From Phycisphaerae bacterium (GTDB lineage: Bacteria > Planctomycetota > Phycisphaerae > Phycisphaerales > SM1A02): 64,000 bases of DNA. Within the stretch, counting starts at the first letter, position 1; each line of letters starts with the position of its first letter. The notes under the pieces are model-generated. The model saw nothing but the letters and a program-made list of their open reading frames with translations, was not told where the DNA came from and ran no database searches. This document shows positions 1 to 64,000 of this stretch, one piece after another. Position numbers and translations under genes: made by a program. The stretch is from positions 1 through 64,000 of the forward strand of contig VGXO01000005.1 of assembly GCA_016873275.1 (NCBI GenBank). The letters run 5' to 3'.

Positions 1-70
1 CCGCGGACGTGCAATGTGGACCGCGGACGTGCAATGTGGACCGCGGGCGTGCAATGTGGACCGCGGGCGT
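1..70. repeat. 20-bp tandem repeat at window edge
   Basis: The unit CCGCGGACGTGCAATGTGGA occurs twice, then with one G for A change, then as a partial fourth copy. The array starts at base 1, so it probably continues to the left of the window. No convincing gene lies in it. Confidence 0.85.
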
Positions 71-349
71 CCCGCCCGCTCCGGTCGATGCACGAGTGGC
101 GACCTTCGCGGGCAAGCTGCTCGCGCCCGCGTGTGACGGGGAGCGCGATCGGATCACGCACTCTCCCGCGAGCAGAGCGAGGCGGGGGAGTCGGACTGCA
201 ACCGCAGCGCGAAGCCAGTTGAGAGATGGTGGAAGCGCGACGAAGGTGGATTCGTGTCGGCTTCGGGCGGACGCGCCACGACGTTCGTCGCGAGGCGCAC
301 CACCCTCACCCGCCTCGCGAACTGCGTTCGCGAGGCGACCTCTCCCGCT

Positions 350-545
350 CGTCGCTCTGCGCCTCGCGGGAGAGGTGTTCAGTTGCCGCGTCGCTCTACG
401 CCTCGCGGGAGAGGTGTTCAGTTGCCGCGTCGCTCTGCGCCTCGCGGGCGAGGTGTTCGATTGCCGCGTCGCTCTGCTCCTCGCGGGAGAGGTGTTCAGT
501 TGCCGCGTCGCTCTGCGCCCCGCGGGAGAGGCGTTCGCGCCGCGT
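350..545. repeat. 39-bp tandem repeat, about 4.5 copies
   Basis: Copies begin at 361, 400, 439, 478 and 517, an exact 39-bp spacing, each starting GCCTCGCGGG or a one- or two-base variant and containing AGGTGTTCAGTTGCCGCG. Because 39 is 13 codons, the array stays open on the minus strand and encodes a repeated 13-residue peptide with core EAQSDAATEHL. It overlaps the 3' end of the formyltransferase gene. There are no unique spacers, so it is not a CRISPR array. Confidence 0.85.
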
Positions 546-1325
546 CTCTCGGTGTCCCCGCGCGTTCAAGTCGACCATCCGGCGGAACGCCCACCAGCTC
601 GGGGTGGTGAAGGCACGACCGGGCGACTGCGGTCGCGACGAAGCGGCGAGCCGCTCATGGTCCGCGCAGACCATCGCGATCGCCGCGGGGAACCTCGATC
701 GGGCGACCCGCAGCATCCGCTCGACCGTCCGCTGCAGCGTCGGTTCGAACTCGATCGGGTAGCGCTCCTGATGCAGGATGTCTCCGGCGTCGATCGCCTT
801 CGCCACCTGATGGATCGTGAAGCCGGTCTCGCGCCAGCCTTGGTGGATCGCCCAGATCACGCTCTGCGCGCCCTGCAGCTCGGGCAGGATCTCGGTGTGC
901 AGGTTGATCATGCCCCGCCGCGGGATCGAGAAGAGGCTCGGGGCGATGTAGCCGTTCCCGAGCGAGACGCCGAGCTCGGCGTCCGCCTCGCGGAAGATCG
1001 CCCTCGTCTGGTCGTCGTTGATCCATGGAACCTCGACGAGGGGCACCGCGAGGCGCGAGCACTCCTCGAGGAGGTCCGGCGCCTCGCGGTCCTCGTACCA
1101 GGCGCGCATGCGGATCCCGTTGAGGGCGCCGAGCGGACCGATGCGGAGCATCTTGAGGAGCTTGCGGCGGAGGGTCCGCGTCGCCCTCGGCGACCCGCCG
1201 TGGGCGAGGACGACCTTCGCGACCTCGAGCCGAGGATGGGCGGCAAGCGCCGCGAGCGTGCGGCTCGCGCTTCCGCGGCGGCGGCAGGTCAGCACGATCA
1301 CGCGGCGGCGCGGGAGGTCGCTCAC
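396..1325 (-). CDS. formyltransferase family protein
   Basis: A protein of 309 residues with the formyl-transferase fold signature. The motif INLHTEILPELQGAQ matches the NxH / LLPxYRGA region of methionyl-tRNA and sugar formyltransferases, and AIDAGDIL supplies the catalytic-type Asp. The start is a GTG that overlaps the TGA of the upstream deacetylase gene (GTGA), so the two are translationally coupled. It is too short and divergent at the N-terminus to call Fmt; with a deacetylase partner, formylation of an amino sugar in a surface glycan is the better inference. The last ~45 residues are encoded by the 39-bp tandem repeat and are probably not part of the fold. Substrate is unknown. Confidence 0.75.
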   Translation of the reverse strand: MSDLPRRRVIVLTCRRRGSASRTLAALAAHPRLEVAKVVLAHGGSPRATRTLRRKLLKMLRIGPLGALNGIRMRAWYEDREAPDLLEECSRLAVPLVEVPWINDDQTRAIFREADAELGVSLGNGYIAPSLFSIPRRGMINLHTEILPELQGAQSVIWAIHQGWRETGFTIHQVAKAIDAGDILHQERYPIEFEPTLQRTVERMLRVARSRFPAAIAMVCADHERLAASSRPQSPGRAFTTPSWWAFRRMVDLNARGHRETRRERLSRGAQSDAATEHLSREEQSDAAIEHLAREAQSDAATEHLSREA

Positions 1326-2173
1326 GGGGCGACCTCGTGATGCCCGCGGGCGAAGAACGCCACGTGGTGGACGGGCCACTGCGCCTCGAAGTGATGGCGG
1401 GGAATCGAGAAGCGGTCGGTGATGCCGGCGCGGATCGTGCCGCGGAACGCCCCGAAGCAGGCGCGGTAGCCCGCGGCGCTCGCCATCCCGAGCGAGGCAG
1501 GGTCGGCGTCGGCGCGCTGGCCGATCGGCCAGGAGATCGTCCGGCACTCGACGCCGAGGTGCTGCTCGATCTCCCGCTTCGAGCCGGCGATCTCCTCCTC
1601 GAGGCGCGCCGGGTCCGCGGAGATCCGGGAGAACCTCGCGTGCGTGCGGGTGTGCGAGCCGATCTCGAAGCCCTCCCGCGTCAGCCACGCCGCGTCGTCC
1701 CAGCGCATGACCTCGATCGGCGCGCGGTAGTTGAGCCTCGCGCAGTAGTCGCGGGTCTCCGCGGGCGAGGCGCCGAGCATCCCGGAGGCGACGAAGAAGA
1801 GCCCGGGGATCCCCCGCCGCAGCAGGACCGGTGCCGCGTTGGTTCGGTTGTTGCGGAAGCCGTCGTCGAAGGAGAGGTGGAAGTAGCGACCGTCGATCGG
1901 GGCGCGACCCTCGAGCATCTCGAGCAGGCGGGTCGTGTCGACGAAGGTGCCGATCCGCTGGAGCCGCGCGAGGATGCGGTCGAACGCCTCGACCTGGTCG
2001 TCGAAGACGTAGTGGCAGTAGAGCCCGCGCAGGAAGGCGGGACTGGAGGAGGGATGCAGGATGGAGGCGAGGGAGATGGCGGCGTCGCGGACGAGGCGCT
2101 TCGTGACCTGCCGCGGGCCCACCGGTCGGTGGGCGGCCTGCCGCCAGCGGGTCGCGAACTCGACGCTCGTCAT
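1322..2173 (-). CDS. polysaccharide deacetylase (NodB-like)
   Basis: 283 residues with the NodB homology pattern: the SFDD motif at residues 101-104 (catalytic/metal Asp pair) and SHTRTH at 173-178, whose two His (174, 178) are the usual metal ligands. Such enzymes remove N- or O-acetyl groups from extracellular or cell-wall polysaccharides. No signal peptide is evident, so it may act on a cytoplasmic lipid- or nucleotide-linked precursor. It overlaps the downstream formyltransferase by four bases, forming a two-gene unit; deacetylation followed by formylation of the freed amine would be a sensible pairing (inference). Confidence 0.8.
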   Translation of the reverse strand: MTSVEFATRWRQAAHRPVGPRQVTKRLVRDAAISLASILHPSSSPAFLRGLYCHYVFDDQVEAFDRILARLQRIGTFVDTTRLLEMLEGRAPIDGRYFHLSFDDGFRNNRTNAAPVLLRRGIPGLFFVASGMLGASPAETRDYCARLNYRAPIEVMRWDDAAWLTREGFEIGSHTRTHARFSRISADPARLEEEIAGSKREIEQHLGVECRTISWPIGQRADADPASLGMASAAGYRACFGAFRGTIRAGITDRFSIPRHHFEAQWPVHHVAFFARGHHEVAP

Positions 2174-2578
2174 GCTGCCTCGAAGGGGAGTCTATCGGTC
2201 GATCCGCGGGCGCTCGTGCGGCGGAAGGGGACCCGGCGGAAGGGGACCCGGCGGAGCGTGACCCTTCCGCGCATGCCGTCTCGACCGCGGATTCCCGGAG
2301 ACCTCGCTGCATTGTCAGTACAGCGCAGTCCGCTGGCTCTGGGTTGCGTCGCTCCTCGCCGCGCTTGCGATGCAGGTGGCGGCGTTTCTCCTTCCCTTCA
2401 TGCCAGGTGAAGGCGTTCATCGCCGGAGGCGAGGTCGACTCGCTCCTCCACGCCGTCCGACGGATGGCGACCGCCGGCGACTGGATCATCGCGATCCCAA
2501 TCTCCTCGGTGCCCGCGCGACCGAGACGGTCGCGCAGGACTCCTCGACGGGGCGTGAGGCGAAGGATGCGCGGGTCGA
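2174..2578. other. gene-free stretch upstream of the deacetylase
   Basis: No reading frame here resembles a protein and no RNA gene was recognised. It holds the 15-bp direct repeats at 2221-2264 and presumably the promoter of the deacetylase-formyltransferase unit. No clear -35/-10 pair was seen. Confidence 0.5.
2221..2264. repeat. 15-bp direct repeats
   Basis: GCGGAAGGGGACCCG occurs twice back to back (2221-2235, 2236-2250) followed by a degenerate third copy. It lies about 50 bp upstream of the deacetylase start. Confidence 0.75.
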
Positions 2579-3148
2579 TCAGGACGCGCCGATCGAGACC
2601 CCGACCGGCTGCGGACGCGGCGCGTAGTTCGGCTCGATCGCGATCTGCAGCGGACGGCGCTTGCCGTCGGGATCCCGCGGGATGTTCTCGGAGTCGATGA
2701 TCCGCTGGATCGCCATGATGCCCTCGATGAGCATCTCCGGTCGCGGCGGGCAGCCGGGGACGTACACGTCGACCGGCACGAACTGATCGACGCCCTGCAC
2801 CACCGCGTAGGTGTCGAAGACGCCGCCGGTCGAGGCGCAGGCGCCCATCGAGATCACCCACTTGGGCTCGGTCATCTGCTGGTAGATGCGCTGGAGCACC
2901 GGGAGCGTCTTCACCGCGACGCGGCCGGCGACGATGAGGAGGTCCGCCTGGCGGGGGCTGAACCGCATGACCTCCGCGCCGAAGCGAGCGAGGTCGAAGC
3001 GGCTGCTCGCGGTCGCCATGAGCTCGATGCCGCAGCAGGCGGTCGCGAAGGGCATCGGCCAGAGGCTCGAGCGGCGGGCCCAGTTGATCACCCGGTTGAG
3101 CTGGGTGGTCAGGATGTTGTCGACTGGAAGGGCGGTCTCAAGTCCCAT
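2579..3148 (-). CDS. nuoB: NADH-quinone oxidoreductase subunit B
   Basis: 189 residues from ATG at 3148, chosen because the family begins close to it ([16 protein letters not shown]) and GGAGAG lies just upstream; longer in-frame starts give a low-complexity Arg-rich extension. The 4Fe-4S cluster N2 ligands are visible in [15 protein letters not shown] and VPGCPPRPE. It belongs to the peripheral arm of complex I on the cytoplasmic side of the membrane and passes electrons to quinone. No other nuo gene lies next to it, so complex I genes are split in this genome or this is a lone extra copy. Confidence 0.93.
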
Positions 3149-3258
3149 CGCTTCTCTCCGGGGCGGACGCGGTCCGTCGCGTGCAGGACCGTCCCGCGAG
3201 GGCGGCAGTGTAGGCGTTCGGGCGGAGCGATCGGCAGGATTCGCGACCGCGCCGGGAC

Positions 3259-3492
3259 TCACCCGCCGTTCGAATCGGCGGAGTAGTCCTTGGTGTCGGT
3301 CCGGTCGACGTTCCCGGAGCCGTTCTGCGCTCCGTTCTCCTGAAGGTTCGGCTCGTAGACCCGACCCTCGTAGCCGGGGTCGTTCTTGACCCCGACGACC
3401 CGGCGGTAGCACCCGGGCAGGCAGGTCAAGGCGACGAAGACGAGAAGGAGGACCGGGGTCGCGGCGAGACGTCGGCAGCGCATGGAGGGCAT
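3259..3492 (-). CDS. small lipoprotein
   Basis: 77 residues with a lipoprotein signal: basic MRCRR start, hydrophobic stretch LLLVFVALT and lipobox LPGC. The mature part is about 49 residues, rich in Asn, Asp and Gly, with no recognised domain. Start could be the first Met (3492) or the second (3483). It is 110 bp upstream of nuoB on the same strand. Function unknown. Confidence 0.6.
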
Positions 3493-3577
3493 GGTACGCC
3501 TCGACGCGGCGGCTCCAAGACCCCCCGACGGCGTTGATCGAAGCCCGAGAGAGAGATCCCGATGAGAACGACCCGGA

Positions 3578-4015
3578 TCAGCCGCCCGCCGCGAGCCGGC
3601 GGAAGAGCGACTCCACGCTCGGCTCGATGCTGAACATTCGGTCGAGACGCATGGTGTCGAAGACCTGCCGAAGCGAGGGGCTCATGCCGAGGAGGATCGT
3701 CTCGGCGCCACGGGCGTCCGCCCGGCGGCGGAGGTCGAGGCAGGTCCCGAGACCGAGGCTCGAGATTCCGGAGACTTCGGAGAGGTCGATGACCACCCGG
3801 CGCAGGTCGCCCGGGGCGACCTCGACCGCCGGACCGGCGAGTCGGGTGACCTCAAGCGCCTCATGCTGACCGAGGACCGGTCCGCGGAGCCGGATCACGA
3901 GCGTCGAGGGGGTCCGCTCGAAGGAGACCGGCTCGGCGGTCTCGTCGGCGTGGGCGCGGAGCGTCGCCGAGTGAGTTCGACGCTGGTTCGACGTGATGGA
4001 GGCGTCATCGCGCAT
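3578..4015 (-). CDS. STAS-domain protein (anti-sigma factor antagonist-like)
   Basis: 145 residues; a ~35-residue N-terminal extension is followed by a STAS fold (TLVIRLRGPV, VVIDLSEVSGISSLGLGTCL, MSPSLRQVFDTMRLDRMF). STAS proteins of the SpoIIAA/RsbV type bind Ser/Thr kinases of the anti-sigma class and are switched by phosphorylation in an [I/M]DSSGL loop. Here that loop reads ISSLGLG, so the usual phospho-acceptor Ser is Leu and the Asp is Ser. It may therefore be constitutive or use the neighbouring Ser. No kinase or phosphatase partner is adjacent. The ATG at 4015 is the first in-frame ATG giving plausible protein; upstream frame overlaps the next gene. Confidence 0.75.
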   Translation of the reverse strand: MRDDASITSNQRRTHSATLRAHADETAEPVSFERTPSTLVIRLRGPVLGQHEALEVTRLAGPAVEVAPGDLRRVVIDLSEVSGISSLGLGTCLDLRRRADARGAETILLGMSPSLRQVFDTMRLDRMFSIEPSVESLFRRLAAGG

Positions 4016-4101
4016 GCCCGGAGCGTCGGCGGAATCCGGGGCGGGCTTTGCCGGGTCCTTGGGAATCGCCCGGTTCGGCGACGAACGCTCCGGCGGGGTC
4101 G

Positions 4102-5364
4102 TCAGTCCCCCGCGGCGAAGGGGGCAAGCGAGAGCCGGTAACGACGCGGATCGAAGGTCGCCCCCGGAGGAAGCGAGGTCTCCTCCGCCTCGCGGCGGTC
4201 CCGGAACCGGTAGCCGCCGAGGATCTCGACGCCGCCCTCGGCGGTGCGCCGCAGCATGCGCCGCGATCCGGAGACGGGAAGCGGCGGCAGGCTGCGCCAG
4301 CGCCACGCGGCTCGGTCGGAAGGATCTCGCTCGAGGACGAGCGAGAAGTCGGCGGGACCGCGGGCTGCGCCGACGCGCCACTCGCCGCCGACGACCACCA
4401 CGCCTTGGTCGATCGACGCGAGCAGGAGATGCGATGCACCGGTCGCCTGAGGAAGCGAGGGAAGCGCCCCGAGCGAGCGCGACGCCTCGTCGAACCGCCA
4501 CAGCCGCTCGGAGGTGCGGAGCGAGTCGGGATCGAGACCACCCGCGATGATCACCCCTCCCTCGGTCGGCGCGCTTGCCGCGTGGCGGAGCCGTGCAGGG
4601 AACGAGGCAGAGGCGTCGTCGATCGCGATCTCCTCGACGATCGGCGGCGAGGTCGGATCCTCGCTCGAGGTTCGGACGAGCGTCGCGATCGGCGCCGTCG
4701 CGGAGTCCGCGCCGCCGAGAAGCAGCACCTGACCTTCACCGAGGGGAATCGCGAGATGGTGGCGTCGCGGCGGCGACAGCGCTGCCGGCTCGCTCCAGGC
4801 GAGCGTCGCGAGGTCGAGCACCCGCACGCGGTCGCCCGCGGCGACGAGCGCGAGGTGCGCTGGAAGCGGCGTCGCGGTGAGACCCTCGAGCGAGCCGCCG
4901 AAGCTCTCGATCACCCGGCTGCTTCCTGCGACGAGCGGATCAAGGAGCTCGCCGTCCTCGTGATGGAGCGGGGAGGTGACTGCGCCCGCGAAGCCGCCAA
5001 GGATCGCGACGCGTCCGTCGTGGAGCGCGACCGATCGCGCGCCCGCCCGCGGCACGCCGAGCTGCGAGCCGATCGGGAGCCATCCCTGGCGTGGATCGAG
5101 GATCTGGATCGCCGCGGTCGCCTCGAAGGCGGAATCAAGACCTCCCAGCAGCACCAGGCGACCGTCCCTCTCCGCAAGCACCGCCTCGATCACCGCGAGG
5201 GGCATCGATCCGGAGGGCGTCCGCCAATCGGCGGGCACGGAGCGCGGCGCGACGCTCGCGGGAGCGGGCGACGGAGAGCCGCCGTCGAGCGGCTCCGCAA
5301 GGGGCGGCGCCGCGGCGCCCGCCGCGGCGGCGGCGAGGGTGAGCGAAAGGATGAGTGGTCGCAT
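4102..5364 (-). CDS. secreted kelch/beta-propeller-like protein
   Basis: 420 residues from the ATG at 5364, which gives a clean signal peptide (MRPLILSLTLAAAAAG). The body contains recurring kelch-like blades with paired glycines and hydrophobics: VLLGGLD, VAILGGFAG, VLLLGGADS, VIIAGGLD, VVVVGGEW, VEILGGYRF, spaced 45-60 residues apart, consistent with a six-bladed propeller. Role unknown; such exported propellers usually bind glycans or proteins. A TTG 24 bases upstream is an alternative start but would precede the signal peptide with an odd extension. Confidence 0.7.
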   Translation of the reverse strand: MRPLILSLTLAAAAAGAAAPPLAEPLDGGSPSPAPASVAPRSVPADWRTPSGSMPLAVIEAVLAERDGRLVLLGGLDSAFEATAAIQILDPRQGWLPIGSQLGVPRAGARSVALHDGRVAILGGFAGAVTSPLHHEDGELLDPLVAGSSRVIESFGGSLEGLTATPLPAHLALVAAGDRVRVLDLATLAWSEPAALSPPRRHHLAIPLGEGQVLLLGGADSATAPIATLVRTSSEDPTSPPIVEEIAIDDASASFPARLRHAASAPTEGGVIIAGGLDPDSLRTSERLWRFDEASRSLGALPSLPQATGASHLLLASIDQGVVVVGGEWRVGAARGPADFSLVLERDPSDRAAWRWRSLPPLPVSGSRRMLRRTAEGGVEILGGYRFRDRREAEETSLPPGATFDPRRYRLSLAPFAAGD

Positions 5365-5592
5365 CGGAAGGTCCACGGGACTCCCCAAAGGGGGTATCGG
5401 ACCGACGAGAGGGATGCTTCACCGTCGCCGGCTCGGAACGCCGTCAAGCCTCGGGCTGCGTGGTCGTCGGGAGCCGTACAGTCCGCACCACCGGAGCGCG
5501 GAGGAGCCTCGATCGACCGCGAGGGCAGAAGATCCCGCCTCGATCCGCCGACGGACCGGTTCGGTTGGGACATCGAGCACGAAGGGAGATCG

Positions 5593-6984
5593 ATGCACGA
5601 TCCGTGGTTCAAGGCTCCGCGAGGTGGCTTCTCGCGACGCACCCGTCGCTGGGTGGGAGTCGCGCTCACGGCGCTCGTCCTCGGGATCGTCGCCCTCTCC
5701 CGCATGCCGCTCGGCTCCTCGGCGGGCTCGCTCGATCCAACACGCCTGGTGATCCCGCTCGATCCCGAGCAGGGCGAGCTGCCGATCGAGTCGGCATCGC
5801 TCGCGCGGGCGAGGTCGCTGCTTCCGGACCGCTTCGTGCAGCACGAGACCGCGCGGTTCGTCGCGCTCTCCGATGGCTCGGCGGCGTGGACCCGCTCGCA
5901 GCTCGAGCGCTTCGAGCGGGCGCACGACCAGTTCCAGCGGTTCGCGCGGCGGATCGGGCTGCCCACGCCGAAGCTCCGCCACCGCCTCGTGGCGATCCTC
6001 TTCGCCCAGCACTCCGACTACGCGGAGTTCGCCGCGCGGGTGGACGGCGTCACCGACCGCTGGGCGAAGGGCTACTACCTCGCGGGCGAGGACCGCATGG
6101 TCTGCTTCGACCCGGACACCGATCCGGACGCCGTCGCCGCACGGGGGCGGCTCGAGGCGCAGCGGCAGCAGATCGAGGCGGCGGACGCCGCGCTCGCCGA
6201 GCAGCGCCGGACCTCCGGGCGCGTCGATCCCAACGTCCGCGCCGCCGTCGACCGCGCGCATCGGCAGCAAGGTCTCGGCGAGGAGCAGATCGTCCTCGGG
6301 ATCCGCCGGCAGGTGATCTCGACGGTGATCCACGAGGCGCTGCACCAGCTCCTCTTCCACACCGGCGTGCAGAATCCGCGGGTGCAGTCGCCCTTCTGGA
6401 TCGCGGAGGGGCTCGCGGCGAGCTTCGAGACCGAGCAGCCCGCCGCGGCGTTCGGTCCCGACTTCGACAACCCGACGAGGCGGCAGGACTTCGAGCGGCT
6501 GCTCATGGAGGACCGCCTCATCCCGCTCGAGTCGTTCGTCGCCTTCGAGCGCCTGCCCGACCGTCGCGAGGCGACCGCCCGGGTCTTCTACAGCCAGTCG
6601 GTGGCGCTGCTCTGCTACCTCTTCAGGCAGCGACCGACCGAGCTCCGCACCTACCTCCTGACGCTTGCGGCGGAGCCGCCGGGGCGACCGGGTCCCATGC
6701 GTCAGCAGCAGATCTTCCGCGAGGCGTTCGGCGACGTCGCGGCGCTCGAGCGGTCGTGGCTTCGTCACGAGCTCGCGGGCATCGCGAGCGAGCATGCCGA
6801 CGCGCGGCGGACCGAGCTCGAGGGGGCGGTGCTCGAGATCCCGGCGCAGCGGCTCATCGTGCCGGCGAGCGGACTGCTCGGCGAGCGCTCGCCCGAGCGC
6901 GACCTGCTCGGCGAGGACCTCGCGGGAGGCGAGGAGGTCAGCCCTGGTTCGGAGGCGAGGACGAGTCCGGCGGGTTCCGCGTGA
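5593..6984 (+). CDS. DUF1570-type secreted metallopeptidase-like protein
   Basis: 463 residues. Residues ~20-37 form an N-terminal membrane anchor or signal segment (WVGVALTALVLGIVAL). The gluzincin motif HEALH is at 247-251, followed by WIAEGLA around 270-276 supplying the third ligand Glu, the arrangement seen in planctomycete DUF1570 proteins and in peptidase-MA-like families. GGGAG lies upstream of the ATG. The C-terminal ~60 residues are low-complexity, and the last 47 bases overlap the convergent coiled-coil gene. Predicted extracytoplasmic zinc peptidase; substrate unknown. Confidence 0.75.
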   Translation: MHDPWFKAPRGGFSRRTRRWVGVALTALVLGIVALSRMPLGSSAGSLDPTRLVIPLDPEQGELPIESASLARARSLLPDRFVQHETARFVALSDGSAAWTRSQLERFERAHDQFQRFARRIGLPTPKLRHRLVAILFAQHSDYAEFAARVDGVTDRWAKGYYLAGEDRMVCFDPDTDPDAVAARGRLEAQRQQIEAADAALAEQRRTSGRVDPNVRAAVDRAHRQQGLGEEQIVLGIRRQVISTVIHEALHQLLFHTGVQNPRVQSPFWIAEGLAASFETEQPAAAFGPDFDNPTRRQDFERLLMEDRLIPLESFVAFERLPDRREATARVFYSQSVALLCYLFRQRPTELRTYLLTLAAEPPGRPGPMRQQQIFREAFGDVAALERSWLRHELAGIASEHADARRTELEGAVLEIPAQRLIVPASGLLGERSPERDLLGEDLAGGEEVSPGSEARTSPAGSA

Positions 6985-8107
6985 CGTCGCCGAGGGCGAA
7001 CGACCACGCGTCCACGTCGCCCTGCGGTCCGGCGAGCATCTGCGTCAGCGACTGGAACGCGGCGGAGACCCGCTCGAGCTGCTCGCGGAAGCGATGCGAT
7101 CCCTCGGCGAAGAGACCCTCGGCCTGACGGCGGAACTGCGCAGGAACGTCGGCGTCGAGGAGCGGGCGCCACTCGCGGAGCGACTCGAGCATGAGGTCGA
7201 GCCGCGCGGCGAGCGCACCGGCCTGGTCGAGCCTCGGCTGGAGGCCGCTCGCGCCCTGCTGGAGGTGATCCGCGACGATCCGCGCCTGCGAGACGCTCGT
7301 CTCCGCGGCGGTGCGGATCTCGCGGTCGAGCTCGCGGCAGCGCTGCAGGAGCTCCGCCCGCTGCCGGAGGTCCTCCTCGAGACCGCGGCGGACGCCGTCG
7401 GAGTGCTCGATCAATCGGACGAGCTCCCCGGCCGCGGAGTGCATCGCCGCGACGGTCTCGACGCGGCGCCGCTGCAGCTCCTCGGTCTCGCGGCGGAGGT
7501 CGTCGCCGAAGCGGCGGGTGACCTCGCCGAGGGACTCCTCGAGGCGGAGCAGGCGGTGCTCGAGCTCGGTGACCCGAAGGTTTCCCGCGTCGAGACGCTC
7601 GCGGCGGGCATCCACCTCCTGTTCGAGCCGCTGCAGCGCCGCGGTGCCGACCTCCGCGATCCGGCGGTCGAGCTGCTCGAGACGATTCCGCTCGAGGCTC
7701 TCGAGGCGACCCGCGAAGCCCTCGCACGCGCGGTCCACCCGATGGAGGAGCTCACCGAGGCGCGTCGATGCCTCCTGCTGGACCGCGTCGATCCGCCGCG
7801 CGAAGGCGTCCTGCTCGCCGAGGGAGCCTTCGAACCGGCGGAGCTGCACGTCGAGCGCCTGCAGCATCTTCGCCCCGAGGGCGAGTCGCTCGTGCAGGTC
7901 GGTCGAGGCGCGGATCGCCTCGGTCGAGGCGGGGGCGGACCACGGACTGGCGGGCATCGGCGCGGGACCCGAGGCAGGCGTCACGAAGGGGCTGGGCATG
8001 GAGACGTCCGGAGGAGAAGGTTGGGTCGGGCAGGAGGAGGCCGACACGCTGAGACCGCCGGCGAAGCCGGCGGTCGGACGGAGCGAGGCCGTTGGCGGAA
8101 TGACCAT
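6938..8107 (-). CDS. long coiled-coil protein
   Basis: 389 residues. Residues ~1-65 are Pro/Ser-rich and disordered; ~65-360 are almost continuous heptad-like helix rich in Leu, Arg, Glu and Gln, with no transmembrane segment or signal peptide; the C-terminus is short and Pro/Ser-rich. This resembles structural or scaffold coiled coils of planctomycetes, but no family is recognised. It is 115 bp downstream of the yihY-like gene on the same strand and overlaps the convergent DUF1570 gene by 47 bases. Confidence 0.6.
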   Translation of the reverse strand: MVIPPTASLRPTAGFAGGLSVSASSCPTQPSPPDVSMPSPFVTPASGPAPMPASPWSAPASTEAIRASTDLHERLALGAKMLQALDVQLRRFEGSLGEQDAFARRIDAVQQEASTRLGELLHRVDRACEGFAGRLESLERNRLEQLDRRIAEVGTAALQRLEQEVDARRERLDAGNLRVTELEHRLLRLEESLGEVTRRFGDDLRRETEELQRRRVETVAAMHSAAGELVRLIEHSDGVRRGLEEDLRQRAELLQRCRELDREIRTAAETSVSQARIVADHLQQGASGLQPRLDQAGALAARLDLMLESLREWRPLLDADVPAQFRRQAEGLFAEGSHRFREQLERVSAAFQSLTQMLAGPQGDVDAWSFALGDVTRNPPDSSSPPNQG

Positions 8108-8222
8108 GCGGCGTCCTGCTCGATCCCACGGCGGAGTCGGGGGAACGACCTCCCGACCTGCCGAGTGGTTCGGTCAGGCGGCGGCGGACGCTGGACTTTT
8201 TCGGACCGTCGAGGCGTCCACC

Positions 8223-9554
8223 TCAGGATCGCGCCGGCGCCGCCGCGGTCGCGAGCGGCATGCCGGCGGCGATCGACCGCTGCGCCGCGCGGAGCCGCGT
8301 GACCCACTCGCCGCGGGAGCGACCGCCGCGGTCGGCGAGGGCGAAGCCGACCTCCATCACCGCCGCGGCGTCGATCAGGGAGGGCGGCGAGGCGAGGGCG
8401 AATCCGCCGTGCTCGAGGCGGTGGAGGAACCCGCGGCGGGCGAGCTCCTCGAGCATGCGGGCCGTCGCGACCTCGGGAATCGCGAGCGCCGCGGACGCCG
8501 AGGTGGAGTCGACGGTCCCGCCCCCTCCAAAGCGATCCGAGGCGAACTCCATCAGCGCCACGACCTCGGCGGGATCGACGAACTCGGTGTGGCGATCGTC
8601 CTTCTCGAGGTCGTCGAGGCTCCGCTGCCGAAGCGTCTGCAGCAGCGAGGCGATCTGCAGCCCGAGCAGCACGAAGAGCCACATCAGGTAGGTCCAGAAC
8701 ATGAAGAGGGGAATGAGCCCGAGGGATCCGTAGAGCCCGCTCAGCCCGAACGCGTTGCGGAGGTAGAGCCCGAGGAAGCTCCGACCGAGCGTCAGGAGCA
8801 CGGTGGTGACGAGCGAGCCGATCAGCACCGGCTTCAGGTCGAGGCGGGTGTTGGGCACCCAGAGGTAGGCGCCGCACCAGAACGCCCACATGAGCCCGAA
8901 GTCGAGCAGACCGGTCGCGAGGTTCGCGAGCCCCCCGATCCCGAGGGTGTCCCGGAGGAGGAGCATCAGCCAGTGGTTCGCGATGGGCAGCACCGCGAGG
9001 GCGAGCGGACCGAAGGTCAGGGCGAACCAGTAGACCGGGATCCGCGCCCACCAGCGGCGCGACGCGGGAGCGCGGCAGATGTCGTTGAAGCAGCCCTCGA
9101 TCGTCACCAGCACCCACACCGCCGAGAACGCCACCACCGCGAAGCCGATCCAGCCAAGCGTCGCGAGGTTGATCGACGCAGCGAATCCGACGAGCTCGGA
9201 CGCCCACGTGCCTAGGTCCACCGCCCTCGGCGGCTCGCCGTTGGTCGCGGGAATCGTCATCTGCACCCCGGTCATGCCCAGGCTCGTGACGGCGCGATCG
9301 ACGAGCGAGGGGAGCTCGGGTCCGAGCACCGACTTCGCCACGACCGTCGCCACCACCAGCACCGGCAGCAGACCGAAGAGCATGCGGAACGCGAGCGCCG
9401 CCGCCATCTGCGGCGCGCGGTCGGCGGCGAGATGCCGCAGGCTGTAGCGACCGATGCGCACGGCGGTGCGGACCGAGCGCTGCCAGCGCGAGAGCTGCCC
9501 GACCGGGTCGTTGAGGGCGGTCGAGGTCCAATCGAGGGCGTCGCGAAGGCTCAT
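8223..9554 (-). CDS. YihY/BrkB-family inner membrane protein
   Basis: 443 residues. The N-terminal ~300 residues carry about six hydrophobic segments with YihY-family features (QMAAALAFRMLFGLLPVLVV at the first helix; FMFWTYLMWLFVLLGLQIAS at the last). This family was once annotated as ribonuclease BN, but is now regarded as a membrane protein of uncertain function. The C-terminal ~140 residues are soluble and contain a winged-helix-like stretch (VATARMLEELARRGFLHRL) as in longer family members. ATG at 9554 has GGAGG upstream. Divergent from the pseudouridine synthase gene. Confidence 0.85.
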   Translation of the reverse strand: MSLRDALDWTSTALNDPVGQLSRWQRSVRTAVRIGRYSLRHLAADRAPQMAAALAFRMLFGLLPVLVVATVVAKSVLGPELPSLVDRAVTSLGMTGVQMTIPATNGEPPRAVDLGTWASELVGFAASINLATLGWIGFAVVAFSAVWVLVTIEGCFNDICRAPASRRWWARIPVYWFALTFGPLALAVLPIANHWLMLLLRDTLGIGGLANLATGLLDFGLMWAFWCGAYLWVPNTRLDLKPVLIGSLVTTVLLTLGRSFLGLYLRNAFGLSGLYGSLGLIPLFMFWTYLMWLFVLLGLQIASLLQTLRQRSLDDLEKDDRHTEFVDPAEVVALMEFASDRFGGGGTVDSTSASAALAIPEVATARMLEELARRGFLHRLEHGGFALASPPSLIDAAAVMEVGFALADRGGRSRGEWVTRLRAAQRSIAAGMPLATAAAPARS

Positions 9555-9625
9555 GGGTCGTCCTCCAGGGGGCGGCACGGGAACTGATCGACGTTCCGCC
9601 GAGGCGGGAACCTTAGAATCGCCGG

Positions 9626-10660
9626 ATGCCCTCACGCCAACCGAGCCGACGCCCCGGTCCGCGACCGCCGCGACCCTCCCGGATCCCGCGGCGGCCGCCG
9701 CCCCGCGAGGGGCTCGTCCGGCTGCAGAAGGTCCTCGCCGAGGCGGGGGTCGCCTCCCGGCGGGCGTGCGAGGAGCTGATCCTCGCGGGCGAGGTCGAGG
9801 TCGACGGCGAGGTCGTCCGCGAGCTGCCCTGCTTCGTGGACCCCCGCACCGCCCGGATCGAGGTCTCCGGTCAGCGGCTCGCGGCGCCCGCGGCGCCCCG
9901 CACCGTCATGATCTTCAAGCCGCGCGGCGTGGTGAGCACGAACCGCGACCCGCACGGACGCCGCCGGGCGATCGACCTCGTGCCGCATGCTCCGGGCGAG
10001 CGGCTCTATCCGGTCGGTCGCCTCGACGTCGACTCCTCGGGTCTGCTCCTCCTCACCAACGACGGCGCGCTCGCCAACCGCCTCGCCCATCCGCGCTACG
10101 GCGTGCACAAGGGCTACGAGGTGCTCGTCTCCGGGCGGATCGACGACGCGGTGCTCGAGCGGCTGCAGAAGGGCGTGTTCCTCGCGGACCGCCGCAAGGG
10201 TCGTGCGGCGAGGGCGTCGGCGAGCGAGATCCGCGTGCTGCGGCGGGAGGGGGCGCGGACGATCCTCTACCTCGAGCTCTCCGAGGGTCGCAACCGCCAG
10301 GTCCGCCGCATGCTCGAGCGATTCGGGCACGACGTGAAGCGGCTCCGCCGCGTCGCGATGGGACCGCTGCAGCTCGGGGACCTTCGTCCCGGCGAGTGGC
10401 GGGCGCTGACCGACCGCGAGCACGCCGCCCTCGAGTCGGCGGCGTTCGGCGGCGCGGTGGCGACGCCCGCGGCGGCGCCCCGCGCGGCGAGCTTCGCCCG
10501 CGACCGCCGATCGGCCGCCTCGCGGCGAGGTCCCTTGCCCGAGGGCGGGTCGCCGGCGAACAATGTCGTTCACCCGCGCGGCGCGGCGGCGCGAAAGCGA
10601 CGCCGCGACGACCGCGACGTCCGAAGCCCGCGTGGCCGCCGTGACCCCCGAGGACGCTGA
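9626..10660 (+). CDS. RluB/RsuA-family rRNA pseudouridine synthase
   Basis: 344 residues. An Arg/Pro-rich N-terminal tail (1-28) precedes an S4 RNA-binding domain (LQKVLAEAGVASRRACEELI) and the catalytic domain with the catalytic-Asp motif VGRLDVDSSGLLLLTNDG. The motif EGRNRQVRRML is diagnostic of the RsuA/RluB/RluE/RluF branch. The probable target is 23S rRNA U2605 (RluB) but the sequence alone cannot separate RluB from RsuA. The C-terminal ~75 residues are basic and disordered and may add RNA affinity. It leads a three-gene plus-strand run; the next gene begins 4 bases after its stop. Confidence 0.88.
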   Translation: MPSRQPSRRPGPRPPRPSRIPRRPPPREGLVRLQKVLAEAGVASRRACEELILAGEVEVDGEVVRELPCFVDPRTARIEVSGQRLAAPAAPRTVMIFKPRGVVSTNRDPHGRRRAIDLVPHAPGERLYPVGRLDVDSSGLLLLTNDGALANRLAHPRYGVHKGYEVLVSGRIDDAVLERLQKGVFLADRRKGRAARASASEIRVLRREGARTILYLELSEGRNRQVRRMLERFGHDVKRLRRVAMGPLQLGDLRPGEWRALTDREHAALESAAFGGAVATPAAAPRAASFARDRRSAASRRGPLPEGGSPANNVVHPRGAAARKRRRDDRDVRSPRGRRDPRGR

Positions 10661-10664
10661 CCCC

Positions 10665-10904
10665 ATGCCCCAGTACGAGTACGTGTGCGAGCAGGACGGA
10701 GAGGTCATCACGCTGCTTCGACCGATGTCCGCGGCGGATGCGCCGGTCGAGGATCCCAAGGGGCTCGGTCGCGTCTTCCGCCGGCGGCACAGCGTCTTCG
10801 GCGTCGGCGGGGCGAGTCCCGCGGCGTCGGGTGGCGGCATGAGCCTCGGCGGATGCTGCCCCTGCGGCAAGAACGCCGGCTCCTGCGGCGCGAGCGGGAA
10901 CTGA
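10665..10904 (+). CDS. FmdB-like short zinc-ribbon protein, altered cysteines
   Basis: 79 residues starting MPQYEYVCEQDGE, the typical opening of FmdB-type putative regulatory proteins (MPxYEYxCxxCG). The second Cys of the first knuckle is Asp here, and the only other cysteines sit in a C-terminal GGCCPCGK...SCG segment. Metal binding, if any, must differ from the canonical four-Cys ribbon. The ATG at 10665 was preferred to the longer frame from 10563, which overlaps the pseudouridine synthase. Function unknown. Confidence 0.6.
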   Translation: MPQYEYVCEQDGEVITLLRPMSAADAPVEDPKGLGRVFRRRHSVFGVGGASPAASGGGMSLGGCCPCGKNAGSCGASGN

Positions 10905-10910
10905 TCCGAG

Positions 10911-11657
10911 GTGCGCCTCGTCGGCGTCGACTTCTCGGGCGCCGAGGGCGGCGGTCGGGCGAAGATCCGCCTCGTCGAGCGGTCGCTCGATGATCCGGAG
11001 GCGCCGATCCGAAGCGGGGGACGCGCCGACCGCGAGCGCCTGCGGCGCCTGATCCTCGACTCGCTCGAGGGCGAGCCCTCGCTCTGGCGGATCGACGCGC
11101 CGTTCTCGCTGCCGATCGAGACGCTCGCCGAGCACTCGATCGATCGGGACTGGCTGACGATGGCCCGCTGGATGCGGGAGTTCGGCAGTCCCCGCGGCTG
11201 GCGCACGGCGCTCCGCGAGGCGAGCCGCCGCGAGCCGCGCCGCGCCTGCGACCGCGCCTTCGGCACGCCGATGGCACCGATGAACCTCCGCGTCTTCAAG
11301 CAGACCTGGACGCTCGTCGCCGACCTGCTGCTTCCACTCGCCGAGGCGGGCGCCTCGATCGAGCCGGTGCACCGCACGCGATCGCCGGCGACGATCGTCG
11401 AGGGCTGCCCTGCGTCGGTGCTCCGGGCGAAGGAGTGGCCGGTCCGCGGCTACAAGGGAGGCGGCGATCCGCCCCGCGAGCGTCGCCGCGAGATCCTCAC
11501 GGCGGTCCGCCGCGAGGGCGTTCGGGTGCCGACGGCGCTCGCCCGCGAGGCGATCGAGGACGAGGAGGGCGATCTGCTCGACGCGATCCTCCTCGCGACG
11601 GATCCCTTTCAGGGACCGCCGCCGGTCGAGGCGTCGGTGGAGGCGTGGATCTTCTGA
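10911..11657 (+). CDS. DUF429-like protein (predicted RNase H fold)
   Basis: 248 residues from GTG at 10911, six bases after the preceding stop. It opens RLVGVDFSGAEGGG, the metal-binding type start of DUF429-like proteins, and continues with RIDAPFSLP and a C-terminal DEEGDLLDAILLA helix with acidic residues. Related proteins are predicted nucleases of the RNase H-like fold but are uncharacterised. Assignment rests on the opening motif and general layout only. Confidence 0.5.
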   Translation: MRLVGVDFSGAEGGGRAKIRLVERSLDDPEAPIRSGGRADRERLRRLILDSLEGEPSLWRIDAPFSLPIETLAEHSIDRDWLTMARWMREFGSPRGWRTALREASRREPRRACDRAFGTPMAPMNLRVFKQTWTLVADLLLPLAEAGASIEPVHRTRSPATIVEGCPASVLRAKEWPVRGYKGGGDPPRERRREILTAVRREGVRVPTALAREAIEDEEGDLLDAILLATDPFQGPPPVEASVEAWIF

Positions 11658-11726
11658 GCGACGGATGAGCGACGGAAGGTCGATGGTCCGCGAGACCGCA
11701 CGCGCGACGTGCGACCCGCTCGCGCC

Positions 11727-12428
11727 TCACACGCCGCGCGTCCCGGGATCCCAGATGAGCTTGTGGAGCTGGGTCTGCATCCTGACGGGCAGCCCCGACT
11801 CGAGGATCCACTCGGCGAGGAGCCTCGGGTGGAGTCCCGGGCATCCGAGGATCTCGAGCCCCGGTCGCTGCTCGAACACCGCGGACATCAGCACGGCGGT
11901 GACGCGGCTCGCGAGGTCGTGACGCCGCACCTGATCGCACGCCCAGTCGAAGTCGGCGCGGTCGCAGATCACGAACTTGACCTCGTCCTGCGGGCGGAGC
12001 CTCGCGAGGTTCGACTGGAGGTTTCGGTGCTGCTCGCCGCTGCCGGGGGTCTTGAGGTCGAGGATCACGATGCTGCGCGGATCGCAGGGCGCGATGTCGC
12101 AGGCGCCGGAGGTCTCGATGAGCACGGTGCGCCCGCGGTCGCAGAGCGCGGTGATGAGGGCGTGCACCCGTGGCTGCAGCAGGGGCTCGCCGCCGGTGAT
12201 CTCGACGAGCGGCGCGTCGAACGCGAGGACCTCCTCGAGGACCTCCTCGTGCGTCCGCCACGCGCCCTCCCGGAAGGCGTACTCGGTGTCGCAGTAGCGG
12301 CAGCGGAGGTGGCAGCCCGCGAGCCGCACGAAGACGCAGGGGCGACCGGCGTGGGTCGACTCCCCTTGGATCGAGTGGAAGACCTCGTTGATGCGGAGGC
12401 GACCCGCGCGGTCGGTCGGCGGGACCAT
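11727..12428 (-). CDS. queE: 7-carboxy-7-deazaguanine synthase (radical SAM)
   Basis: 233 residues. The opening LRINEVFHSIQGEST is characteristic of QueE, followed by the radical-SAM cluster CHLRCRYC (C39, C43, C46) and the SAM-binding ITGGEPLLQ. The enzyme converts 6-carboxytetrahydropterin to CDG in queuosine/7-deazaguanine biosynthesis in the cytoplasm. ATG at 12428 fits the family N-terminus; a GTG at 12488 is an alternative adding 20 residues. No other que gene is adjacent. Confidence 0.9.
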   Translation of the reverse strand: MVPPTDRAGRLRINEVFHSIQGESTHAGRPCVFVRLAGCHLRCRYCDTEYAFREGAWRTHEEVLEEVLAFDAPLVEITGGEPLLQPRVHALITALCDRGRTVLIETSGACDIAPCDPRSIVILDLKTPGSGEQHRNLQSNLARLRPQDEVKFVICDRADFDWACDQVRRHDLASRVTAVLMSAVFEQRPGLEILGCPGLHPRLLAEWILESGLPVRMQTQLHKLIWDPGTRGV

Positions 12429-12551
12429 CGCATCGGCGCGCGGAGCCGGCGATCGCGGCGGACTCGAGGCACGGGACTCAGGGCTCACGGACCGAGTGTA
12501 GAGGCGCTCGACTTTCGTTCCGGCGCGGGTATAACTTCTCCCTCGCCCGAC

Positions 12552-12637
12552 GCCCAGGTGGCGAAATTGGCAGACGCGCCAGCTTGAGGTGCTGGTGGGA
12601 GTAAAATCCCTTGGAGGTTCGAGTCCTCTCCTGGGCA
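12552..12637 (+). tRNA. tRNA-Leu(GAG)
   Basis: An 86-nt class II tRNA. Acceptor stem GCCCAGG pairs with CCTGGGC, with discriminator A at 12637. The anticodon stem-loop CCAGC-TTGAGGT-GCTGG gives anticodon GAG. A long variable arm (TGGGAGTAAAATCCC) and T arm GGAGG-TTCGAGT-CCTCT are present. CCA is not encoded. Confidence 0.95.
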
Positions 12638-12655
12638 TGACAGCGTGCCAACGAA

Positions 12656-12683
12656 CACCGCCGCGGATCGCTCCGCGGCGGTG
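12656..12683 (+). terminator. hairpin after tRNA-Leu
   Basis: A 12-bp perfect stem, CACCGCCGCGGA with TCCGCGGCGGTG around a TCGC loop, 18 bases downstream of the tRNA. There is no T run, so it is either a GC-rich terminator or a processing/protective hairpin. Confidence 0.5.
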
Positions 12684-12717
12684 ATGCGTTCCGGGGGGTG
12701 ACGTCGACGGAGTTGGT

Positions 12718-12750
12718 GGCGTGGACGACCGGCGATCGGTCGTCCACGCC
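12718..12750 (-). terminator. terminator hairpin of the metallopeptidase gene
   Basis: A 13-bp perfect stem, GGCGTGGACGACC with GGTCGTCCACGCC around a 7-base loop, six bases beyond the stop codon of the minus-strand metallopeptidase. No T run follows. Confidence 0.55.
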
Positions 12751-12756
12751 CGGGCG

Positions 12757-15552
12757 TCAGATGGTCCAGTCGCCGAGCAGGATCGAGAGATCGGCGCCGT
12801 CCACGGTGCCGTCGCCGTTGAGGTCGGCGGGTCCGCCGCTCGTGCCCCAGGCTCCGAGCAGGATTGCGAGGTCGGTGCCGTTCACCACGCCGTCGCCGTT
12901 GATGTCGCCGGGCGTCGCGGTGCCGCAGACGAGCGAGGTGACCTCGAACGCGTCGATGCCAGCCTCGACGACGGAGCCTGGATTGACGTCGTCGGCGATG
13001 AACCGGACCCGCATCGTCGTGGTCGGCTCAAGCACGTCGCCGATCACGAAGCAGACCCGGTACCAGCCGCCGTCCGCCTGGGGACCTCCGGGACCGACGA
13101 CCTCGAGGGGCACCCACGAGGTCCCGCCGTTGTTCGAGATGTCCACGCGGAAGACGTCCTGGTTGGGGCTGTTGCCCTGGGTGTTCGAGTACCAGCGGGC
13201 GTAGCAGACCGAGACGTTCTCGCCGGTGCCGTCGAAGATCGGGGTGGTCAGCGTCGTCGGACCGCCATCGACGTCGGAGTTGCCGGTCCGGTTCGCGGTG
13301 AGCCAGCACTGGGTGCCGGGCGCCGGATCGAAGTCGGTCGGCGGATCGCCGCGGGTGCCGCCGCCGATCGGCGTGCCTCGCTCCCACGCGCCATCGGTGA
13401 GCGTCGCGCCGTTGGTGACGGTGAAGCCGGGGTTCACCTCCATGTCCCAGACAAGGAGGGTCTCGAACGACTCGCCCGCGGTCGCGATGAGCGGCGTGGT
13501 CGAGCCGCCCGAGGGACTGGTGACGGTCTGACCGGAGGTCGTGGTCGCCGCGAAGTAGAACTGGATCTGCGTGCCGCACTCGAGCGCGGGCATGGTGCAG
13601 GCGTAGGTGTCGCCGCCGACCGGGGGCAGCGTCACGAAGCTGAAGGTCGAGCCGCCCACCTCTCGCCACGCCAACTGCACCGTGCCCGAGGGCTGCCCGC
13701 CAAGCGGGAGCACGCGGACCGGGAAGGTCGTGGTGCCCGCGGGATCGAAGAGCGACGGGACCTGCTGCGGGAACTCGTAGCGGAGCAGCGCCAGCGGCGG
13801 GGCGTCCATGTTGTGGAGCGAGAAGCCGGCGTCGATGTACTCGTAGTGCGGGCTGCCGTCGTCGATCGAGCCGTTGTCGTCGTCGAGGGTGATGAAGTCG
13901 ATGGTGATCTGCGGGGTGATCTCGGTGCCCGTGTGCAGGAGGATGCTGTTGATCACCAGGCTCGCCACGACCTCGCGGTAGTCCGCCACGCCGCCGAGGA
14001 CCATCGCCTGGCGGGTGTCCCACACGGAGCCGGAGAGCAGCCGACCGCAGCTGTGGATCGCGCCGGTGCAGGGGTACTGCACGTCGTTCACGGCGCTTCG
14101 GAGCGGCGTGGTGCAGTTCGACTGGAAGCCGAGACCGAGGTTCGGGTCGTCGGTGATCACCACCGCGACGGTGTCGGACATGCCCTCGCCGTACTGTCCC
14201 TGCCCGCTGCCGCCGACGTTGATGAGGTGGTGCCCGTACTCGTGGTAGACCACCGTGGAGTTCGCGGTGTTGGTGCAGCCGCCGCCCGAGTCGTAGAAGT
14301 TGATCGAGGTCTGGTTGTAGAAGGCGTTGCAGTTCTCGGCGAGGTTCACGTTCACCGGGAACGCCGTCTGCCCGGCGATCACCGGATACGCCGGGTTCTG
14401 GAGGAGGGCGAAGTCGCGCACCACGTTGGCGTGGATGTACGCGTTGACCTCGGCGCGGGTGAACTCGGTGGCGTTCGCCGCGTTGTGCAGGATCGTCGCC
14501 GGCTGCCCGACGGTGCCGGTGATCTGCACCTGCGAGTTGACCCCGTTCTGGCTGTTGACGACGAAGTACTGCCCGCGGACCTGCGAGAGCAGGTTCACCG
14601 AGTTGCCGGTGGGCGGAACGACCGAGAAGGCGCCGTTCACGTTGGCGAAGATGGTCTGGCTTCCGGCGAGCAGCCGGGCATAGGGCATGCCGCGGACGCT
14701 CTCGGGGGCGCAGGTGTCGGCGCCGATGCCTTCGGTCGCGAGCGCCTGCACGACGCCCTCGACGGACTGGTGGAGGACGAGGTTCTCCTGGTGGAGGATC
14801 CGCCCGGTCGAGGGGTCGGTGACGTAGAGGAACTTCTTGTAGTTCGCGGGGTCGAAGAGCGTTCCGCCCTCGACCTCGAAGCGGGTCGCGAGGCGAGGCG
14901 TCGGCAGTTCGTCGCCGACGCCGGCGAAGACGACCGTCTCGATCGCGCGGATCGAGGGCTTCGATCGGAACTGGTCGAGGGCGCGGCCCGCGAACGTCTC
15001 CTCCTCGAGGTCGCGCGGCGCGGCGGCGCCGACCACGATCCCGTCAGGATTGCCGCCGAGCGGGCGAAGGTCTGCCGCGGCGAGGACGAGGGGGAAGCCG
15101 GGCTCGTTGCGGACGAGGAGCTTCAGCACGCCGCCGTGGACCGGCACGCCCTGCACCTTTTGGGCGTAGTACACGCCGTAGAAGCGGTAGTCGCCGAGCT
15201 TCGGATCCCAGAGGATCGGCTGCAGGTGATGCTTGTCGGGGAAGGGACCCTCGAGGACGAGCTGGTCGGGGGTCACGCCGAAGATGCCCGCGTGCTCGAG
15301 GCGGAATCGCTCGGCGCTCTCGATCGGCGAGGCGCCGGTCGAGAAGACGTTGCCGTAGACGCGCCCGATCCGATCGCCCGCGAGGGGATAGAAGCGGACC
15401 GCCGGGTGCTCGCGGAGGAAGGTCTCTCGCGCCGGAGTCACCGAGAAGCCGGGCTCGACCTCGCCCGGGTTCACCTGGGCGATCGAGGCGGACGAGATGA
15501 TCGAGAGGGTCAGTCCGAGAACGGCGACGGCGGGGCGTGGGCAGCGGGGCAT
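12757..15552 (-). CDS. secreted fungalysin-like (M36-type) metallopeptidase with dockerin-like tail
   Basis: 931 residues. A signal peptide (~1-25, ending SIAQ) is followed by a propeptide-like region (~30-260) as in thermolysin/fungalysin-type enzymes. The zinc motif HEYGHH is at about 437-442, with GEGMSD about 20 residues later supplying the third ligand Glu. Residues ~560-860 form beta-rich accessory domains. The last ~50 residues hold two calcium-loop repeats ([34 protein letters not shown]). Predicted calcium-dependent extracellular protease. The repeated tail is shared with four other secreted proteins in this window. Confidence 0.85.
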   Translation of the reverse strand: MPRCPRPAVAVLGLTLSIISSASIAQVNPGEVEPGFSVTPARETFLREHPAVRFYPLAGDRIGRVYGNVFSTGASPIESAERFRLEHAGIFGVTPDQLVLEGPFPDKHHLQPILWDPKLGDYRFYGVYYAQKVQGVPVHGGVLKLLVRNEPGFPLVLAAADLRPLGGNPDGIVVGAAAPRDLEEETFAGRALDQFRSKPSIRAIETVVFAGVGDELPTPRLATRFEVEGGTLFDPANYKKFLYVTDPSTGRILHQENLVLHQSVEGVVQALATEGIGADTCAPESVRGMPYARLLAGSQTIFANVNGAFSVVPPTGNSVNLLSQVRGQYFVVNSQNGVNSQVQITGTVGQPATILHNAANATEFTRAEVNAYIHANVVRDFALLQNPAYPVIAGQTAFPVNVNLAENCNAFYNQTSINFYDSGGGCTNTANSTVVYHEYGHHLINVGGSGQGQYGEGMSDTVAVVITDDPNLGLGFQSNCTTPLRSAVNDVQYPCTGAIHSCGRLLSGSVWDTRQAMVLGGVADYREVVASLVINSILLHTGTEITPQITIDFITLDDDNGSIDDGSPHYEYIDAGFSLHNMDAPPLALLRYEFPQQVPSLFDPAGTTTFPVRVLPLGGQPSGTVQLAWREVGGSTFSFVTLPPVGGDTYACTMPALECGTQIQFYFAATTTSGQTVTSPSGGSTTPLIATAGESFETLLVWDMEVNPGFTVTNGATLTDGAWERGTPIGGGTRGDPPTDFDPAPGTQCWLTANRTGNSDVDGGPTTLTTPIFDGTGENVSVCYARWYSNTQGNSPNQDVFRVDISNNGGTSWVPLEVVGPGGPQADGGWYRVCFVIGDVLEPTTTMRVRFIADDVNPGSVVEAGIDAFEVTSLVCGTATPGDINGDGVVNGTDLAILLGAWGTSGGPADLNGDGTVDGADLSILLGDWTI

Positions 15553-15808
15553 GGGGGCTCCAGGGACCAGGCTCGGGATCGATCAGGAACGAGCGGAACT
15601 CGAGACGCCCTCGAACTCCGGGGGTTCGGCGGGATTTCGCGAGAAGCAGCGGGATGCTTCGAACGGAACAATCTTCCGAAAACCGGCGGCGTGCAAGCGG
15701 ACCATAGGCGTTTCTTCGTGATCGGTCGGGCGGGGGTTTCCCCGAAGACCCCCAAGTCTCGATGAGCGATCCCGGGGAACCCGTCTCCGGTCATTACCAT
15801 CCGCCCGG

Positions 15809-16297
15809 ATGGCCGCCTCCAAGGGATCGGGTTCCGAGCCTCGCGAGCCCGTGATCGAGAATCGCCGGGCGCGCCACGACTACTCCATCGAGGACACCCT
15901 CGAGTGCGGGATCGAGTTGCTTGGGACCGAGGTGAAGTCGATCCGCGCGGGACAAGTCAGCCTCGGCGAGGGCTGGGTCCTCGCGGAGGACTCGCCGCCG
16001 CGGCTCACCCTCCTGAACGTCCGAGTCGCCGAGTACCCGCCCGCCGGTGCCGCTCGGCAGCATGACCCCGACCGCCCGCGGCGGCTGCTCGCCCATCGGC
16101 GGGAGATCCGTCGCCTCGCGGTCGAGGTGCGCTCGCGGGGAGGGTCGCTCGTCCCCCTCAAGATGTACTTCCTGAGGGGCAAGGTGAAGCTCCTCATCGG
16201 GCTGGGGTTCGGCCGCCGCAAGGAGGACAAGCGGCAGGCGATCGCGGAGCGCGAGGCGAAGCGGGACATGGACCGCGCCGCGGCGCGGCGGCGATGA
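15809..16297 (+). CDS. smpB: SsrA-binding protein
   Basis: 162 residues. Family features: VIENRRARHDYSIEDTLECG, GIELLGTEVKSIRAGQVSL, KMYFLRGKVKLLIGLGFGRRKEDKR and a basic C-terminal tail. SmpB delivers tmRNA to stalled ribosomes in trans-translation. The central loop (AEYPPAGAARQHDPDRPRR) matches the usual position of the HxPxRxRKLLLH segment. No ssrA gene is seen nearby. Confidence 0.95.
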   Translation: MAASKGSGSEPREPVIENRRARHDYSIEDTLECGIELLGTEVKSIRAGQVSLGEGWVLAEDSPPRLTLLNVRVAEYPPAGAARQHDPDRPRRLLAHRREIRRLAVEVRSRGGSLVPLKMYFLRGKVKLLIGLGFGRRKEDKRQAIAEREAKRDMDRAAARRR

Positions 16298-16349
16298 CGC
16301 GGAGGAGTCGGATGACGATCGTGCCGCTGCGGCACCCAGGAGCACCCCG

Positions 16350-17000
16350 ATGAACGACGGACCTGCCGGAACGCCCGATCGCGGCGGCGGCGTCGCCGAC
16401 CTCCTCCGCGGGAACCGCCGGTGGGCGGCGCAGACGGAGCGCGACCGTCCCGGGTTCTTCTCGGCGCTGGTGAAGCAGCAGCGCCCGCGGTACCTCTGGA
16501 TCGGATGCGCCGACAGCCGCGTGCCCGCGAACGAGATCGTCGGACTGCCGCCGGGCGAGGTGTTCGTCCACCGCAACGTGGCGAACCTCGTCGTGCACTC
16601 GGACCTGAACTGCCTCTCGGTGATGGAGTTTGGTCTGTCCGTGCTCGGCATCGAGGACGTGATCGTCTGTGGGCACTACGGCTGCGGCGGCGTGACGGCG
16701 GCGCTGCAGCCCTCGGAGGGACGCCTCTTCGACCACTGGATCCGCCACATCCGCGACATCGCGAAGTTCTACCGCGAGCGCCTCGAGGCGATCGAGGACC
16801 CCGCCGCTCGATCACGCCTCCTCTGCGAGCTGAACGTCGCGGTGCAGGTCGTGCACGTCGAGGAGTCGCCGGTGGTCCAGGCGCTCCGCAAGGCGGGGCG
16901 CACCGTGCGGGTGCACGGCTGGATCTACGACGTCGGCGATGGTCTGCTCCGCGACCTCACCTCGATGGTCGCGGAGGTGCGGGCGTTCGAGCCGGCGTGA
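16350..17000 (+). CDS. can: beta-class carbonic anhydrase
   Basis: 216 residues. Zinc ligands and catalytic dyad are in order: C53 with D55/R57 in GCADSRVPANEIV, then H109 and C112 in CGHYGCGG. The enzyme interconverts CO2 and bicarbonate in the cytoplasm. No signal peptide. It follows smpB by 52 bp on the same strand. Length is normal for the family. Confidence 0.93.
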   Translation: MNDGPAGTPDRGGGVADLLRGNRRWAAQTERDRPGFFSALVKQQRPRYLWIGCADSRVPANEIVGLPPGEVFVHRNVANLVVHSDLNCLSVMEFGLSVLGIEDVIVCGHYGCGGVTAALQPSEGRLFDHWIRHIRDIAKFYRERLEAIEDPAARSRLLCELNVAVQVVHVEESPVVQALRKAGRTVRVHGWIYDVGDGLLRDLTSMVAEVRAFEPA

Positions 17001-17012
17001 CCGCGTCGCGCA

Positions 17013-17735
17013 TCAGGGACTCGGCATCGGGATCGTGCGGCCGTTGTCCTCCGGGCGGCGACCCTCGATGCAGTCGACGATGACCTCCGCGACCTGATCC
17101 GGGGAAAGCGTGCGGGCGTGGGGGATCAGCTTCTCCGGGAAGTTTGCCCGCAGGAGCGGCGTCTCCACCGCGCCGGGGTTCACCGCGAAGGCGCGGATGC
17201 CCGCGGACTTCCCCTCGCGGGCGACCGAGCGGGTGAGGCTGTCGAGGGCGGACTTGCTCGCGGCATAGGCGTAGAAGCCCGCGAAGGGATCGGAGGTGCC
17301 GATCGTCGACACGTTGACGACGCAGCCTGATCGACGCGACTTGAACACCGGCCACGCCGCCGCGATGAGCAGCGCCGGCGCGAAGGTGTTCGTCATGAAG
17401 GTCCGCTCGAGGAGCGCGAAGTCGGTGCGGTCGATCGGGGCGAGGGGCGCCATGCCCGCGGCGTTCACGAGGCAGTCGATCGAGCCGAAGCGGGCGATCG
17501 CGCGGGGCACGATCGTGCCGAGCGACGGGAGGTCGTCGAGGTCGGCGGCAAGCACCTCGACCTCGGCGTCCGCCCGCAGCGCGCGGATCTCGCCGGCGAC
17601 CGCGTCGAGCTTCGCGTGGGTCCGCCCGACGAGGACGAGGCGGTGACCGCGCGACGCGAGCCGTAGCGCCGTCGCGCGACCGATTCCCGATCCCGCCCCG
17701 GTGACGATCGAGACTGGAGCGTTCGTCGTGGTCAT
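17013..17735 (-). CDS. short-chain dehydrogenase/reductase
   Basis: 240 residues. The Rossmann motif TGAGSGIG is at the N-terminus, followed by LVNAAGMAP and the catalytic YAYAASK (Tyr-x3-Lys). Substrate cannot be read from sequence. Its ATG overlaps the stop of rseP (ATGA), so it is co-translated with the protease; a functional link is not obvious. It ends 13 bp from the convergent carbonic anhydrase. Confidence 0.85.
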   Translation of the reverse strand: MTTTNAPVSIVTGAGSGIGRATALRLASRGHRLVLVGRTHAKLDAVAGEIRALRADAEVEVLAADLDDLPSLGTIVPRAIARFGSIDCLVNAAGMAPLAPIDRTDFALLERTFMTNTFAPALLIAAAWPVFKSRRSGCVVNVSTIGTSDPFAGFYAYAASKSALDSLTRSVAREGKSAGIRAFAVNPGAVETPLLRANFPEKLIPHARTLSPDQVAEVIVDCIEGRRPEDNGRTIPMPSP

Positions 17736-19849
17736 CCGAGCAGCCTCATGAGGTCGTTGTAGAAGGTGATCACGAAGAGTCCCCCGATCAGCATGAGCCC
17801 CACGAGCGTCGCGGCGTTCTGGAACGCGGGGGAGGGCGGTCGTCCGCGGAGCCTCTCGTAGATCAGGAAGAGGAACAGCCCGCCGTCCACGATCGGCAGC
17901 GGCAGGAAGTTCAGCACCGCGAGGTTCACGCTGATCATCGCGAGGAAGAAGACGAGGTAGGTGATCCCGCGGTCCGCGACCCGCGTGCCGAGGTGGACGA
18001 TCCCCACCGGTCCGTGGAGCTGCTCGACGCCGACGGTGCCGCGCAGCAGGCGGTCGATGGTGAGGTAGGTGAGGGTCACCATCTTCCAGGTCTGCTCGAA
18101 GCCCATCGCCACCGCCCGCAGCGGCGAGCCGTCCGCGGAGAGCCGCGTGTAGACCGGATCGAGGAACTCCGGGGGCAGCGACGTGGTCCAGCCGAGCGAC
18201 TGCACTTCCGCGACCGCCGCGGCATCGAGCGACCAACGCTGCTCGATCGCCGGCGCTTCCGGCGTCGGCGGCAGCACGGTGAGCGCGAGCTCGACGCCCT
18301 CCCCGCGCGAGAAGGCGTCCGCGGTCTGCTCGCGAAGGATCGCGCGGAAGGACGCCCAGTCGTCGATGGAGCGTCCGTCGAGGGCGAGCAGCCGCGATCG
18401 CGGCATCAGGTCGAGCGGCGCCGCGGGGCTCGGGACCGGCTCGATCTCCCCGTCCGCGAGGCGACCGAGGCGGTCGAAGGGACGAGCGACGAGCGGCTGC
18501 TCGCGGTCGTAGCCGACCTCGACGCCGAGGCGCCCGTCGCGGTCGATGCGGACCTCGAGCGACCTCGACTCGCTCCCGCGCCGCACGAGGATCGGCAGGG
18601 AGCCGCCGGGTTCCGACTGCACGAGGGCGCGAAGCTCGGCGAGCCGCGGACCATCGAGCGAGCCGATCCGCAGCACCACGTCGCCAGGCTCGAGCACGCC
18701 CCGGTTGGGACTGGACTCGAGCACCTGACCGATCCGGGTGAGCGGCACGAGACCGAGAAGCCCGAAGTCATAGTCGCCCGCGCCCGCGGGCATCCGCGTC
18801 GGATAGACGAGCCGCTGGAAGGTCGGCTCGGCGGGCAGCGGCGCCGAGATCGAGGCGCCGTCGGGATTGGTCCACGTCACGTCGACGGGGCGACCGTCGC
18901 CCGCCGCGACCGCCGCGACGACCTCGTCGAAGGTCCGGACCTCGCGACCTTCCACCGTCGCGAGCCGAGCGCCGGGCAGCACGCCGGCGTCGGCGAGCTC
19001 GGTGCGGTCGAGCGCCCGCTGCACGAAGGGAAGGATCTCGTCGTCCGAGGCGAGCACGGTCCCGGCGGCGGGCGCGACGCCGATCGCGAGCAGTCCGCTC
19101 GCCTCGTCGAGGACCGGCAGGATCTCGAAGCGGATCGGGTCGGCGAGGCCCTCTCGCTCGACCTCGAAGACGAGCACCTGATCGCGTCGCGCCATCGCCG
19201 AGGCGATCTGGACGTCGGAGAAGGTCTCGACGCGGGCGCCGTCGATCGTCCGGACGACGTCGCCGGCGCGAAGCCCGCCGGCGACCTCCCCGCCGTGCGC
19301 GGTGCGTCCGACGGCGGTCGCCGCGGGCGATCCGGCTCGCACCTCGCCGATCATCGGAGCCTCGAAGCGCACGCCGACGAGGAACGCGACGAGGAAGAGC
19401 ACGATGGCGAGGATCAGGTTCGCGACGACGCCTGCCGAGACGACCACCATGCGGCGGCCGATGGGGCATCGGGTGTAGCTGCGGGCCGACTCCGAGGATG
19501 CGTTCGGATCGAGGTCGTCCTGCCCGAGCATCTTCACGAAGCCACCGAGGGGCAGCAGGCGCAGCGAGTACTCGGTTTCGCCGAGACCAAGCTCGCGAAG
19601 CCGCTCGTCGGAGAGCTCGAGCGTCGCACGACCGGTCCTCGCGAGCACCTTGGGCTCGGTGGAGCCGAGGCAGGGACCGATGCCTCGCCGCCAGGAGACC
19701 ACGGTGGGACCCATGCCGACGGCAAAGCCATCGACCCGAATGCCCGCCCAGCGAGCCGCGAGGAAGTGCCCGAGCTCATGCACGAAGATCAGCAGCCCGA
19801 AGCCTGCGAGGATCAGCAGGAAGTTGGTGCCTCCGGAGAGGATGTCCAT
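17732..19849 (-). CDS. rseP: RseP-type site-2 protease with enlarged PDZ region
   Basis: 705 residues, against about 450 for E. coli RseP. The zinc motif HELGH is at residues 24-28 in the first transmembrane helix, and the second active-site motif (NFLPLPIVDGGLF, LDG-type Asp) is near the C-terminus. Between TM2 and TM3 lie about four PDZ-like modules, recognisable by GLRAGDVV, GVLPGARL, GVLEPGDVV and SRLLALDG plus the following beta strands. The enzyme performs intramembrane cleavage, classically of anti-sigma factors. The extra modules suggest wider substrate gating. Confidence 0.9.
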   Translation of the reverse strand: MDILSGGTNFLLILAGFGLLIFVHELGHFLAARWAGIRVDGFAVGMGPTVVSWRRGIGPCLGSTEPKVLARTGRATLELSDERLRELGLGETEYSLRLLPLGGFVKMLGQDDLDPNASSESARSYTRCPIGRRMVVVSAGVVANLILAIVLFLVAFLVGVRFEAPMIGEVRAGSPAATAVGRTAHGGEVAGGLRAGDVVRTIDGARVETFSDVQIASAMARRDQVLVFEVEREGLADPIRFEILPVLDEASGLLAIGVAPAAGTVLASDDEILPFVQRALDRTELADAGVLPGARLATVEGREVRTFDEVVAAVAAGDGRPVDVTWTNPDGASISAPLPAEPTFQRLVYPTRMPAGAGDYDFGLLGLVPLTRIGQVLESSPNRGVLEPGDVVLRIGSLDGPRLAELRALVQSEPGGSLPILVRRGSESRSLEVRIDRDGRLGVEVGYDREQPLVARPFDRLGRLADGEIEPVPSPAAPLDLMPRSRLLALDGRSIDDWASFRAILREQTADAFSRGEGVELALTVLPPTPEAPAIEQRWSLDAAAVAEVQSLGWTTSLPPEFLDPVYTRLSADGSPLRAVAMGFEQTWKMVTLTYLTIDRLLRGTVGVEQLHGPVGIVHLGTRVADRGITYLVFFLAMISVNLAVLNFLPLPIVDGGLFLFLIYERLRGRPPSPAFQNAATLVGLMLIGGLFVITFYNDLMRLLG

Positions 19850-19999
19850 GGGGCTGGAACCAAGTCCTTTCGTGGGCGAACGTTGCCGGGGGACCCCTCG
19901 CCGTCCGGGGGGTGAACGGTAACGGCTTGATCGAGCCGGCGGCGTGAGGCTTCGTGGACGAACGCTTCGCGAGTTCGACGAGGAAGCCGGTCGGGAAGT

Positions 20000-20025
20000 A
20001 AAAACCCCCGGCGCGAGGCCGGGGG
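20000..20025 (-). terminator. rho-independent terminator
   Basis: On the minus strand an 8-bp stem (GCCGGGGG / CCCCCGGC as read on plus) with a 5-base loop is followed directly by TTTTT. It sits 33 bases after the stop of the 57-codon ORF and is the most canonical terminator in the window. Confidence 0.8.
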
Positions 20026-20057
20026 CGGAGGGAGGGAAAAGGGCAGATGGAGGCGGA

Positions 20058-20231
20058 TCAGGCGATCCGCTCGACGCGCCAGGCTCGGACTAGACGTCGC
20101 TCCGAGGGGCTGGTCGGAACTCCCGCCAGCAGGCGAATCGATTGATAGCGATAGTATCTCCGAATCTTCGGTCGCCAAGAGATTTTCCCGGTCGTCTGGC
20201 GATTTCGATGGATCCCTTTCCCTCGGCGCAC
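20058..20231 (-). CDS. candidate 57-residue basic protein
   Basis: A GTG-to-TGA frame on the minus strand whose product is very basic (RRGKGIHRNRQTTGKISW..., then RPKIRRYYRYQ) with only a few acidic residues. It ends just before a strong terminator and uses codons such as AAA, AGA, TAT, ATT and CTA that are rare in neighbouring genes. No ATG start and only weak Shine-Dalgarno likeness (CGAGGC) are available. The GKG...GKI...Y spacing faintly recalls ribosomal protein bTHX, but that is weak. The alternative is that this is a terminator-ended non-coding RNA. Confidence 0.4.
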   Translation of the reverse strand: MRRGKGIHRNRQTTGKISWRPKIRRYYRYQSIRLLAGVPTSPSERRLVRAWRVERIA

Positions 20232-20733
20232 GCCTCGATCGAGGCGTCATCGAACTGCCGTCAAGGTCTGTCCGGGGTGCTTCCCGTGAGATGGGTCGTG
20301 GGCGTCCCGATCTGGAAGGTCGATGCAAGCCAAGTCTTGGAATGACTTTAGCACTCGCTCCTCACTGGCGCCAGAACCGCCCGTGAACTCGCGCAGGTGA
20401 CGATTCGGCTCCTCCACATCGCCCCGATCCGCTCGCCGAGAGGGCGATCTTGGTCAAACTCGGGTGATGCCCGATAACGCCGCGCGCGGAGATCTCGCGC
20501 GGAGATCTCGCGCGGAGATCTCGCGGAAGTCTCGCGGAGTTCTCGCGGAGATCTCGATCGACCGACCGCCCCTCGCCCGCGCCGTCCTCGATGGGGAATC
20601 GTCAAACATCCTTGACGTCGAGCGATCCTCTGACGGATCGACCTCGAAAGCCCGACCGTAGACTTCGTCCTTGACGACGCCATGGCGGCCGCCGAGACCC
20701 GAAGGTCGTCGCGGATGCCTTGGGGACCAATCC
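20232..20733. other. gene-free, lower-GC regulatory stretch
   Basis: No convincing protein frame. It contains a 16-bp perfect palindrome CGCCTCGATCGAGGCG at 20231-20246 immediately upstream of the small ORF, the GAGATCTC array at 20484-20555, a TTGACG box at 20612 that could be a plus-strand -35 element, and a short inverted repeat CGATCC/GGATCG at 20622-20639. It likely carries divergent promoters for the small ORF and the DUF1573 lipoprotein. Confidence 0.5.
20484..20555. repeat. tandem array of GAGATCTC palindromes
   Basis: Six head-to-tail units: three copies of GCGCGGAGATCTC at 13-bp spacing (20484, 20497, 20510), then three 11-bp units GCGGAAGTCTC, GCGGAGTTCTC and GCGGAGATCTC (20523, 20534, 20545). 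Four of the six contain the perfect palindrome GAGATCTC. It lies 179 bp upstream of the lipoprotein gene. Confidence 0.85.
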
Positions 20734-21960
20734 ATGCCTCGAACCTGCTGCCGACCGCTCCTCACCGCCCTTCCTCGAACGCCCCGGTCGGTCGCCATCT
20801 CCCTGCTCCTCGGGACGGGCGTTGCGGCGGGGGTGGCTGGTTGCGGCTCCGAGACCGGGTCGGTGCCCGGAACGCCAACCGGGGTCGCCCAGACGACGGC
20901 GGGCGGGGCGGCTCCGAGCGCGTCGGCGACTCCCGCGACCGCGCCGCCGGAGTCCGACGTGGCTGCAGGCCCCGCGCGAACCGCTCCCGTGCAGGCACTT
21001 CCGCCGATCACGCTCGAGCCCCCGATGCTCGACTTCGGCTTCGTCGCGCCGAGCAGCGCCTCGAGCGGCGCGATCAAGCTCCTGAACACGAGCGACCGGG
21101 CGCTCAAGATCCTCGCCGTCCAGCCGAGCTGCAAGTGCACGGCGGTGAACGACCTCGAGGGCAAGGAGATCCCCGCCGGCGGCTCCGTCGAGCTCGAGAC
21201 GGTGCTCGACGCCGCGGCGGCGCCTGGTCCGAAGAAGGCGCAGATCCGCGTCCTCGTCGAGGGCTACACGCAGGTCCTGGTGGTGGAGATGAAGGCAGAG
21301 GTCGCCCTCGCCGTCCGCGTGACGCCTCCCTACATCAACGCGGTGGAGGGAAAGAACCAGACGGGTCGCCTCGTGGTGCAGTCGACCGATGGCAAGCCCT
21401 TCCGGATCTGCTCGACGCACGGCATGCCGCCGCGCTTCATTGGCTTCGACCCCGCGACGGACGAGCCACGCACCCAGTACCTCGTCGAGTACGACGTCGC
21501 CGACCTCGGCGAGCGCATCCCGCGCTACTGGGTCATCGAGACCGACCGTGCCGACGCGCCGCTCGTCGACGTGCTGCTCCGCCACGAGGCGAGCTTCCCG
21601 CAGCTCAAGATCCGCATGAAGGACTACCGCATCCCGGCGGGCGTGGTGCCCGCGGGCGGCTCCGGCGAGTTCACGATCCGCCTCGAGAACCGCGCGGATC
21701 CGATCACCGCCGCGATCAGCCGCGCCCCGCAGGCGAAGGTCGAGTTCGTCTCGCAGGCGGTGGGCGCGGAGGAGACGGTGGTGACGCTGCGGCTCGTGCC
21801 GGAGCCCGGCTTCCGCGGGTTCATGTACCTGCCCTTCACGATCTTCACCCAGGCGGGCGAGCATCAGGACCTCGACGTCTTCGCGACGGTGTCGGAGACC
21901 CCGGCTGGGTCCTGTGCCCCGGCGCCGTCCGTGCCGGCGCCCGCCGCGCCCGCCGGCTGA
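20734..21960 (+). CDS. DUF1573-domain lipoprotein
   Basis: 408 residues from ATG at 20734. A hydrophobic segment ends in lipobox VAGC. A ~60-residue Ala/Pro/Thr-rich linker precedes an immunoglobulin-like DUF1573 domain (MLDFGFVAPSSASSGAIKLLN, ILAVQPSCKCTAV with the paired Cys typical of the family, then IPAGGSVELE), followed by further beta-sandwich regions. Such proteins are abundant lipid-anchored envelope proteins in planctomycetes and Bacteroidota; biochemical role unknown. A hairpin terminator follows. Confidence 0.8.
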   Translation: MPRTCCRPLLTALPRTPRSVAISLLLGTGVAAGVAGCGSETGSVPGTPTGVAQTTAGGAAPSASATPATAPPESDVAAGPARTAPVQALPPITLEPPMLDFGFVAPSSASSGAIKLLNTSDRALKILAVQPSCKCTAVNDLEGKEIPAGGSVELETVLDAAAAPGPKKAQIRVLVEGYTQVLVVEMKAEVALAVRVTPPYINAVEGKNQTGRLVVQSTDGKPFRICSTHGMPPRFIGFDPATDEPRTQYLVEYDVADLGERIPRYWVIETDRADAPLVDVLLRHEASFPQLKIRMKDYRIPAGVVPAGGSGEFTIRLENRADPITAAISRAPQAKVEFVSQAVGAEETVVTLRLVPEPGFRGFMYLPFTIFTQAGEHQDLDVFATVSETPAGSCAPAPSVPAPAAPAG

Positions 21961-21993
21961 TCCAGCCGCAGGATTCCGGACGATCCGCACGCC

Positions 21994-22019
21994 GATCCCG
22001 CCGCCCTCGCGGCGGGATC
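21994..22019 (+). terminator. hairpin after DUF1573 lipoprotein
   Basis: An 11-bp perfect stem GATCCCGCCGC / GCGGCGGGATC with a CCTC loop, 33 bases after the stop codon. The following bases are pyrimidine-rich but not a T run. Confidence 0.6.
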
Positions 22020-22093
22020 GCCTGCTTCTTCGGCGGGCGGAGATCGCCTCGGCGTGAACCGGGGGTAGGCTCGGCAGGTACGGGATTCCCACG

Positions 22094-23851
22094 ATGGCGA
22101 TGCGCCTGCTCCGATGCCCGCGTGCGGATCCCTCCGCGCTCGCGGCGGTCGCCGCCCTGACGACCGCGGCGGGGAGCGCCGCGCAGTCGATCCAGCTCGT
22201 CGATGCGAGCGCGGAGAGCGGTCTGCTTGGGCAGCATCTGCCGCACGCGCCGGGGTACTTCCTCGCCGACGAGTGGATCGCCGGGGGACTCGCGGTCGGC
22301 GACTTCGACCGCGACGGCTGGCCCGACGTCTTCGTGCTCGGCGGGGGAGGCGTGCCTGACCAGCTCTTCATGAACCAGGGCAACGGCACCTTCCTGAACC
22401 GCGCCTCGCAGCGGGGCGTCGCGGCGATCCACTGCGGCGGCAGCGCCGCGGTCCTCGACTACGACCGTGACGGACGGCTCGACCTCTACGTGACCTCGAG
22501 CGGCATGGCGAACGACAACCAGGGTCAGGTCGGTCGCCACAAGCTCTACCGCAACATCGGGACGGGATTCGTCGACGTCGCCTTCTCGGCGGCGGTGCGC
22601 CATGGATCCTTCTCCTTCCCGAGTCCGACGGGAATCGCGGTGGGCGACGTCGACCTCGATGGAGACCTCGACATGTTCGTGAGCGCCTGGCGACCGCAGG
22701 CGAACGGCAACCGGCTCTTCACGAACCTCGGCGACGGCACCTTCCTCGACCGGATCATCCCTGCGCAGGTCCATACGACGTCCGCGTGGTGGTTCCAGGG
22801 TCGCCTCGCCGACGTCGACGGCGACGCGTGGCCGGAGCTCCTCGTCGCCGGCGACTTCGGCACGAGCCGCTACTTCGTGAACGACCGCGACGGGACCTTC
22901 AGCGACCAGACCGCGGTCTCCGGCACCGGACTGGACGAGAACGGGATGGGTCAGGCGTTCGGCGACCTCGACCGCGACGGGCTCCTCGACTGGTACGTGA
23001 CCAGCATCCACTACGAGGATCCGCCGTCGGGCTTCCGCAACGGCAACATGCTCTACCGCGGCATCGCGCCGCATCGGTTCCTCGAGGAGGGCGCGGATCG
23101 CGGGTGCGAGGACGGCGGCTGGGGCTGGGGCGCGGTGGCGGTCGATCTCGATCAGGATGGGTGGGAGGATCTCGTCGAGGTCAATGGCCGCAGCGCGGGC
23201 GAGTGGGCGAACGAGGGCGGCAAGGTCTTCCGCAACCTCGGCGGCGGCATCTTCGAGGAGATCTCGCAGGCGTGCGGCTTCGCCGAACCCGGCGACCACC
23301 GAAGCATCGCGTGGCTCGACTTCGACCGCGACGGCGACCTCGACCTGGTGGTCCAGGCGAACGCGGGCGCCGTGAGGCTCCATCGCAACGACTCCCCCGG
23401 CGCCGGGCGCTGGCTGCAGGTCGAGTTCGACGCGTCCACCAATCCGCGGATCGCCCCCGACGGATTCGGCACGCGGGTGATCGCCCGCGCCGGCAAGCAG
23501 GAGTGGATGCGGGTCATGGATGGCGCGCCTAGCTACCTCGCGACGAGCGAGCTGATGGTCCACTTCGGGCTCGGCGACGTCGAGGTCCTCGACGAGCTCG
23601 AGATCTGGTGGTCCCGCGGGCAGGTGCAGCGACTGCACGACGTCGCCACGAACCAGCGGCTGCTGCTCGAGGCGCCTCGACCCGGCGACCTCGACGCGGA
23701 CGGCATCGTCGGTCCGATCGACCTCACGCTGCTTCTTGCGGCGTGGGGAGTGGTGCAGGACCGCGCGGGGCTCGCCGCGGACATCGACGCGAGCGGCACC
23801 GTCGCCGCGTCGGACCTCACGGCGCTCCTTGCCGCATGGGACGCCCGCTGA
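22094..23851 (+). CDS. secreted FG-GAP/ASPIC-UnbV protein with dockerin-like tail
   Basis: 585 residues. An N-terminal signal peptide precedes repeated FG-GAP/VCBS blades with calcium loops (VGDFDRDGWPD, LDYDRDGRLD, VGDVDLDGDLD, FGDLDRDGLLD, LDFDRDGDLD), consistent with a beta-propeller. Residues ~430-520 resemble the ASPIC/UnbV C-terminal domain (GFGTRVIARAG, LMVHFGLGD, LEIWWSRGQVQ). The last ~50 residues are a dockerin-like doublet, with degenerate loops (DLDADGIVGPIDLTLL, DIDASGTVAASDLTALL). Predicted extracellular binding protein; ligand unknown. Confidence 0.8.
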   Translation: MAMRLLRCPRADPSALAAVAALTTAAGSAAQSIQLVDASAESGLLGQHLPHAPGYFLADEWIAGGLAVGDFDRDGWPDVFVLGGGGVPDQLFMNQGNGTFLNRASQRGVAAIHCGGSAAVLDYDRDGRLDLYVTSSGMANDNQGQVGRHKLYRNIGTGFVDVAFSAAVRHGSFSFPSPTGIAVGDVDLDGDLDMFVSAWRPQANGNRLFTNLGDGTFLDRIIPAQVHTTSAWWFQGRLADVDGDAWPELLVAGDFGTSRYFVNDRDGTFSDQTAVSGTGLDENGMGQAFGDLDRDGLLDWYVTSIHYEDPPSGFRNGNMLYRGIAPHRFLEEGADRGCEDGGWGWGAVAVDLDQDGWEDLVEVNGRSAGEWANEGGKVFRNLGGGIFEEISQACGFAEPGDHRSIAWLDFDRDGDLDLVVQANAGAVRLHRNDSPGAGRWLQVEFDASTNPRIAPDGFGTRVIARAGKQEWMRVMDGAPSYLATSELMVHFGLGDVEVLDELEIWWSRGQVQRLHDVATNQRLLLEAPRPGDLDADGIVGPIDLTLLLAAWGVVQDRAGLAADIDASGTVAASDLTALLAAWDAR

Positions 23852-23866
23852 GTCTTGGGCGAACGC

Positions 23867-24682
23867 TCAGCCGAGGATCATCCGCAGTCCGCCCGCGAGC
23901 ATCAGGATGGCGAAGGCGACGCGGATCGTGGCGATGTTCAGGCGGTGCGTCAGGCTCGCGCCGATCCACGCGCCGAGGATGCCGAGCGGGGCGAGGACGA
24001 GCGCCATCGCCATCGGCGCGGAGAGCCCTCGCCCGGTCGGATCGATCCGGACGAAGCCCGCGTTCTTCAGGATCGACCCGACGAAGGTCCCGACGAGCAT
24101 CACCGCGGAGGAGGTGCCGATCGCCGCGCGAAGCGGGGCATGACAGGCGCCCCGCAGGAGCGGCACCGCGATGCCGCCGCCGCCGACGCCGAGCATTCCG
24201 GAGACGAATCCGGTGACCGAGCCGACCAAGCCGAGCGCGACCGCGCCGGTGCGCTCCGCCCGGGTCTCGACGTGCTGGCGCCACAGCGACCACGCCTCGG
24301 AGAAGGCGACGTAGATCATGAACGCCCCGAAGGATCGCTGCAGCCAGAGCTGCTCGAGCCTATTGCTCGTCAGCACCCCGACGACCACGAAGGCGACCGC
24401 CCACGGGACCATCCGCAGGAACCAGTCTCGCCGCACGCTGCGGGCCCGCGCGTGGCGGATCGTCGCGGTCGCCGCGACGAGGAAGTTCACCACCATCGCC
24501 GCCGCCTGATAGAGGTGCTGGTCGCGACCGAAGACGAGCGTGAGCGCCGGGATCATGAGGAGCGACCCGCCGATCCCGGCGAGTCCGCCCATGATCCCGC
24601 CGCAGAGCCCGATCGTGGCGACGATCAAGAGCGTCCGCCACTGCTCGCCGTCGAGCATCGCGACCGGATCGAGCGGGGTCAT
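23867..24682 (-). CDS. TauE/SafE-family membrane transporter
   Basis: 271 residues with about eight hydrophobic helices in two homologous halves. The family motifs GGIMGGLAGIGGSLLMIP and GFVSGMLGVGGGGIAVP are both present. Members export sulfite, sulfoacetate or other organosulfonates, but substrates vary. ATG at 24682 overlaps the stop of the methyltransferase by four bases (ATGA), so the two form an operon. Confidence 0.85.
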   Translation of the reverse strand: MTPLDPVAMLDGEQWRTLLIVATIGLCGGIMGGLAGIGGSLLMIPALTLVFGRDQHLYQAAAMVVNFLVAATATIRHARARSVRRDWFLRMVPWAVAFVVVGVLTSNRLEQLWLQRSFGAFMIYVAFSEAWSLWRQHVETRAERTGAVALGLVGSVTGFVSGMLGVGGGGIAVPLLRGACHAPLRAAIGTSSAVMLVGTFVGSILKNAGFVRIDPTGRGLSAPMAMALVLAPLGILGAWIGASLTHRLNIATIRVAFAILMLAGGLRMILG

Positions 24683-25449
24683 GGACGCGGCTCCGCGATC
24701 ACGACGAGCGTCTCCTGCCCGAGGAGCACGCGCCCGTCGCGAGCGTGCGCCGCGAAGAGACGTCGCAGGGCGTCCACGGCTCGCGCCTGAGCGCGTGGCT
24801 CGCGCGGGAAGTACGACGCCGACCTCGCCCGGGCGAGGAGCCCCGCCTCGTCGAGCGACTGCGGATTCGGGAAGCGATGCCGCGCGACCTCGCGGAACGC
24901 CTCGGGCGACGCCCACAATCCCGCCGCGGGATCCTCGCCCGCGTCGGCGCGATCCGCGGGCGGGCGACCGATGGCGGCGACGTACGCCTCCGCGCCCGGA
25001 TCGCCGCGCTGGCGGAGGTTCCACGCCACCGCGACGCGACCGCGCGGCGAGAGCACCCGGCGGAAGCCTCGGCGGGCGGTCGAGGGATCGACCCAGTGGA
25101 AGCTCTGGAAGCAGGCGATGAGGTCGGTCGAACGGTCGGCGACGTCGGCAAGGCGCTCGTCGCCGATCGAGTAGCGGATCGAGCCGCCACCCACGGGGCT
25201 TCCCGCGCGACGAGCCTCCGCGAGCATCTCCTCGCTCGGATCCATCCCCACGACCACGAGTCCCCGCGACGCGAGGAGCCGCGTCGAGATGCCGGTGCCG
25301 CAGCCGAGGTCGATGGCGGGGGCACCCGGCGCGAGACCCTCGACGATGAGGTCGATCACCGCGTCGGGATAGGTCGGTCGCGCCGCCGCGTAGTCGCTCG
25401 AGCGTCCCGAGAAGAGGGTCGCGCCGCGGAGGGCGTCGGGGTCGGGCAT
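24679..25449 (-). CDS. class I SAM-dependent methyltransferase
   Basis: 256 residues. SAM-binding motif I is AIDLGCGTGISTRLL, with the acidic loop VVGMDPSEEML and motif FQSFHWVDP, the pattern of the methyltransferase-11 group in which the Trp-rich segment follows the SAM site. Substrate unknown. Divergent from comM with a 57-bp gap and coupled to the TauE gene. Confidence 0.8.
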   Translation of the reverse strand: MPDPDALRGATLFSGRSSDYAAARPTYPDAVIDLIVEGLAPGAPAIDLGCGTGISTRLLASRGLVVVGMDPSEEMLAEARRAGSPVGGGSIRYSIGDERLADVADRSTDLIACFQSFHWVDPSTARRGFRRVLSPRGRVAVAWNLRQRGDPGAEAYVAAIGRPPADRADAGEDPAAGLWASPEAFREVARHRFPNPQSLDEAGLLARARSASYFPREPRAQARAVDALRRLFAAHARDGRVLLGQETLVVIAEPRP

Positions 25450-25506
25450 TGCGGCATTCTGGCGACTTTTCGCCGGACCGCCCGCGCGCCGCCGTAGGTT
25501 CGCCGC

Positions 25507-27048
25507 GTGCGCAGCCCCGACACCGAGCGAGCGACCAGCCGCGTGCACTCCTTCGTCCTGCAGGGCATCGAGGCGGTGCCGTGCGAGGTGGAGGTGCACC
25601 TCGCACGCCGCGGACTCGGCGGTCTGACCATGGTGGGACTTCCCGACGCGGCGGTGCGGGAGTCCGCCGACCGCGTCCGGAGCGCCATCCAGAACGTCGG
25701 GCTCCGATGGCCTTGGCGGCAGGCGACGGTGAGCCTGGCGCCTGGCGACCTTCGCAAGGAAGGACCGGTCTTCGACCTGCCGATCGCCCTCGCGGTGCTC
25801 GCCGCGGATGGCGTGCTCGGAGCGGGACGCGCGACGCTCGACGAGTCGCTCGTGGCGGGCGAGCTCGCCCTCGACGGTCGGCTGCGGGGGGTCCGTGGCG
25901 TCGTCAGCCTCGCGATGCTCGCGCGGCGGCTCGGGCGACGCGCCGTGATCGTCCCGAGCGCGAACGCCGCGGAGGCGTCCATCGTCGAGGGCGTCGAGGT
26001 CCTCGCGTTCGACTCGCTCGGGGAGGTCGTCGGCGTCCTGCTCGGGGCGATCGATCGACCTCGCCGTGGATCGATCCTCGATGACTCGATCCTCGCGGAC
26101 GCGACCGCGGAGGTGGACCTCGCGGAGATCCGCGGGCAGGAGGCGGCGAAGCGGTCGCTGACGATCGCGGCGGCGGGATCGCACAACATCCTGCTCATCG
26201 GTCCGGCGGGGGCGGGGAAGACGATGATGGCGCGGGCGCTGCCGGGACTGCTTCCTCCGATGAGCCGCGAGGAGGCGCTCGAGGTGACCCGCGTCCACTC
26301 CTGCGCGGGCGTGCTCGGCGAGTCGCGCTCCCTCGTCGCGGCGCGACCGGTCCGCTCGCCGCATCACACCGCCTCGACCGCCGCGGTCGTCGGAGGCGGT
26401 CGGATTCCGCGACCGGGCGAGGTGAGCCTTGCGCACCGCGGGGTGCTCTTTCTCGACGAGCTCCCGGAGTTCGCGCGACCGGTGCTGGAAGGTCTCCGCG
26501 AGCCGCTCGAGGACGGCATGGTGACGATCGCCCGCGCCCACGGGGCGGTGCGGTTCCCCGCGAAGGTGCTGCTCGTCGCGGCGATGAACCCGACCCACCG
26601 CGGCCGCCGCGTGGAGGGCGAGCAAGGTCGAGAGGAGCAGTCCCGCTACCTCTCGCGGCTCTCGGGTCCGCTCGTCGACCGCATCGACCTCCACGTCGAG
26701 GTCCCCGCCGTGCGTTTCGAGCAGCTCGTGACCGCCCGCCCCGGCGCGAGCACCGCGGCGCTCCGCGCGAGGGTCGCGTCGGCGCGGGCACTCGCGGCGC
26801 GGCGGCAGGGGGAGGACCGACCCAACGCCCACCTGCGGGGTCGCGAGCTCGACCGGCTCGCGGCGCTCGACGACGCCGGTCGGCGCCTGCTCGGCGAGGC
26901 GATGGAGGGGTTTGGACTCAGCGCCAGGGCGTACGACAAGATCCGCCGGATCGCCCGCACCATCGCGGACCTCGAGGGCGTCGAGGCGATCGCCCTCGAG
27001 CACGTCGCGGAGGCGGTCTCGTATCGGATCCTCGACCGGGCGGAGTGA
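25507..27048 (+). CDS. comM: ComM/YifB-family Mg-chelatase-like AAA ATPase
   Basis: 513 residues from a GTG at 25507. The N-terminal ChlI-type domain (CEVEVHLARRGLGGLTMVGLP) precedes a AAA+ core with Walker A GPAGAGKTMMAR, Walker B VLFLDELPEF and sensor AAMNP; a C-terminal Mg_chelatase_C domain ends the protein. ComM helicases drive branch migration during natural transformation and homologous recombination. Many relatives have a Cys-rich NPCPCG insert after sensor 1; here it reads NPTHRGRRVEGEQ with no Cys, as in some proteobacterial forms. Confidence 0.9.
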   Translation: MRSPDTERATSRVHSFVLQGIEAVPCEVEVHLARRGLGGLTMVGLPDAAVRESADRVRSAIQNVGLRWPWRQATVSLAPGDLRKEGPVFDLPIALAVLAADGVLGAGRATLDESLVAGELALDGRLRGVRGVVSLAMLARRLGRRAVIVPSANAAEASIVEGVEVLAFDSLGEVVGVLLGAIDRPRRGSILDDSILADATAEVDLAEIRGQEAAKRSLTIAAAGSHNILLIGPAGAGKTMMARALPGLLPPMSREEALEVTRVHSCAGVLGESRSLVAARPVRSPHHTASTAAVVGGGRIPRPGEVSLAHRGVLFLDELPEFARPVLEGLREPLEDGMVTIARAHGAVRFPAKVLLVAAMNPTHRGRRVEGEQGREEQSRYLSRLSGPLVDRIDLHVEVPAVRFEQLVTARPGASTAALRARVASARALAARRQGEDRPNAHLRGRELDRLAALDDAGRRLLGEAMEGFGLSARAYDKIRRIARTIADLEGVEAIALEHVAEAVSYRILDRAE

Positions 27049-27076
27049 CTCGCGCGCCGTCGAGTCCCCCGCCGCC

Positions 27077-30000
27077 TCACTCCACCGTCGGCGCGAAGCC
27101 GCGGCGCATGGTGTTCTCGCAGACGGCCCGCGGCTCGGTGAAGTGGAGCAGGTACTCGCGGCCGCCCGCCTTGCTGCCGACGCCGGAGAGCCCGAAGCCG
27201 CCGAAGGGCTGCCGGGCGACGAGGGCGCCGGTGATGCCGCGGTTGAGGTAGAGGTTGCCGACGCGGTACTCGAGGCGGGCTCGCTCGAGGTGCGAGGGCT
27301 TCCGGCTGAACACGCCGCCGGTGAGCTTGTACTCCGTCGAGTTCGCGATCGCGATCGCCTCGTCGAAGTCGCGAGCCTTGATGACCGCGAGCACCGGTCC
27401 GAAGACCTCCTCGTTGGCGAGGCGGTGCTCCGGGCGGATCGCCGAGACGATGGTCGGCCCGACGTAGGGCTTGCCGACCTTCGCGGCGAGACCCTCCGGC
27501 ACCGGCATCTCGAGCTCGACGCGACCCTCGCGGCGCCCGATCTCCACGTACTCGCGGATCTTCGCGGCGGCGTCCTCGTCGATCACCGGACCGACGTCGG
27601 TGCCGGGCCGCAGCGGATCGCCGATGACGAGCGTGCGGGTGCTCTCGACGATGCGGCGAAGGAAGTCGTCGTGGCAGCTCTCGACGACGATCACCCGGCT
27701 GCACGCCGAGCACTTCTGCCCGCAGAAGGAGAAGGCGCTCTGCCGCACCCCGAGCACCGCCTCGTCGAGGTCCGCGGAGGCGTCGACGATCACCGCGTTC
27801 TTGCCGCCCATCTCGCAGACGACCTTCTTCACGAACGGCTGCCCCGCGGGCGTGCGACCGGCGGCCTCGAGGATGTCGAGCCCGACGCCCTTCGAGCCGG
27901 TGAAGGCGACGAGGGCGACCCGCGGATCGCGCACGAGCCGCGCCCCGACCGTCTCGCCGCGACCGGGCAGGAAGGCGAGGGCGTCACGGGGGCAGCCCGA
28001 GTCCCAGAGGATCTCGCAGAGGATCTTCGCGATCGCGGGCGTCTGCTCCGCGGGCTTGAGGGCGACGACGTTGCCGGTCACGAGCGCGGCGACGGTCATG
28101 CCGCAGCAGATCGCGAGCGGGAAGTTCCAGGGGCTGATCACCGCCGCGATGCCGCGCGGCTGGTGCCACTGCTCGTCGAGCTCGCCGGCGAAGCGGCCGA
28201 TCCGCTCGCGGGCGAAGAGCGACGCGCCGCAGCGGGCGTAGAACTCGCAGAAGTCGATCGCCTCGCAGACGTCCGCGTCGGCCTCGCGCCAGGTCTTGCC
28301 GCTCTCGCGGATCACGATCCCGGAGAGCTCGTCGCGCCGCCGCCGCATCGCCGCCGCCGCCTTCACGAGGACCGCGGCGCGGACCCCGTAGGCGGCGTCG
28401 CGCCACGTCGGGAAGTAGCGGGCGAGCGACGCGAGCGACGCGTCGGCGTCCGACTCCTTCGCGTCGATCGCGACCTTCGGCACGCGGCTCTGCTCGACCG
28501 CCTGGCCGAAGGAGGATCGCTGCGAGGCGTCGGCGAAGTCGCGGAGCGGCTCGTTGAAGAAGGGCCGACCATCGCCGATCGAGGCGTGCGCGGGCGAGAG
28601 GTGGTGGCGGCGGGGCGCCTCGCGGAGCGCGGCGGGACCGGGGTCCTCGCCCTCGGCGCCGTGCGGCGAGGCGAGGAGCGCGTCGGGGGTCGCGCCGTCG
28701 GCGAAGCCCGCGCGGAGCCAGGACTCGTTCGAGGTGTTCTCGAGCAGGCGCCGCACGAGGTACGCCATGCCGGGGATCATCTCGCCGACGGGGACGTACT
28801 CGCGGACGCGGAGGTCCATCTCGGCGCACGCCGACTTCAGCTCGTCGCCCATCCCGTGCAGCATCTGCAGCTCGATCGCGGAGCGGGGCAGGCCGAGCCT
28901 CGCCACCTCCGCGAGCGCCGCGGCGATCGAGCGGGCGTTGTGCGAGCCGAGGGCGAGCTTCACGCCGCCCTCGCCGGCGCGGCGGGGCGTCGAGGCGAGG
29001 AAGATCCGGCTCATCCGCTCGAAGCACGCGTCGCTGTCGCGCTTGCGGCTCCAGACCGGCACCGGCCAGCCCATCTGCTCGGCGTGGATCGTCTCGTAGT
29101 CCCAGTAGGCGCCCTTCACGAGCCGCACCGTGATCGGACGCCTCCTCGACCTCGCCCACTCCGCGATGTTCCGCGCGTCGTCCTCGCCGCTTCGAAGGTA
29201 CGCCTGCATCGCGAGCCCGCCCTCGAACTCGACGGCGTCCGAGCATCGCTTGAAGAGCTCGAGGGTCAGGTCCTTGAGGGAGCGCTGCTCCATGTCGAAG
29301 TTGACGAAGACGCCGCGCTCGGCGGCGGTCCGCAGCACCGGCGTCAGCGCCTCCACCAGTCCCTTGAGCGAGCCCTCGAGGTCGATGGGGTCGGTCGAGG
29401 CGTAGAGCGAGGAGATCTTGATCGAGACGTTGGTGCGGGGAATGGGACCGAGGTGGTCGGAGTCGAGCCGCGGGTTCGGCGACCACGCCCGCACCGCCTC
29501 GGGCAGGTTGCGGATGAGGTCGAGGTACTTGCCGCGGTAGACCTCCGCCTCGGCGTGGGAGACGCATGCCTCGCCGAGGAGGTCCACCGAGAACGCGAGC
29601 CCGCGCTTCCAGAGCTTCTCCAGCATCGGGAGCGCGTCGGCGGCGTCCCGTCCGGCGATGAACTTCGACGCCATGCCCTCGATGCGGCCGGACATCGTCC
29701 TCGCGACGAGACCCTTCGCCATGCCGCCCGCCTTGAGGCCGATCCCGAGTCCCGGCGGGAGCGTCACGCCCGGCTGCGAGAGGTAGTCCTCGAGGTGGTC
29801 GTGGATCTGCTCGGCGGACTTGAGCGTCGGGAACGCGTCGACGAAGCGGAAGAGCTGGACCTTGAACGCCTCGTCCTTCATGGACCAGTTCATGAGCGCG
29901 TCGGACCAGTACGAGCTGCTCAGGAACCCGGCGCGATGGCGGGCGCTGCGGTCAAGGAGCTCCCGACCGAGCTCGAGGATCGACTCCTCGGTCGGCGCGT

Positions 30001-30088
30001 CGCCGAGCGTCGCGCCGCTGGTGCGGGGAGGCGAGGACCGTGGCGGGGTCGCGGGAGCGCGACCTCGGAGGCGATCGAAGATTCCCAT
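27077..30088 (-). CDS. putA: bifunctional proline dehydrogenase / delta-1-pyrroline-5-carboxylate dehydrogenase
   Basis: 1003 residues from ATG at 30088. Residues ~110-450 form the FAD-dependent proline dehydrogenase barrel (NVSIKISSLY, GLAMQAYLRSGEDD, RLVKGAYWDYE, LGSHNARS). Residues ~530-1000 are the aldehyde dehydrogenase module (VISPWNFPLAI, EMGGKNAVIV, catalytic-Cys region FCGQKCSACSR, NEEVFGPVLAV). It oxidises proline to glutamate, delivering electrons to quinone and NAD+. There is no N-terminal DNA-binding ribbon-helix-helix, so it is not a PutA autoregulator. Divergent from fabI. Confidence 0.93.
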   Translation of the reverse strand: MGIFDRLRGRAPATPPRSSPPRTSGATLGDAPTEESILELGRELLDRSARHRAGFLSSSYWSDALMNWSMKDEAFKVQLFRFVDAFPTLKSAEQIHDHLEDYLSQPGVTLPPGLGIGLKAGGMAKGLVARTMSGRIEGMASKFIAGRDAADALPMLEKLWKRGLAFSVDLLGEACVSHAEAEVYRGKYLDLIRNLPEAVRAWSPNPRLDSDHLGPIPRTNVSIKISSLYASTDPIDLEGSLKGLVEALTPVLRTAAERGVFVNFDMEQRSLKDLTLELFKRCSDAVEFEGGLAMQAYLRSGEDDARNIAEWARSRRRPITVRLVKGAYWDYETIHAEQMGWPVPVWSRKRDSDACFERMSRIFLASTPRRAGEGGVKLALGSHNARSIAAALAEVARLGLPRSAIELQMLHGMGDELKSACAEMDLRVREYVPVGEMIPGMAYLVRRLLENTSNESWLRAGFADGATPDALLASPHGAEGEDPGPAALREAPRRHHLSPAHASIGDGRPFFNEPLRDFADASQRSSFGQAVEQSRVPKVAIDAKESDADASLASLARYFPTWRDAAYGVRAAVLVKAAAAMRRRRDELSGIVIRESGKTWREADADVCEAIDFCEFYARCGASLFARERIGRFAGELDEQWHQPRGIAAVISPWNFPLAICCGMTVAALVTGNVVALKPAEQTPAIAKILCEILWDSGCPRDALAFLPGRGETVGARLVRDPRVALVAFTGSKGVGLDILEAAGRTPAGQPFVKKVVCEMGGKNAVIVDASADLDEAVLGVRQSAFSFCGQKCSACSRVIVVESCHDDFLRRIVESTRTLVIGDPLRPGTDVGPVIDEDAAAKIREYVEIGRREGRVELEMPVPEGLAAKVGKPYVGPTIVSAIRPEHRLANEEVFGPVLAVIKARDFDEAIAIANSTEYKLTGGVFSRKPSHLERARLEYRVGNLYLNRGITGALVARQPFGGFGLSGVGSKAGGREYLLHFTEPRAVCENTMRRGFAPTVE

Positions 30089-30240
30089 GTCGTGGCGGGA
30101 CGGGACGTCGGGTTCGTGCGGCGGCGCCGCGGCGGCGGCGAGTATAGCGGGGCCGTCCGACGCTCCCGGGTCGCGCCGGCGTTGCGGTACCCTTCGCAAC
30201 CCGCCGCCCGCTCGCGGACGGCGGACCTGGAGCACGAGCC

Positions 30241-31020
30241 ATGGCGTTGATGGACGGCAAGCGCGGACTGGTGGTCGGCATCGCGAACGAGCACTCGATG
30301 GCGTTCTCGATCGCGGAGAGCCTGCTCGCCCACGGGGCGACCTGCATGTTCACGCACCTTCCGGGCGACAAGATGGAACGGCGGCTCCGCAAGGCGATGG
30401 AGTCGCTCGGCGTGCCCGACGCGTGGGCGGCGTCCCTCGATGCCTCGAGCGACGCGGAGCTCGACCGGGTGTTCGCGAAGGTCGCCGCCGACGTCGGCAC
30501 CATCGACTTCCTCGTCCACTCGATCGCCTTCGCCGACAAGGACTGGCTCAAGGAGGGCGCCTTCACCGGCACCCCGCGGCAGGTGTTCACGCAGGCGATG
30601 GACATCTCCGCCTACACCTACGCCGCGATGGCGAATCGCGCGGCGCCGCTGATGCCGCAGGGAGGCGCGATGATCGCCCTCTCCTACTACGGCGCGGAGA
30701 AGGCGGTGCCGGGCTACAACGTCATGGGCGTCGCGAAGGCGGCGCTCGAGGCGACCTCGCGCTACCTCGCGATGGAGCTTGGTTCCAAGTCGATCCGCGT
30801 GAACTGCATCAGCGCGGGACCGCTGAGGACGCTCTCCGCGATGGCGGTCGGCGGGTTCGGGGAGATCCTCGACTGGGTCGAGAAGAAGGCGCCACTTCGC
30901 CGCAACATCGTCGGCAAGGACGTGGGCGACGCGGCGGTGTACCTCCTCAGCGACCTCTCCAGCGCGGTGACGGGTCAGACGCTCTACGTCGACGGCGGCT
31001 ACAGCGTGATGGGGCTGTAG
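30241..31020 (+). CDS. fabI: enoyl-[acyl-carrier-protein] reductase (NADH)
   Basis: 259 residues. The FabI-type nucleotide motif GIANEHSMAF, the SIAFADK region and the catalytic pair Y159/K166 (Y-x6-K in GYNVMGVAK) are present. It catalyses the last step of fatty-acid elongation in the cytoplasm. Length and motifs fit FabI rather than FabL or FabV. The 3' end overlaps the convergent membrane-protein gene by 22 bases. Confidence 0.93.
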   Translation: MALMDGKRGLVVGIANEHSMAFSIAESLLAHGATCMFTHLPGDKMERRLRKAMESLGVPDAWAASLDASSDAELDRVFAKVAADVGTIDFLVHSIAFADKDWLKEGAFTGTPRQVFTQAMDISAYTYAAMANRAAPLMPQGGAMIALSYYGAEKAVPGYNVMGVAKAALEATSRYLAMELGSKSIRVNCISAGPLRTLSAMAVGGFGEILDWVEKKAPLRRNIVGKDVGDAAVYLLSDLSSAVTGQTLYVDGGYSVMGL

Positions 31021-32363
31021 GCTCCGCCGAACGCGGCGCGGGAGGACGCGGTCGTCGCGACGTCGCGGCGAGGACGGTCGACGTCGATCCTCGCCGATCG
31101 TCCGCCACTGGACGCCCGCGAGGCGACCTCTCCGGCGCCGTGGCCCGGGGGAAGTGACCGCCCCCACTCGAGGCACCCCGTCAGCGCGAGGGCGATCCAG
31201 AACGAAGGTCGGGTGTGGACGTCCATGGTCATGCCGGACGCGGCGATGGAGGTCAGGACGCAGACGCGGAGCCATGGTCCGTGGCGCCATGCGTCGCGCA
31301 GCTGGGCGAGGAGCAACCATCCGAAGAGCGCTGCGCCGGGAATGCCCAGCAGGACCGCGAAGCCGAACGCGGCGCTGTGGGTCGCGGGCGAGGTGGCGAT
31401 CGACCACTGCTCCGTCGAAGGACCCAGAAGAGGATTCGTTGCGATCGCCTCGGCGGCGCTTCGCCAGATCTCCCCCCGTTCGCCGCGGTCCTGCCATTGG
31501 TCGCTGAACCGGAGGATGCGGAGCGCGCCAGGCGACCAGGAAGTGGGCTCGGGCGAGCTGGTCAGACCGGGGCGAGCCGCCGGCCACGCGAGCCAGGTCA
31601 CGCAGACCGGGATGGCGATGAAGACCACGACGAGCCGGGCGACCCGGGATCGCGCGACGAGCATCGCCAGTCCCAGACCGATCGCCAGCATCATCCCGCG
31701 GCTCGAGGTGAGGATGATGAGCTGGAGGCTCAGCACGAACGTCAGCAGGAGGATCGTCCAGCACGCCTGCCGCGCGCGGTCGTCCCGACAGCCGAGCGCG
31801 ACGAGCGGAAGCAGCCCGAGACCTGCGAGCAGCGGGAGCGCCAGCTCGTTGGGATTGATCGGGAGGCTGTAGTCGTCCGCGGATCGGAGCGAGGTCGAGA
31901 GCACGAATCCGAGTCGCCGGTCGAGACCCTCGCCGAGCAGCTCGATCAGCAGGACGAGAAGACCGGCGCCGGCCGCGGAGAGCGCCAGGCTCGCGGCGAC
32001 GAGGGGGAGGAAGCCCGCGAGCGGCGATCGGGCGAGCGACCGCGTCGCGAGGTAGGAGAGGAGTCCGATGATCACGATGCCCACGAAGGTCGGGGGCTGG
32101 CCGCGGAGGATCGGGATCAGGCAGAGCAGCGCGAGGGCGAGGGCGGTCCATTCGCTCGCCGTGCGTGGGGTCGCGGCGCGGAGGTCGAGCAGGAGACCGC
32201 CGACGATGAGCACCGCGGCGACCGCCACCACGGCTCGGGTCATCGTCGGAAAGACCGCCAGGACCCCCCACGCCCCGAACCAGAGCGCGAGGAGGAGGAG
32301 CCCGGCGAGGAGGGAGACTCGGGCGAGGCGCGTCGCGACGTCGATGGAGGAGGGAGAGGTCAT
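30999..32363 (-). CDS. O-antigen ligase/polymerase-like membrane protein
   Basis: 454 residues with ten or more hydrophobic helices and a large extracytoplasmic loop between helices 9 and 10 (~290-340, SPGALRILRFSDQWQDRGERGEIWRS then NPLLGPSTEQW). The layout and the loop motif R-x-x-x-W...P-L-L-G match the Wzy/WaaL (O-antigen ligase) superfamily, which joins or polymerises surface glycan units. The ~45-residue C-terminal tail overlaps fabI. Start at ATG 32363. Exact role undetermined. Confidence 0.7.
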   Translation of the reverse strand: MTSPSSIDVATRLARVSLLAGLLLLALWFGAWGVLAVFPTMTRAVVAVAAVLIVGGLLLDLRAATPRTASEWTALALALLCLIPILRGQPPTFVGIVIIGLLSYLATRSLARSPLAGFLPLVAASLALSAAGAGLLVLLIELLGEGLDRRLGFVLSTSLRSADDYSLPINPNELALPLLAGLGLLPLVALGCRDDRARQACWTILLLTFVLSLQLIILTSSRGMMLAIGLGLAMLVARSRVARLVVVFIAIPVCVTWLAWPAARPGLTSSPEPTSWSPGALRILRFSDQWQDRGERGEIWRSAAEAIATNPLLGPSTEQWSIATSPATHSAAFGFAVLLGIPGAALFGWLLLAQLRDAWRHGPWLRVCVLTSIAASGMTMDVHTRPSFWIALALTGCLEWGRSLPPGHGAGEVASRASSGGRSARIDVDRPRRDVATTASSRAAFGGAYSPITL

Positions 32364-32526
32364 CGGCGGTGCGGAGCCACCGGAGGCGCTCCGGACGCGA
32401 TCCTGTGCGATCGGACCATCGATGTCAACGGCCGCGATCGCTCGACCTCGATCGATCCTCAGGCGGTCATCGTGGTCGCGATGGGCGGAGTCGCCATGCC
32501 GGCGCCGACCTCGGCGATGTCGGTCG

Positions 32527-33561
32527 TCAACGGGCCGAAGTCGACGATCGCTCGGTCCACCAGCGCCACGGTCGCGGATCGGCGAGGTCTGCGGGCCAAA
32601 CCAGCGAGTCCCTTGCTCGGGTGACGAGCTCCTCGAGACCAGCTCGGGTGCGGACGCTGATCGAGAGGTCTTCCTCGATCCCGCCCTCGTCTTCGACCTC
32701 ATCCTCGACGGCATCGCCGCCGCCGAGGTCCGACTTGGAGCGAACCCGAAGCACCGCCGCGCGTGGATCGATCCGCGGCGTGCTCCAGCGTTGACCTGGA
32801 CCGGCGAGCAGCACGACGAGGTCGGCGGTCGCGATGGCGGAGTCGGCGATCTCGATCGCGGCTCGCTCGATCGGATCCTCCGCGTCGCGAAGTCCCGGGC
32901 AGTCGAGCCACTCGACGACGAGCCCCGCGAGGTCGATCCGCGTCGAGGTGAAGTCACGGGTCGTGCCGGGCTCGTCGTGGGCGATGGCGACCTCGCGTCC
33001 GGCGAGGGCGTTGGTCAGCGTGCTCTTTCCGGCGTTGGGAGGACCGACGAGCGCGACGCGCGGCGGATCGAGGAGACGGCGAAGCCGCCCGCCTCGCTCC
33101 GCGTCGAGGAACTCCCCGGGGACATGACCTCGCCATCGTCGCGGCTGGTCGAGGAGGAATGGCACCGCGAGCGGGCTCGCGGCGGTCGCGAGCATGGCGA
33201 GCATCGCCCGCTCGACCTCGTCGGCGGCTTCCGGCCACGCCGACGCCGGATCGATCGACGCATGATCGCGCCACTCGACGCCGGCGGCGACGAGCGCCTC
33301 GCGCAGCCTCGCGATGATCCGCGACCCGCCATGCGGCATCAGCCAGACCGCGTGGTCGGATGGTCGCGCGACGATTCCCTCGTCGACTCCCGCGAGCGAT
33401 CGGAGTCGCACCTCGCCGACCGCGGTGGACGTCGAGCCGCCGGTGATCGATCGCAGCGCGCGATCAAGCGGATCGGGCGATCCCTCGACGACGATGATCG
33501 CGATCGCTCCCGGCAGCGCGCCGGTCGCGAGCGCCGCGCGGACGCGCTCAGGCGCGGGCAT
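32527..33561 (-). CDS. short MnmE-like GTPase
   Basis: 344 residues against ~450 for MnmE. The N-terminal ~120 residues keep a reduced TrmE-like domain (VWLMPHGGSRIIARLREALVAAG corresponds to the HGG segment), but the following helical domain is short. The G domain has G1 GPPNAGKST, G2-region EPGTTRDF, G3 DCPGLRDAED and G4 SKSD (canonical NKxD). The C-terminal CxGK motif needed for tRNA U34 modification is absent. Function may differ from MnmE. Its start overlaps the end of coaX by 14 bases. Confidence 0.75.
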   Translation of the reverse strand: MPAPERVRAALATGALPGAIAIIVVEGSPDPLDRALRSITGGSTSTAVGEVRLRSLAGVDEGIVARPSDHAVWLMPHGGSRIIARLREALVAAGVEWRDHASIDPASAWPEAADEVERAMLAMLATAASPLAVPFLLDQPRRWRGHVPGEFLDAERGGRLRRLLDPPRVALVGPPNAGKSTLTNALAGREVAIAHDEPGTTRDFTSTRIDLAGLVVEWLDCPGLRDAEDPIERAAIEIADSAIATADLVVLLAGPGQRWSTPRIDPRAAVLRVRSKSDLGGGDAVEDEVEDEGGIEEDLSISVRTRAGLEELVTRARDSLVWPADLADPRPWRWWTERSSTSAR

Positions 33562-34372
33562 CGCCGGACGCCGGATGCCCGGGCTCGTCGCCGGGCTCGT
33601 CCTCGTCGGAGAGCGCGAGCCGCGCCGCTGCCGCGATCCCCTGCAGCGTGAGGTCGGGCACGATCCGGTTGACGAGCTCGTCCTCTCCGAAGAGGAGGTC
33701 CGCGTCGCCGCCGGTCGCGACGACGAGCGGGAAGGCGCCGTACTTCTCCGCGTATCGCTCGACGAGGCGCCACGCGAGCCCGCGGATCCCGTCGTAGACC
33801 CCGTGCAGCATCGCCTGGCGGGTGTTGCGGCCGAAGGGGCTCTCTGGATCGGGGCGATCGAACTCGATCGCCGGCAGCGCCGCGGTGTGCTCATGGAGCG
33901 CCTTGAGCTGCATGCGGGCGCCGGGCGCGATCGCCCCTCCGTGGAAGGTGCCCTGACCATCCACGAAGTCCACGGTCACCGCGGTGCCGGCGTCGATCAC
34001 CACGCACGCCTGCTTGAGCACGTCCCACGCCGCCGCCGCGGCGAGGAGGCGGTCCTGTCCGGTGAGCGTCTCCGGGTCGAGGTCCTCGCCGATCGGCACG
34101 GGGAGGTCGTCGCCGATGCGGTAGACCTCGATCGAGAGGCTCGACTCGAGGCGTCGCAAGATCTCGTCCGCGACGCGGTCGTTCACCGAGGACGCGACGA
34201 TCGCGCGGTCCTCCCCGGGCAGCATGTCGCCCCACCATCGCGCGGCGACCGACGTGATCTCGTCGAGGCGGTCGTTGGGGATGGCGATCGTCTCCTCGAG
34301 GGTCCGACCATCGAAGCGACCGAGCCGCGTGCGGGTGTTGCCGGTCTCGATCGCGATCAGGCGGAGGCTCAT
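33548..34372 (-). CDS. coaX: type III pantothenate kinase
   Basis: 274 residues. An ASKHA-type phosphate motif (ETGNTRTRLGRF) opens the protein; the second phosphate/substrate motif DAGTAVTVDFVDGQGTFHGGAIAPG and VVATGGDADLL follow, as in CoaX. It phosphorylates pantothenate, the first step of coenzyme A synthesis, and is insensitive to CoA feedback in characterised members. It overlaps the aminotransferase upstream by four bases and the mnmE-like gene downstream. Confidence 0.9.
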   Translation of the reverse strand: MSLRLIAIETGNTRTRLGRFDGRTLEETIAIPNDRLDEITSVAARWWGDMLPGEDRAIVASSVNDRVADEILRRLESSLSIEVYRIGDDLPVPIGEDLDPETLTGQDRLLAAAAAWDVLKQACVVIDAGTAVTVDFVDGQGTFHGGAIAPGARMQLKALHEHTAALPAIEFDRPDPESPFGRNTRQAMLHGVYDGIRGLAWRLVERYAEKYGAFPLVVATGGDADLLFGEDELVNRIVPDLTLQGIAAAARLALSDEDEPGDEPGHPASGDARA

Positions 34373-35247
34373 GCGCCGACTCCTGCCGCGGTCGCGCGGG
34401 AGGTCTCCTTCCGCGTCGCGGCGGCGCGGAGGAGCTCGAAGCACCGACGCGACCACCGACCGGGTCGACCGTCGCCGACCGGTCGGCCGTCGAGCCGCGT
34501 GACCGCGGCGGCGAGGCGACGGCTGGAGGTCACGATCACCTCGCGTGCGGCGCGAAGCGCCTCCACGGGCAACGGCTCCTCGATCACGGGATCGCCCGCC
34601 GCCCGCAGCTCGTCGAGGAGCACGGCGCGGTTGACGCCGGCGAGGATCGGCGGGTCGGTCGAGGTCGGAGGCGTCACGAGCCGGTCTCCGACCAGCGCGA
34701 GGACGTTGGTGGCGGTTCCCTCGGAGACGAGCTCGTCGCGCACCAGCACCGCCTCGTCGTCGCCGGAGGCGCTTGCGCTCATGAGCGCGAGGACGTTGCC
34801 GAGGAGGTTGGTCGACTTGATCGCGCATCCGAGCCAGCGTGGATCCTGCTGGATCGAGGCGCTGATCGTCCCCGGTCCATCGCCGAGCGGCTCCGCGGCG
34901 GCGGCGAAGGCGAAGACGACCGGTCGAAGGTCGGCGTGCGGGAGATGACGCCTCGTGCCGAGCATGCCGCCCCGCGTGACCTGCAGGTAGATCGACGCGT
35001 CGCGGAGGTCGTTCGCCTCGAGCAGCGTCCGTGCGACCTCCCCGAGGATGCGGGGATGGACGCCGCCGAGGTCGACCGCCGCGAGGCTCGCGGCGAGCCG
35101 CGACTCGTGGCGGGAGAGGAAGGGGAGGCGCCCGTCGACGGCACGGACCACCTCGTAGAGCCCCTCGCCGAACAGCACGCTGCGATCGAAGATGCTGATC
35201 GTCGCCCGCTCGGGGGGCACGAGGGATCCGTTGAGCCAGACGAGCAT
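34369..35247 (-). CDS. class IV aminotransferase
   Basis: 292 residues with a class IV PLP fold: start MLVWLNGSLVP, ISIFDRSVLFGEGLYEVVR, the PLP Lys in AIKSTNLLGN and SEGTATNV. It resembles D-amino-acid or branched-chain aminotransferases and aminodeoxychorismate lyase; the sequence cannot separate them. Tight coupling to coaX (4-base overlap) and a 26-base gap from btpA indicate one transcript. Confidence 0.83.
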   Translation of the reverse strand: MLVWLNGSLVPPERATISIFDRSVLFGEGLYEVVRAVDGRLPFLSRHESRLAASLAAVDLGGVHPRILGEVARTLLEANDLRDASIYLQVTRGGMLGTRRHLPHADLRPVVFAFAAAAEPLGDGPGTISASIQQDPRWLGCAIKSTNLLGNVLALMSASASGDDEAVLVRDELVSEGTATNVLALVGDRLVTPPTSTDPPILAGVNRAVLLDELRAAGDPVIEEPLPVEALRAAREVIVTSSRRLAAAVTRLDGRPVGDGRPGRWSRRCFELLRAAATRKETSRATAAGVGA

Positions 35248-35273
35248 GGGGCGGAGTGTACGGCGGGGTTCGG

Positions 35274-36101
35274 TCAACGACCGCGGGCGGCGGCGACGAA
35301 GGCGCGGGCGCGGGCACCATCGATCGGACTCGACCAGCATCCGTCGCGCTTGATCGAGCTTCCCACGATGACCGCGTCCGCTCGATCGAGGAGCGCCTGG
35401 ACCGTGGCGGCGTCCGCGCCGGAGCCGACGACGACCGGTCGATGACACGCGGCTCGCGCGACCTCGAGGTCTGCCGGCGAGGTGGGATGCCCGGTCGCGA
35501 CGCCGGTGATCACCACCGCGTCTGCGCCAGAGAACTCGGTGCCCGCGACGAGCTCGGCGAGCCCAAGATCCGCGGTGATGGCATGGCTCGAGTGCTTCTT
35601 CCGGACGTCGGCGAGGATCGCGACGCCCTCGGCGCCGAGCTCGCGGCGTCGCCGGAGCAGAGGACCGGCGTCCGCGCGGTCGAGGAGTCCCTCGTCCGCG
35701 ACCGCGGCGTAGGCGAACCCCTCGGCGCGGAGGAAGCAGGCGCCGGTCGCGACGCAGATCGCGAGCGCCGCCTCGTTCGCGCCCGCGAGGACCTGCACCC
35801 CGACGGGAAGCCGCGTCGCCGACCGCACCGCGAGCACCGCGGCGGTCATCGCGGCGACGACCTCCGGACCGACCTCGCGGCGGAGGTAGGGGCGGTCGTG
35901 CATGTTCTCGACGAGCACCGCGTCGAACCCGGCGTCGGTCAGGAGCCGGGCGTCCGCCGCGGCGAGGTCGGCGATCTCCGAGACGCGGCGCGAGGCACGC
36001 GGCGTCCCCGGAAGCGCGTCGAGGTGGATCATGCCGACGAGCGCCCGCGGAGGAAGTCCGGGCACGGCACGGGCGTTCAAGGCGGGGGATGGCGTCGGCA
36101 C
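35274..36101 (-). CDS. BtpA/SgcQ-family protein
   Basis: 275 residues forming a TIM-barrel: VGMIHLDALPGTP, DAVLVENMHDRPY, PVGVQVLAGANEAAL, FLRAEGFAYA, ILADVRKKHSSH and the C-terminal VVGSGADAATVQALL. BtpA was described in cyanobacteria as needed for stable photosystem I, but the family is widespread and its chemistry is unknown, so no photosynthetic role is implied. A GTG at 36101 is chosen because AGGAG lies 8 bases upstream; an earlier frame start would overlap the channel gene. Confidence 0.78.
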   Translation of the reverse strand: MPTPSPALNARAVPGLPPRALVGMIHLDALPGTPRASRRVSEIADLAAADARLLTDAGFDAVLVENMHDRPYLRREVGPEVVAAMTAAVLAVRSATRLPVGVQVLAGANEAALAICVATGACFLRAEGFAYAAVADEGLLDRADAGPLLRRRRELGAEGVAILADVRKKHSSHAITADLGLAELVAGTEFSGADAVVITGVATGHPTSPADLEVARAACHRPVVVGSGADAATVQALLDRADAVIVGSSIKRDGCWSSPIDGARARAFVAAARGR

Positions 36102-36133
36102 GAGGACTCCTTCGCGGATCGTCCGCGGGGTGG

Positions 36134-37312
36134 TCAGGACTCGGACTCGCCCAGCGGGACGACCGATCCGAGGAACCGCTGGCGGACGAGCTGCCACTCC
36201 GGATCGGAGGTCGCCTCGAGCATCGCGAGGTTGATCTCGCTGGTCAGCTCGGGGGGAATGTCGGCGCCGAAGGCGAGGGCGATGTAGTCACGGGCGAGCG
36301 GCTGCGGGAGGAGCACGACCGCCGGATTGCCCCGCTCGCGGATCATCCATTGAAGCACCGAGAGGTCCGAGACCCAGGCGTCGATCTGACCCTTCTCGAG
36401 CGACGCCAGCCCCGCGCGGTCGTCCGCGAGGTAGGTGGGGGTGACCTGAAGCCGCGCGAGGATCTCCGCCGCGATGCTCGAGCGGAGCGTGGCGGTGCGA
36501 ACCTTCGAGAGGTCGCCGACGTGCGCGACCGTGGTCGCGCCGACGGTGAGGGTGATTCGGGAGGCGACGACCCCCGTGAAGAGCGCGACCAGCACGACGG
36601 AGCTGATCATCCAGATCGCGCCGATCAGGCGGCCCAGCGCGGTGACGGGCGCCTTGTCGCCGTAGCCGACCGTCGAGAAGGTGGTGACCGCCCACCAGGC
36701 GGCGCCGCCGAGTCCGTGCAGGACGCGCCGATGGAACTGCGCATTGCGCCGCCGCTCGGCGAGCCAGATCAGGATCGCGGCGACGGCATGGATCGCGAGG
36801 AGAAGGAACGCCAGCTGCACCACCTCGATCAGACCGAGCGAGGCGGAGACGCTCGGGAGCCAGCCGACCCGGGCGCGGGTCGCGACCCCCACGCCGGAGG
36901 TCTCGAACGGATGCGTGAGGCGACCGGCCCGCGCCCTCGCCGGGGTCACCGCCACCCCGATGCAGGTCGCATCGAGCGTCCCCTCGCGAAGCGCCTGCAG
37001 GATCTCGTCGGTGGGCATCTCCTCGAAGACGATGGACAAGCCGTTCGCCTTCGCGATGCGGCGACAGAGCTCGACGCCGAGCCCATCCCAGTCGCCGAGC
37101 GGCGTCCTGAAGCAATAGGGCGGGCGGTCGCTCGCCGCGATGCGGATCGGTCGAGATGGCGAGCCGATCGCGTCCTCCGCGACCGCGACCTTCGACGACT
37201 CGTTCGCGCGGGCGGCGGCACCGGCGTCCTGCGCCTGGGCGCGAGACGCATGCAGCATGGCGACGAGGAGGGCCAGGAACAGGATCGTCCGCGGGATCAC
37301 GAGGAGATGCAT
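36134..37312 (-). CDS. GluR0-like ionotropic receptor / potassium channel
   Basis: 392 residues. A signal peptide (1-27) precedes lobe 1 of a periplasmic solute-binding domain (IRIAASDRPPYCF, GLGVELCRRIAKANG, ~56-130). A channel module follows: TM1 ~163-186, pore loop with the potassium selectivity filter STVGYGD at 213-219, and TM2 ~232-252. Residues ~258-385 return as lobe 2 (VRTATLRSS, LEKGQIDAWVSDLSVLQW). This S1-TM-P-TM-S2 order is that of prokaryotic glutamate receptors such as GluR0. The ligand is unknown. 32 bp upstream of btpA on the same strand. Confidence 0.85.
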   Translation of the reverse strand: MHLLVIPRTILFLALLVAMLHASRAQAQDAGAAARANESSKVAVAEDAIGSPSRPIRIAASDRPPYCFRTPLGDWDGLGVELCRRIAKANGLSIVFEEMPTDEILQALREGTLDATCIGVAVTPARARAGRLTHPFETSGVGVATRARVGWLPSVSASLGLIEVVQLAFLLLAIHAVAAILIWLAERRRNAQFHRRVLHGLGGAAWWAVTTFSTVGYGDKAPVTALGRLIGAIWMISSVVLVALFTGVVASRITLTVGATTVAHVGDLSKVRTATLRSSIAAEILARLQVTPTYLADDRAGLASLEKGQIDAWVSDLSVLQWMIRERGNPAVVLLPQPLARDYIALAFGADIPPELTSEINLAMLEATSDPEWQLVRQRFLGSVVPLGESES

Positions 37313-37381
37313 CCGTTGGGCGAAGGCTCGGGACGTTCGCGGCGTCCGGGCGTCCGTCGCCTCGTCCTTACACTCTACGAG

Positions 37382-38398
37382 ATGCCCAGCGAGCGACCGG
37401 AGTCCCATCGCGTCGAGGTGCGGAGCCGCGAGGGGGTGGCGCTGCTTGCCTTGGTCTCGCCGACGGCGAGCGTCGAGCTTTGCCCGGCGGCGGGGTTCTC
37501 CGCGGTCTCCTTCCGCGTCGGCTCGACCGAGCACCTGCGGCTTCCCGTCGGTCTCGCCGCCTACGCGGCATCGACCCGCACCGGCGGGGTGCCGCTCCTG
37601 CATCCCTTCGCCAACCGGCTCCGCGGCACGCGCTGGACCTTTGGCGGGCGGACGGTCGATCCCGACGCCACGCCGCTTCGCCATGCGGACTCGAAGGGGA
37701 GACCGATGCACGGCTACCTCCTTCGATGGCCGGGCGCCTCTCCTTCGGATGCCGCGCGTTCCGCGTGGACGATCGCCACCGAGGTGGACGACGAGGGCGC
37801 GGAGATTCGAGGCTCGATCGAGTGGGCGGACCATCCCGAGCTGATGGCGGCGTTTCCGTTCCCGCATCGCCTCACCCAGCGGCATCGCCTGCAGGACGCC
37901 CGCTTCGACGTCTCGGTCTCGATCGACGCGCGGCAGGTCGCGGTGCCCGTCGCGTTCGGGTGGCACCCGTACCTTCGGATCGAGGGCGTCGCCCGCGAGG
38001 AGCTCTCGCTCGCGCTGCCCTCGCTCTCCCACGTCTCGCTCGACGTGGACGGACTGCCCATCCGCCGTGGCGGTCGTCTCGTCGAGGCGCCTCGGGCGGC
38101 GACGAGGACGCCGCTCGCGGCGCAGGCGTTCGACGACCTCTTCCGGCTCGGCGAGTCCGCGGGCAACGCGTCGATCGACTCGCCCGGTCGGTCGACCGTG
38201 GTGCTGCGACCGGGAGCGAACATCCGCTTCCTGCAGGTCTACTCGCCCGCGGGCGCGGACTTCGTCGCGGTCGAGCCGATGACCGCGCCGACCGCGGCGC
38301 TCGACGACGGCGGCGAGGACCTTCCCTCGGTGCCGCCGCGCGGCACCTTCACCGCGTCGTTCTCGATCGAGGTCCTGCCGGCGCCGCGGGCAGCCTGA
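37382..38398 (+). CDS. aldose 1-epimerase family protein
   Basis: 338 residues from ATG at 37382. Galactose-mutarotase fold with the substrate His/arginine motifs: LLHPFANRLRGTRW, catalytic-type His in ADSKGRPMHGYLLRW, VAFGWHPYLRI and FVAVEPMTAP with the C-terminal catalytic Glu. It interconverts alpha and beta anomers of a sugar or acts as a hexose-phosphate mutarotase. Divergent from the channel gene; no sugar catabolic gene is adjacent. Confidence 0.85.
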   Translation: MPSERPESHRVEVRSREGVALLALVSPTASVELCPAAGFSAVSFRVGSTEHLRLPVGLAAYAASTRTGGVPLLHPFANRLRGTRWTFGGRTVDPDATPLRHADSKGRPMHGYLLRWPGASPSDAARSAWTIATEVDDEGAEIRGSIEWADHPELMAAFPFPHRLTQRHRLQDARFDVSVSIDARQVAVPVAFGWHPYLRIEGVAREELSLALPSLSHVSLDVDGLPIRRGGRLVEAPRAATRTPLAAQAFDDLFRLGESAGNASIDSPGRSTVVLRPGANIRFLQVYSPAGADFVAVEPMTAPTAALDDGGEDLPSVPPRGTFTASFSIEVLPAPRAA

Positions 38399-38407
38399 CC
38401 GAGGCGA

Positions 38408-40330
38408 TCAGCGGCGCAGGATCCCGCGCTCGCGGAGCAGCCCGACGATGCGTGCCGCGATCTGTTCGGGGGTCTGCCGGGCGCTCTCGATGACCAGGTC
38501 GGCGTCCCGCGGTACCTCGTAGGGGAAGTCGACGCCCGGCAGCGAGACCGAGCCCCTCGATCGATAGAGATCCGGGAGCCTCGCGCGGCAGTGCTCGAGC
38601 GGCGCGTCGAGGTGCACCAGCACGAATCGCTCCGTCCCGATGAGCTCCTCGGCGCGGGCGCGGGTCGACGCCTCCGGCGCCACGAACGCGCCGATGGCGA
38701 TGACGCCGGCGTCGTTCACGAGCCGCGCGACCTCCATCGCCCGGCGGAGGTTCTCCGAGCGCTCCGCGGCGCTGAAGCCGAGGTCGCGGCTGAGTCCCCG
38801 CCGCATGCGCTGGCTGTCGAGGACGATCGCCGCGTGACCGGCGTCGAAGAGCGCCCGTTCGAGGGCGAATGCCGCCTCGGTCTTGCCGGAGCCGGAGAGA
38901 CCGGTCAGGAGGATCGTGGCGGGGGCGTGCCCGAGCGACTCGATCCGCTCGCGCGGCTCGACCCGGCTCCGCTCCTCCACCAGCGTCGCGCTGCCCGGCG
39001 AGGTGTCCCAGTGCTCGCCGCCGCCCGAGCTCGACCCGATGATCATGCCGGCGCCGACGGTCGCGTTCGAGATCCGGTCGATCACGATGAACGCGCCGGT
39101 GGTGCGGTTCCGCGAGTAGGGATCGAAGCAGAGCGGCTCGTTGACGACGAGCTGCACCGTGCCGATCTCGTTCAGTCCGAGCGCCACCGCGGGTGATGAC
39201 TCGAGGGTGTTGACGTCGATCTGGCTGCGGATCGCCGCGAAGACGCCCGGCGTCTTGCGGCTCGTGTGCTTGATGAGGTACTCGCGACCCGCGACCATCG
39301 GCTCCTCGTGCATCCAGACGAGCGTCGCCTCGATGCGGGCGCCGACCTCGGGCAGCGAGTCGGGATGGACGAGCATGTCGCCGCGGGAGACGTCGATCTC
39401 GTCCGCGAGGGTGATCGTCACCGCCTGCGGGGCGTGGGCGCGGTCGAGGTCGCCGTCGAAGGTGACGATCCGCTCGACCCTCGAGCGCCGACGCGAGGGG
39501 AGCGCCATGATCTCGTCGCCCGGGCGGATCACCCCGGAGGCAAGGCTGCCGCAGAAGCCGCGGAAGTCGAGGTTCGGGCGGTTCACCCACTGCACCGGCA
39601 GCCGCAGGTCGCGCAGGTTGAGGTCGCTTGCCACCGGCACCGACTCGAGATGCTCGATGAGCGTCGGACCGGAGTACCACGGCAGGCTGCCTCCGCGGTT
39701 GACCACGTTCTCGCCCTTGAGCGCCGACATCGGAATGAAGGTCATCTGGCGCTCGGGGAGCTTCGCGGCGAACTGCAGGTAGTCGTCGCGGATCCGGTCG
39801 AAGACCGCCTCGTCCCAGTCGACGAGGTCCATCTTGTTGATCGCGATCACCGCGTGGCGGATGCCGAGCAGCGAGGTGATGAAGCTGTGCCTCCGCGTCT
39901 GCACCATCATGCCGTGGCGGGCGTCGATCAGGATCACCGCGACGTCGGCGGTCGAGGCGCCGGTCGCCATGTTCCGGGTGTACTGCTCGTGGCCGGGCGT
40001 GTCGGCGATGATGAACTTGCGCTTCGGCGTCGTGAAGTAGCGATACGCCACGTCGATCGTGATGCCCTGCTCCCGCTCGGCGCGGAGACCGTCGGTGAGC
40101 AGCGCCGGGTCGAAGTCATCGCCGGTGGTGCCGAAGCGGGCGGAGTCGCGCTTCACCGCGGCGAGCTGGTCCTCGAAGATCATCTTCGAGTCGTAGAGCA
40201 TGCGTCCGATCAGCGTCGACTTGCCGTCGTCGACGGAGCCGCAGGTGATGAAGCGGAGCAGCTGCTTGTGCTCGTGCTGCTTGAGGTAGGCGACGATGTC
40301 GTCGGCGGGATCGATGGCGGGGGCGCTCAT
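38408..40330 (-). CDS. cysNC: sulfate adenylyltransferase subunit 1 fused to a degenerate APS kinase
   Basis: 640 residues. Residues ~20-440 are the CysN GTPase (G1 GSVDDGKS 31-38, G3 DTPGHEQY, G4 NKMD, then the elongation-factor-like barrels). Residues ~470-640 are an APS-kinase-like domain with P-loop GLSGSGKT (477-484). In that domain DGDNVR has become DSQRMR (505-510), FISPFR has become FVAPEA (549-554), and DPKGLYxKA has become [12 protein letters not shown] binding may persist but APS phosphorylation is doubtful. It lies 26 bp downstream of cysD. Confidence 0.9.
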
Positions 40331-40356
40331 GGGTGGCTCGTCGTGCGGCTCGCGGA

Positions 40357-41268
40357 TCAGTAGTAGCCCTGGACCTTCTTCTCCTCCATCGAGGCGCCGG
40401 GGTCGGCGTCGATGACGCGGCCTTCCCGCTCGCTGCGGGTGGCGAGGAGCATCTCGCGGATGATCTCGGGGAGCTCCGTCGCGCGGCTCTCGGTCGCGCC
40501 CGTGAGCGGGTAGCAGCCGAGCGTGCGGAAGCGGACCCACTTCATCTCCGCGGTCGCCGCGAGCTCCTTGGGCATGCGGTCGTCGTCGACGAGGATCAGC
40601 TGTCCCTCGTGCCGCACCACCGGGCGTTCGGCGGCGCGGTAGACGTCGACGAGCGGGATCTTTTCGAGATGGATGTACTGCCAGACGTCGAGCTCGGTCC
40701 AGTTGGAGATCGGGAAGACCCGGATCTGCTCGCCCTTGTCGACCTCGGTGTTGTAGAGGTTCCAGAGCTCCGGGCGCTGGTTCTTGGGATCCCAGCGATG
40801 CCTCGAGTCGCGGAAGGAGAAGACCCGCTCCTTAGCGCGGGACTTCTCCTCGTCGCGGCGACCGCCGCCGAACGCGGCATCGAAGCGATGCTTGTCGAGC
40901 GCCTGCTTGAGGGCGCCGAGGTTCATGATGTCGGTGTACTTCTTGGATCCGTGGGTGAACGGGGTGATCCCCTCAGCGACGCCCTTCTCGTTGATGTGGA
41001 CGATCACCTCGAGACCGAGCTGCTTCACGACGTACTCGTCGCGGAAGGCGTACATCGACTGGAAGTTCCAGGTGGTGTCGACGTGCAGCAGCGGAAAGGG
41101 CGGCTTGGACGGATGGAACGCCTTCCGTGCGAGATGGAGCATCACGCAGGAGTCCTTTCCCACCGAGAAGAGCATCACCGGATTCGAGAAGGTCGCAGCG
41201 ACCTCGCGGATGATGTGGATGCTCTCCGCTTCGAGGGCCTTGAGATGGGTCAGGGCGAGGTCGGACAT
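40357..41268 (-). CDS. cysD: sulfate adenylyltransferase subunit 2
   Basis: 303 residues from ATG at 41268. PP-loop motif [20 protein letters not shown], then [33 protein letters not shown] and the conserved C-terminal [25 protein letters not shown]-type ending (last residues VQGYY). With CysN it forms adenosine 5'-phosphosulfate from sulfate and ATP, driven by GTP hydrolysis. First gene of the minus-strand cysD-cysNC unit. Confidence 0.95.
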
Positions 41269-41453
41269 GGCGGATCCCGAAGGGCGGATGGAGACCACGA
41301 TCTCGGTCGAGCCGCTCAGGGGTCATCGGACATCGGGTGACTCCGCCGTGGCGATTGGGACCGAGAAGTTCGCGTGGGCGGTCGGATCGTCCGATGATCG
41401 GTCGGCGGGTCGCGAGCGGCTCGCGAACGACGTCCCGATCGGGAGCCGCTTCC

Positions 41454-42080
41454 ATGTCCGATCCGACCGGCGATCCCGACAATCCTTCTCGCGACGTGGT
41501 CTGGGACTCGGGGGTGATGCCGCGCGAGTCCCGTGAGCGTCTGCTCGGCCAGCGGGGGGGCACGGTCTGGATGACGGGAGTCTCCGGAAGCGGCAAGAGC
41601 ACCGTCGCCGCCGTCCTCGAACGGCGCCTCGTCGAGGAGGGTCGGCTCGCCTATCGGCTCGACGGCGACAACCTGCGCCACGGGCTCAACGCCGACTTGG
41701 GCTTCTCCGCCGAGGACCGCACCGAGAACATTCGCCGAGCGGGCGAGGTCTGCCGACTGCTCGCCGACACCGGCGCGATCGTGCTCGCGACCTTCATCAG
41801 CCCGTTCAGGAAGGACCGCGCCGCGTGCCGCGCCGTCCACGAGCAGGCGGGCATTCCCTTCTTCGAGGTGCACGTCCACTGCCCGCTCGACGTGGCGGAG
41901 TCGCGCGATCCGAAGGGCCTCTACAAGAAGGCCCGCAGCGGCGGCATCGCCCACTTCACCGGCATCGGGCAGCAGTACGAGCCGCCGACGGCGGCCGACC
42001 TCGAACTCGACACCGCGATGCTTGCCGTTGACGAGGCGGCGGAGGCGCTGCTCGCGTTCCTGCGTCTGCGGCTGATCTGA
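41454..42080 (+). CDS. cysC: adenylylsulfate kinase (stand-alone, intact)
   Basis: 208 residues. All APS-kinase motifs are kept: P-loop GVSGSGKST (42-50), DGDNLRHGLNADLGFS (from 70), FISPFRKDR (114-122) and DPKGLYKKARSG (152-163), plus TGIGQQYEPP. It phosphorylates APS to PAPS. It is divergent from cysD and 55 bp from convergent cysQ. It probably supplies the activity that the fused CysNC kinase appears to have lost. GGGAG lies 13 bases upstream of the ATG. Confidence 0.94.
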   Translation: MSDPTGDPDNPSRDVVWDSGVMPRESRERLLGQRGGTVWMTGVSGSGKSTVAAVLERRLVEEGRLAYRLDGDNLRHGLNADLGFSAEDRTENIRRAGEVCRLLADTGAIVLATFISPFRKDRAACRAVHEQAGIPFFEVHVHCPLDVAESRDPKGLYKKARSGGIAHFTGIGQQYEPPTAADLELDTAMLAVDEAAEALLAFLRLRLI

Positions 42081-42135
42081 ATCGCCCAGACTCGACCCGA
42101 TCGACCGGTCTCGACCGGATCGAGCGGGCGAGGGA

Positions 42136-43149
42136 TCAGGTCCGCGCGATCGCCTCGATCAGGCGGGGATGAAGCTCGGGGCTCGCCGCGACGATGCCGC
42201 GGTTTCGTTCGAGACCGCGGCCATGGCGGAAGTCGAGGGGTCGTCCCTCGCAGTCGGTGACCACGGCGCCCGCCTCCGTCGCCACGAGCGAGCCCGCGGC
42301 GTGGTCCCAGATCCGCTCGACGTAGTCCTTCTTGGTGGGCAGGCGGAGGTAGGCGTGCGCCTGCCCCCGCGCGACGACCGCGTACTTGCATTGGCTGTCG
42401 AGGCGGACCGGTGGCGCCGACGAGCCGCAGCGGGCGAGCACCGCCGCGGTGCGGTCCTGCTTGCTGTGGCTCGATTCGACGGACTCGCAGGAGACGATCC
42501 CGGTCGAGGGCGACCATCGCGCCGCCCGGATCCTTCGGGCGTCGCCGTCGGCGGTGCCGAGCGGACGGATCGTCGCGCCTCCGCCGAGGGTCGCGGAGGC
42601 AAGGCAGCCACGCGGATCCGAGGAGTCGACGTCGCCGTCGATCGCCGCGGGGAGATGCGGGCATCCCAGCGCCGCGACGCTGGGGCGACCGTCCGCGATG
42701 AAGGCGAGCGCGACCGCGTACTGCTGCCGACGCAGGAAGCCCTTGGTGCCATCGACCGGATCGAGGGTCCAGAAGCCCCGCGCGTCGGGCTCCGCGGTGC
42801 CGCGGTGCACCGCGGCGATCACGTCCTCTGGTCGGACGTCGGGCAGGACCGTCCGCACCGCGGCGGTCGCGGCATCGAGCAGCGTCCGTCCCGCCTCGCC
42901 CTCGAGGACCTCCGGTCGCTCCTCGCCGACGAGCCGAAGCGGCGGCGGAAGGAGCCGCTCGAGGGTGAGGACCACCACCGCCTGCGCCGCGAAGTCCGCG
43001 ATCGTGACGGGACTCCGGTCCTCCTTGAGGTGGGCGTGGATCTCCCCCGGGCGATCGTGGACGGAACGGGTGGCGCGGCACGCCGCCTCCACCGCCGCCG
43101 TCGCGGCGCGGAGCAGTTCGGTCGGTGGGCACGCGGCGTGGGTGGGCAT
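42136..43149 (-). CDS. cysQ: 3'(2'),5'-bisphosphate nucleotidase (inositol monophosphatase fold)
   Basis: 337 residues. Metal-binding motifs of the IMPase superfamily: VGEERPEVLEG (GEE), LDPVDGTKGFLRRQQYAVALA (DPxDGTxGF, diagnostic of the PAP-phosphatase branch) and ERIWDHAAGSLVATEAGA (WDxAAG). It hydrolyses PAP to AMP, relieving inhibition of PAPS-using enzymes. Context beside cysC and cysD fits sulfate assimilation or sulfotransferase metabolism. It resembles plant/yeast HAL2-type proteins in length more than E. coli CysQ. Confidence 0.88.
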   Translation of the reverse strand: MPTHAACPPTELLRAATAAVEAACRATRSVHDRPGEIHAHLKEDRSPVTIADFAAQAVVVLTLERLLPPPLRLVGEERPEVLEGEAGRTLLDAATAAVRTVLPDVRPEDVIAAVHRGTAEPDARGFWTLDPVDGTKGFLRRQQYAVALAFIADGRPSVAALGCPHLPAAIDGDVDSSDPRGCLASATLGGGATIRPLGTADGDARRIRAARWSPSTGIVSCESVESSHSKQDRTAAVLARCGSSAPPVRLDSQCKYAVVARGQAHAYLRLPTKKDYVERIWDHAAGSLVATEAGAVVTDCEGRPLDFRHGRGLERNRGIVAASPELHPRLIEAIART

Positions 43150-43370
43150 CAGGTCAGTATCGGTCGATCAGGCGCTGCCGCCCTCGCGGTCGGCGGAGTC
43201 CGCGGGGGATCTTCGTCAGGGTTTGCGGGATTGACTGCGGCGACTTCGCCGTAGACTGCGACCGCCCGGGTCCGCCGGATCCCGGGTCGCAGACGCCGTG
43301 GGCATGGATGCCGTCCTCGGGTTTCTGCATCGGCGGCTGCGGACCGTTCCCGGTCTCGAGGGACGCCGCC

Positions 43371-45422
43371 ATGCCCAGACACGCCACGGACGCCATCCGC
43401 AACATCGCGATCGTTGGTCACGGGGGATCGGGAAAGACCACGCTCGTGGAGCGGCTGCTCGCCCACGCCGGGGTCATCGCCAAGCCCGGACGAGTCGAGG
43501 ACGGGACCACCGTCTGCGACTTCGAGCCCGAGGAGAAGCACCACGGGCACAGCCTTCATCCGGCGATCGCCACGCTGAGGCATCAGGGGCTCGTCGTCCA
43601 CTTGATCGACACTCCGGGCTTCCCCGACTTCATCGGTCAGGCGCTCTCGGTGTTCCCGGCGTCGGAGACGGTCGCGGTCGTGGTCGGCGCGGACAAGGGC
43701 ATCCAGACGACCACCCGCCGGATCATGGCGGTGGCGAGCCAGCGCAGGCTCCCGCGGCTCGTGATCGTCAACCGGCTCGACGATCACGTCGGCGACTGCG
43801 AGCTGCTGCTCGAGCAGCTTCGCGAGTCCTTCGGCACCGAGCTCCTTCCGGTCAACCTGCCGACGCCTGACGGCACCGGCGTGGTGGACCTCTGGGAGTC
43901 GGAGAGCGGCCGGGTCGCGTTCAGCTCGGTCGAGGCAGGGCACCGGCAGCTCGTCGATCAGGTGATCGAGGTGGACGAGGAGCTGATGGCGCAGTACCTC
44001 GAGAAGGGCGCCGTGGACAAGGAGTCGCTGCGTCGGGCGTTCCGCACGGCGCTCCGCACCGCGCACCTCGTGCCGGTCTGCTTCGTCTCCGCGAGGACGG
44101 GCGCCGGCATCCCGGAGCTGCTCGAGGTCTTCGAGCACCTCTGCCCGAGCCCGATCGACGGCAATCCTCGCCCGTTCCTGCTGCCGGGCGCGACCGGCGA
44201 CGTCCCCTTCGAGCCGTCGCCCGACCCCGCCAAGCCCCTCGTCGGACACGTCTTCAAGGTGACCACCGATCCCTTCGTCGGGAAGCTCTGCCTCGTGCGG
44301 ATCCATCAGGGCACGCTCCGGGCGGGGGACGGCGTGCGGATCAACGACGGCACCAAGCCGGTGCGGATCGCCCACCTGCACGAGATCCACGGAAAGGAGC
44401 ACCGCGAGGTCTCGGAGGCGGTGCCGGGCGACATCGTCGCGATCAACAAGGTGGACGAGCTCCACTTCGGCGACGTGATCCATGGAGGCGGCGAGCTGAC
44501 GGGGCTGCGCTTCAAGCGGATCGAGATGCCTCGCCCCATGTACGGGCTCGCGATCGCGGCGAAGAGCCGCGGCGACGAGGCGAAGGTGGGCGTGAGCCTC
44601 TCGAAGATCTGCGAGGAGGATCCGACGTTCGCGGTCGAGCGGGTCGCCGCGACGCACGAGACGGTCGCCCGCGCGATGGGCGAGCTGCACATGCGGGTGG
44701 TGCTCGAGCGGCTCCGCAACCGCTTCAAGCTCGACCTCGACACGCATCCGCCGAAGGTCGCCTACCGCGAGTCGATCGCCGCCCGCGCGGATGGTCATCA
44801 CCGCCACAAGAAGCAGACCGGCGGCGCCGGGCAGTTCGGGGAGGTCTTCCTGCGGGTGGTGCCGATCGAGGGCTCCGACCGCCACGGCTTCGAGTTCGTG
44901 GACGCCACCGTCGGCGGATCGGTCCCGAAGCAGTTCCTGCCCGCGATCGAGAAGGGAATCCGCCGGGTGCTCGTCGAAGGCGCGATCGCCGGCTATCCGC
45001 TCGGCGGGGTCCGCGTCGAGGTCTACGACGGCAAGCACCATCCCGTCGACTCCAAGGAGGTGGCGTTCGTCACCGCCGGGCGGCGGGCGTTCATCGACGC
45101 GGTGCTCAAGGCGAAGCCGGTGCTCCTCGAGCCGATCGTGCACGTCGAGGTCACCGCGCCGGCGAGCAGCCTCGGCGACCTCACCTCCGACTTCTCCGGT
45201 CGCCGCGGGCACGTGCTCGACACGGAGATCCTCGCGGGCGACCAGTGCCTCGTGCGGGCGGAGGTGCCGCTCTCCGAGATGGGCACCTACTCGAGCCAGC
45301 TCAAGAGCATGACCGCCGGGCAGGGCGGGTTCGTGATGGACTACAGCCACGACGCTCCGGCGCCGCCCGCCGTGCAGGCGCAGGTCGTCGCGTCCTTCAC
45401 CCGCCAGGACGAGGACGAGTAG
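43371..45422 (+). CDS. elongation factor G-like protein
   Basis: 683 residues from ATG at 43371. Translational GTPase layout with domains I-V, but divergent G motifs: G1 GHGGSGKTT (EF-G has AHIDAGKTT), G3 DTPGFPDF and G4 NRLD (EF-G has NKMD). Domain IV begins near THPPKVAYRESI and keeps HHRHKKQTGGAGQF. The switch I region is shortened. Such EF-G-like paralogues (FusA2 type) occur widely and generally do not replace EF-G; precise function is unsettled. Divergent from cysQ. Confidence 0.85.
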   Translation: MPRHATDAIRNIAIVGHGGSGKTTLVERLLAHAGVIAKPGRVEDGTTVCDFEPEEKHHGHSLHPAIATLRHQGLVVHLIDTPGFPDFIGQALSVFPASETVAVVVGADKGIQTTTRRIMAVASQRRLPRLVIVNRLDDHVGDCELLLEQLRESFGTELLPVNLPTPDGTGVVDLWESESGRVAFSSVEAGHRQLVDQVIEVDEELMAQYLEKGAVDKESLRRAFRTALRTAHLVPVCFVSARTGAGIPELLEVFEHLCPSPIDGNPRPFLLPGATGDVPFEPSPDPAKPLVGHVFKVTTDPFVGKLCLVRIHQGTLRAGDGVRINDGTKPVRIAHLHEIHGKEHREVSEAVPGDIVAINKVDELHFGDVIHGGGELTGLRFKRIEMPRPMYGLAIAAKSRGDEAKVGVSLSKICEEDPTFAVERVAATHETVARAMGELHMRVVLERLRNRFKLDLDTHPPKVAYRESIAARADGHHRHKKQTGGAGQFGEVFLRVVPIEGSDRHGFEFVDATVGGSVPKQFLPAIEKGIRRVLVEGAIAGYPLGGVRVEVYDGKHHPVDSKEVAFVTAGRRAFIDAVLKAKPVLLEPIVHVEVTAPASSLGDLTSDFSGRRGHVLDTEILAGDQCLVRAEVPLSEMGTYSSQLKSMTAGQGGFVMDYSHDAPAPPAVQAQVVASFTRQDEDE

Positions 45423-45446
45423 TTCCGGGTTCCTGAAGCGGCGGCG

Positions 45447-46283
45447 CTAGAAGAGGAGCCGCACGCCGACGCTCAGCGCCCACGCGGACTTCGGGCGGTC
45501 GGTCACCTGCTGCGCGACCGGCAGGCGGACCGACAGCTCGAGCGCCATCCGCTGCGCCTCCCACAGGATGCCCGGCGCGAGGAAGAGCTCCGACTGCCCA
45601 TCGGTCTCCCACTCGCCGAGGAACTCGCCGACGAGGTAGGTCGCCGCCTCGTGGGTCTCCGTGTACTCCTCCGGCGCGAGCCGGAAGAGATACGACGCCT
45701 CGAACCGGAAGAGGTCGGCGTTGGTCTCGCCGGCGAAGACCGGATCGAAGGTCGCGCCGCTGGTGAAGCGATAGGACGCCGCCGCACTCAGACCGTGACG
45801 GCCGAAGATGCCGGTGGCGGCGATCCCGATGAAGGGGTTGACCGAGGTGCTGCCGAAGCCGCCCGTGCCGGTCGGCACCATCGTGCCGCCGATGACCGAC
45901 GCGCGGATCGTGTCCACCGGTCCAAGGTCCTCCTGCAGCACCCGCCACTTGAGGGCGAGCGAGAGGTCGCCGAGCCCGAACGTGGTGCTCGATGGCGTGC
46001 CGGACTGCTGCCACAGGAGGGGCAGGTCGAGCTGCAGCGAGAGCCGAGGGATCAGTCCGTATGCGACCGTCGTCTCCGCCGCGACGATCGAGTCGACCGG
46101 ATCGAGCGGATCGTCGTCGCGGAAGTCGTAGTACCGGACCTTCTCCGTCAGGATCCACTGCCCGGGCGAAGGCTGCGTCGCCGCCGGCATCCAGATCGCC
46201 TCCTGCGCGAGGAGGGGGCACGGGCTCGACGCGATCGTCGCGACGAGGACGCCTCGCCCGAGCGTGGACCATCGAGAAGTCAT
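45447..46283 (-). CDS. outer-membrane beta-barrel-like protein of a metal-handling cluster
   Basis: 278 residues with a signal peptide (to about LLAQ) and a body of alternating amphipathic strands ending in the outer-membrane signature VGVRLLF with a terminal Phe. Strand-like stretches such as TTVAYGLIPRLSLQLDLPLLW and ASYRFTSGATF support a 10-14-strand barrel. The general form resembles MetA-pathway or transporter-type barrels found next to heavy-metal efflux genes. It is coupled by a four-base overlap to the HMA lipoprotein. Confidence 0.65.
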   Translation of the reverse strand: MTSRWSTLGRGVLVATIASSPCPLLAQEAIWMPAATQPSPGQWILTEKVRYYDFRDDDPLDPVDSIVAAETTVAYGLIPRLSLQLDLPLLWQQSGTPSSTTFGLGDLSLALKWRVLQEDLGPVDTIRASVIGGTMVPTGTGGFGSTSVNPFIGIAATGIFGRHGLSAAASYRFTSGATFDPVFAGETNADLFRFEASYLFRLAPEEYTETHEAATYLVGEFLGEWETDGQSELFLAPGILWEAQRMALELSVRLPVAQQVTDRPKSAWALSVGVRLLF

Positions 46284-46669
46284 GGCGTCCCGCTCGTCGT
46301 CGACTCGTGCACCGAGACCAGGGTGAGTCCGGCGGCGTCGATCGCCCGGGCGTACGCCTCGCGGGTCGGGCGCCGGGCGGGATCGACCTCCACGATGATG
46401 AAGCCGTGCTTCATGTCGATGGTGCAGGCCCGCACGCCCTCGACCTTCATCAACTGGAGGTCGGCGTTCGTGACGCACTTCGGGCACGCCATGCCGTGGG
46501 CGACGAGGACGACGTGGGTCTCGTCGGGCGATGGCATCGCGGCGAGAACGGAGTTGCTCGAGGGAGCTGGTGGCGTCGCGCTGCACGCGGCGAGCGCGAG
46601 GACGTAGAACAGGGTGGAGGAAATCGCCCGCGGCGCGAGGGCGGAGCTTCGGAGCGTCGTGGAACGCAT
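46280..46669 (-). CDS. HMA-domain lipoprotein
   Basis: 129 residues. A lipoprotein signal ends ALAAC at about residue 29. The rest is a heavy-metal-associated domain: the MACPKC motif at ~61-66 (canonical GMTCxxC), then VEGVRACTIDMKHGFIIVEVDP, matching the beta-alpha-beta-beta-alpha-beta ferredoxin fold. HMA proteins usually bind Cu(I), Zn or Hg; a membrane-anchored extracytoplasmic copy suggests periplasmic metal trapping or delivery. Translationally coupled to the barrel gene. Confidence 0.8.
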   Translation of the reverse strand: MRSTTLRSSALAPRAISSTLFYVLALAACSATPPAPSSNSVLAAMPSPDETHVVLVAHGMACPKCVTNADLQLMKVEGVRACTIDMKHGFIIVEVDPARRPTREAYARAIDAAGLTLVSVHESTTSGTP

Positions 46670-46786
46670 GCGCAGGTGTCCTTGAGGGGGGACCGTCGAC
46701 GCGGGCTCTCGGGAGTCCGGCGTCCGGGACGGGCACGGGTGATCAGGCGATCGAGTCGGCGCGCAACGGGGGCGCGGCGAGATCGC

Positions 46787-47149
46787 CTAGGTCCTCAGGA
46801 CATGCTTGCGGAGCAGGGTGCGCCGCCCATCCGTCGCCTGAGTGGAGCGCGTCCCGCACGACGTCGCCGGCTCGAACGGAGTCCGCTCGGGCTCCTCGGT
46901 GAAGCTGGCACGGGCGGGAAGCGAGCTCAGGCGATCGGACGGCGGAGGCACGATCGCGGGGGGCGCGTCCGGCTGGGGCGGGGCAGGGGTCGACTTCGCG
47001 ACGCAGGGGCAGGAGTCGCCGCATCGGCAGTCGCCGCCGCAGCAGGTGGGCGACTCGACCTGATCCACGGGGGTCGCGGAGACGAAGGGCGTCGGTCCCG
47101 TAAGGACCAGCAGGAGCGCGAGCACCAAGTTCCAGCCGTTCCGCACCAT
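46787..47149 (-). CDS. secreted Cys-rich protein, probable metal binder
   Basis: 120 residues from ATG at 47149. A signal peptide (WNLVLALLLVLTG) is followed within ten residues by a dense cysteine cluster CCGGDCRCGDSCPC at ~37-50, then a Pro-rich stretch and a charged C-terminus with one more Cys. Seven cysteines in fourteen residues resemble metallothionein-like or copper-storage patches. It lies 117 bp upstream of the HMA lipoprotein on the same strand, so the three genes are probably one metal-response unit. No family recognised. Confidence 0.65.
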   Translation of the reverse strand: MVRNGWNLVLALLLVLTGPTPFVSATPVDQVESPTCCGGDCRCGDSCPCVAKSTPAPPQPDAPPAIVPPPSDRLSSLPARASFTEEPERTPFEPATSCGTRSTQATDGRRTLLRKHVLRT

Positions 47150-47482
47150 GCCGCGGACTGTAGAGGCGAAGAGAATCTCGGCGAAGGTTCGGGGGAAAGG
47201 CCGACTGCGAGCCGGGACTTTGATCAACTTTCCGAGCGGGAAGGAGGGACCGTCGAAGCTCGGTCCGCCTTTGGACGTCCCCGGGTCGGAACCCCGGAGA
47301 GACGGAGATTTTCGGACTTCCCTCTCGACTCGATCGAGTCGTGCGGTATGTTGGGGTTGCTCAGCGGGCAGTGGTTGGTCCTGCGGGAGAAAGTCGACGC
47401 GAGTCAAGGGGAGTCGCGTCGCGAACATCGAGAGGGAAGATCTCGGCGCATGCCGCCGCGGTCGACAAGGAGGAAAAGGGCC
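47150..47482. other. divergent intergenic region with palindrome
   Basis: No protein gene. It separates the minus-strand metal cluster from the plus-strand sorting-tail protein and should hold both promoters. A perfect 16-bp palindrome CGACTCGATCGAGTCG is at 47326-47341 with a TATGTT box at 47347. A strong AGGAGG ribosome site is at its right end, just before 47483. Confidence 0.5.
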
Positions 47483-48190
47483 ATGAATCAGGAGCTGAAT
47501 CAGGGGCGGAATCAAGGGCTGAAGCAATCGCTGTTGCTCGGCATGGCGTCGATCGGCGTGATCGCGGCGACCGTTACGGCGGGCTTCGAGGTGGCGCCGC
47601 TCACCTTCACCGAGATGATCGGTGGCGGCGGGATCGTGGACTTCGGTGACCCGTTCGCGACGGGCGACGCGGAGTTCATCATCATCGATGATCCGGTCCC
47701 CGGAACCTTCATCGACATGTGGTTTGGCGTGTCGGGTCAAGGCGTCTTCGGCTCCGACACCACCTTCGGCAGCTTCAACGATGGGGTGGCGCTCTTCCAC
47801 TTCCAGCACTCGTTGAACGTCGGCTTCTTCGGGGATGACCCGGATGCGGACTTCGCGTTCGCCGGAGCGAGGCTCACCTTCACGGCGCTTGCCCCGATCG
47901 AGGTGACGCTGATCGCCTCGCTCGGTGCGACGCCGACCGGCTTCGGATTCCTCGAGGTCTATGGCGACGGGGATCCCGATGGCGAGATCTTCACCACCGC
48001 CGACAACCCGATCTTCGTGCAGTTCGTGGTCGGTCCCGGCACCTACGACCTCGGCTGGGGTGCCGGCGTGATCAACGCGGGCGGCAACGCCGCGTTGAGC
48101 GGAACGCTCGCCTTCCGCGTCGTTCCCGCGCCGGGAGCCATCGCCCTCCTCGCGCTCGCCGGTCTGGCGGCGAGTCGCCGTCGCCGCTGA
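47483..48190 (+). CDS. PEP-CTERM-like exosortase substrate
   Basis: 235 residues. An N-terminal signal segment (LLLGMASIGVIAATVTAG) precedes a beta-rich body. The C-terminus is a sorting tail: VPAPG, a hydrophobic helix of about 13 residues, and terminal RRRR, the form used by planctomycete PEP-CTERM proteins. The tail is expected to be cleaved by an exosortase, releasing or anchoring the protein at the surface. An exosortase gene lies at 50998-52782. AGGAGG is upstream of the ATG and a strong hairpin terminator follows. Confidence 0.85.
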   Translation: MNQELNQGRNQGLKQSLLLGMASIGVIAATVTAGFEVAPLTFTEMIGGGGIVDFGDPFATGDAEFIIIDDPVPGTFIDMWFGVSGQGVFGSDTTFGSFNDGVALFHFQHSLNVGFFGDDPDADFAFAGARLTFTALAPIEVTLIASLGATPTGFGFLEVYGDGDPDGEIFTTADNPIFVQFVVGPGTYDLGWGAGVINAGGNAALSGTLAFRVVPAPGAIALLALAGLAASRRRR

Positions 48191-48217
48191 GTCGGGACGG
48201 ATCTTCGTGAGTCTTCC

Positions 48218-48247
48218 GACGCGGGCGGTCTTCGGACCGCCCGCGTC
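48218..48247 (+). terminator. hairpin after the sorting-tail gene
   Basis: A 13-bp perfect stem GACGCGGGCGGTC / GACCGCCCGCGTC with a stable TTCG tetraloop, 27 bases after the stop. Followed by TCGTTCGTC rather than a T run. Confidence 0.65.
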
Positions 48248-48372
48248 TCGTTCGTCGCGTGGTCGCCCGCCCTTTCACCAGCCATCGCGACGGGAGATTG
48301 GGCGAGGTCGAATCGGTCGCGGAGGCGATCGTCCGCTACCGTTCCCGCCTCGCGACGACGCGGTCACCGCCG

Positions 48373-49461
48373 ATGCAGCCACAGAACCTGATCGATGCAG
48401 AAGACCTCGCTCGGGAGCGGCTCCCCCGGGTCATCTACGACTACTACCGAAGCGGCGCCTGGGACGAGCAGTCGCTGCGGCGCAACCGCGAGGCGTACTC
48501 CGAGATCGATCTCCTTCCTCGGGTGCTCGTCGACGTGTCGAGACGCGACGCCTCGACGACTCTTCTCGGCACGCGGATCACGCTGCCCGTGCTCGCCGCG
48601 CCGACGGCGTTCCACCGGCTCGCCCATCCTGACGGCGAGATCGCGACGGCGCGGGCGCTGGCGTCCGTCGGCTCGATCATGGTGCTCTCGAGCCTCTCGA
48701 CGATGACCGTGGAGGAGGTCACCGCGACCGGCGCGGCGGTGTGGTTCCAGCTCTACATGAACAAGGACCCCGGACGCACGACGGCGCTGGTGGACCGCGT
48801 CGTCGCCGCGGGTTGCCGCGCAATCGTGGTGACGGCGGACACCCCGGTCTGGGGCGTTCGGGAGCGCGACGTCCGCAACGGCTTCCACCTGCCCCCTGGC
48901 TTCGGCGCGGTGAACCTCGCCCCGCTCGATCCCGATGGCGAGAAGCGGAGCCGCCAGGGCGCCGGCATGGGGCAGGCGTTCGACTGGATGCTGCATCCGG
49001 CGCTCTCGTGGGCGGAGCTCGATCGCCTCTGTGCCGCGAGCCCGGTGCCCGTCCTCCTCAAGGGCATCGCCAGGGGAGATGACGCCGAGCGAGCCATCGC
49101 CGCCGGATGCGCGGGCGTCGTCGTCTCGAATCACGGCGGGCGGCAGCTCGACGGCGTGCCGGCGACGATCGACACGCTGCCCGCGGTGGTGCAGGCGGTC
49201 GCCGGTCGTGGACTGGTGCTCGTCGATGGAGGCGTCCGGCGGGGGACCGACGTCCTCAAGGCGATCGCGAGCGGCGCGGACGCGGTGCAGATCGGGCGCC
49301 CGCAGCTCTGGGGTCTTGCCTGCGGCGGGGAGGCGGGGGTCCGGCACGTCTTCGAGAGCCTGCGGAAGGAGCTCGACGTCGCCATGGCGCTCGCGGGATG
49401 CCCGAACCTCGCGGCGATCACGCCCGACCTCCTCCGCCGCAGGGGGCGCTCGCCGGGGTGA
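48373..49461 (+). CDS. FMN-dependent alpha-hydroxy acid dehydrogenase/oxidase
   Basis: 362 residues from ATG at 48373 (MQPQNLIDAEDLARERLP, the typical family opening). FMN and substrate motifs are present: PTAFHRLAHPDGE, WFQLYMNKD, VTADTPVWG, the active-site His/Arg in VSNHGGRQLDG, and the phosphate-binding DGGVRRGTDVLKAIA and VQIGRP. It oxidises (S)-2-hydroxy acids such as lactate or glycolate; whether it uses oxygen or a quinone is not readable. The longer frame upstream lacks family similarity. Confidence 0.9.
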   Translation: MQPQNLIDAEDLARERLPRVIYDYYRSGAWDEQSLRRNREAYSEIDLLPRVLVDVSRRDASTTLLGTRITLPVLAAPTAFHRLAHPDGEIATARALASVGSIMVLSSLSTMTVEEVTATGAAVWFQLYMNKDPGRTTALVDRVVAAGCRAIVVTADTPVWGVRERDVRNGFHLPPGFGAVNLAPLDPDGEKRSRQGAGMGQAFDWMLHPALSWAELDRLCAASPVPVLLKGIARGDDAERAIAAGCAGVVVSNHGGRQLDGVPATIDTLPAVVQAVAGRGLVLVDGGVRRGTDVLKAIASGADAVQIGRPQLWGLACGGEAGVRHVFESLRKELDVAMALAGCPNLAAITPDLLRRRGRSPG

Positions 49462-49581
49462 TTGCCTCCACCTTCCCGTGCTCCGCGCTCGCCACGGCTC
49501 AAATCGGAGGTACTCTCGAACCTTGATCGATCTGGCCTGCGTAGCGATCTCCCTCACTCCCAAGTCCTTGGAGCTGCCTCG

Positions 49582-50985
49582 ATGAAGACGGTGCATGGAG
49601 TCCTCGGCGCGAGCCTCGCCATCTCGGCGGTCGCGGTCGGTCAGTGGTCCACCTCGCTCGGCACCCGAACCCGGGGCGCCGGCGACGAGGGCGGCGTCGC
49701 GGGGATCGTCGGTCCGGACGTGATCGTCGGCGCGCTGCCGGACATCGCGAAGTACGGCACCGTGAACGGGATCAGCGCGTACGCCCTCGGCACCACCTCC
49801 TGCAACATCGGCGACGAGGAGCTGCTCTGGATCTCGAGCACCAACCAGCATCCGGTGATCGGGCAGAACCTCTATCGCCTCAAGGACGGTCGCTTCGAGA
49901 TGGTGGGCATGAGCTGGCTGAAGCATGGCTTCTTCGCGCTGAGCCAGAACCTCTGCGGCACCTGTCAGCCGACCAACGGCAGCACCCTCGGCATCGGCTG
50001 CTCCGATCCGTACTCGGCGGGTCTCAACGGCTCGCAGCCGGGTCTCGGACCGCGCTCGCAGGTGAACGCGGCGACCGGCTACTTCCCGTATCCCTTCAGC
50101 GCCCCGCCCGCGGCGCAGACGATCGGTCGACGCCTGCAGGTCAAGTTGACCGACCTCGATCCCGCGCAGAACGCCGGCGCGCTCTACTTCGGCGAGGGTC
50201 ACTACGTCACGCCGGATGACTCGGCAGCGGGCAACGACGACAACAACGCGTCCTACCGGCGCATGACGGTGGGCACCTTCTCCTCGGGATCGTGGAACCT
50301 CGCGTACGTCGGACCGACCGTGCAGCAGAAGCCGGCGATCTACGCGTGGAAGGATCACGGACTTGGCGTCAACGTGCCGGATCCCGCGGTGACCATCGCG
50401 CCGATCGACGTGCCCGGCGACGGTCGCTTCCTCGTCGGCTTCAAGGCGCGGGAGCTCGGCAACGGGCAGTGGCGCTACGACTACGCCATCCACAACCTCA
50501 ACTCCGACCGCTCGGGTCAGTCGTTCGAGATCCCGGTGCCGGCGGGCGTGACCGTGTCCAACATCGGCTTCAGCGGCATCCCGCACCACAGCGGCGAGCC
50601 GTACTCGACGACCGCATGGAGCGGTTCGGTCGGCGACGGCAAGGTGCTCTGGCGAGGCGTGCAGTATCAGCAGAGCCCGAACGCCAACGCGCTCCGCTGG
50701 GGAACGCTCTACAGCTTCCGCTTCGACGCGGATGCGCCCCCGACCCAGGTCTCGGCGACGCTCGGTCTCTTCAAGCCGGGCTCGATTCCCTCGATGGCGA
50801 TCGCCGTCGCGGGACCGTCGGCGCCCGCGATTCCCGGCGACCTGAACGGCGACGGAGTCGTGGACGGCACGGATCTCTCCATGCTGCTCGCCGCGTGGGG
50901 CACCAGCGATCCGGTCGCCGACCTCAACGACGACGGCGTCGTGAATGGAACCGACCTCTCGATGCTGCTCGGCGACTGGGGCTGA
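49582..50985 (+). CDS. secreted protein with dockerin-like tail
   Basis: 467 residues. Signal peptide ~1-20 ([15 protein letters not shown]). The body of ~390 residues is beta-rich with conserved-looking Cys pairs ([16 protein letters not shown]) and no recognised catalytic motif. The last ~50 residues hold two near-perfect calcium-loop repeats, [17 protein letters not shown] and [17 protein letters not shown]. Function unknown; similar bodies occur in other Phycisphaerae extracellular proteins as far as can be judged from composition. Convergent with the exosortase. Confidence 0.7.
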
Positions 50986-50997
50986 GTCGCTCGGGCG

Positions 50998-52782
50998 TCA
51001 TGGCTCGGCGTCGACGGCGGAGGCGCCCGAACGCTCGAGGCGTGGCCAGTCCGGCAGGCGGCGCATGAGTTCCGGCAGCATCTTCGACAGCAGGGATTCC
51101 ACCCGCGCGACGTAGGCGTCGATCATCTCGCCCTCGTGCGGTCCACGCGGGATCGAGGCATCGAACTCGACCTTCATCCAGTAGGCGTGCCGCTGGTAGA
51201 GCTGGAAGGCGAGGCTGCGGACGTCGCCCGCGCGGGGGGTCGCCCGACCGTTGGCGATGAAGAGATATCCGCCAAGGTGCAGCGTCCGCGCGTCGGCAGG
51301 ATCGACGAACCGGCTGATCCGGAGCGAGAGGTCGCCCACCGGAAGCGCCACGACCTCCGGCACGCCAGTGACGGGATGCGCGAGGTCGAGGAGCGGATAC
51401 GGCTCGCCGGTGTCTCGATTGGAGCGCTCCGGATCGACCCTCACGCCCTCGATCGCGAGGCGGAGCGGTCGGATCTCGGCGGGTCCTTCGATGGTCAGAC
51501 CCTGGCCGACCCAGCAGATCTCCGGCACGTGCGGCGCCTCGTCGGGATCGCCGGTGTAGAAGGCGACGTGCAGTCGAAGGACCGAGGTGGGATCTGCGGC
51601 ATCCGCGTCCGCGAGGCGGTAGCGCCGCTCCAGGTAGTGAGGCGTGCCGAGCACCTCCACCATCTGCGCATCGAGGATGACGTCCTCGTCGATCCGGCTC
51701 CAGCCGCCAAGGCGCGTCGGAAGCGTGGAGAGCGGCGAGCGCAGCGGCGCCGCGAGCTTCTCCGGCTCGATGCCGAGGACCGCGTTCACCACTCGGAGCC
51801 CGATCGCCGAGGCGCCGAGGAGCGCGATGCAGGCGACGAGCATGGCGGGCGGCGGGAGGCGCCAGGCGGGCGGTGGATCCTCGCTCGACTCGTCGTCGCG
51901 GTTGAAGGAGGTCAAGCCCCACGCCACGGCGAGGGCGATGAGCACGACCGGCAGCGCCCAGACGTCGGAGATCGACGCATGCAGGTCGCCCTCGAGGATC
52001 CGTGAGTCCCACGTCGCGAGGAGCGCCATGAACACGATCCGCAGGGCGTTGAAGACGAGCGTGATCAGCACCGTCGCGAGCAGCACGGTCGCCCTCGTCC
52101 ATGCCCGATCAAGGATCCAGAATGACAGCGGGACCATCGCCGCGAGCACCGCGGGGAGCATCCGGATGCCCGAGCACGCCTCCGCGACGTTCACGGGATG
52201 CCACTCGTCCCCGGAGAGGACCGAGATCACCGTGCCGTGGCGCTCGGCGGTCCAGCCGAACATCCCGACGAGGTGGTAGCCCCACGCGGCGGCGATCTCC
52301 TGCAGGCGCAGCGTGATCGGCGCAACGAACCGGCTGCCGAGGCACTGACCGAAGACGAGGAGGTAGAGGGCGGGGATCCACAGGATCCGCAAGCTGCCGG
52401 CACCGAGCCAGGCGGCGGCGAGACCGGTCGCCGCGAGCACGACGCCGAGACCCCGGCTGTTGTGGCTGTTGATGACCGACGCCGGCGTGACCGTCGCGAG
52501 GCAGAACCACGCCGCGCCGAGGAGGACGATCACGGGCGCGATCCATGAGCCTCGACCACCGAGCGCGGGCAGCCGCCGCCGCCCCATCCAGGCGAGCCAG
52601 ACCGCGCCGAGCGGCGCAAGCAGGGTGTGCCCCCACTCGGTCGGGTCGGACGCGACCCACCGCCACTGCACGCGGAAGAACGACCAGAAGCACCAGAGGA
52701 GCGCGGCGAGCGCCAGCGCGAGAAGGACCGCCCGCGACCAGCCCCGTGGCGATCGGTCGATCGACGCGGATGGGGTGCTCAC
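50998..52782 (-). CDS. exosortase fused to an EpsI-like domain
   Basis: 594 residues from GTG at 52782, preceded by a strong GGAGGAGGGG ribosome site. Residues ~15-300 are a multi-helix exosortase core with the catalytic-type Cys203 in VAEACSGIRM, Arg248 in NALRIVFMA and a downstream His268 in DLHASISD. Residues ~330-580 are an EpsI-type extracytoplasmic domain (LPTRLGGWSRIDEDV, MVEVLGTPHYLERRYR). Exosortases cleave PEP-CTERM-type tails during export; EpsI is often separate but fusions are known. A sorting-tail protein is encoded 3 kb away. Confidence 0.88.
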   Translation of the reverse strand: MSTPSASIDRSPRGWSRAVLLALALAALLWCFWSFFRVQWRWVASDPTEWGHTLLAPLGAVWLAWMGRRRLPALGGRGSWIAPVIVLLGAAWFCLATVTPASVINSHNSRGLGVVLAATGLAAAWLGAGSLRILWIPALYLLVFGQCLGSRFVAPITLRLQEIAAAWGYHLVGMFGWTAERHGTVISVLSGDEWHPVNVAEACSGIRMLPAVLAAMVPLSFWILDRAWTRATVLLATVLITLVFNALRIVFMALLATWDSRILEGDLHASISDVWALPVVLIALAVAWGLTSFNRDDESSEDPPPAWRLPPPAMLVACIALLGASAIGLRVVNAVLGIEPEKLAAPLRSPLSTLPTRLGGWSRIDEDVILDAQMVEVLGTPHYLERRYRLADADAADPTSVLRLHVAFYTGDPDEAPHVPEICWVGQGLTIEGPAEIRPLRLAIEGVRVDPERSNRDTGEPYPLLDLAHPVTGVPEVVALPVGDLSLRISRFVDPADARTLHLGGYLFIANGRATPRAGDVRSLAFQLYQRHAYWMKVEFDASIPRGPHEGEMIDAYVARVESLLSKMLPELMRRLPDWPRLERSGASAVDAEP

Positions 52783-52854
52783 GACCGACCCCTCCTCCCT
52801 CGAGCGCCGCGTTGGACTTCCCCGGCGGGACTCGCCGATGGCAGGAGACCCGCG

Positions 52855-53646
52855 ATGAGCATCGAGCCTTCCAGCAGCGCCCCGCACGAGCCGCGACCTC
52901 CGGTCGCCGAGGTCGGGAGCCTTCCCGGCACCGTCCCCGCGGAGCTCCAGTTCCTCGAGGGACCGCAGTCCCGCCTCTTCGAGGCGATCCGGGCGTGGAA
53001 GATCCTCGTCGAGTTCATCCGGGGATTCCGCACGCTCCACTTCGTCGGTCCATGCGTCACGGTGTTCGGCTCGGCACGCTTCAAGGAGGACCACCGCTAC
53101 TACCGGATGGGCCGCGAGGTCGCCCGCCGCCTGGCGCTCTCTGGCTTCACCATCATGACCGGAGGCGGACCAGGCATCATGGAGGCGGCGAACCGGGGCG
53201 CCCGCGACGTCCGCGGGCGATCGATCGGCTGCAACATCGTCCTGCCGATGGAGCAGGCGCCGAACCCGTACATCGACCTCTGCATCGAGTTCCGCTACTT
53301 CTTCGTCCGCAAGGTGATGCTGGTCAAGTACTCCTACGCCTTCGTGGTGCTGCCGGGCGGCTTCGGCACCATGGACGAGTTGTTCGAGACCTTGACCCTC
53401 ATCCAGACCAACAAGATCCGCGACTTCCCGGTCGTCCTGATGGGTCGGGAGTACTGGCAGCCGATGCTCGACTTCCTGCGGCAGCGGATGGTCGCGGAGG
53501 GCACCATCGACGCGGCCGACCTCGACCGCTTCACGGTGACGGACGATCCCGCCGAGGCGGCGCGGCAGATCGGGATGATCGCGCTGCCGAAGTTCGGACT
53601 CGGCTACGGCGCCAAGGTCCGCCGACGGTGGTACCTCGGCGAGTGA
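52855..53646 (+). CDS. LOG-family Rossmann protein
   Basis: 263 residues. Signature motifs SGFTIMTGGGPGIMEAANRGA and VVLPGGFGTMDELFE identify the LOG / TIGR00730 family, which includes cytokinin-activating 5'-monophosphate phosphoribohydrolases and nucleotide 5'-monophosphate nucleosidases. The FVRKVMLVKYSYAFVV segment lies between them as usual. GGAGA precedes the ATG. Divergent from the exosortase with a 72-bp gap. The bacterial role is probably nucleotide or base salvage. Confidence 0.88.
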   Translation: MSIEPSSSAPHEPRPPVAEVGSLPGTVPAELQFLEGPQSRLFEAIRAWKILVEFIRGFRTLHFVGPCVTVFGSARFKEDHRYYRMGREVARRLALSGFTIMTGGGPGIMEAANRGARDVRGRSIGCNIVLPMEQAPNPYIDLCIEFRYFFVRKVMLVKYSYAFVVLPGGFGTMDELFETLTLIQTNKIRDFPVVLMGREYWQPMLDFLRQRMVAEGTIDAADLDRFTVTDDPAEAARQIGMIALPKFGLGYGAKVRRRWYLGE

Positions 53647-53655
53647 GGTTGCCCT

Positions 53656-54766
53656 TCAGGATCCCGGCGAAGCGAGCACGTCCTCGACGCGGCGGAAGAT
53701 CCGTGGTCGCTCCTGCCAGTGGGGCATCGCACGCTCGAGGACCTCGGCGGGACCCGGCTCGAGACCGACGATCGCCACGGCGGTGCCGCTTCCGGCAAGC
53801 GTCGAGACGGTCGACTCCAAGTTGACGAGTCCCGTCGAGTCGATGAAGGGCACCCCGCCGAGGTCGAGGATCACGAGGCGCATCCGCTCGATCCGCTCGA
53901 GCTCCCGCATCGCCTTCGCGGCGGCGCCGAAGAAGAGCGGTCCACCCACGCGGTAGAGCACGACGCCGCTCGGCAGCGGCGTCGCGGGCGCGGCGGCTTC
54001 CTGCGGGGAGACCAGCGTCACCGTCGACGCCTCGCTCATGCGTCGGATGAAGATGAGCGACGCCATCGCGAGCCCCACGGTGACGGAGACGATCATGTCG
54101 AAGGCGACCGTCAGGAGCATGCAGGCGAGCATCACCGCGGCGTCGCCCCGAGGCGCATCGCGGATCATGCGGGCGACGTGCGGGAAGTCGCCCATCCGAC
54201 CACGCGACGAGGCGCGGAATGAGCTCGACCGGAGCAGCATCGGTGCGGATCCCGAGGAGGTCGCGGAGTTGCAGCAGCCCGATCACGACGGCGATGCCGG
54301 CGGTGAAGCCGGTGACCACCGAGTGCGGCACGAGCCGCACGGCGCGACCGAGTCGGAAGATCCCCATGAAGAGGAGGAGGAAGGCGGCGAGCGTGGTCGC
54401 AAGCATCAAGCCGCCCGGTCTATGCTCGGCGACGACGGGGGCGAGGATCACCACGAAGGCGGCGGTCGGACCGGCGACCTGCACCCGCGAGCCGCCGGTG
54501 AGCGCGATGACCCCGCCGGCGACGATCGCGGTCACGAGTCCCTGATGCGGTCCGACGCCGGTCGCGATCGCGAGCGCCATCGAGAGCGGCAGCGCCACGA
54601 CGCCGACGACCAATCCGGCGATGACGTCGCGGCGGAGCGAGTCGAGCCCGTAGCCCTCGCGGAGCGACTCGCGCAGCGCCGCGGCGATCGGAACGAGCGG
54701 GGGTCGTCGCGTCGGAGGCGGCGAGGGTGGGTGGGGGGAGTGGATCTGGGACTGGACCTCGGGCAC
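53656..54766 (-). pseudogene. SulP-family anion transporter, internally deleted and frameshifted
   Basis: The 5' half reads as a SulP/SLC26 N-terminus from GTG 54766 (DVIAGLVVGVVALPLSMALAIATGVGPHQG, GSRVQVAGPTAAFVV, VVTGFTAGIAVVIGLLQL). After LIPRLVAWS the frame breaks at one extra G near 54196-54197, and the 3' half continues in another frame as MGDFPHVARMIRDAPRGD, the last helices, and a full STAS domain (DLGGVPFIDSTGL). About 200 residues covering the middle helices are also missing, giving ~370 instead of ~550 residues. Most likely a dead gene; assembly collapse is the alternative. Confidence 0.8.
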
Positions 54767-54950
54767 CCGCGGGGATCCTTCGGACGCCGGATGATCCTCG
54801 ATCCGGTCCCTGCGCGGAAACGGGGGGTGATCGCCGGGACGGGGTGGGACGAATCCGCCGAACTTTCGAAGGACGATGGTCGTTCTGCCTACCGTCCCGC
54901 TCCTCGTGAAGCATCCTTCAGCGTCTGCCTCGACGCCCCGGAGCCGATCC

Positions 54951-56345
54951 ATGCCTCGTCCTTCCGCCTCGTCTTGCTGCGCCGTCCCGACGTCGGCCTC
55001 TCCCTTCGTGGCGTCGCTCCTCAGCGTCGTGCTCCTCGCGGGAAGCGCCCTCGCGGGCGGGACCACCGCGGATCCCGGTCCGTTCGCGGCCGGTCGGCGG
55101 GACGTCACGGTCACGCGACCCGACGGCTCCAGCTTCACGGCGACCCTGCACTATCCGGCGACCACGGCGGGGGTGAACGCCCCCTTCGATCCCAGCGGCG
55201 GACCCTACCCGGTCTACTCCTTCGGTCACGGCTTCCTCTCGGCGGTGACGCTCTATCAGTCGACCCTCGCGCATCTCGCAAGCCACGGCTTCTTCGCGAT
55301 CGCGAGCCAGAGCCAAGGCGGGCTCTTCCCGAGCCACGCGGCATTCGCGAACGACATCCGCTTCTGCCTCGACCACATGATCGCCGCCAACGCCAGCGCG
55401 TCGAGTCCCTACTTCGGATCGGTCGCGGTCGAGGCGCTTGGCGTCGGCGGTCACTCGATGGGAGGCGGGGCGTCGATCCTCGCCGCCGCGGCGGATCCCC
55501 GCATCCGCGCGGTGGTGACGCTCGCCGCGGCGAACACGAATCCCTCGTCGATCACCGCGGCGGGACAGGTGGTGGCGCCGACGCGGCTCATCGTCGGATC
55601 GCAGGACACCATCGTTCCGCCCGGACCCTCCGCCGGTCCGATGTACGACAACGTGCTCGGACCCCGCCAGCTCGCGGACATCGTCGGCGGATCGCACTGC
55701 GGCTTCATCGACTCGTCGATTCCCTTCTGCGACTCGGGCTCGATCTCCCGGGCGACGCAGCTCGCCCTGACCCGCGCCCTCATGCTCGAGTTCCTGGCGC
55801 TCCACCTGCAGGGCGACGGGGCGATGCCGTGGGAGATGGTCTGGGGTCCCGGCGCCGAGCGACCCGGCGTCGAGCTTGATCTCGATGCACGGGTCGTCGT
55901 CACGCCCGCGACCGGCGAGGTCGCGGTCCCCGCGGGCGGCGCCGCCACCGCGGTCTGGACCATCTCCAACGTGGGACCACGCGAGGCGGAGGTCGAGCTT
56001 CGGCTCGATCCCGCGATCGAGGCGTCGATCACCCCGGCGTCGGCGACGATCGCCGCGGGCGGCTCGGCGAAGTTCAGCGTGGAGTTCGAGTCCGCGGATC
56101 TCCCCAAGCCGACGGTCGAGGTCACGATCTCCGCCCGCCGGCATGACCTCGCCCGCGGCGAGGCGGTCGCGGTGATCTCGGTCACGCCGGCGATCGCCGA
56201 CCTCAACGGCGACGGGCTGGTCAACGGCGCCGACCTCAGCATCCTGCTCGGCGCCTTCGGAGGTCCCGGACCCGGCGACCTCAACGGCGACGGGGTCGTC
56301 GATGGGGCGGACCTCGCGATCCTGCTCGGAGCGTGGACTCCTTGA
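54951..56345 (+). CDS. secreted alpha/beta hydrolase with dockerin-like tail
   Basis: 464 residues from ATG at 54951. Signal peptide to about residue 35 (SLLSVVLLAGSALAG). The hydrolase core keeps the oxyanion-side segment YSFGHGF, the nucleophile elbow GHSMGGGAS, the acid-type loop IVGSQDTIVPPG and the catalytic His in GGSHCGF, close to the cutinase/chlorophyllase/dienelactone hydrolase group. A ~100-residue immunoglobulin-like domain (VAVPAGGAATAVWTIS) follows, then two calcium-loop repeats ([34 protein letters not shown]). Predicted extracellular esterase; substrate unknown. Confidence 0.82.
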   Translation: MPRPSASSCCAVPTSASPFVASLLSVVLLAGSALAGGTTADPGPFAAGRRDVTVTRPDGSSFTATLHYPATTAGVNAPFDPSGGPYPVYSFGHGFLSAVTLYQSTLAHLASHGFFAIASQSQGGLFPSHAAFANDIRFCLDHMIAANASASSPYFGSVAVEALGVGGHSMGGGASILAAAADPRIRAVVTLAAANTNPSSITAAGQVVAPTRLIVGSQDTIVPPGPSAGPMYDNVLGPRQLADIVGGSHCGFIDSSIPFCDSGSISRATQLALTRALMLEFLALHLQGDGAMPWEMVWGPGAERPGVELDLDARVVVTPATGEVAVPAGGAATAVWTISNVGPREAEVELRLDPAIEASITPASATIAAGGSAKFSVEFESADLPKPTVEVTISARRHDLARGEAVAVISVTPAIADLNGDGLVNGADLSILLGAFGGPGPGDLNGDGVVDGADLAILLGAWTP

Positions 56346-57196
56346 CGGTCGCCTCGCGCTCCTCGACGTCGATCGCCGCCGACCGCGCCCGCCCGCTCCG
56401 CGAGCGTCGCGCGGAGGGGGATCTTCTCATCCTCGAAAGCGTCCTCCTTGCCGAGGCTGGATTCCGTCACGCCTTCTCGACGAGGACCGGCGGGGTGAGC
56501 GGGGGACCGTTCGCCTCGCTGAACCTCGGGGTCGCCGGGGCTCCCGGCGAGCCGGACTCCAGCGCGAACCTCGCGGAGAACCGCCGCCGGCTCGCGCGTT
56601 CGATCGACGTCGAGTCGTGTCCGTGGGTGCTGTCGCGGCAGGTGCACGGTCGCGAGGTGCACTGGTCCGAGGGCGCGATGAACGAACTCAAGGATCTCGC
56701 CTCGCTGCCCGCCGCCGATGCGATCGCGACCGCGACGCCTGGTCGCCTCGCGAGCGTGCGCACCGCCGACTGCGTGCCGATCCTCCTCGCGTGCCCGAGG
56801 CGGGGCGCCGTCGCGGCGGTGCACGCGGGGTGGCGGGGTCTCGTGCTCGGCGTGCTCGATGCTGCGGTGGATCGTCTCGTCGCCGCCGCCGCGGACCGCG
56901 GCGCACTCCTCGCCGCGATCGGTCCGGCGATCGGCGTCGACGCGTACGAGGTCGGCGAGGACGTCGTGGACGCCTTCCGAGCGGCTGGTCGAGAGGGGAG
57001 CTTCCGCCGCGATTCGCGGGGGCTTCGACTCGACCTCTTCGAGACGACTCGGTCGCAGCTCCTCCGGCTGGGGTTCTCCTCGGAGCGCATCGACGGCGGG
57101 CCCTGCTGCACCCATGCCGACGCGTCGCGGTTCTTCAGCTACCGCCGCGACGGCGCCCGCAGCGGAAGGCTCGCCGCGGTGATCGAGGCCCGCTGA
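56333..57196 (+). CDS. pgeF: PgeF/YfiH-family peptidoglycan editing or purine nucleoside phosphorylase protein
   Basis: 287 residues from GTG at 56333, overlapping the hydrolase stop by 13 bases. Family motifs: FSTRTGGVSGGPFASLNLG, RQVHGREVH, RTADCVPILL and VHAGWRGLVLG, which provide the zinc-binding His, Cys, His. Members act on purine nucleosides (human LACC1-like activity) and in E. coli correct aberrant L-Ser stem peptides. GPCCTHAD near the C-terminus is also typical. The N-terminal ~35 residues are not conserved, so a later start is possible. Confidence 0.88.
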   Translation: MDSLTVASRSSTSIAADRARPLRERRAEGDLLILESVLLAEAGFRHAFSTRTGGVSGGPFASLNLGVAGAPGEPDSSANLAENRRRLARSIDVESCPWVLSRQVHGREVHWSEGAMNELKDLASLPAADAIATATPGRLASVRTADCVPILLACPRRGAVAAVHAGWRGLVLGVLDAAVDRLVAAAADRGALLAAIGPAIGVDAYEVGEDVVDAFRAAGREGSFRRDSRGLRLDLFETTRSQLLRLGFSSERIDGGPCCTHADASRFFSYRRDGARSGRLAAVIEAR

Positions 57197-57402
57197 GCTC
57201 CGCGATCGCGCCGACCGGGCGTTGAACTCCGACCCCGGCGAGACGACTTGATCGAGCGGTCGGCGACGGAGCGGCAGACGCGGAAGAGGTCTTGACCCCG
57301 AAGGCAACCGCCTCGCCGGCGCCTAGTCTTGCGGTTCCTGCCTGCTGCCCGCGGCGGAGCCGCGCGACGCGCTCCGCCCCGGACGTGCCCGGAGAGCTCC
57401 TC

Positions 57403-58620
57403 ATGCATCCACGAGTCCTGCTCCTCGCCGCGCCGATCGCCGCGGCGCTCCTCTGCTCGATGGCGGTCGGGCAGTCGAGCTGCACGCCCGACCTCAACGG
57501 CGACGGCATCGTGGACGGCGAGGATCTCGTCGAGCTGCTCGACGCATGGCACCAGACCTACGCCCCGGAGCTCGCGGGCATCGCGCCATCGAGCGGCTTC
57601 GCCGCCGGAGGCACGGTCGTGACGATCGCCGGCGGGCACCTCCGCGAGGTCACCAGCATCACCATCGGCGGCACGTCGGTCCCCCGAATCCTCGACGCCG
57701 AAGGAACCTCGATCGTGGCGGTCACTCCACCGGGCATCGTGGGCACCCACGACGTCGTGGTGACGACGCCCTTCGGCTCGGCGACGCTCCCGCAGGCGTT
57801 CGAGTACCGAGTCGGACCGGTGCCGTGGGCGACGATCCTCGAGGTTGCGCCTGATCCGGCGGTGGTGGTCGATGCCTCGCTTCGCGCCGCGATCGTCGCC
57901 ACCGGTCTTCCGTGGCGGGTCCGCGACAATGCGAGCGCGGTCGAGATGCTCCTCGTGCCGCCGGGCACCTTCATGATGGGATGCTCGGCGTCGCTGCAGG
58001 ACGCGTGTCTGCCGCACGAGGAACTGGTGCATCAGGTGACGCTGACCCGCGCGTTCTACCTCGCCCGCCACGAGGTGACCCAAGCCGAGTGGACCGCGGT
58101 GATGGGCTCGAATCCCTCGCGGTTCGTCGCTGCGAACGGCTACCCCGGATCCGACGAGAGGCCGGTCGAACAGGTGTCGTGGAACGCCGCGGCGAAGTTC
58201 ATGGAGACGACGTCGCTGCGCCTGCCGACCGAGGCGGAGTGGGAGTTCGCCTGCCGGGCAGGCACCACGACCGCATTCAACGACGGAAGCGACGACGACG
58301 CCACGCTCGGGCTGCTCGCGTGGTACGCGACCAACTCCGCGGCGCAGACCCATCCGGTCGGGGGGAAGCTGCCCAATCGGCTCGGCTTCCACGACCTGCA
58401 CGGAAACGTCTTCGAGTGGGTCGAGGACTGGTACGGCGAGAGCTTCTACTGGCAGAGCCCGGCGGTCGATCCGACCGGTCCCGCGGGCGGGATCGCCCGC
58501 GTCCTTCGAGGCGGAAGCTGGAACCACCCGAGCTCCTACGAGCGGTCGTCGGCGAGGCTCGGCGTCGGACCCGGCATCGTGCTGGACCGCATTGGTCTGC
58601 GTCCCGCGAGGACTCCGTGA
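57403..58620 (+). CDS. secreted FGE/SUMF1-domain protein with N-terminal dockerin-like and TIG-like modules
   Basis: 405 residues from ATG at 57403 with GGAGAG upstream. Signal peptide ~1-24, then a single calcium-loop repeat DLNGDGIVDGEDLVELL right after it, an IPT/TIG-like beta domain (~60-140, IAPSSGFAAGGTVVTIAGG), and a formylglycine-generating-enzyme fold (~180-405: VPPGTFMMGC, HEVTQAEWTAVMG, LRLPTEAEWEFACRAG, HDLHGNVFEWVEDWY, RVLRGGSWNHPS). The fold is clear, but true sulfatase-activating activity is not implied. The dockerin-like repeat at the N-terminus is unusual. Confidence 0.82.
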   Translation: MHPRVLLLAAPIAAALLCSMAVGQSSCTPDLNGDGIVDGEDLVELLDAWHQTYAPELAGIAPSSGFAAGGTVVTIAGGHLREVTSITIGGTSVPRILDAEGTSIVAVTPPGIVGTHDVVVTTPFGSATLPQAFEYRVGPVPWATILEVAPDPAVVVDASLRAAIVATGLPWRVRDNASAVEMLLVPPGTFMMGCSASLQDACLPHEELVHQVTLTRAFYLARHEVTQAEWTAVMGSNPSRFVAANGYPGSDERPVEQVSWNAAAKFMETTSLRLPTEAEWEFACRAGTTTAFNDGSDDDATLGLLAWYATNSAAQTHPVGGKLPNRLGFHDLHGNVFEWVEDWYGESFYWQSPAVDPTGPAGGIARVLRGGSWNHPSSYERSSARLGVGPGIVLDRIGLRPARTP

Positions 58621-58631
58621 CCCGCTGACGA

Positions 58632-58651
58632 GTCCCTCCCTGCCTAGGGAC
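58632..58651. terminator. weak hairpin between convergent genes
   Basis: GTCCCT pairs with AGGGAC around an 8-base loop; an outer 7-bp pair GACCCGC (58619-58625) and GCGGGTC (58671-58677) could enclose it. It could terminate transcription from both sides. No T run. Confidence 0.35.
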
Positions 58652-58675
58652 AGGGGGGCGTCGAGGTCGCGCGGG

Positions 58676-59851
58676 TCAGCCGCTGATCGCCGCGACGCGG
58701 TCGCTCGCGAACTCCCTCGCCTCCTGATCGGCGGCGGCGACCTCCGCGAGCGTCCGGACCGTCCGGGTCGGAAGTCCCGCGAGCGCCTCCGCGACGAGGT
58801 CGGTGATCGCGAGGAAGGGGATGGTTCCGGCGAGGAACGCCTCGACCGCGACCTCGTTCGCCGCGTTGAGCACGGCGCCGCTCGAGCCGCCGCGCCGGAT
58901 CACCTCCGCGGCCAGCCGAAGCGCCGGGAAGCGGTCGTGATCGACTTGCTCGAACTCGAGTCCGCGGAGCCGGGTCCAATCGAGCCGGTCGGCGCAGCCC
59001 TCGACGCGGTCGGGCCAGGTGAGGGCGAGCTGGATCGGCAGCTTCATGTCCGGCGGCGAGAGCTGGGCGATCACCGAGCCGTCCACGAACTCGGCGAGAC
59101 CGTGCACGATCGACTGGGGATGGACGATCGCCTCGATGCGGTCCGCGCCGAGGCCGAAGAGCCATCGTGCCTCGACGAGCTCGAGCGCCTTGTTCATCAG
59201 GCTGGCGCTGTCGATGGTGACCTTGCGACCCATGCGCCAGGTGGGGTGCGCGAGGGCGTCCGCGATCGTCGCCTCCCGCAGCCGTGCGGCGGGCCAGGTC
59301 CGGAAGGGACCGCCCGACGCGGTCAGCACGACGCGGCGCACCTCCTGGCTTCCGTGACCCGCGAGCAGGCACTGGAAGAGGGCGCTGTGCTCGCTGTCGA
59401 CGGGAAGGATCGTTCCTCCTCGGGCGGCGACCTCGGCCATGACGATCTCGCCGGCGGCGACGAGGGTCTCCTTGTTCGCGAGCGCGATGGTCGCGCCGCG
59501 CCGGATCGCGGCGAGGGTCGGCTCGAGTCCGGCGGCGCCGACCATGGCGCCCATCACCACGTCGCCTGGCTCGACGAAACGCTCGATGATCTCGATCGCC
59601 GCGTCCGGTCCCGCGTGCACCGCGCGACCGCTCCGGGAGATCGCCGCGGCACCGTCGCCATCGACGAGCCCGAGCGCCCGCGGACGATGCCGCTCCGCCT
59701 GCTCGGCGAGGAGCGACGCGTTGCGACCGGCGACGAGGGCGACGACCTCGTACCGAGGACCGCCCGCCTCGGCGAGGTGCTCGATCACGCGGAGCGTGTT
59801 CGTGCCGATCGAGCCGGTCGAGCCGAGGATGATGATGCGCCGAGCCGACAT
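58676..59851 (-). CDS. ispC: 1-deoxy-D-xylulose 5-phosphate reductoisomerase
   Basis: 391 residues. NADPH motif ILGSTGSIGTNTL, then ALANKETLVAAGE, metal/substrate PVDSEHSALFQCL, LTASGGPFR, HPTWRMGRKVTIDSASLMNKALE and VLNAANEVAVEAFL. It catalyses the committed step of the MEP isoprenoid pathway in the cytoplasm. Motifs and length are normal. It lies 22 bp downstream of the RNase E/G gene on the same strand. Confidence 0.96.
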   Translation of the reverse strand: MSARRIIILGSTGSIGTNTLRVIEHLAEAGGPRYEVVALVAGRNASLLAEQAERHRPRALGLVDGDGAAAISRSGRAVHAGPDAAIEIIERFVEPGDVVMGAMVGAAGLEPTLAAIRRGATIALANKETLVAAGEIVMAEVAARGGTILPVDSEHSALFQCLLAGHGSQEVRRVVLTASGGPFRTWPAARLREATIADALAHPTWRMGRKVTIDSASLMNKALELVEARWLFGLGADRIEAIVHPQSIVHGLAEFVDGSVIAQLSPPDMKLPIQLALTWPDRVEGCADRLDWTRLRGLEFEQVDHDRFPALRLAAEVIRRGGSSGAVLNAANEVAVEAFLAGTIPFLAITDLVAEALAGLPTRTVRTLAEVAAADQEAREFASDRVAAISG

Positions 59852-59873
59852 CGGTCTGGGTCCTCGGAGGGGA

Positions 59874-62660
59874 TCAGCGGTCGTCCGACCGCAGCGCCGC
59901 GGGATTGATCTTCCGGCTTCGCCCGCCGGCGTAGAGCGCGCGGGGGCGAGGGGGTCCGCCGCCGGAGGTCTGCGAGCCCGCGGGCGCTGCAGGGTCGACG
60001 GTCGACTGGGAAGACGGGGAGCTCGGCGGTGCCTGCGAAGCCGCGACTTCTCCGCCGTCGCCGCCCGAGGTCGTGCCGTCGGCGCCCTCGCGACCGCCGC
60101 GTCCGCGACGACCACGCCGCCGCCGCCGCCGCCGACCACGACGCGGCTCGCCATCGCCGCCCTCGCCGCCGTCGCCCCCGTCAGCGGTGCGATCCTGATC
60201 CGACTCGCTTGCGGGACCATCGTCCTCGGAGTCCTCGGCGCCGGCGCCGCGACCGTCCTGCTCGCCAGCCTCCTCGCCGTCGTCGCTTGACGCGTGGTCG
60301 TGGGAGATCGTCTCGACGAGCGGGGCACCGTCCGCGCCGCCCTCGCCCGACGGTGGCGCGAGGGGAGCGCCGTCGGGACCTCGTCCGCGACCACGTCCGC
60401 CGCGCCGGCGGCGTCGGCGACGGCGACGACGCGGCTCGCCATCCGGTCCGAGCAGCGGCTCTCCGTCGGCGAGCTCGTCGGTCGAGGCAGACGTCGCGGT
60501 CGCGGTCTCGACGGCGGGCGCGGGAGGCGCGAACCACGAGCGGATCCGGGCGAGGTCCTCGCCCGAGACCGTGCTCATCGCCGCCTTCACGGTGAGGAGA
60601 CCCTCGGCGACGCAGCGGTCGATGATGTCCTTGCTGGCGACGCCGAACTCCTTCGCGAGCAGGTGCACCCGCGTGGGTCCCTCGTCGACCGGCGGCGGCG
60701 GCGGCGGTGGCGTCGGCGGCGCCACGGCGACCTCGCCCGGCTCGCCCGCTTGACCGCCACCCTCGACTCCACGACCACGTCCACGACGGCGACGGCGACG
60801 ACGTCTGCGGCGACCGCCTCCCTCGCCAGCCTCGTCCGATCCCGCCGCGGCGGCGGTCGCCTCGGCGCCCTCCTCCGAGTCCGCCTCATCGGCGAGCTCG
60901 CCAGGCACCACGTCGCCGTCCTCCTCGGGAAGCGGCTCGAAGCCACCCGCAAGGGCGATCGCGGCGGCATCGGCCGGACCGGGCTTCCGTCGTCGACGGC
61001 GCCGCCCTCGCGAGCTCGATTCCTCGTCCAGCTCCTCCTCCGCCTCGCCCTCTGGCGCCGGCGGCGGCGCCGCGGTGGGCAGGTCGGCGATCGCCGGCAT
61101 CGGGAGCGCCGGCAGCCGGTCGATCTCGACGTCCGCGTTGCGGTCGTCATAGGCGTAGACGTCGAATCGATCGATCGCGATCGCCTCGGAGATCCGCACG
61201 TCGATCCGCTTGGCGAACGACTCCTCGAGCTCGGCGAGCTGGGCGCGACGCGAGCTCAGGAGGCTCGATGCCACCCGCACCGGGACGACCAGCTCGAGGC
61301 GCTTGATCCGCTCGTGGGCGAGGATGGCGCCGGCGCGGCGCAGGGCGTCGGCGGCGACCGAGTCGGGGAGGCGGATCTCGCCGTGACCGCTGCAGGTCGG
61401 GCAGTCGGAGTAGTGCACCTTGCGGAGGCTCGGCCGCATGCGCTGGCGGGTGATCTCCACGATCCCGAAGTCGCTCACCGGCAGCACGGTGGTGCGGGCA
61501 CGGTCCCTCTTGAAGGCGAGGTTGAACCGCTCCTCGATGTCCTTGCGGTGCTTCGCGCTCCGCATGTCGATCATGTCGCAGACCACGAGCCCGCCGAGGT
61601 CGCGGAGCCGAAGCTGCCGGCAGATCTCCTCGACCGCCTCGCAGTTGGTCTGGTAGGCGTTGGTCTCGCTGTCCCGCGCGGAGCGGCTCTTGCCGCTGTT
61701 CACGTCGATGGCGACGAGCGCCTCCGCCTGGTCGAAGACGAGCGCGCCTCCCGAGGGAAGCGGCACTTCTCGGGCGTGGCTCAGCTCGATCTGCCGCTCC
61801 ACGTCGAAGGCGTGGAAGATCGGCGTCTTGCCGCCGTAGTAGCGGACCGGCGGACTCGAACGTGGCGCGATCACGCCGAGGAAGGTGCTCGCCCGGAGCA
61901 GCGCCGACTCGCTGTCGACGATGATCGCCTGCACCGACCCGTCGAGGACGTCGCGGAGCGTCCGGAGCAGCAGGTCGCTCTCGGTGTAGAGCTCGCACGG
62001 GGCGCCCACCGAGTTCATGCGGCGCTCCATCACCTTCCAGAGCCGCGTGAGGTAGGCGACGTCGCGCGAGAGGTCGGTCTTGGTCGCGGTGAACCCCGCG
62101 GTCCGCACGATGAAGCCGAATCCCTCCGGCAGGGCGAGGGAGTCGAGGATCTTCCGCATCTCCTTCCGCTGGGACTCGTCCTCGACCTTGCGGCTCACCC
62201 CCACCTTGTCCATCCCGGGCATCATCACGAGCAGCCGACCGGGGATCGACAGGTAGCTCGTGAGGGTCGGGCCCTTGGTGCCGAGCCCTTCCTTGAGGAC
62301 CTGCACGAGGATCTCCGACCCGCGACGAAGGGCGTCCTGCATCATCGGTCGGGCGCGGCGGGGGATCTTCTTGCCGACCTTCTCCGTCTTGTCGCCGCCC
62401 GGGAAGTAGCGGGGGTGGAGATCGGAGACGTGGAGGAAGCCGTTCTGTCCCTCGCCGAAGTCGACGAAGGCGGCCTGGATCGCCGGCTCGACGTTGGTGA
62501 CCTTCCCCTTGTAGATGTTGCCGACGTTCGTCGCCGTCGCGACGCGCTCGCTGAAGAGCGCGTCAAGACGGCCGCGGTCGAGGATCGCGATGCGGCATTC
62601 CTCGCCCGGCGTGTCGTTGACGATCATCACGCGGTCGAAGTTCGATGGTTGCTGGCTCAC
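59874..62660 (-). CDS. rne: RNase E/G family ribonuclease with IF2_N-like domain in its tail
   Basis: 928 residues from GTG at 62660, with AAGGAG upstream. The catalytic half (1-500) has the S1 domain (NIYKGKVTNVEPAIQAAFVD), the DNase I-like site with D319 (AIDVNSGKS) and D362 (CDMIDM), and the zinc-link CPTC at 420-423. The tail (~520-928) is disordered, with four Arg-rich blocks (R-x8 to R-x10) near 551, 616, 744 and 840. Between two of them, ~662-712, sits a compact IF2_N-like domain (VHLLAKEFGVASKDIIDRC...). The tail probably binds RNA and degradosome partners; the IF2_N module is unusual. Confidence 0.9.
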   Translation of the reverse strand: MSQQPSNFDRVMIVNDTPGEECRIAILDRGRLDALFSERVATATNVGNIYKGKVTNVEPAIQAAFVDFGEGQNGFLHVSDLHPRYFPGGDKTEKVGKKIPRRARPMMQDALRRGSEILVQVLKEGLGTKGPTLTSYLSIPGRLLVMMPGMDKVGVSRKVEDESQRKEMRKILDSLALPEGFGFIVRTAGFTATKTDLSRDVAYLTRLWKVMERRMNSVGAPCELYTESDLLLRTLRDVLDGSVQAIIVDSESALLRASTFLGVIAPRSSPPVRYYGGKTPIFHAFDVERQIELSHAREVPLPSGGALVFDQAEALVAIDVNSGKSRSARDSETNAYQTNCEAVEEICRQLRLRDLGGLVVCDMIDMRSAKHRKDIEERFNLAFKRDRARTTVLPVSDFGIVEITRQRMRPSLRKVHYSDCPTCSGHGEIRLPDSVAADALRRAGAILAHERIKRLELVVPVRVASSLLSSRRAQLAELEESFAKRIDVRISEAIAIDRFDVYAYDDRNADVEIDRLPALPMPAIADLPTAAPPPAPEGEAEEELDEESSSRGRRRRRRKPGPADAAAIALAGGFEPLPEEDGDVVPGELADEADSEEGAEATAAAAGSDEAGEGGGRRRRRRRRRRGRGRGVEGGGQAGEPGEVAVAPPTPPPPPPPVDEGPTRVHLLAKEFGVASKDIIDRCVAEGLLTVKAAMSTVSGEDLARIRSWFAPPAPAVETATATSASTDELADGEPLLGPDGEPRRRRRRRRRRGGRGRGRGPDGAPLAPPSGEGGADGAPLVETISHDHASSDDGEEAGEQDGRGAGAEDSEDDGPASESDQDRTADGGDGGEGGDGEPRRGRRRRRRRGRRGRGGREGADGTTSGGDGGEVAASQAPPSSPSSQSTVDPAAPAGSQTSGGGPPRPRALYAGGRSRKINPAALRSDDR

Positions 62661-63278
62661 GCGCTGGCTCCTTGCATGGCGGGCGGGCGCCCGCTCGCGG
62701 TCCGGTCGCGCGATCGATCGAGGGCACGACGGCTCCATCGGAGGCGCGGGGCGCCTCGATGCGTGGAGTGGTCGTTCTCTCGAGGTTGATCGGGAAGGAC
62801 ACGAGCGTGGCGGCGCCGTCTCGGTCCCGCGGAGATCCTCGATCCTCCCGCGGAGGTCGGTGGACCTCGGGGAGCCGGAGTTCGATGGGCGGACTCGGGC
62901 GGGCGGGAGAAGTTCCCGCCGGAACACGGATCGATCCGCGGAGGACCGCGACGGCGGCCCTGGATCGGCGACTGCGGCGAAGCGCGGCGGTCGCCCGGGG
63001 GTGATTCGAAGATCCGGGGGGCGTGCCCATCACGCCGACCGGGGTGAGTTCCGTGACCCGCGGGGCGGTCGCATCGGCGCCGCTCGCGGGTGGTGGTTCC
63101 TTGGACTCCCGGCATACGACCGGAGGTCCGAATCGCGGAGGGCATCCTTCGATGCCGTGCGCGGGGTCGCGGCGGGGAGCGCCTCGATCGGCGGAGTCTA
63201 AGGACCCGCGGGATCAGCGGCAAACGAGCCGACGGTCGGGCGATCGGACCCTTGGGTCGCCCGAACCATCCCCGAGGG
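62661..63278. other. 618-bp gap between ptsI and rne
   Basis: No convincing protein frame or RNA gene on either strand. It precedes rne on the minus strand and could contain its promoter and a long leader; RNase E genes in other bacteria are autoregulated through a long 5' UTR. No definite structure was identified by eye. Confidence 0.45.
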
Positions 63279-64000
63279 TCACTCCGCGGTCCAGCCCCCG
63301 GTCGAGTCGGGGGCGATCGCCCGCAGCTCGTCGCGGAGGGCGTTCAGCACCTGCCGCTCCGACTCGAACGAGCCCACCCGTCGGGCGAGCCGCTCGCACT
63401 GCTCGAGATCGACGAGGCGGACGATCTTCTTGATCTCGGGGATCTGCCCCGGCGTCATCGAGAGGGAACGCAGTCCCATGCCGATCAGGAGCATCGCGTA
63501 GAGCGGCTCGCCCGCGAGCTCGCCGCAGATCGAGACGTCGATCGACTCGCGGCGAGCAGAGCGGACCACCGACTTGACGAGCTGCAGCACCGCGGGGTTC
63601 GCGCCGCTGTAGAGCGGCGCCACCCGCTCGTTGCCGCGGTCGACCGCGAGGACGTACTGGATCAGGTCGTTGGTGCCGATCGAGAAGAAGGAGACCTCGC
63701 GGGCGAACGCCTTCGACATGAGCGCCGCGCTCGGCACCTCGATCATCATGCCGATCGGCAGGTCGGCGCGGAAGGGGACGCCCTCCTCCTCGAGCTCCTC
63801 GATCACGTCGTTCAGGATCATCCGCGCCTGCCGCAGCTCCATCACCGTGGACACCAGCGGGAACATCACCTTCACGGGCCCGTGGACGCTCGCCCGAAGG
63901 ATCGCCCGCAGCTGGGTCTTGAAGAGCGGCTGGTTCTGCAGGCAGTAGCGGATGCTGCGGAGCCCGAGGAATGGATTGCGCTCGGGCTCCTCCGCGCGGA
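63279..64000 (-). CDS. ptsI: PTS enzyme I, C-terminal part
   Basis: The 3' 722 bases of a gene that continues beyond the right edge. Reading inward from the edge gives PERNPFLGLRSIRYCL then KVMFPLVSTVMELRQA, IGMMIEVPSAALM, FFSIGTNDLIQYVLAVDRGN, and SICGELAGEPLYAMLLIGMG, all hallmarks of the PEP-binding TIM barrel of enzyme I. Enzyme I transfers phosphate from PEP to HPr. Since the N-terminal His domain is outside the window, PtsI versus PtsP cannot be settled. Other PEP-utilising enzymes are less likely given these motifs. Confidence 0.9.
   Translation of the reverse strand, partial: RAEEPERNPFLGLRSIRYCLQNQPLFKTQLRAILRASVHGPVKVMFPLVSTVMELRQARMILNDVIEELEEEGVPFRADLPIGMMIEVPSAALMSKAFAREVSFFSIGTNDLIQYVLAVDRGNERVAPLYSGANPAVLQLVKSVVRSARRESIDVSICGELAGEPLYAMLLIGMGLRSLSMTPGQIPEIKKIVRLVDLEQCERLARRVGSFESERQVLNALRDELRAIAPDSTGGWTAE

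Follow-up and report, generated by a model that had tools for sequence, protein, structure and literature searches.

An IF2_N domain in the arginine-rich tail of a planctomycete RNase E/G and its possible link to translation initiation

We analyzed a 64,000-nucleotide stretch of DNA from a Phycisphaerae bacterium (contig VGXO01000005.1, positions 1 to 64,000; referred to here as the window) and found that residues 662-712 of the RNase E/G encoded in it are a genuine IF2_N domain. The sequence, the predicted fold, and the conservation of this module within the family agree with the assignment, and the module has an affinity to the N1 module of the initiation factor IF2. From these observations we infer its origin from IF2 N1, its docking partner, and a consequence for mRNA decay. 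In the reading that we prefer, to which we give a probability of about one half, a copy of IF2 N1 in the RNase E scaffold would dock the enzyme at the 30S subunit or the initiation machinery. An IF2_N domain on RNase E suggests that mRNA decay and translation initiation may be physically linked and bears on the question of how RNase E distinguishes mRNAs that are translated from those that are not; a folded, transplantable 50-residue IF2 docking module makes one answer directly testable.

The RNase E/G gene and its charged tail

The coding sequence has the bounds given in a preliminary description of this DNA and encodes a protein of 928 aa (Table 1). It starts with GTG, with AAGGAG just ahead. 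An RNase_E_G catalytic domain, an S1 domain, and the CPxCxG zinc link identify the protein as an RNase E/G, and a sequence search retrieved relatives of solved structure, including E. coli RNase E. The domain search placed a thioredoxin-like domain at residues 420-501 and detected no GTPase domain in the 928-aa protein, which is thus not an IF2; the true IF2 of this genome is encoded on contig C15. The dxr gene for DXP reductoisomerase (positions 58676-59851 of the window) lies on the same strand and starts ~22 bases past the rne stop, and a PTS enzyme I-like gene (63279-63998) lies upstream of rne. The three genes probably form one operon.

Table 1. Features of the RNase E/G and of related actinobacterial loci (coordinates refer to the window)
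Feature	Residues	Position	Strand	Basis or remark
RNase E/G coding sequence		59874..62660	-	PF10150, E 4e-90; TIGR00757, 451.8 bits; CPxCxG and DVN..D motifs present
S1 RNA-binding domain	45-99	62364..62528	-	PF00575, 33.7 bits
RNase E/G catalytic domain	138-408	61437..62249	-	PF10150, E 4e-90
Arginine block 1, RGRRRRRRKP	551-560	60981..61010	-	
Conserved linear motif PADAAAIALAGGF	562-574	60939..60977	-	Island of conservation within the genus
Arginine block 2, GRRRRRRRRRRGRGRGV	616-632	60765..60815	-	
IF2_N module	662-712	60525..60677	-	PF04760, PDB sequence profile, structure model and comparison, family conservation
Arginine block 3, PRRRRRRRRRRGGRGRGR	743-760	60381..60434	-	
Arginine block 4, PRRGRRRRRRRGRRGRGGR	839-857	60090..60146	-	
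Conserved C-terminal linear motif RPRALYAGGRSRKINPAALRS	905-925	59886..59948	-	Occurs with or without the IF2_N module
Actinobacterial RNase E with N-terminal IF2_N-like module (loci L153, L221-L233)				NCBIfam NF052588 RnaseEMycob, positions 22-67

From about residue 520, the protein continues as a charged tail. Its four arginine blocks flank the IF2_N module, with blocks 1 and 2 before it and blocks 3 and 4 after it. The preliminary description had proposed an IF2_N-like domain at about residues 662-712 between Arg-rich blocks, and both the position of the blocks and the Pfam score of the segment, which exceeds the cut-off, bear this out. This arginine-rich C-terminal scaffold is probably disordered. 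In a table published in 2011, Planctomycetes RNase E/G proteins measure 509-588 aa and are without degradosome potential (PMC3071783); a 928-aa RNase E with an IF2_N-bearing tail revises that table.

Besides the IF2_N module, the tail contains two conserved linear motifs. One, PADAxAIALAGGF, lies between arginine blocks 1 and 2 and was detected in 30 of 66 RNase Es of the family and in 0 of 33 outside the family. It looks like a degradosome-type partner-binding motif. The other, at the extreme C-terminus, has the form (K/R)PRxLYxxxRRKLSPAE and was found order-wide, even in RNase Es without IF2_N. The LY..R-type ending recurred in RNase Es of the family and of the order, including those that lack IF2_N.

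Identity, conservation, and origin of the module

When searched alone against Pfam IF2_N (cut-off, 25.3 bits), the segment scored 28.3-28.4 bits (E 1.4e-6). The score was 26.8 bits in a whole-genome scan, also above the cut-off, and 21.7 bits, below it, when the whole RNase E/G protein was used. All 51 aligned module sequences (the window and 50 relatives) matched IF2_N, the best with an E-value of 3.7e-15. A single-sequence search of the PDB with the segment returned a chance match only and a profile was needed; the joint profile of the 51 modules matched Thermus IF2 with an E-value of 2e-11, with nothing comparable below. A module HMM gave 67.6 bits on the real tail and at most 2.5 bits on 2,000 shuffled tails. 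Since the window's own sequence went into the seed of this HMM, the Pfam result serves as the independent evidence.

An AlphaFold2 model computed from the 51 sequences (pLDDT 80.8) consisted of a strand followed by three helices in a helix-turn-helix (HTH)-like arrangement; as a predicted model, it has the three helices and the small beta element of the IF2_N fold. The model was compared with solved structures by VIA-align, and IF2 N-domains ranked at the top: 9a4o with a Z-score of 7.6, the T. thermophilus 4b3x type with ~7, and 7uiu, in which IF2 N2 is bound to 30S, with 6.9 at 1.9 A. These values, all below 8, are modest, as expected at 50 residues. Lower rows, with Z-scores of 4-6, contained further DNA-binding domains of the HTH type (pSK1 Par, RacA, and the MerR family). 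Foldseek gave 1.2-1.3 A over ~50 residues to 4b3x/4b43; its E-values for the 59-residue model were all above 0.1, and the VIA-align Z-scores and the rmsd were therefore used instead. The HMM search and the structure comparison, both proposed as checks in the preliminary description, thus came out in its favor, with a significant IF2_N match and an HTH-like predicted fold that is closest, among solved structures, to IF2 N-domains. We rejected as extremely improbable the reading that the resemblance arose by chance, or that the segment is a generic HTH and not an IF2_N homologue. Although the whole-protein Pfam score fell under the gathering cut-off and MerR-like HTHs occur lower in the structure list, all 51 members matched IF2_N, the PDB profile matched no protein other than IF2, and the RNase E modules share signatures with IF2 that are lineage-specific.

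The module is constrained, but less so than the catalytic core of the enzyme. Sequence identity was ~0.52-0.70 in the module versus 0.15-0.38 in most adjacent linkers, and pN/pS between the window and two congeners was 0.40-0.43 in the module, 0.19-0.24 in the catalytic core, and 0.77-0.79 in the distal tail. In an alignment made by eye, the best-kept part of the module was the turn that aligns beside the h16-contacting residues of 7UIU. Among the RNase E modules, A669 was conserved in 100%, S676 in 96%, K/R677 in 95%, and K/R670 in 93%. In the genus of the window, the NHMS motif is replaced by AAMS (VKAAMS), in which NH is lost; the His of this motif was kept in 82% of RNase E modules and in nearly all IF2s of the class. 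Because of this replacement, the window represents a somewhat divergent member, and part of its module surface differs.

We then consider the relationship of the module to IF2. An HMM of the RNase E module scored 46-72 bits on the N1 modules of Phycisphaerae IF2s (54-72 bits for all but one); this full range occurred in the family of the window, with 56-62 bits in the same order and class. It scored 28-54 bits on IF2s of other planctomycete families and 25 bits on one actinobacterial IF2, and the N2 module of IF2 was barely detected. Of the RNase E modules, 29 of 55 end in W[F/Y]; the ending was seen in all 25 IF2s of the class and in none of 25 other planctomycete IF2s. Taken together, the HMM scores, the shared ending, and the faint detection of N2 suggest that the RNase E module likely derives from N1 of the IF2 of its own lineage. 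In a tree of 106 module rows, which like the other module trees rests on 50-51 columns and has many poorly supported forks, the RNase E modules did not form one clade, and one clade was not rejected (AU p 0.4).

Distribution in Planctomycetota and Actinomycetota

The survey covered Planctomycetota, one actinobacterial order, and ~40 genomes from across Actinomycetota. Within the GTDB family of the window, the RNase E tail was inspected in one representative per genus (45 genera). The IF2_N module was present in 36 of these and absent in eight; in L083, the sequence stops at the contig end. The module-less RNase Es (L070, L074, L078, L086, L094, L107, L109, and L110) retained the arginine blocks. 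Because eight genera do without it, the module is not essential to RNase E function. These genera are natural controls for the function of the module.

In the tree of catalytic domains, all module carriers fell into one clade (SH-aLRT 93) with the module-less rows of the family nested inside, and the sister clade of 27 was entirely without the module. The module was found in none of 20 long-ORF RNase E loci of other planctomycete families, two families of the same order included. When 79 planctomycete genomes were scanned with the module profile, only the genome of the window gave two matches; each other matching genome gave one, and the ORF lengths of these single matches mostly fit IF2. One gain of the RNase E module followed by several losses appears to be the simplest and best-fitting reading of these trees and counts.

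The NCBIfam model of mycobacterial RNase E matched the window segment weakly, which led us to Actinomycetota. In one actinobacterial order, an IF2_N-like module precedes the arginine blocks of RNase E and lies close to the N-terminus of the protein. Two of the RNase E candidates (L240 and L242) have two IF2_N-like modules in the N-terminal extension. RNase E identity in the actinobacterial loci was assigned in part by motif and, since some loci end early, otherwise by architecture and alignment; the label "mycobacterial" denotes similarity to the NCBIfam model. The statement in the preliminary description that IF2_N modules normally occur at the N-terminus of IF2 therefore needs amending, as many actinobacterial RNase Es also carry one. 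All 16 aligned actinobacterial segments matched IF2_N (best E 3.5e-13), and the planctomycete and actinobacterial RNase E module profiles matched each other with an hhalign probability of 98.7. The AlphaFold2 model of the actinobacterial module had the same order of elements, and the single-sequence query that retrieved these modules also detected IF2 in the genomes concerned.

In a joint tree, a split with support of 100/97 placed the actinobacterial RNase E and IF2 modules on one side and the planctomycete modules on the other. Constraining all RNase E modules together was 31 log-likelihood units worse and was not formally rejected (AU p = 0.056); a single origin of all of them is disfavored by these sequence comparisons. 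The split and the opposite position in the protein favor two acquisitions, and the actinobacterial RNase E probably acquired IF2_N independently of the planctomycete one. This second, apparently independent gain argues that a link between mRNA decay and initiation is useful. In mycobacterial work, residues 2-145 of M. smegmatis RNase E were deleted (PMC10641625); the deletion probably removes the IF2_N module, without comment there.

Possible docking partners and comparison with known systems

In our preferred reading, the RNase E of this family would have gained an N1 (IF2_N) copy from the IF2 of its own lineage, placed within an arginine-rich scaffold. The HTH face of the module (L-A-K-E..S-K/R-E/D) would contact the surface used by IF2 N modules, most likely helix h16 of 16S rRNA at the 30S shoulder, and the flanking arginine blocks may grip rRNA or mRNA nonspecifically. 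Docking would hold the nuclease beside 30S subunits or initiation complexes. There, it could cleave mRNAs on which initiation fails, or it could vie with IF2 for the binding site. In P. aeruginosa, IF2 N2 sits on h16 of 16S rRNA at the 30S shoulder, and the contact is made by Ser277-Val278-Lys279 in the turn between two helices (PMC9192638). In E. coli, the recognition core of the degradosome scaffold, the site of basic RNA-binding segments, binds 30S (PMC7613265), and mRNA in 30S initiation complexes is a target of degradosome cleavage (PMC12820379). These precedents, together with the conserved turn of the module, favor docking at 30S, and the tether to ribosomes or initiation complexes put forward in the preliminary description is plausible. 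Against 30S docking, the module is N1-like, whereas the pseudomonad h16 contact is made by N2 and N1 of E. coli binds NusA.

Because E. coli IF2 N1 binds NusA, the partner of the module could be the transcription machinery. The module would then dock RNase E on NusA, and hence on RNA polymerase, and tie decay to nascent transcripts and not to 30S. Residues 1-50 of E. coli IF2, which form N1, can be cross-linked with NusA, the predicted site being KH2/AR1 (PMC12297416), and the RNase E module resembles N1. In the genome of the window, nusA adjoins infB, and a ~60-residue region past the KH domains of NusA reads like a helix-hairpin-helix. However, this region had no AR-repeat match in Pfam, NCBIfam, or the PDB, and the IF2 N-terminus and the NusA C-terminus are both not conserved according to PMC12297416. 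We regard NusA docking as a serious rival to 30S docking and, on balance, as unlikely.

It is also unlikely that the module acts as a small, generic binder of RNA or protein within an arginine-rich, condensate-forming scaffold of the BR-body type, with no specific initiation partner. The tail is arginine-rich and repetitive, the arginine blocks are kept in related RNase Es without the module, and loss of the module is tolerated in the family. Nevertheless, conservation of the module far from matched by that of its linkers, retention of the IF2-like turn, and acquisition of the same domain type in a second phylum argue for a more specific role.

RNase E processes rRNA, and the module could instead serve the processing and quality control of rRNA by tethering the enzyme to precursor 16S rRNA or immature 30S subunits, not to initiation complexes. 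This possibility, which overlaps with 30S docking, would agree with the contact between IF2 N modules and h16 (PMC9192638) and with a contribution of IF2 to ribosome assembly (PMC6511846). RNase E lacks the module in many lineages, however, and we consider the rRNA role rather improbable.

With regard to both phyla, we tentatively propose, at odds that we place below even, that an IF2 docking module was copied onto RNase E independently in two unrelated phyla, at opposite ends of the enzyme, and that this main nuclease of mRNA decay either competes with IF2 or succeeds it where IF2 docks on the initiating 30S subunit (or on NusA). If true, mRNA decay would have an evolved and dedicated checkpoint at translation initiation. 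No description of IF2_N in RNase E was found in the open-access literature searched; the combination of IF2_N and RNase E may already be listed in domain databases that are compiled automatically.

Compared with the N1, N/G1, and N2 modules of IF2 (PF04760; 4b3x, 7uiu, and 9a4o), the RNase E module is alike in sequence family, predicted fold, and the LAKEL..SKE turn, and the W-F ending is also common to it and the IF2s of the class. Unlike those modules, it is located inside a C-terminal nuclease scaffold, not ahead of a GTPase. The protein resembles the E. coli RNase E degradosome scaffold in its order of parts, a catalytic core and then a long charged tail, and in the arginine-rich RNA-binding segments and short conserved motifs of that tail; it differs in that the E. 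coli scaffold, to our knowledge, has short linear motifs but lacks a folded IF2_N domain. With the actinobacterial RNase Es it shares the same enzyme and the same added domain family, but there the module is N-terminal and followed by the arginine blocks, sometimes occurs in two copies, and resembles N1 of actinobacterial IF2.
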